From: Glutinoglossum americanum
Lineage: Eukaryota; Ascomycota; Geoglossomycetes; Geoglossales; Geoglossaceae
Reading direction: 5' to 3'
Assembly: GCA_020080175.1 (NCBI GenBank)
Contig: JAGHQL010000276.1
Span: 1 to 20,165 of the forward strand
DNA: 20,165 nucleotides
Positions within the stretch are counted from its first letter, which is position 1; every line of letters starts with the position of its first letter. Positions 1 through 20,165 of the stretch are shown piece by piece. A program made the position numbers and the translations under genes. The notes under the pieces were generated by a model that worked only from the letters and a program-made list of their open reading frames with translations, had not been told where the DNA came from and did not search any database.

Positions 1-330
1 TTCGGGCACCTGGCCACGAAACAACGTAGTATGGCAACTCTCTTACATTCTTGATGACGCAGAAGGTAAATGGAAAGCAGCTCTTATATAGAGCAGAGTC
101 TGGCCGAGCGCCATGGCTTGCCAGCTATTCCCGAATAGGAAGGTAGGAACATTAGGGTAGAAAACTTTTACATACTAAACGTAATACTCCTGAGGCCGAG
201 ACCTCCTTCTTGGCTGAGGCGGACAGGGCACCAATAACAACACCGTTCCAGCGGCCGCGCAGCATATCCACAACATATAGCATAACTGTAACTCGTTAGA
301 GCGTTCTGTTGGGGAGAAGTGCATAGGAAC
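1..330. other. No gene recognised; carries one copy of a dispersed repeat
   Basis: No convincing coding region is visible on either strand. Positions 187-242 form a stretch resembling 15484-15539, the only structure I can support here. The remainder is unremarkable mixed-composition sequence. Confidence 0.5.
187..242 (+). repeat. Dispersed repeat, copy 1 (partner at 15484-15539)
   Basis: About 56 bases here align in direct orientation with 15484-15539 at roughly three quarters identity. Shared blocks are CCTGAGG, CGAGA, CCTTCT, GAGGCGG, AGGGCACC and ACAACA. Sequence on either side does not align clearly. This suggests two decayed copies of one dispersed element, perhaps a piece of a transposon end, but the family cannot be named from the sequence. 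Confidence 0.45.
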
Positions 331-681
331 CTACCAGCTCTCATCTGAAAAATCCCATCCAAAGAGTAGATATTCGGCGCCAACCACCTCCCGAACAATT
401 CGTCTAATCTTTTCATCTGTAGCGTTTCTCGAGATTGACCCACAGCATAGCGCATATCGGTAATAGATCGAATAAATCGTTTGCCTCTGGAGTTTAGGGT
501 GAGGAGAAGGCGTTATAGCAATTTCAACGGCGACCCGATGGCTCTCCAGTATAACTGTGAGATAGCTGTATGATGGCTCTATCTTGGAAATTGAACGAGG
601 TATAATCTGTTGGTAGAAATGCGCTGCGTTACGCTGCTCATCCTCACTAAGGATGTGAACCTCGAGGCCGGGCTTGTCCAT
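331..681 (-). CDS. Hypothetical protein, 116 aa
   Basis: An ATG-started minus-strand reading frame of 116 codons ends in TAG. I do not recognise the family. The N-terminal third is polar (LSEDEQRNAAHFYQQ), the middle alternates hydrophobic and charged residues, and a helix-like segment (ATDEKIRRIVREVVGAEY) precedes a short aromatic tail (LLFGWDFSDESW). No signal peptide or membrane segment is seen. A CCTATAAACC sequence lies just upstream of the start on the minus strand, too close for a normal TATA-to-ATG distance. The composition looks more protein-like than most random frames in this window, but a remnant or a chance ORF remains possible. Confidence 0.35.
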   Translation of the reverse strand: MDKPGLEVHILSEDEQRNAAHFYQQIIPRSISKIEPSYSYLTVILESHRVAVEIAITPSPHPKLQRQTIYSIYYRYALCCGSISRNATDEKIRRIVREVVGAEYLLFGWDFSDESW

Positions 682-813
682 AGTCCAGGTTTATAGGGGT
701 GTTGGGAAGGGGTGGGAGCAAAGCCCATCGCATTTCCTATGTTGCCGACTATGCCGTTGTATTCCGTTCGATGGGGCTGGTAGCATGGCTGGAACACACA
801 AAACTGGTGGCGG

Positions 814-844
814 CAGGGATCTGGTCCGTGGGACCAGATCCCTG
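814..844. repeat. Perfect 31-bp palindrome (14-bp stem, 3-nt loop)
   Basis: Bases 814-827 (CAGGGATCTGGTCC) are the exact reverse complement of 831-844, with GTG between them. A 14-bp perfect stem with so short a loop is rare by chance. It is not flanked by an obvious T-run terminator or transposon end. Confidence 0.85.
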
Positions 845-1154
845 TTTCGACCTTTTAGGCGCGGCGTGACTGGGAATGCATCGACCTCGAGCCAGGCTCC
901 AATGACCGACATACCATTCCCGTCGTTCCCGTCATTCCCGTTTCTGTTCGTTGGTGATGGGCTACGCGGAAGAAGATCATCTATTTTCCTTGGGTGTGAG
1001 GGCTGGTGTGGAGTGGTTTGTTTCAGTCTTCATGGATGTCCCTCTCCATTCTACATATAGTGGTCATCTTAAACTGCAAGGCTGCAAAGTCTTTAAGTTC
1101 CTTCTGCGTTGTACCGTTGCCTTATTTTGCCCCACGTTACAGATATGTCCTTTG

Positions 1155-1244
1155 ACTTGCTCCCCAACTGGCTGTCTAGCGAGTTCCTTGACCCGCTCCC
1201 TGGCCAGCGGTCCGGCGACTTGCTCCCTAGCCGGCGGTCCAGCG
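1155..1244 (+). repeat. Degenerate 27-bp tandem repeat, about 3 units
   Basis: Units at 1191-1217 and 1218-1244 share the pattern A-CxxGCTCCCTxGCCxGCGGTCCxGCG. A more diverged unit precedes them at about 1155-1181, and a decayed partial unit follows. The repeat keeps three frames open and so creates a spurious Pro/Ser/Cys-rich ORF. Confidence 0.6.
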
Positions 1245-1933
1245 AGCTATTCCCCCCTGGCTTCTATCCTGCACTGATCCTCAACCCGCCGTCTTCTCCA
1301 GTGGCCAGGGAAGCGCCTAAGTCGGAATGCACCGGCGGTACTTTCGGGGTGGCTTGGGGAGTGTCCGACTCTTGGGGACTTCCGGCGAACTCCCCAATGA
1401 CGGGACGTACAAATAATTCCTCTTGGTATGCCCTCCATCCCGCACCTGGTAGATGGATTTAACCGGGCAATAGTTTGATGGAAGAGGCTTCCGAGCCTGC
1501 TTCCGTTGCGGGGTTTTCCTGCGCTATCCGTCCTTGGTATGCAGCTCGTGTCTCTATCTCTGTCTCAACTCGTCTGATCTTAGTGGTTTTACAGGTTACA
1601 GGCTACTGCCGCATTCTTCTTGCAGTACTGCAGGCATATGTATGCAGAATTGTGTAGGGTTTTGGAGGGAGGGGTAACCGTGGGACACGCTGCTAGCCTG
1701 GGTTAAGGCGGATGACTTGTACTTACAATTCGTGTTGAGCTAAAATACCTTGCGTTATGCAGGCGTGGCTTGGGCTCTGCATGCGGCACTTGACGAGAGG
1801 GACCTGCAAGCCCTTGGTGTGTTTGATCTGTTCCTCCTTTTTGGCCTGGGCGGTTGGGAGGTTTCTATCTCCATTGAGGGAGCTCCCAAGCGCTGCTAAT
1901 CTTGCTATAGAGGCAGCCAGTCACTGGTTTGTC

Positions 1934-1940
1934 TATATAA
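1934..1940 (+). promoter_or_regulatory. TATA box candidate for the small membrane-protein gene
   Basis: TATATAA lies 155 bp before the ATG at 2095. A transcription start about 30 bp downstream would leave a leader of roughly 125 nt, which is normal for a fungal gene. This rests on motif and spacing alone. Confidence 0.35.
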
Positions 1941-2094
1941 AGCTAATCTTTTTCGCTCATCTAATAGCAAAAGAGAGATCAAAAAAGCCCCGGAACCCGG
2001 CGCAGAGCTTGGTATGACTATGGAACCCATAGAGCATGACGTGTGCTGATGGCCTGCAGCTCACACAACCATACAGCTACTATCACACCACCGC

Positions 2095-2377
2095 ATGGAT
2101 AGCAATCCTGTTTCTACTGGTTCCGAAGGCCCCGATTTCGGGGCGATCCACTTATCAGCGGGGGCATCTGCAGGCATTACTGTAGCAGCTCTTTTCATCG
2201 TTGCGATCGCTCTTGGAATCGTCTGGTAGGTGCACGTCTTTGCATTAGTTTTCTCATAATAAATGGGTCAGGTGGAAATGGCACAAGGCTGGAAGAAAAG
2301 GAGACCGAATAGATGACGAAGCAGTTTTGAGAGCGGTACTAGGTCCTATAGGTGGGGGGCCCGCGGATGGAGGCTAG
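2095..2377 (+). CDS. Small single-pass membrane protein, 78 aa, one intron
   Basis: The model is exon 2095-2225, intron 2226-2271 (46 bp, GTAGGT...CAG) and exon 2272-2377, ending in TAG. Without splicing, the frame stops at TAG immediately after the hydrophobic segment. With splicing, a Trp codon is rebuilt across the junction. The protein has a short polar N-terminus (MDSNPVSTGSEGPDFG), one strongly hydrophobic segment at about residues 24-44 (ITVAALFIVAIALGIVW), then a basic stop-transfer tail (WKWHKAGRKGD) and a Gly-rich end. The positive charge just after the membrane segment suggests an outside-N, inside-C topology. No conserved family is recognised. Glycine/alanine-rich membrane segments of this style are common in fungal membrane proteins, so it could also be the tail of a larger gene or continue into the exons at 2454-3003. 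Confidence 0.5.
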
Positions 2378-2453
2378 ATTTGGGAGCAGCTAGCTGTATT
2401 TGATTCAAGCCTGTTTTGATTTTAATTTAACCTCAATGGATGTTTCCGTACAG

Positions 2454-3003
2454 GCATATTTGTAGAGCAGGTCAAGCTCGTTATCAAGGATATCAAAGCC
2501 GTATTTGAAACAGGAAACACGGGCTCAGTGAGTATGACATTTTTCTTCCATAATTCCAAGGCTAATTGGACGGCAGTTTCCGAGTAGCCTTGGTCTCCAA
2601 CGACCCGTCCTAGGAGCCGATGAACTGGAAGTGGTTCTCCACAGGTCCTCTCAAACCCTCCAAAACACCGTGAAAAAGGCAAAATCGACCGATGGATCTG
2701 ATGCAGGATCTCAATCACCGCCACCCGGAAAAGCCGCCTCGAGGGAAGGGGGTGAGTTGGGTGAAGCCCAAGTTGGATTGGCGCCTCTGGCTTAGGACTC
2801 TAGTTATTGTGTTTGAGGGGTGTGGGACTCTCGTGGGAGGGTAATTGCTCCAAAGAACGGAACTTCATTTTGTTTTCCTTCCCTTAGTGAGGAAATGTGT
2901 ACTTAAGGCCAGTTCAACCCCTTCCAGTAGGATTCTATCCGGTAACGCGCGTGTAAACAGTCTTCTTCCACTTGCATCTATCAAACCCAAAAGCCGACGT
3001 TGA
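2454..3003 (+). CDS. Possible exons of an unresolved gene
   Basis: Three stretches read open when joined at good splice sites: 2454-2527, 2577-2751 and 2888-3003, ending in TGA at 3001. The first intron (2528-2576, 49 bp) is convincing, with GTGAGT, GCTAAT and CAG. The second (2752-2887, 136 bp) starts with GTGAGT and ends in a pyrimidine-rich tract plus TAG, and is less certain. The peptide includes a helical EQVKLVIKDIKAVFE, then ELEVVLHRSSQTLQNTVKKA, then a Ser/Pro-rich linker and a basic end (KPKSRR). No in-frame ATG occurs between the upstream stop and the first exon, so a 5' exon must be missing. The membrane-protein gene just upstream is a candidate, but only weak donors (GTGGGG at 2352, GTCCTA at 2343) give the right phase. 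Function is unknown. Confidence 0.3.
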
Positions 3004-3022
3004 ATCTAAACAAGTCGGCGAG

Positions 3023-3199
3023 ATGGCTAATCTCAGTTGTGAACACTCATTCGATGTGGTTAAGAGCGACACAACACTGCTATTGTGGAGGTGCGGCATA
3101 TGCTGCTCAGGACCACATTGGTTCATCTACGAATGTAAATTCTGTAGACTCAAGGCCTGCCGACCCTGCGCTGACAAGATTGGCGGGCAGTTCAATTGA
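3023..3199 (+). CDS. Small cysteine-rich zinc-type protein, 58 aa
   Basis: The frame runs from ATG 3023 to TGA. The N-terminal third (MANLSCEHSFDVVKSD) leads into LLLWRCGICC and then FIYECKFCRLKACRPC. The cysteines follow C-x2-C-x10-C-x2-C-x4-C-x2-C. Paired CxxC motifs of this sort normally bind zinc, so a zinc-ribbon or treble-clef-like fold is the likely reading; zinc binding itself is inferred. The same spacing, apart from the loop length, recurs in the protein at 6600-6887, and a W/F-x-C-x2-C opening is shared. Open sequence continues upstream of the ATG to a TAA near 2953, preceded by a possible acceptor, so an upstream exon is possible. A consensus GTGAGT donor lies 9 bp after the stop, which hints that the annotated stop may reflect decay or alternative splicing. 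Confidence 0.45.
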   Translation: MANLSCEHSFDVVKSDTTLLLWRCGICCSGPHWFIYECKFCRLKACRPCADKIGGQFN

Positions 3200-3402
3200 A
3201 AGTCCCTGGTGAGTCCTCCAAGAAGATATTTCCTTTTGTGGCTAACCTCAAGTCCAGACCATTTTGGGAAACCGCAGCATACCGGAATCTGAGACTGCAG
3301 AACGAAAACGACATGATTGCGGAGTCGCTACTAGTACACGGGAAATGCTTGATAGAAGGAAAGGCTAGGGGGCTATTAGCTTGCGAGGAAATGGAACAAT
3401 AG
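3196..3402 (+). CDS. ORF fragment overlapping the end of the zinc-type gene
   Basis: This frame, shifted relative to the zinc-type protein, is open from 3175 to TAG at 3402. It encodes KSRPFWETAAYRNLRLQ followed by a charged, helix-like stretch (NENDMIAESLLVHGKCLIEG). It has no ATG at a sensible place; TTG at 3196 is the first codon usable as a start. The composition looks like real protein. The frame change within a few bases of the zinc-type ORF fits either an exon of the same gene or a decayed frame. An intron of 49 bp (GTGAGT at 3209, CTAAC, CAG) could remove its first third. Confidence 0.25.
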   Translation: MKVPGESSKKIFPFVANLKSRPFWETAAYRNLRLQNENDMIAESLLVHGKCLIEGKARGLLACEEMEQ

Positions 3403-3824
3403 GGTTAAAGGTGATGGATAGGCTATTTGGAAAAACGTCGTGGACTAGCTGCAAATTTCGGCGTTGAGTATGTATCCAGCCGCCAGACGTATTGCCCGAG
3501 GGGCCTGTTGGCTATTTCCAAGCTCCTAAGAGCGGAATTAATCGAGATTCCCCTTCAATAAGACGATTGGTTGCCTGAGGTGCTTGGGTGGATTCCGAGT
3601 GGTAATTTAGTTCTTCAGCATACATAGTTAGCCTGCTCCTCCTATGCAGAGACCACCAATCGAGATATCGCTAAGTACTTCCCGTCTTGCGGGCCTAAAA
3701 TTCCTAGAACGCCGTTCCCAGGTGCCCGGAGCGTAGGCTAAGTTGCGGATCAGTTGCATACGACATGTAGATAGCCCCACCTCTCCCCCCTTAAAAGAAA
3801 GAGACAGGTAATCTGGAAAAGATT
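3403..3824. other. No gene recognised
   Basis: No open frame longer than about 50 codons, and no repeat or RNA gene, can be supported. The sequence is of mixed composition between the ORF fragment and the left flank of the MULE-like element. Confidence 0.5.
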
Positions 3825-4013
3825 ATGCCAACGCTACCTGCCCTCTCGAAAAAGCCAGCCAACGTGCCAACCTTCCCCTCGTACATATATACCCCCCGAG
3901 GGTATAATAGTACAGAGTCCGTCTATCTTTCCGACAGGCAAAGGGAATATCAGTATGCTTGCCTCAAGGTTAGACCCATTTGGGGAGCTCTGCACACGTC
4001 GTTTCCATTTTGG
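3825..4013 (+). pseudogene. Short ORF interrupted by the MULE-like element
   Basis: An ATG-started frame of 62 codons runs into the element at 4012. If the element and one 9-bp target duplication are ignored, the frame would continue after 5301 for three more codons to TGA at 5313-5315, giving a 66-residue protein. The peptide starts MPTLPALSKKPANVPTFPSY and contains YLSDRQREYQYACLKVRPIW. No family is recognised. Either a small host gene was split by the insertion, or this is a chance ORF. Confidence 0.2.
4003..4011 (+). repeat. Target-site duplication, left copy (TTCCATTTT)
   Basis: TTCCATTTT immediately precedes the left inverted repeat and recurs exactly at 5293-5301, immediately after the right one. 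A 9-bp duplication is the size typical of Mutator-type insertions. Confidence 0.85.
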
Positions 4014-4114
4014 GATAATTACTCGCGTACCACTGTTTTTGAAAATAATTACTAGTGTACCACACTCATTAACCGAACTACCACTCTTTTTGAAAATAAT
4101 TACTCGCTTACCAC
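4012..4114 (+). repeat. Left terminal inverted repeat, 103 bp
   Basis: It begins GGGATAATTACTCGCG and pairs with 5190-5292 at 99 of 103 positions. It contains three spaced copies of ATAATTACT followed a few bases later by TACCAC. Such internal reiteration could serve as transposase binding sites, which is an inference. Confidence 0.9.
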
Positions 4115-4170
4115 ACTTTCTATTATGTAATGTCTGGCCGTGAAATCGCGTCCTGGCCGCGAGTTTTCGC

Positions 4171-4265
4171 GGCCACCAGCCCTTGCAACCACCAGCTTTC
4201 ATAGCTACTAACCCTTATAACTACTAGCCTTTGTAGCCACCAGCCCTCATAGCTACTAGCCTGTA
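4171..4265 (+). repeat. 16-bp tandem repeat, about 6 units, inside the MULE-like element
   Basis: Successive units start at 4186, 4202, 4218, 4234 and 4250, preceded by a 15-bp unit at 4171. They follow the pattern TAGCTACTAGCCCTTA with a few changes each. The array lies just inside the left subterminal hairpin. Confidence 0.7.
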
Positions 4266-4736
4266 ACGGCTGCTTATATAAGCTGGGCCGTGAAGGTTGG
4301 GTGCTGCGGGCATCAAGGCTGAGCTAGCCCTAAGGGGCCAGTCACGACGGAGCAAGGGAGGCCGGCCATGTAGCACGACGGGAGGGTAGGCCTAATAGTC
4401 TTTAATAGTTTATCTAATGTGATTATGGTATTGACCCATAAGGTTCCCTTCAGGACCCTCTTCAGCCTTCTATATATACTAATAGCCCTGAGGGGCCCAC
4501 GGGTAGGGACCTGCCCGGTTCCCTCTATGGACACGTATGGACCCCTCGCCTCTAGCCATGCTTCCATTGGGAAGTTGTAACGGTCGGGCGTGGCAGGGCA
4601 CCGCCGGCATGCCGACGTCGTGTTACATACGGCTCTATATATAAGCACGGTGTAGGAACGTATTAGCCTGTCGGCTAATACTGTGGTCTTTTGCCGGAGT
4701 GGTGGTGTGCGCAAGTTCTTACCTACACATTATAAA

Positions 4737-4930
4737 AGTCCTTATGATGCCCATGTGGTTCCCTCGCTACTGGCCATGCCTTCCACCGCTGCCCGTGCTC
4801 CTATATAGAGTTCCTATGATGCCAGTGCAGTTCCTTCGTCACCGGCCTTGCTCCTATATGGAGTTTTTATGATGCTCGTACGGTTCCTTCGACATCAGTC
4901 ATGCTCCCATGTAGAGTTCCTTCATGACAT
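4737..4930 (+). repeat. 53-bp tandem repeat inside the MULE-like element
   Basis: Units begin AGTCCTTATGATGCC at 4737 (longer, 72 bp), then AGTTCCTATGATGCC at 4809, AGTTTTTATGATGCT at 4862 and a partial unit at 4915. The last spacings are exactly 53 bp. Each unit carries GGTTCC-type and CTCCxATxTxG blocks. Confidence 0.65.
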
Positions 4931-5189
4931 CATTGGTGGGGCCTTGCAGGCTCTATTCGTATGTCACCAGCTTAGTGTATTATGTATAGGGTGATCCCTC
5001 CTATACTCTGTCGGCCTTCTTCAGGGTTAGCCCTCCTTCTCAGCTTGTTTGGTAGCCCACCGGGCCCTTACCTGGTGGCCACCGTAACATCCACACAGCC
5101 CATTATATATAATCTTTAAGCATTCAAAATCTTTGAATGCTTAGAGACTTAGTCAGCCTCTGCCCAGAGGCTGACAAAGCAATGAAAAA

Positions 5190-5292
5190 GTGGTAAGCGA
5201 GTAATTATTTTCAAAAAGAGTAGTAGTTCGGTTAATGAGTGTGGTAGGCCAGTAATTATTTTCAAAAACAGTGGTACGCGAGTAATTATCCC
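5190..5292 (-). repeat. Right terminal inverted repeat, 103 bp
   Basis: This is the reverse complement of 4012-4114 with four substitutions and no length change. It ends in TTATCCC, directly abutting the second TTCCATTTT at 5293-5301. Confidence 0.9.
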
Positions 5293-5301
5293 TTCCATTT
5301 T
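5293..5301 (+). repeat. Target-site duplication, right copy (TTCCATTTT)
   Basis: Exact copy of 4003-4011, directly outside the right TIR. Confidence 0.85.
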
Positions 5302-5422
5302 TTAACGCAGCGTGACTACGCTGAGTCCGAAATGCTTGGTGTGCTTATGGGTAACGGAGTTGAGCACCTGGTAAGTATTACTAGTGTGACGCGGACGATT
5401 TCGGTAGACTGTGTGGATGCAG

Positions 5423-5565
5423 TCATAGAGGGATCTTGCGCAGGTTCTGGGGAGGTCGCTAGGGATATAACCTGTATTATTGGAACAGGCTGCAAGGAGG
5501 TCGTTATAGAGGAGCTTAAGGCAAGCTACTGGGAGGTCGTCATGGAGGAATGCTGTGTTCCTAAG
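5423..5565 (+). repeat. Degenerate tandem repeat of about 36-45 bp
   Basis: The motif GGGAGGTCGTxATxGAGGA recurs near 5448, 5497 and 5530, with a partial unit near 5423. In one plus frame it reads EVVIEE...EVVMEE. A consensus GTAAGT donor stands upstream at 5371 and an acceptor (TATTCAG) at 5637, so the array may lie within an intron of the TPR gene, although the reading phases do not fit with a simple model. Confidence 0.45.
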
Positions 5566-5612
5566 GGTCAGGATATTTTCTCTAAGCTGGGATGGATTCT
5601 TGTAAACCGTGA

Positions 5613-6083
5613 GCTTCTCAATATTTACCCTATTCAGATGGCGCTTACTTATACTACATCTCAGATTTGTACTCGACACTGGCAAGCCTACTGCGGCATG
5701 GCAGGAACGGAGATGCAGAACAGATAGGCCGACAAGCACTAGCTGGCATGAAAAAAATAAGAGGGAAAAATCACCCGGATGCCTTAAACACACTGGACCT
5801 CCTCGCAAGGGTGTTGAACCACCTCGGCCAGTACCAGGAAGCTGTGAAGCTGCATCAAAAGTATTTGAAGAGGCTCGGGGGAAAGGCGAACAGGAAAGCT
5901 CTGATTGCAAAATGCCGACTCTGTGCCATATTCAAGAAACTGGGCAACTATAGTGAAGCAAAGAAGGCGAGCGCGGATGTTGTTGAAATGTGCAAGAAAA
6001 TATACGGGAATGACCATAAGGAGACGCGTTGGGCCGTTGGGATGGATACCCATATATCAGAGACGCTTCGAATAGCCGAATGA
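5613..6083 (+). CDS. TPR-repeat protein fragment (3' exon)
   Basis: The frame is open from 5613 to TGA at 6083. It contains tetratricopeptide-like helices: LYSTLASLLRHGRNGDAEQI, then HPDALNTLDLLARVLNHLGQ with YQEAVKLHQKYLKRLG, then ALIAKCRLCAIFKKLG with YSEAKKASADVVEMCKKIYG. The spacing and the G-x-H-P-D-A/T-L-x-T pattern resemble the kinesin-light-chain-like TPRs found at the C-terminus of many fungal STAND/NLR proteins, where the repeats bind partner ligands. Only about three repeats are present and no NB-ARC or NACHT domain is found upstream. There is no good ATG in frame; an acceptor TATTCAG ending at 5637 suggests that this is a 3' exon. It may be a truncated NLR remnant, cut off from its 5' part when the neighbouring element inserted at 4012-5292, or a decayed gene. 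Confidence 0.5.
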   Translation, partial: ASQYLPYSDGAYLYYISDLYSTLASLLRHGRNGDAEQIGRQALAGMKKIRGKNHPDALNTLDLLARVLNHLGQYQEAVKLHQKYLKRLGGKANRKALIAKCRLCAIFKKLGNYSEAKKASADVVEMCKKIYGNDHKETRWAVGMDTHISETLRIAE

Positions 6084-6599
6084 GAAACACCGGCATCTAG
6101 TACTCTTTTGAGAGAGATGAAATGAGTTGTACCTAGCATGCGATACTCCATGTTTAAGACAATCGTGTCGATTCGTACCGCTAATACTGATAGTGAGAAA
6201 AATGAAAGGTCTGACATATTTTGCTATTCAACGGTATCGCCGTGTGACTTCTTGTAGCCGATGGATTAATACGTCCCATGCTAATCGTATGGTGTGATTG
6301 GAGCATGAAGGGGTCCATTGTTGCCGGTAATCTAGGACGAATTACGTGGCTGATCCGGTCCTTGTTCCGTATGGCTATCTGCAAGCCGGGAGACGTGGCG
6401 GGAAGGACCCAAGGAGGTGAAAAAATCCGCCTAGTCCGAGCTCAACCGCCTTATACATATATTGGCTCTGCTTTCACAGTTTGGCCGTCACAAATACCTT
6501 CCGAACCGATGGACGAGCTCCGGTCGTCCTGTTGAGAAAGAGTTATCAGGAAAAGTAACCCGGTTAGTTCAATTTGAGCAATCTAAACAAACAAGCCTA
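6084..6599. other. No complete gene; possible 5' exon of the next gene
   Basis: The frame of the downstream zinc-type protein is open from about 6462 (LSQFGRHKYLPNRWTSSGRPVEKELSGK). A pyrimidine-containing acceptor (CTTTCACAG, ending at 6480) stands in front of part of it, so an upstream exon is possible, but no donor with good consensus was found. Otherwise nothing is recognised. Confidence 0.35.
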
Positions 6600-6887
6600 A
6601 TGGACCTCTGTGATGGCACTAGAGTATCACGAACAATGTCAAACCTACAACCGCCAGTGCTACTTGGCAAGCGAAAAAGCGAAGAAGATCTGATTACCGG
6701 CCGAAGTGAGGTACGAGCGGCGGAAATGAAAAAGAGAGAAAACTACGAATACAGACGGCCTCGACTAGTGAAAAGGTTCTATTGTTGCTCGTGTGAGAAT
6801 AAAAAGGGGGCCTGGACTAAGGGTAAAGCCTTAACCTGCGGTGCATGTGGGCACGAACATTGCTTGTTCTGCCTTGCTGGGCAATGA
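6600..6887 (+). CDS. Small cysteine-rich zinc-type protein, 95 aa or longer
   Basis: I chose ATG 6600, which starts MDLCDGTRVSRTMSNL; the frame is also open upstream to about 6462. The middle is basic and charged (GKRKSEEDLITGRSEVRAAE, then KKRENYEYRRPRLVKR), possibly a nuclear-localisation-like segment. The C-terminal 35 residues carry FYCCSC, a 14-residue loop, then CGACGHEHCLFC. The spacing C-x2-C-x14-C-x2-C-x4-C-x2-C matches that of the protein at 3023-3199 except in loop length. This supports a shared zinc-binding fold. The GH-x-x-C-x-x-C ending resembles small zinc modules known from fungal hypothetical proteins. The gene is oriented like the TPR fragment upstream. Function is unknown; zinc binding is inferred from the cysteine pattern. 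Confidence 0.5.
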   Translation: MDLCDGTRVSRTMSNLQPPVLLGKRKSEEDLITGRSEVRAAEMKKRENYEYRRPRLVKRFYCCSCENKKGAWTKGKALTCGACGHEHCLFCLAGQ

Positions 6888-7271
6888 TGTATAGGCTTAG
6901 AAAATCCGAGGAAACCTGAAACGTTGGAAAATGTATCGATATCGGGTTGAAAGAAGCTACATGGTATTCCAGTGAGGAGAAGTAGAGAATTCTACCTCAA
7001 AATTTCAGCGATTAGTAAAGCCTATTCAATTCAGGTCACGGAAGGAAAAACTTGCCGCCCTCAAAAGAATCTGAGCAGTTTGTTTACATAGCTACCCTGC
7101 TAATCGGCGCTGTCCTCCGAATCCCCGTCCGCGGCACTACCATGCATGAATCGTTCACAAAACTTCCGAAGTGCGTCAAGGAATTCCTCTTAAGGTGTGC
7201 ATGCCACTAGAGTGCTATTCCGTTTGAGAAGCATGAAAGATTTAACAGCTATCCCGGCTGTCGTTTGGTCC
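6888..7271. other. No gene recognised
   Basis: No supported frame, repeat or RNA gene is seen between the zinc-type gene and the C-terminal end of the split minus-strand gene. Confidence 0.5.
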
Positions 7272-7451
7272 TCATGTCCCTACAACCACTGTCGGGGTCT
7301 TGCGGGGTAGAGCGTCGGCTCTGAAGTTGTCCATGGATACCCCCGTCGTAGCAGACACAGGTAGGTAATCACCTTTGGGGAAATCGGGCAGGATACAGAC
7401 GGCGAGATCGTTCCGGCTTTTTTCAGAGGGATGAGCTGCGAGTTATCCATA

Positions 7452-7500
7452 ACGTAATCGATCACCATGTGGCCGCTATCACCATGTGGCCGCCCCATTA
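7452..7500 (+). repeat. Left TIR of the pogo element with a 17-bp internal duplication
   Basis: Compared with the right TIR (9256-9287), the left end carries an extra 17 bp: ATCACCATGTGGCCG occurs twice, at 7461-7475 and 7478-7492. The rest matches the right end. Directly inside lies AAAACGCG-A-CGCGTTTT (7501-7517), a short perfect palindrome. Confidence 0.85.
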
Positions 7501-7517
7501 AAAACGCGACGCGTTTT

Positions 7518-9179
7518 ATAACTACTACCACAATAGCTACATCACAACAACAAGAAGCCTTATATAAAGAAGGCAGATTGATTTTAGCCCTTCAAGCCTA
7601 TAAGCTAGGCCAAATTAAATCACTTGAAGTTGCTGCAAAAATATACGATGTGCCTCCAAGAACCGCTAGGCATTGTGCTACTGGTGTTTAACCAAAACGT
7701 AGTTCCTATGCATCAAATCGCCTTCTTACGCCTGTACAGGAAGATAGCCTTAGGCAGTGGGTTCTTTCAATGGATCAACGCGGTATGCTACCAAAAATCG
7801 CGACTGTACGACAGATGACTAGTATTCTAGCTACACAAGGTGCTGGATCAACTACACCTTTACCAATTGGGCAATGCTAGGTATCACAATTTATTAAGCG
7901 CTATGATGATTTACGATCTAAGTATAATCGCAAATACAACTATCAACATGCTCAATGCGAAGATCCTGTGCTTATTTGACGCTGGTTTAAGCATATTGAA
8001 GATACAAAGGTGTAATATGGAATTCTTGATAAGAATATCTGGAATTTCGATGAGACTAGCTGTCAGATGGGAGTTATTACAACCGCAAAAGTCGTTACCG
8101 GAACAGATAGAGTTGGCAGACCTAGAACAGTTCAACCAGGCAATCAGAAATGGGTTATGATAATTGAGACTATTAGTGCTCAAGGAGACACAATTCCACC
8201 ACTTGTTATTTTTGAAGCTGCGATATACCAGGCTGCTTGGTATAAAGACAATATTATACCATATGATTGGTCAATTGGTATTAGCACTACTGGCTGGACA
8301 ACAAATGAGATTGGCTTATATTGATTAACAGAAGTATTCGACAAGTATACAAAGAACCGTACAATTGGCCGTTATCGACTCTTAATTCTGGATGGCCATG
8401 GCAGCCACATTACCCCCGAATTTGACCAGTTTTGCTTAGAGCATCAGATCATTACTCTTTACATGCCTCCTCATTCGTCACATCTATTACAACCTTTAGA
8501 TGTAGGCTGTTTTTCGGTTCTTAAATGGGCCTACGGATGTCTTGTTGAGCAGATGATGGGTTGCGGTATCAACTATATCAATAAATGTAAATTTTTATCT
8601 TTATATCGGCAGGCTAGACAGACAGCGTTACATCGGAATAATATCTAGACAGGGTTTGCAGTTACTGGAATAGTTCCATATAGCCCCAATTGTGTATTAG
8701 CACAGCTACATACAGAATATCAAACACCACCACCACCCCATCCGTAATCACGATCAAGTGCATCTTGGACAGCTGAAACGCCTCATAACATTACTGAGCT
8801 ACAGCAGCAAACAGTCTTAATAAGGCGTTATCTTAAACAGCGCACATATAGTCCACCGAGTCTGACAGAACAAGCTCTTACCCAGCTGGTTAAGGGTTGT
8901 GAAATGGCGATGTCGAGTGCTGTTCTGCTTGCTAGTGAAAATGATAAATTACGGATAGAAAACCAGCGTCAGAAAAAAAAAAGAGCAGCTAGGCATACAT
9001 ATATAGCTAAAGGAGGTATTTTATCAGGAGCAGAAGGACTATCTCGTACTACAATTGCTGAAACCGAGCAAAAGAATGCTCTGGCAGAGGCAGCGGCCAA
9101 GCAATTGGAATGAGCACCACGCAAATGTAGTATGTGTAGTTCTACAGAACACACTGCAAGAACATGCTCACTTCGTTAA
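7518..9179 (+). pseudogene. Inactivated Fot1/pogo transposase (DDD family)
   Basis: A single reading frame spans 1,662 bp (about 553 codons, near the roughly 540 of Fot1) with no frameshift and eight internal stops, at 7689, 7878, 7977, 8013, 8322, 8646, 8745 and 9111. The likely start is ATA at 7518, an ATG changed by one G-to-A. The N-terminus has a psq-type helix-turn-helix (LALQAYKLGQIKSLEVAAKI). A CENP-B-like domain follows (RLLTPVQEDSLRQWVLSMDQ). The catalytic aspartates remain: NFDET (8049), LILDGHGSH (8391) and LLQPLDVGCF (8499). The C-terminus ends in a CCHC knuckle, C-x2-C-x4-H-x4-C, near 9127-9170. Every stop can be explained by a C-to-T or G-to-A change from CAA, CAG, CGA or TGG, which suggests RIP or deamination rather than indel decay. 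Confidence 0.9.
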
Positions 9180-9255
9180 TTAGTATATTGTAAATAGCTA
9201 CGCTTAATATAATGTTTTGTGGTTGAGTAATTCGGATTTTTGGCATCGCGGGTTC

Positions 9256-9287
9256 TAATGGGGCGGCCACATGGTGATCGATTACGT
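9256..9287 (-). repeat. Right TIR of the pogo element, 32 bp
   Basis: The reverse complement reads ACGTAATCGATCACCATGTG then GCCGCCCCATTA, lacking the 17-bp duplication of the left end. TA follows at 9288-9289. Confidence 0.85.
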
Positions 9288-9769
9288 TAGAAATCACCTC
9301 CACAGTACCCTCGTGCAGCGCTCTCCACCGAGACCGGTTGCTCCACTATGTCGCTCATAAAGCCGACACTGGCCCAAAGCTGTAAGGAAAGCCATAACTC
9401 CTCCCGGAGGGGATGCGTGACAGGTCTTCAAAATCCACATTAAACATGCGACCGACCTTCCACGAATGCTTGCTTGCCGCGACCAAGATCTCTTCCGTCT
9501 GCCACTTCCCGAAGTTGCGGTTCTAGGATCCACCGCGTCAGATAGCTCCGATCCCGTAAGTCTATTATGCTCTTCCAAGTTTGCTTTGGTGAGAGGCCAG
9601 TTGGACTCTGGCACGGATTGCGAATCTTCTCGTAGTCGCTTGCCTAAGCGCTCGACCGAGTACTCGTCTTCAGAAACGTGTGATCGCTTCCTACAATCAT
9701 AACTGCGCTCCTGAGAACAGGCGTATTGAAGCACATATATTTGGGAGGACTTCTATAATCATGACTGTG

Positions 9770-9885
9770 CTCCCAGGGGGTTTGGAGGGCAGTGAAGGCG
9801 GCGTTGAGGGGGTTGAAGGGGTTTGAGGAGAGGATGGAGGTGGTGGAGGTGGCAGTGAGGAGGGTCGAGGCAGTGGAGTTCTCAC
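9770..9885. repeat. Purine-rich low-complexity tract (Pro/Ser/Thr-rich on the minus strand)
   Basis: The plus strand is GGAGGT/GGTGGAGG-rich. The minus strand reads SSLPPPPPPSSPQTPSTPST followed by PPSLPSKPP. It may be a proline-rich 5' part of the split minus-strand gene, but no clear start or splice donor joins it to the downstream coding stretch. Confidence 0.5.
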
Positions 9886-9912
9886 TTCGTAGGTAGCTAG
9901 ATCCCAACTCAA

Positions 9913-10147
9913 TTAACTAGACTAATATATTCCACTTGCATGCTCGTTCTCATTCCCCCGCTCGTGCTACTCCATCTAGTTCATCGAATAGGAGGTCAAC
10001 CTGAGATTTACCTGGAAGCCAATTAGCATGGGTCGGGCTCGACCCCAATCCGACCTGGAAAATCGAATTTAAGGTAAACCTTGCTGGACTGAGGCTTTAG
10101 CCGTACCCGCGATTGAGGAGGGGCAGCTCTGGTTTATCTCCCCAGGG
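9913..10147. other. No gene recognised
   Basis: This is a short spacer between the purine-rich tract and the inverted-repeat element. It contains a small hairpin (GGGTCG-GGCT-CGACCC) near 10030 and no open frame of note. Confidence 0.4.
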
Positions 10148-10218
10148 CGGCTTGTCTCAGGGCAGTCGGATTTCAACATCGCCTTCGGAGAGTCGAACTC
10201 GACTGCCCCGGAGGTCCG
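10148..10218 (+). repeat. Left arm of the inverted repeat
   Basis: Pairs with 11589-11660 over about 71 positions with few mismatches and one 1-base gap. It includes GTCGAACTCGACTGCCCCGG. Confidence 0.85.
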
Positions 10219-10390
10219 CGGGTAAAGGAAGGGGTAACTCAGCAGGGATTTGTTTATCCCTAGCCTTTAAAGCATGAACCTTGGCCAGTATCTAGTTATT
10301 GTTGTCCACCATTCGCTTCATAAGGTGCTCTGACTGCTCTGGAAGCAGCTGTGACTGGTGCTCAAGCAATGCTGTACTGACTCCATCATA

Positions 10391-10690
10391 TTACGGCGGC
10401 TTATGTAAGTAAGGCTGCTCGGGTTCTGGGTGCCGCGGGCATCAAGGCCGATACTATTCTTAGAGGACTGGCCCCAGAAGTAGTAAGAGAAGGAGGCCAG
10501 CCGCCTCGGCTCGAAGAGATAAAATAGATTCTTGCTAAGGTACGTCTAGGATGGCTATAAGGTTTGACTGATAAGGTTCCTTCTCTGGCCCTCATCGGCC
10601 TTTATATATATATATTACAGCCGGGGGCCCGAGAGCTATAACGCACTCGGGCCCTACCATGCTTGCTCTTGATGGCACCTTCCATTGGCC
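10391..10690 (+). repeat. Diverged copy of the MULE-like element interior (partner 4264-4570)
   Basis: Shared blocks occur in the same order. They are ACGGCxGCTTAT, GGGTGCxGCGGGCATCAAGGC, GGAGGCC, ATAAGGTTCC, CCCTC, GCCTTxTATATATA, GGGGCCC and CCATGCTT. Spacing is similar between the two copies. This makes common origin far likelier than chance, although substitutions and small gaps are frequent. Confidence 0.7.
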
Positions 10691-11171
10691 TTATACTGAG
10701 CCCTCGGACATGCGCGTATGCACAGCTCTCCCGCTACTATTGAAAAGAGGCTACGGGGCACGAAGGGGGCATGTAGAATGGTTCGAATTGAATATATTAA
10801 ATTGCTTAGACTAGCTATATTAATGAGAGGATATTAAGAAGCTTATATGTTTCTAAGTTGACCATGGGGGCCGAAGTATTGGCAGCAGAAGGCTGCCACA
10901 TGCTCTTGATGCCGAGAACATGCCAAGGGGCTCCTCGGACACTACTCCATAGAATACCGAAGTATGGCGCCTCTCTCATTAAACTGGTAATCCTCTTAGT
11001 AAAGGCGAAGCAGAGCAAGAGATATATATGCTCTGCTGAGCGCTAAGGAAAGCGGGGTTCATAAGCACCTTCCTAATTAGGAAGTGATCAGTCATAGTCT
11101 AGAAGGACTGGACGTCATGGAAAGCCTCAATATGAGGTATCATGACTTTATGACTTCATGAAAGTCCGTGC

Positions 11172-11212
11172 GAGCAATGCTCGGGCCTCATGTTGTCAGC
11201 CGGGCATTGCTC
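11172..11212. repeat. Imperfect hairpin (13-bp arms)
   Basis: GAGCAATGCTCGG (11172-11184) pairs with CCGGGCATTGCTC (11200-11212) at 12 of 13 positions. It lies inside the 10148-11660 element. Confidence 0.6.
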
Positions 11213-11588
11213 TGAGGCCATAACCCCTGAGCGGAATGCTCCGAGAGCATGCCTCGCAACAGGTTCCTTATGATGCGTTTAATGGGACCTGCCTTGGGCC
11301 CGCTAGTTCCGTCATCCACAGTGTATATTCCCCAACGGCTAGCTTACTCGTGTGCTTCGCTGGCTCCCATAGGGCTAGCCCTTATTCTGGGCTGTCGCAG
11401 TCGACCGCGGCATTGCCCGGCAGCCTCCCGTGGCAGTTGAGCCCCCCTATTTCTGCCCACCTCAACTCCCCCAGTCCCTGGCACCTCACAATGGACTCCA
11501 AACAGCCTCCAAAGGCATTCCGAAGACTCTCCCGATGTGGAGAGCCACTGCAGAAGAGTGGTGAGCTCTCGGAAATGCAGGTCGGGCT

Positions 11589-11660
11589 GTGGACCTCCGG
11601 GGCAGTCGAGTTCGACTCTCCGAAGACGATGTTGAATCCGACTGCCCTGGGACAAGCCGC
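11589..11660 (-). repeat. Right arm of the inverted repeat
   Basis: Reverse complement of 10148-10218, ending CTGGGACAAGCCGC. The sequence outside (ATAATATGC) is unlike the sequence outside the left arm. Confidence 0.85.
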
Positions 11661-13266
11661 ATAATATGCTAGACACAAAGATGTTTTTAGAATAGTGTAG
11701 TATAACCTCGTGTAGATAGAATTGAGTCTATAATGAATCGCCTTAACTAACTACATGATGTGGGCGTACACCCTATATGTGTTGGGGTCGCTTAGCCCAG
11801 CCACCCAAATAGGGGCCACCAGAATTCCGCTGCCCCTATGCCTTGGCACGGGCCGCGTTCCGTGTCGCACCATGAGTGCTACTTCCAACAGATGTAGCTC
11901 CTGAGCAATAAATACACACATAACTAGGAGAGACTAGTTTGTTGCAGAATACTCAGGCACCACCCAGTGGCACCCCTATGGGTTCCTCGGGCCGGCCGAA
12001 AGAAGGCCAAAGCAGCTGCGGGCTAGCCAAAAGGGGCTGCAGAGCACCCGAGCATTCATATAGCTTCATGTCACGTAGCTAGCATTTAGGTAGTTGCAAG
12101 CAATTAATATATTAACCCCCATCCATTGTTTACATAGTCTATATAATTCTAGCTACTATTTCCATGTATCGAGCATAACCGCCAACATCATCCATTGCGG
12201 GGAGGCTAGGGTGCTGCAGATATATCTTTGTGACCTTATTTACTACTGCTCAAAACTCCCTGCCAGTCTCTATCGTGCCAGTGGATCTACTACTAGCGCC
12301 AGAGGGTGTAGCTTCGTGGCTGCCTATCGTATGTCGTATTGCTTAGTAAAGGTCACGTCGGTGAAACGAGAGCCTGCCGATTAAATAGCCCCTGAAAAAC
12401 GCATGCAACTCAGCCCTGACATCTGCCATGCAGGCGTCAATGCACTGTCATGCGTATGCACATAATACCTCCGATAGCCACTGCCGGACCGGTAGAACTC
12501 ATTGAATTGATCTTTGCTCGCGTATAGTGTGTCTGATAGATTAGAAAGTATATTGCTAAGGGGTTAGGATTTGTAAGTAACGTTACTTTGGAGAATGGCG
12601 AGAATACTACTCCATTCCAATACCTTACAAGTATCCTGTACCTGGGGCATCCCATCACCCTGTTAGATGATGTCTGCATTACCTCAAGGAGAGAGGCGAA
12701 TCTATGTCATTCAGATAGAACCCTGAGACGCTGGATCCTTAGATATTTGTATCCTGCTCGGTCAAAGCGCTTGCCTGCCATTCGAGCGCAGCTGAAAGAC
12801 GATTCTGTCATGCCCTCTGTGCTTTGTGCTTTGTTACCATACGTAACCGGTTAACGGTGGTTGTAGCTAGTGAACGACCCATCAGACCATTCGCAAAATG
12901 CGACGAAGCCACTGCTCCCGAAATCGCCTTACGTCTACTGGAAGGAGTAGATCCATGACTGATTAAATACGTAACGATCGTCTAGAACTGACCTGTATGG
13001 GGACTCTACATGCATCATCAGTTTCATTTAGTGTTGTGAGTTGCTAAAATAAACCCCCCTGACCATGCATTTTCCCGCAACTCGCCTGATGTAGAAATCT
13101 GTCTGCATTCTCAACACCCTTGTAGGTAATCGTGTGAACCCCATAGACGCTGGGACATCGGCAAGGGTGTAGTTACCGACGGAAATTTCTGAAGCCTCGC
13201 CTTTCTGCTTCCATTGCAGTTTCTGCCGGAGCCCTGGCGGAGAACCAGTGGCCCGAAACTATTCCC
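11661..13266. other. Gene-poor region
   Basis: No gene is supported. A frame at 12588-12854 contains SDRTLRRWILRYLYPARSKR and reads somewhat like a helix-turn-helix protein, but it has no ATG in a plausible place, no identifiable family and no splice partner. The segment 11790-12060 is rich in GGGGCC/GGCCGGCC-like words, as in the neighbouring elements, so it may be more transposon debris. The right end is the promoter region of the microexon gene. Confidence 0.4.
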
Positions 13267-13274
13267 TATAAAAA
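13267..13274 (+). promoter_or_regulatory. TATA box candidate for the microexon gene
   Basis: CCCTATAAAAAGCA lies about 180 bp before the ATG at 13448. A start near 13300 gives a leader of about 150 nt. A possible leader intron is 13383-13434 (52 bp; GTGAGC donor, TCTAACTAAATTAACATTCT branch region, CTGCAG acceptor), which would bring the cap closer to the ATG. Confidence 0.45.
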
Positions 13275-13447
13275 GCAGTATAGAAAGCTGCAATCACCCC
13301 TTCGACAGACTTCGTCACCGTCCTGAACGCCAGACAATCCAATCGATTATATTCATTCGCATAGAGCAAGATAAGCCCAAGAGTGAGCGGCCCCTTGTAT
13401 CGGATGAATCTAACTAAATTAACATTCTCTGCAGAGCCACCTGCAAT

Positions 13448-14710
13448 ATGAAGCCGGTTCTACTTGTTCTCGCAACCTTATTTACTTTAGCGCTCTCTCT
13501 TCCAACCAGCAGCGAAAATTCCAACTTGGCCGGGGAAGGTTGTGTGAGTTCAGAACCGGACTTACTGATAACTGATGGTACTAGTTTGGCTAATTCGTGA
13601 CTTTGTGATTTGGTAATAGGATGTAAGTAGGCTTGACTTGTTAATGATAGATAATACAAATTTGGCTAATTCATGAACTCGTCGATTCGAAACAGCCGGT
13701 AAGTCAAGCACTTGGCTTCCTGATGACTGGTGATGCCAGTTTAACTGATTTGTAAACTCCACGATTTGAAAATAGGAAGTAAGTCAATAGCTCAACTCTC
13801 TGATGATAGATGATACAAGCTTGGCTAATTTATGAAAACAGTGTGTAAGTTAAGCACTTGACTTGCTGATGACTGATAACGTCGGTTCGACTAATTCATG
13901 GACTCGTCGGGTTGAAAACAGTTGGTAAGTCGAGCACTTGACTTACTGATGGTTGGCAATGCAAGTTTGACTAATTTATGGACCCGCTGGTTTGAAAACA
14001 GTTCGTAAGTCAAACACCTGATTTGCCGATGACTGATAATGCCAGTTTGACTAATTCATGGACCCACCGGTTTGAAAACAGTTGGTACGTCAAACGCTCA
14101 ACTTGCTAATGACCGATGATACAAGTTTGGCTAATTCGTGAACTTGTTGATTTGAAAACAGACCGTAAGTCAAGCACTTAACTTGCTAATGACTGAGGAT
14201 GCCAATTCAGCTAATTCGTGACTATGTGATTTTGATAACAGGATGTAAGTCAAGCATTTGACTTACTGATGACTGACGCCAGTTTGACTAATTCGTGGAC
14301 TCATTGGTTTGGAAACAGAATGTAAGTTAACTTGCTGATGACTGAGGATGCCAGTTTGACTAATTCGTGGACTCGCCGATTTGGAAATAGGGGGTAAGTC
14401 AAGCACACGACTCTGATGACCGAGTACAAGTTTGGCTAATTCGTGGGCTCGTCGGTTTAAAAATAGGCTGTGAGTTAAGCACCTTCCCTGATAACCGATG
14501 ATACAAGTTTGGCTAATTTGTGAACTTTGTCGGGTTAAAAACAGTGTGTGAGTTGAGACTTGACCTGCTGATGACTAGTGATGGCAGCTTGGCTAATTCG
14601 TAAACTCATTGGCTTGAAAATAGCACGTAAGCCAAGCACCTGACTTGCTGATAACTTAGTAGTGCTAGCTTGACTAATTTGCGGATTTGTCGGTTTGGAA
14701 ACAGTGTTAA
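13448..14710 (+). CDS. Secreted Cys-rich peptide gene with fourteen 3-nt microexons (15 introns)
   Basis: Exon 1 (13448-13543, 32 codons) encodes a signal peptide, MKPVLLVLATLFTLALSLPT, then a polar stretch ending EGC. Fifteen introns follow: 13544-13619, 13623-13695, 13699-13775, 13779-13841, 13845-13921, 13925-14001, 14005-14081, 14085-14161, 14165-14241, 14245-14318, 14322-14390, 14394-14466, 14470-14544, 14548-14623 and 14627-14704. Donors are GTAAGT (10), GTGAGT (3), GTACGT and GTAAGC; acceptors are CAG (10) or TAG (5); 14 carry CTAAT and one CTGAT. The triplets between them are GAT, CCG, GAA, TGT, TTG, TTC, TTG, ACC, GAT, AAT, GGG, GCT, TGT and CAC, then TGT TAA. The product is 47 residues with tail GCDPECLFLTDNGACHC, cysteines C-x3-C-x8-C-x-C, probably two disulfides. 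Cleavage is likely near residues 18-22. Retaining intron 1 gives a stop within it. The peptide family is not recognised; splicing is predicted, not observed. Confidence 0.75.
13544..14704 (+). repeat. Tandem array of 15 related intron units (about 80-bp period)
   Basis: Fifteen units of 63-78 bp (seven of them 76-77 bp) share one consensus: GTAAGTCAAGCACTTGACTT, GCTGATGACTGAT, GCCAGTTTGACTAATTCGTG, GACTCGTCGGTTTGAAAACA and G. Each unit is followed by exactly three bases before the next begins. Lengths differ by small indels inside the units, yet the 3-nt spacers never change length. A plain satellite would not protect a 3-base spacer or keep GT and AG invariant in all copies. This supports duplication of an intron-plus-triplet cassette under splicing constraint. 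Confidence 0.9.
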
Positions 14711-15359
14711 AATTGCCTCACAGCAGTGGGGGACGAGACTACCGAGATGCGTATATGGATTGGTCTGCCAGCCTGTTGGTAGAGAATCGTTTTCAATAGG
14801 ATGTTGATCTGGGGACTTGCGTTTGGTGCCGTATTACAAGACTCTCATCCCATCGTCAATTAGAGGAAGAGAGTTGTAAATGATCTTGATCTATCAGTGC
14901 ATACCACATCTACGATTGACTGATTGAGTACGTGCTTAATCGTGGTGTGTCCTAAATAGTCAATCACTCAATACGACTATCTCCTTACTCAGACGTAGGC
15001 ATCCGTTTCTATTGTTCGATGATGACAGCGTTCCTTTCAAATTCAAGTTGGATTGGTGCAAGAGCCTTCAGGACGTTCTTTTGTTAGTGACTAGAGTAGC
15101 AAGATGAGGCATGATAACTGAGAGTCTTTGGCTCTACAGTTGAGCAACAAAGGTTTATACGGTGTGAAAACATATGTTGTAGGTTATGCTCGCGCTTGCG
15201 GAATGGTTGCAGATATGACTATAGCAATAGTGTATACAAGGAACTTTATTGAATAGAAGAACCTGCTCCAATTGCTTGCTACTTCGAGGCACACCCTCGC
15301 AGCTATGTAGAATACTAGCTAACTTATACGGTAAAGACCGTGGGCAACTCAGCCGCGAA

Positions 15360-15379
15360 AAAGGGGCTGAAGCCCCTTT
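15360..15379. repeat. Hairpin with 9-bp perfect stem
   Basis: AAAGGGGCT-GA-AGCCCCTTT. The stem is perfect with a 2-nt loop. It may be a fragment of a mobile element end; no T-run follows. Confidence 0.7.
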
Positions 15380-15483
15380 CGGCATTGGAGGCTTCCGAAC
15401 AAGACGGCATGACACGGAGCATCAATGCCCTGGATGACATCATGCAGGGCAGCATGGCTGCCGTGTATTATGACATAACTATG

Positions 15484-15539
15484 CCCCTGAGGTCGAGAAC
15501 ACCTTCTCAGTAGAGGCGGGGTAGGGCACCGAAACAACA
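15484..15539 (+). repeat. Dispersed repeat, copy 2 (partner at 187-242)
   Basis: Direct-orientation match to 187-242 at about three quarters identity with one offset gap; see that entry for shared blocks. The two copies are about 15.3 kb apart. Confidence 0.45.
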
Positions 15540-16812
15540 ATATAGAAGCTAACTTAGTTGCGGGGCGTTGTTACTCCCCCATTCTGCAACTCGGGTGAAT
15601 CAATCAGGAGAGCTGATAGCGGAGAGATATTAATGGGTAGCCATCGAGCTGATTGCATGGGTGTTGGCATTCAAGGGTTCGAGCTCCCTACCACCCGCAA
15701 AATCTCCCGCTCTCCCGGTTCGAGGCCACGGGCATAGCTGACAACTTGGGTAAATTAGCGAGAAGAGGCTTGGTTGGTCCTGTCACCCCCCACAAAAATA
15801 TATCTTAATATATGCACCTCACTATCGAGCAACCCTGGGTACAGCGGAAGAAATTGAGATGTCCAGAGCGTGATATATAATGTATGATGATAAGCTGTGG
15901 CTTTCATCCCCTCTCTCACCAAGTTGGTTACATGCTCTATTGCAACTGCAAACGACAAAAGACGTTGAATTGCCGCCTAGGGAACACCCTGATCGAACAC
16001 GTCCTCGAAAATGACGCTCCGAGAAGGATTTGCATTTCCGGAGGGGGTAAAAGATGAAAACGGGATAATTTCTATTGCGAGATATGATTTCAGACCGATT
16101 ATTCTACGATATGTTAGTAGGCAATAATATAACAAAAAAGAAGTGGTGGCGCCGATAGATGTGTTCGAGAGAGATAGTGTGTTCTTACAGTCGCGAGCAG
16201 AATCGGTTTCCGGTTTTTACACTTGATTTGTTCTTAGCGCACGGTCCTCAAACCCCAATCGGTGTTAGCGTATAGCAGATTTATGTAGTTATTTAAATTA
16301 CGGAAGAGGATACTCTGTACTTAGTCTCGTGCTAAATATATGGCTGCCTCAAGATCTTTCGAAGCCATATCGCATGCACTGTTTCTTAGAATATAGGGTA
16401 TTCATTTTCTAGAGCCTATTAATTTTACCCTTACTTCTGTCCGTTGCAAAATCGGTGTCCGCTTTTTACGTGCATGTCGACTTTCTGCCACACTCTGTCA
16501 AGCACAAAGAGCAGTCTTGGTAGAGAGCTTACTAACATGAGGTTCGCTGGCTCTTCGCCTCCCGCACAAGGGTGTGGCCTGAGCGGTTCGGCTCCTCCCT
16601 GCGCGCCCCCGCTAGCGCCGGTAATATTCTAAGCCTGTATGGGACTAGTTGATTGATGACAAATGGCCAGACGGAACCCCGCTATCGCATGGCGCATGGG
16701 CTCGGTCGACAGCTTGCACCGCGTTTGACTGTACTCTAACTTCAGTCTCACATTGCGGTCCCAACTCTCTCCTTCGAGATATTTTGCGGAGGTCCTTCAA
16801 CGACGAGTGTGG

Positions 16813-19800
16813 ATGGATACGCCAATCGCGCCGGTGGGACTGACCCTCTTGAGTGAGCCAAAAGACGCGGTGGTTGAGTATGTCTCAAAACCCCAAAGCT
16901 CGCCAGTCCATTAAATTTATTTGGTGGGAACTGACCTAAATCAGTATAGTATTCATCCACGGTCTTCAAGGACACCCGTACAAGACTTGGACCTCGAAGC
17001 AGGCTCCAGCTCTACCAAAAACCCCTAAAAGAGACAAAACTCGAGCGCTTAGTCCCTTTCGCTTAATTTCGAAGTACATAGGGACAAAGTCTAGGTCTGT
17101 TAGGGAGGAGGCCTTAGACAATATCCATGAAGAGAGAAACCAGGGAGCGGAGGCGAAAAACGTCTTTTGGCCAAGAGACCTGCTCAAGGAGGACTTTCCC
17201 ATGGCTAGGATAATGACTTTCGGATACAATACTAGTATCACGCAAGTTTACGAAGCAGCGAATCAAGGCAATATCTTCTCCCATGCAAGGGATCTGCTGT
17301 ACGGGTTAGAGGCAAAGAGGAGGCAATCACCGAACCGAGACCTCGTCTTCATTGCGCATTCGCTTGGCGGGATATTGGTCAAGGAAGTCCTTCGGCGCTC
17401 TGAAGTCGATCCGGACCGAAAGATCGCCAAAATCTTCGGGTCAACTACTGGAGTATTCTTCTTCGGCACTCCCCATAGAGGCAGCAGGGACTGGGCCTCA
17501 TTTGGAGAAGGTGTCGCCGCCGTTGCAGGCCGTATATTGGGCGTGGGCGTAAATACTCAGGTCATCCATGCTCTGTTGCCTTCTGGCCCTGAACTTGAGA
17601 TCTGTCGGGAATCATTCGCAGCCCAATGGGTAAAACGTGGGGATAACCTTACTGTAAGGACTTTCCAGGAGTCAAAGGGCGTTACGGGCACCCAATGGGG
17701 AGGGTTTAATCAGCTGGTACTGCAGTGTCTCACCTCGAGTTTCGCAGCTAACAGTCTAATAGATTGTGCCTCCTGACTCCTCTACCTTAGATCATCCTGG
17801 CCAGCGCGCTCGGACGATAGACGCGGACCATATGGGAATGGTCAAATTTAGCGGGAAAAATGATAAAGCGTATGAGATGGTGAAGGAGGATATCGAGGAA
17901 CTAGTTATTAGGGCGGGAGAAGCGGGGTACAATCTTGTATCCGGTATGTAGTTTAGCGCTCCTAAAGCCGCTGATTGTCTAATTATTAAAAGATCAACCA
18001 AAAGAGCAGAAGGAAGTAGGATGGAGTGAAAAGGAATGCGAATGCCAACAACTACTCCGAACTTCGGACTATGAAAGCTACAAAGATAGAAACCCCGATC
18101 GAGTTGAAAAGACTTGTCAGTGGTTTCTGGAGCACTCTAATTTCCAAACATGGTATCGGAGCAACACATCAAGTCTACTTTGGGTATCGGCGGATCCCGG
18201 CTGCGGTAAATCAGTTCTGTCTAAATCCCTAGTAGAGAAGGAGCTAAAAAGCACCGAGTCACGCGCTACTTGTTACTTCTTCTTCAAAGATGATGACATC
18301 AAACAGAAAAGCGTAACCCACGCGCTCTCTGCTCTATTACATCAATTGTTCTCACAGAAGAAGTTCCTTATCCAGCACGCTATCCCGGATTATGAAAGTG
18401 AAGGAGAGCGATTACCCACATTGTTTCATAAACAATGGACGGTCCTTACCAAGGCCGCGACCGATCCCAAAGCTGGTGAGGTAATTTGTATTTTAGATGC
18501 TCTCGACGAATGCGAAGAATCTGGTCGATACGATATTATTAAAGCCCTCAGTGCTTTCTACAAGAAAGCCAACAACACTGAAGGAAATCCGTCTAGGTTT
18601 AAATTCCTAGCCACTAGCCGCCCTTACCTTGATATTGAGCGGCGGTTTACAGAGCTGACGCACGACATGCCTAGTGTGCATCTACAAGGCGAAAAAGAAT
18701 CCAAAGCGATCAGCAAGGAGATTAACTTTGTTATTCAATTCGAAGTGCAAAAGAAAATTGGATTGGAGCTAAATCTTAACGACTCGGAAAAATCCTTTCT
18801 AGAACGTGAGCTTTCGAGCATGCCTCATCGAACCTACCTGTGGCTAAAACTCATCCTTGAAGTGATCCGCGGCCGAACGAGTGTTACCCGGATGAGAATA
18901 CAAGAGATCATCTCTAACTTACCTACTACGGTGGAGACGGCATACGAGGCGATCCTTGAGAAAAGCTCGGACAGGAGGCTTGCGCGAAAACTTCTCTGCA
19001 TTGTCGTCGCAGCAGTCAGGCCACTCACGCTGAAGGAAATGAATATTGCACTTGCTATTGAAGATCACCATAGATCCTCCAAAGATCTCGACCTCGAGGA
19101 CGAGATAAGATTCGAAAGCACCGTCCGACATCTCTGCGGACTCTTTATTAGCGTTATAGATCAAAAGGTCTATTTAATTCACCAGACAGCAAAAGAGTTT
19201 CTCCTCGCGAAACCCGAAATGTGTAGTGGAGTATGGAAATATTCCATTGAGCCGGCCGTGTCAGAGCTTCTTGTCGCGAAGACATGCATTACCTATCTCC
19301 TCTTTGCTGATTTCAGTGGTGATTTGGATATAGGAGAGAAGCCACGGGCCGAAAATGAATCTAAAGTCAAACATTACACAGATAAACACCATTACTTAGG
19401 TTATGCCGCAACTCAATGGCCTATCCACTACCAAAAGGTGCAGGCAAGAGCAGAGTACGGAATGCTGCAATCGATTCTCGATATCTGTGACCCTCAAAGC
19501 CGGAGATTCCGAAATTGGTTCTACGTATACTGGGCTCTAGTTCATCGCTACGAGTTATCCCCTTGGTTCATAAGTAGTATAACGGTAGTGTCATATTTTG
19601 GGCATGAAGCCGTGGCCAAGCCGCTGCTGGCGACGGAGGAAGTCGACGTGAACTCCGAGGACTCCAACTATGGACGGACGCCACTATCATGGGCGGCAGG
19701 GGGAGGGCACGAGGCGATGGTCAAGCTGCTGCTGGCGACGGAGGAAGTCGACGTGGACTCCAAGGACGGCAGGTATGGACAGACGCCGCTATCATGGGCG

Positions 19801-20165
19801 GCAGGGGGAGGGCATGAGGCGGTGGTCAAGCTGCTGCTGGCGACGGAGAAAGTCGACGTGGACTCCAAGGACAGGTATGGACAGACGCCGCTGTCATGGG
19901 CGGCAAGGGGAGGGCACGAGGCGGTGGTCAAGCTGCTGCTGGCGACGGAGAAAGTCGACGTGGACTCCAAGGACAGGTATGGACAGACGCCGCTGTCATG
20001 GGCGGCAAGGGGAGGGCACGAGGCGGTGGTCAAGCTGCTGCTGGCGACGGAGAAAGTCGACGTGGACTCCAAGGACAGGTATGGACAGACGCCGCTGTCA
20101 TGGGCGGCAAGGGGAGGGCACGAGGCGGTGGTCAAGCTGCTGCTGGCGACGGAGAAAGTCGACGT
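16813..20165 (+). CDS. Hydrolase-NACHT-ankyrin NLR-like protein (5' complete, 3' off window)
   Basis: Exons are 16813-16877, 16945-17716, 17763-17943 and 17993 onward; introns are 67, 46 and 49 bp. ATG 16813 is the first in frame after a stop at 16726. At least 1,063 codons are uninterrupted. Residues about 20-310 form an alpha/beta-hydrolase (PGAP1/DUF676-like): DIVFIHGLQGHPYKTW, nucleophile Ser161 in IAHSLGG, FFGTPHRGS, and likely catalytic His302 in DADHMGM. A linker motif LRTSDYE...RNPDRVEKTCQWFL leads into NACHT: Walker A ADPGCGKS (406-413), Walker B VICILDALDEC (503-513), sensor TSRPY (547-551). A winged-helix-like region (LTLKEMNIALAI, IHQTAKEFLL) precedes ankyrin repeats from about residue 875. 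Such fungal STAND proteins oligomerise on ligand binding and trigger their N-terminal domain, often in non-self recognition. Joining these exons removes all stops, so the gene looks intact. Ligand and hydrolase substrate are unknown. Confidence 0.9.
16878..16944 (+). other. Intron 1 of the NLR-like gene
   Basis: GTATGT donor; CTGAC branch site followed by TAAATCAG. Removal joins GA to T and restores VVDIVFIHGLQGHP, the conserved first strand of the hydrolase domain. In-frame TAA at 16937 otherwise blocks the frame. Confidence 0.85.
17944..17992 (+). other. Intron 3 of the NLR-like gene
   Basis: GTATGT donor, CTAATTATT region and AAAG acceptor. It joins the hydrolase domain (ending GYNLVS) to the NACHT linker (D-QPKEQKEVGWSEKEC) in one continuous frame. 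Intron 2 (17717-17762, GTACTG...CTAAC...TAG) similarly restores FNQL-IVPPDSSTLDHP. Confidence 0.8.
19609..20165 (+). repeat. Near-identical ankyrin-repeat array, 102-bp period
   Basis: Repeat units start at 19609, 19714, 19819, 19921, 20023 and 20125 (partial). The first two are 105 bp and diverged; units 19819, 19921 and 20023 are 102 bp and base-for-base identical, and the partial last one matches too. Each codes for 34 residues of the form TPLSWAARGGHEAVVKLLLA then TEKVDVDSKDRYGQ. Composition is GC-rich relative to the NACHT part. Confidence 0.95.

Follow-up and report, generated by a model that had tools for sequence, protein, structure and literature searches.

A predicted run of fourteen 3-nt exons in a putative secreted-peptide gene of Glutinoglossum americanum

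The microexon genes (MEGs) of schistosomes encode secreted products and have a first exon for the signal peptide followed by many short, symmetrical exons, the skipping of which is frame-neutral. Most MEG exons are longer than 3 nt, and their lengths vary. Fungal introner-like elements are families of near-identical introns dispersed over many genes. The HNWD-type NLRs of Podospora have near-identical repeats that differ at a few hypervariable codons, and selection together with recombination diversifies them. The bicycle genes of aphids contain many small exons, each longer than one codon. These putative gall effectors are described as fast-evolving secreted proteins recognised by gene structure (PMC9168663). 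For filamentous fungi, a regulated microexon is described in the Xlr2 gene of Trichoderma virens (PMC11121469). In the NACHT-ANK/NLR (nank) genes of Tuber melanosporum, 3-bp or codon-sized alternatively spliced exons are mentioned as ‘tens’, ‘dozens’ or ‘multiple’ (PMC3689799, PMC4986451, PMC9815663 and PMC10197012, citing Iotti et al. 2012). A preliminary description of the locus presented here held that no fungal gene with a run of one codon per exon was known; as cited in those publications, the Tuber melanosporum nank genes of Iotti et al. (2012) precede it.

The window analyzed, a stretch of 20,165 nt, corresponds to positions 1-20165 of contig C197 within the 25.8-Mb Glutinoglossum americanum assembly (317 contigs), which served as the genome searched. 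On the plus strand a reading frame starts at the ATG at 13448. A TATA-box-like sequence, TATAAAAA, with a presumed promoter role is located on the same strand at 13267-13274, starting 181 bp upstream of the ATG, and its exact sequence occurs once in the window when both strands are counted. Exon 1 (MKPVLLVLATLFTLALSLPTSSENSNLAGEGC) spans 13448-13543, contains 32 codons and ends with GGT TGT in phase 0. Judged by eye, its leader consists of Lys-Pro and then a 15-residue, mostly hydrophobic stretch, and was taken by inspection to be a signal peptide.

Exon 1 is followed at 13544-14704 (plus strand) by an array of 15 homologous GT-AG introns with 3-nt exons in between. Introns 1 to 5 are located at 13544-13619, 13623-13695, 13699-13775, 13779-13841 and 13845-13921 (76, 73, 77, 63 and 77 nt), introns 6 to 10 at 13925-14001, 14005-14081, 14085-14161, 14165-14241 and 14245-14318 (77, 77, 77, 77 and 74 nt), and introns 11 to 15 at 14322-14390, 14394-14466, 14470-14544, 14548-14623 and 14627-14704 (69, 73, 75, 76 and 78 nt), giving a range of 63-78 nt. 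The exons enclosed by them, all on the plus strand, are GAT (Asp, 13620-13622), CCG (Pro, 13696-13698), GAA (Glu, 13776-13778), TGT (Cys, 13842-13844), TTG (Leu, 13922-13924), TTC (Phe, 14002-14004), TTG (Leu, 14082-14084), ACC (Thr, 14162-14164), GAT (Asp, 14242-14244), AAT (Asn, 14319-14321), GGG (Gly, 14391-14393), GCT (Ala, 14467-14469), TGT (Cys, 14545-14547) and CAC (His, 14624-14626). The coding part of the terminal exon is TGT TAA (Cys and stop) at 14705-14710, on the same strand. By sequence the locus is thus an array of codon-sized microexons, with 14 successive 3-nt exons and 15 GT-AG introns.

The predicted spliced product is 47 aa long with the tail GCDPECLFLTDNGACHC, the whole precursor being MKPVLLVLATLFTLALSLPTSSENSNLAGEGCDPECLFLTDNGACHC. 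Four Cys lie within its final 16 residues, spaced C-x3-C-x8-C-x1-C, and the mature peptide left after removal of the leader would be about 28 residues long and carry four Cys. A chain this short with four Cys, an even number, is in keeping with a small secreted cysteine-rich protein. The coordinates, counts and peptide of the preliminary description (15 units, 3-base spacing, TGT TAA, 47 aa) were all recovered on re-derivation.

Splice signals are regular across the array. All 15 introns start with GT and all 15 end with AG, and their first six bases are GTAAGT in 10, GTGAGT in three, and GTACGT and GTAAGC in one each. The last CTRAY adenine is positioned 27-29 nt before the intron end in 14 of the 15, and 14 nt before it in intron 4. 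By eye, the pyrimidine tract is scant at the 3' ends. Twelve intron columns of the alignment are invariant, eight of which fall in the 5' site, the branch site CT(A/G)AT or the 3' site; with nine columns marked by the analyst as splice signal at these three sites, the hypergeometric probability of such an overlap is 1.6e-7. A predicted hairpin with the consensus inverted repeat GTAAGTCAAG..CTTGACTTGC covers the 5' splice site in introns 1, 5, 6, 7 and 10 (for example at 13925-13946), and could possibly act as a regulator of inclusion.

The 15 units form a single repeat family, with a mean pairwise intron identity of 0.731, so the fixed 3-base spacing does not represent 15 independent coincidences and counts only once. 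The mean pairwise identity of the triplets is 0.251 by comparison, which is about the random level. Each intron carries between 1 and 16 gaps in the alignment, whereas exon length is constant at 3. The three triplet columns have entropies of 1.83, 1.97 and 1.75 bits, against a maximum of 1.61 among intron columns, of which 77 of the 79 aligned were scored; if columns are exchangeable, the triplet columns would rank highest among all 80 with a probability of approximately 1.2e-5. Intron identity is flat across all lags (0.67-0.76) and shows no steady fall with array distance. The first unit begins inside the open frame of the leader in phase 0, and TAA follows one codon past the last unit, yet this match of frame is only mild evidence because the exon boundaries had been defined from those of the units. 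That every triplet is a sense codon, as initially pointed out, is true but weak evidence alone, given that 40% of triplet column shuffles are stop-free and 60% contain a stop. The alignments behind the statistics given here and below for the different arrays hold 12-25 repeat units each.

Genome searches were carried out with patterns covering introns of 56-86 nt and some 5' sites. The pattern of two GTAAGT sites around AG-NNN gave 45 matches genome-wide, compared with 14 for a reversed-pattern control. Four arrays account for 44 of these matches, with 8 in the window, 3 in contig C178, 11 in C290 and 22 in C311, while the remaining match stands singly in C291. When the spacing was changed to 4 nt or 6 nt, there were 4 and 3 matches genome-wide, respectively, against 10 in the reversed control in both cases. 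A stricter pattern led by ACAG matched six times, every time in the window, with no control match, and one led by ATAG matched twice in the window and once in C178, three matches in all against one in the control. Patterns with GTGAGT as the 5' site gave 9 matches versus 8 in the control, one of the 9 being in the window array, and those with GTATGT gave 3 versus 8. Chains of exons of 1-30 nt were also scanned for in 233,655 bases, comprising the window, a 200-kb sample and pieces of C178. The longest chain is the one in the window, with 14 exons of 3 nt, and the next-longest chains have a length of three and are found in C178 (3 nt) and at places in L030 and L018 at 12, 20, 24 and 28 nt. Used as a DNA query, one C311 unit gave 26 matches, none of them outside C311, and one C178 unit matched itself alone; no further array came to light.

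Two of the arrays are found in receptor-type genes. The C311 array has 26 triplets (L037:1236-3315), and the C290 array has 15 triplets (L036) with a 10-N assembly gap inside. Both arrays are preceded on the same strand by patatin-like and NPHP3_N/NACHT matches (L038 and L039), although the NACHT model itself scores above cut-off for C290 only. Ankyrin repeats flank the C311 array according to Pfam, and those flanking C290 were identified by eye. With its introns removed, C311 reads ...GANVNYHYIPI, then EFVVEVDFFGALFVVWRRRVVLALFR (26 codons), then KPLSRAAEAGHEAVVRLL, and C290 reads ...GAKVNYYYVPN, then LEPLYEEEPLLLSNR (15 codons), then TPLLRAAEKGHETVARLL. Ankyrin repeats are joined in frame in either case, and the stretch encoded by the microexons would form a long loop between them. 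Without splicing, the C311 frame runs into a stop inside the first intron. Skipping of microexons would preserve the frame in C290 and C311 as it would in the window. Five protein relatives of the C290 receptor were compared. In P0003, P0006 and P0008 the sequence continues beyond the corresponding exon end as VS... and terminates after a further 10, 8 and 22 residues, which indicates that a 5' splice site at this exon end recurs in relatives; P0004 and P0009 stop earlier. From what the cited publications say of the nank genes of Tuber, the receptor genes carrying the C290 and C311 arrays are probably of the same kind, in a different class of Ascomycota.

The array in C178 (L035:640-1200, minus strand) consists of intron-like units of about 65 nt at 3-nt spacing, with ankyrin coding sequence downstream, and by eye several of its splice sites are degraded. 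It is possibly a decaying relative or copy of the C290 and C311 arrays. Intron profiles of C290, C311 and C178 match one another, with best E values from 6.5e-8 to 8e-3, the C178 profile having been built from six units chosen by text pattern, two of them cut short. The profile of the window introns scores the C290, C311 and C178 introns no better than shuffles. On intron sequence, the window array would therefore be either of separate origin or too diverged to tell.

Similar comparisons of codons and introns were made in the receptor arrays, with the C290 column test using 12 of 15 units (the leader intron and two units beside the assembly gap were left out) and the C311 test using 25 of 26; C178 was not counted in the column and codon tests. 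In C311 the introns have a mean identity of 0.89 and the triplets 0.45. The entropies of codon positions 1, 2 and 3 are 1.78, 1.73 and 0.98 bits in C290 and 1.46, 1.52 and 0.86 bits in C311, and 3 of 70 intron columns in C290 and 4 of 81 in C311 are as variable as position 3 or more so, which means that position 3 does not stand out from the most variable intron columns and counts against selection on the triplets. Higher variability at positions 1 and 2 than at position 3 is expected of translated codons under favoured amino-acid change, and is supportive, not conclusive. The low variability of position 3 in the receptor arrays is not shared by the window, where this position (1.75 bits) is as variable as the other two. 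None of the 26 triplets of C311 starts with A, and all of them end in G or T; so narrow a choice of codons resembles the outcome of stepwise change from a small number of founders.

Among the 15 triplets of the window there are 11 different codons, each for a different amino acid, with no synonymous variants. Column shuffles, which ignore descent, contained equally few synonymous variants at a frequency of 0.055 for the window (15 triplets), 0.32 for C290 (13 of 15) and 0.012 for C311 (26 of 26). The deficit is borderline for the window by itself, and Fisher combination of the three tests gives 0.0095; with so few units, this too is supportive of selection for amino-acid change, not conclusive. 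Triplet similarity showed no correlation with intron similarity in the window, C290 or C311, where Mantel r was 0.064, 0.133 and 0.014 and permutations reached values as high in 512, 82 and 881 of 2000, respectively.

Taken together, we consider it likely that the window contains a protein-coding gene for a small, probably secreted, Cys-bearing peptide in which 14 residues are each supplied by a 3-nt exon. The preliminary description spoke of a real, functional extreme microexon gene. Anatomy, column statistics and the sister arrays uphold this as regards the gene, while ‘functional’ goes further than these observations, and we would say that the gene is probably real and functional. Its 15 homologous introns would be removed by the ordinary spliceosome through intron definition, each event joining one more codon to an upstream exon that lengthens step by step, and strong 5' sites within the introns, 10 of the 15 reading GTAAGT, may offset the absent exonic context. 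The array could have grown via duplication of units of intron plus codon. Since all internal exons are 3 nt long and in phase 0, skipping as well as gain or loss of units is frame-neutral; change of a triplet, or gain or loss of a unit, would alter, add or remove exactly one residue and leave the frame intact. The triplets may have been separated by selection for amino-acid change while the introns remained similar. Most likely, the gene yields a secreted peptide that evolves rapidly and is used against other organisms or strains, or towards them. Several points count against this account. The serial splicing of 3-nt exons is mechanistically demanding, and the tail is altered in every one of the 15 models in which a single intron is retained. 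The pyrimidine tract at the intron 3' ends is scant, the synonymous deficit of the window is borderline and its position 3 is not of low variability, and unit duplication alone predicts that triplet similarity should track intron similarity, which is not seen.

A reading that is compatible with the above and goes one step further is that the array serves as a combinatorial generator, in which introns that are alike and in phase 0 allow many pairings of 5' and 3' sites and yield a mixture of in-frame peptides with different codon subsets, in principle up to 2^14 ordered subsets. Skipping of any of the internal exons, all of 3 nt and in phase 0, retains both the frame and the final Cys-stop, the flat identity of introns over lags (0.67-0.76) is in agreement with this, and alternative splicing of codon-sized exons is reported for the Tuber NACHT-ANK genes in the publications cited above. 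However, the four Cys in the full-length tail suggest one preferred product, and near-uniform strong 5' sites would favour complete inclusion. We view this reading as possible but less likely than not. Also rather unlikely, and put forward tentatively as a pair, are the suggestions that the locus is a frame-safe peptide library, varied one residue at a time by codon-exon subsets together with unit and triplet change, and that peptides and, with another intron family, NLR-type receptors of the same fungus are both diversified codon by codon via splicing.

Alternatively, the array may be a minisatellite with an intron-like unit of 80 bp that happens to follow a small secreted-protein ORF, the triplets being the most mutable bases of the unit and the real product being either a read-through protein of 50 residues or a transcript from which the array is skipped. 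The array is in fact a tandem repeat (TRF period 80, 11.1 copies), the 3-base spacing could be inherited with the unit, and read-through of intron 1 gives a 50-residue protein ending ...VSSEPDLLITDGTSLANS. Still, the invariant columns cluster in the splice and branch signals, with the variable triplet placed directly between an invariant AG and an invariant GT, and the 3-nt layout recurs in receptor-type genes elsewhere in this genome, between introns that have no detectable relation to those of the window and that, once removed, leave ankyrin repeats joined in frame. A minisatellite is for these reasons improbable.

A further alternative is that a mobile, introner-like intron was inserted repeatedly after each codon of an older, ordinary peptide gene. 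The introns of the array form one family, their similarity does not fall over array distance, and the triplets have random-level identity, as in older coding sequence, and do not track the introns in similarity. Against this, phase-0 insertion after 15 successive codons would be far less likely than unit duplication, and the unit was matched nowhere else in the genome in DNA searches, which is unlike introner families; we regard such an origin as distinctly improbable. In these searches, with very common words skipped, the 1263-bp region and one 85-bp unit matched this locus only, and a dispersed introner family was rejected as a candidate for that reason. A cluster of structured RNAs instead of introns, for example C/D-box snoRNA-like with TGATGA-like motifs, would accord with the recurrent CTGATGAC motif and the 5'-end hairpin folds of some units, but is extremely improbable given zero Rfam matches up to E=1 on both strands of 13200-15000, folding z-scores of -1.0 to +0.7 in the five of 15 units tested, and hairpin arms that pair about as well when swapped between units (mean 4.28 of 6 bases) as when native (4.47; 2.37 when shuffled), so that covariation between units was not found.

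Returning to the peptide gene, DNA and protein searches found no second copy of exon 1 elsewhere in the genome, and no relative of exon 1 or of the spliced peptide was found in the protein collection searched. NACHT and ankyrin parts were absent around the window array in tblastn searches with C311 ankyrin and C290 NACHT segments, which matched the window only at 18025-18660 and 19579-20154, belonging to a separate receptor gene. The peptide gene shows none of the defining domains of nank genes (NACHT and ankyrin), nor a patatin part. As to the surroundings, the NPHP3_N (NACHT-like)-ankyrin receptor gene is located at 16940-20165 on the plus strand and runs off the window end; it contains 102-bp ankyrin repeats with a 95% match, in the same window as the peptide gene. 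Also on the plus strand are a broken DDE transposase at 7458-8648, with Pfam DDE_1 at 8325-8645 and an in-frame stop just ahead, and a TPR_12 tetratricopeptide-repeat fragment at 5613-6083 for which a full gene was not obvious.

What is new here is the 3-nt exon layout in a putative secreted Cys-bearing peptide gene, with a different intron family and in another fungal class. No report of 3-nt exon arrays, whether from a gene for a secreted peptide or from Geoglossomycetes, was found in the literature searched, which included few subscription papers. In the publications found, codon-sized arrays are mentioned for one receptor family in one truffle, to which another fungal class can now be added. 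With receptor-type genes and a peptide gene with unrelated introns both using it, the layout looks like a recurrent solution. The coding unit is itself unusual in that the conserved repeat is the intron and the sole coding part is one replaceable codon, which bears on minimum exon size and on how the spliceosome orders tiny exons. Such genes would easily be missed by annotation and by RNA mappers, and hidden secreted peptides are predicted in other genomes, where they could be found via chains of AG-NNN-GTRAGT.

Like the Tuber nank genes, the window gene belongs to a filamentous ascomycete and has 3-nt exons in a long series, which in nank genes is said by the citing publications to diversify the recognition part. 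It differs in being a gene for a small, putatively secreted, Cys-bearing peptide that shows no NACHT, patatin or ankyrin part, in having introns not detectably related to those of the C290 and C311 receptors, and in its host, which belongs to Geoglossomycetes whereas Tuber belongs to Pezizomycetes. The Xlr2 gene, as described, has a single microexon in a transcription-factor gene, while the window has an array. Bicycle genes are animal genes, whereas this one is fungal and its exons are one codon long. With introner-like elements the window has an intron family in common, yet its unit was found only in this array. The unit of HNWD repeats is protein-coding, whereas in the window the conserved repeat is the intron and only the variable codon is coding. 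Schistosome MEGs resemble the window gene in having a leader exon and then many symmetrical microexons, a likeness of layout only, with no common descent claimed; the window gene differs from them in that 14 successive exons are exactly 3 nt long and the introns between them are mutually homologous.
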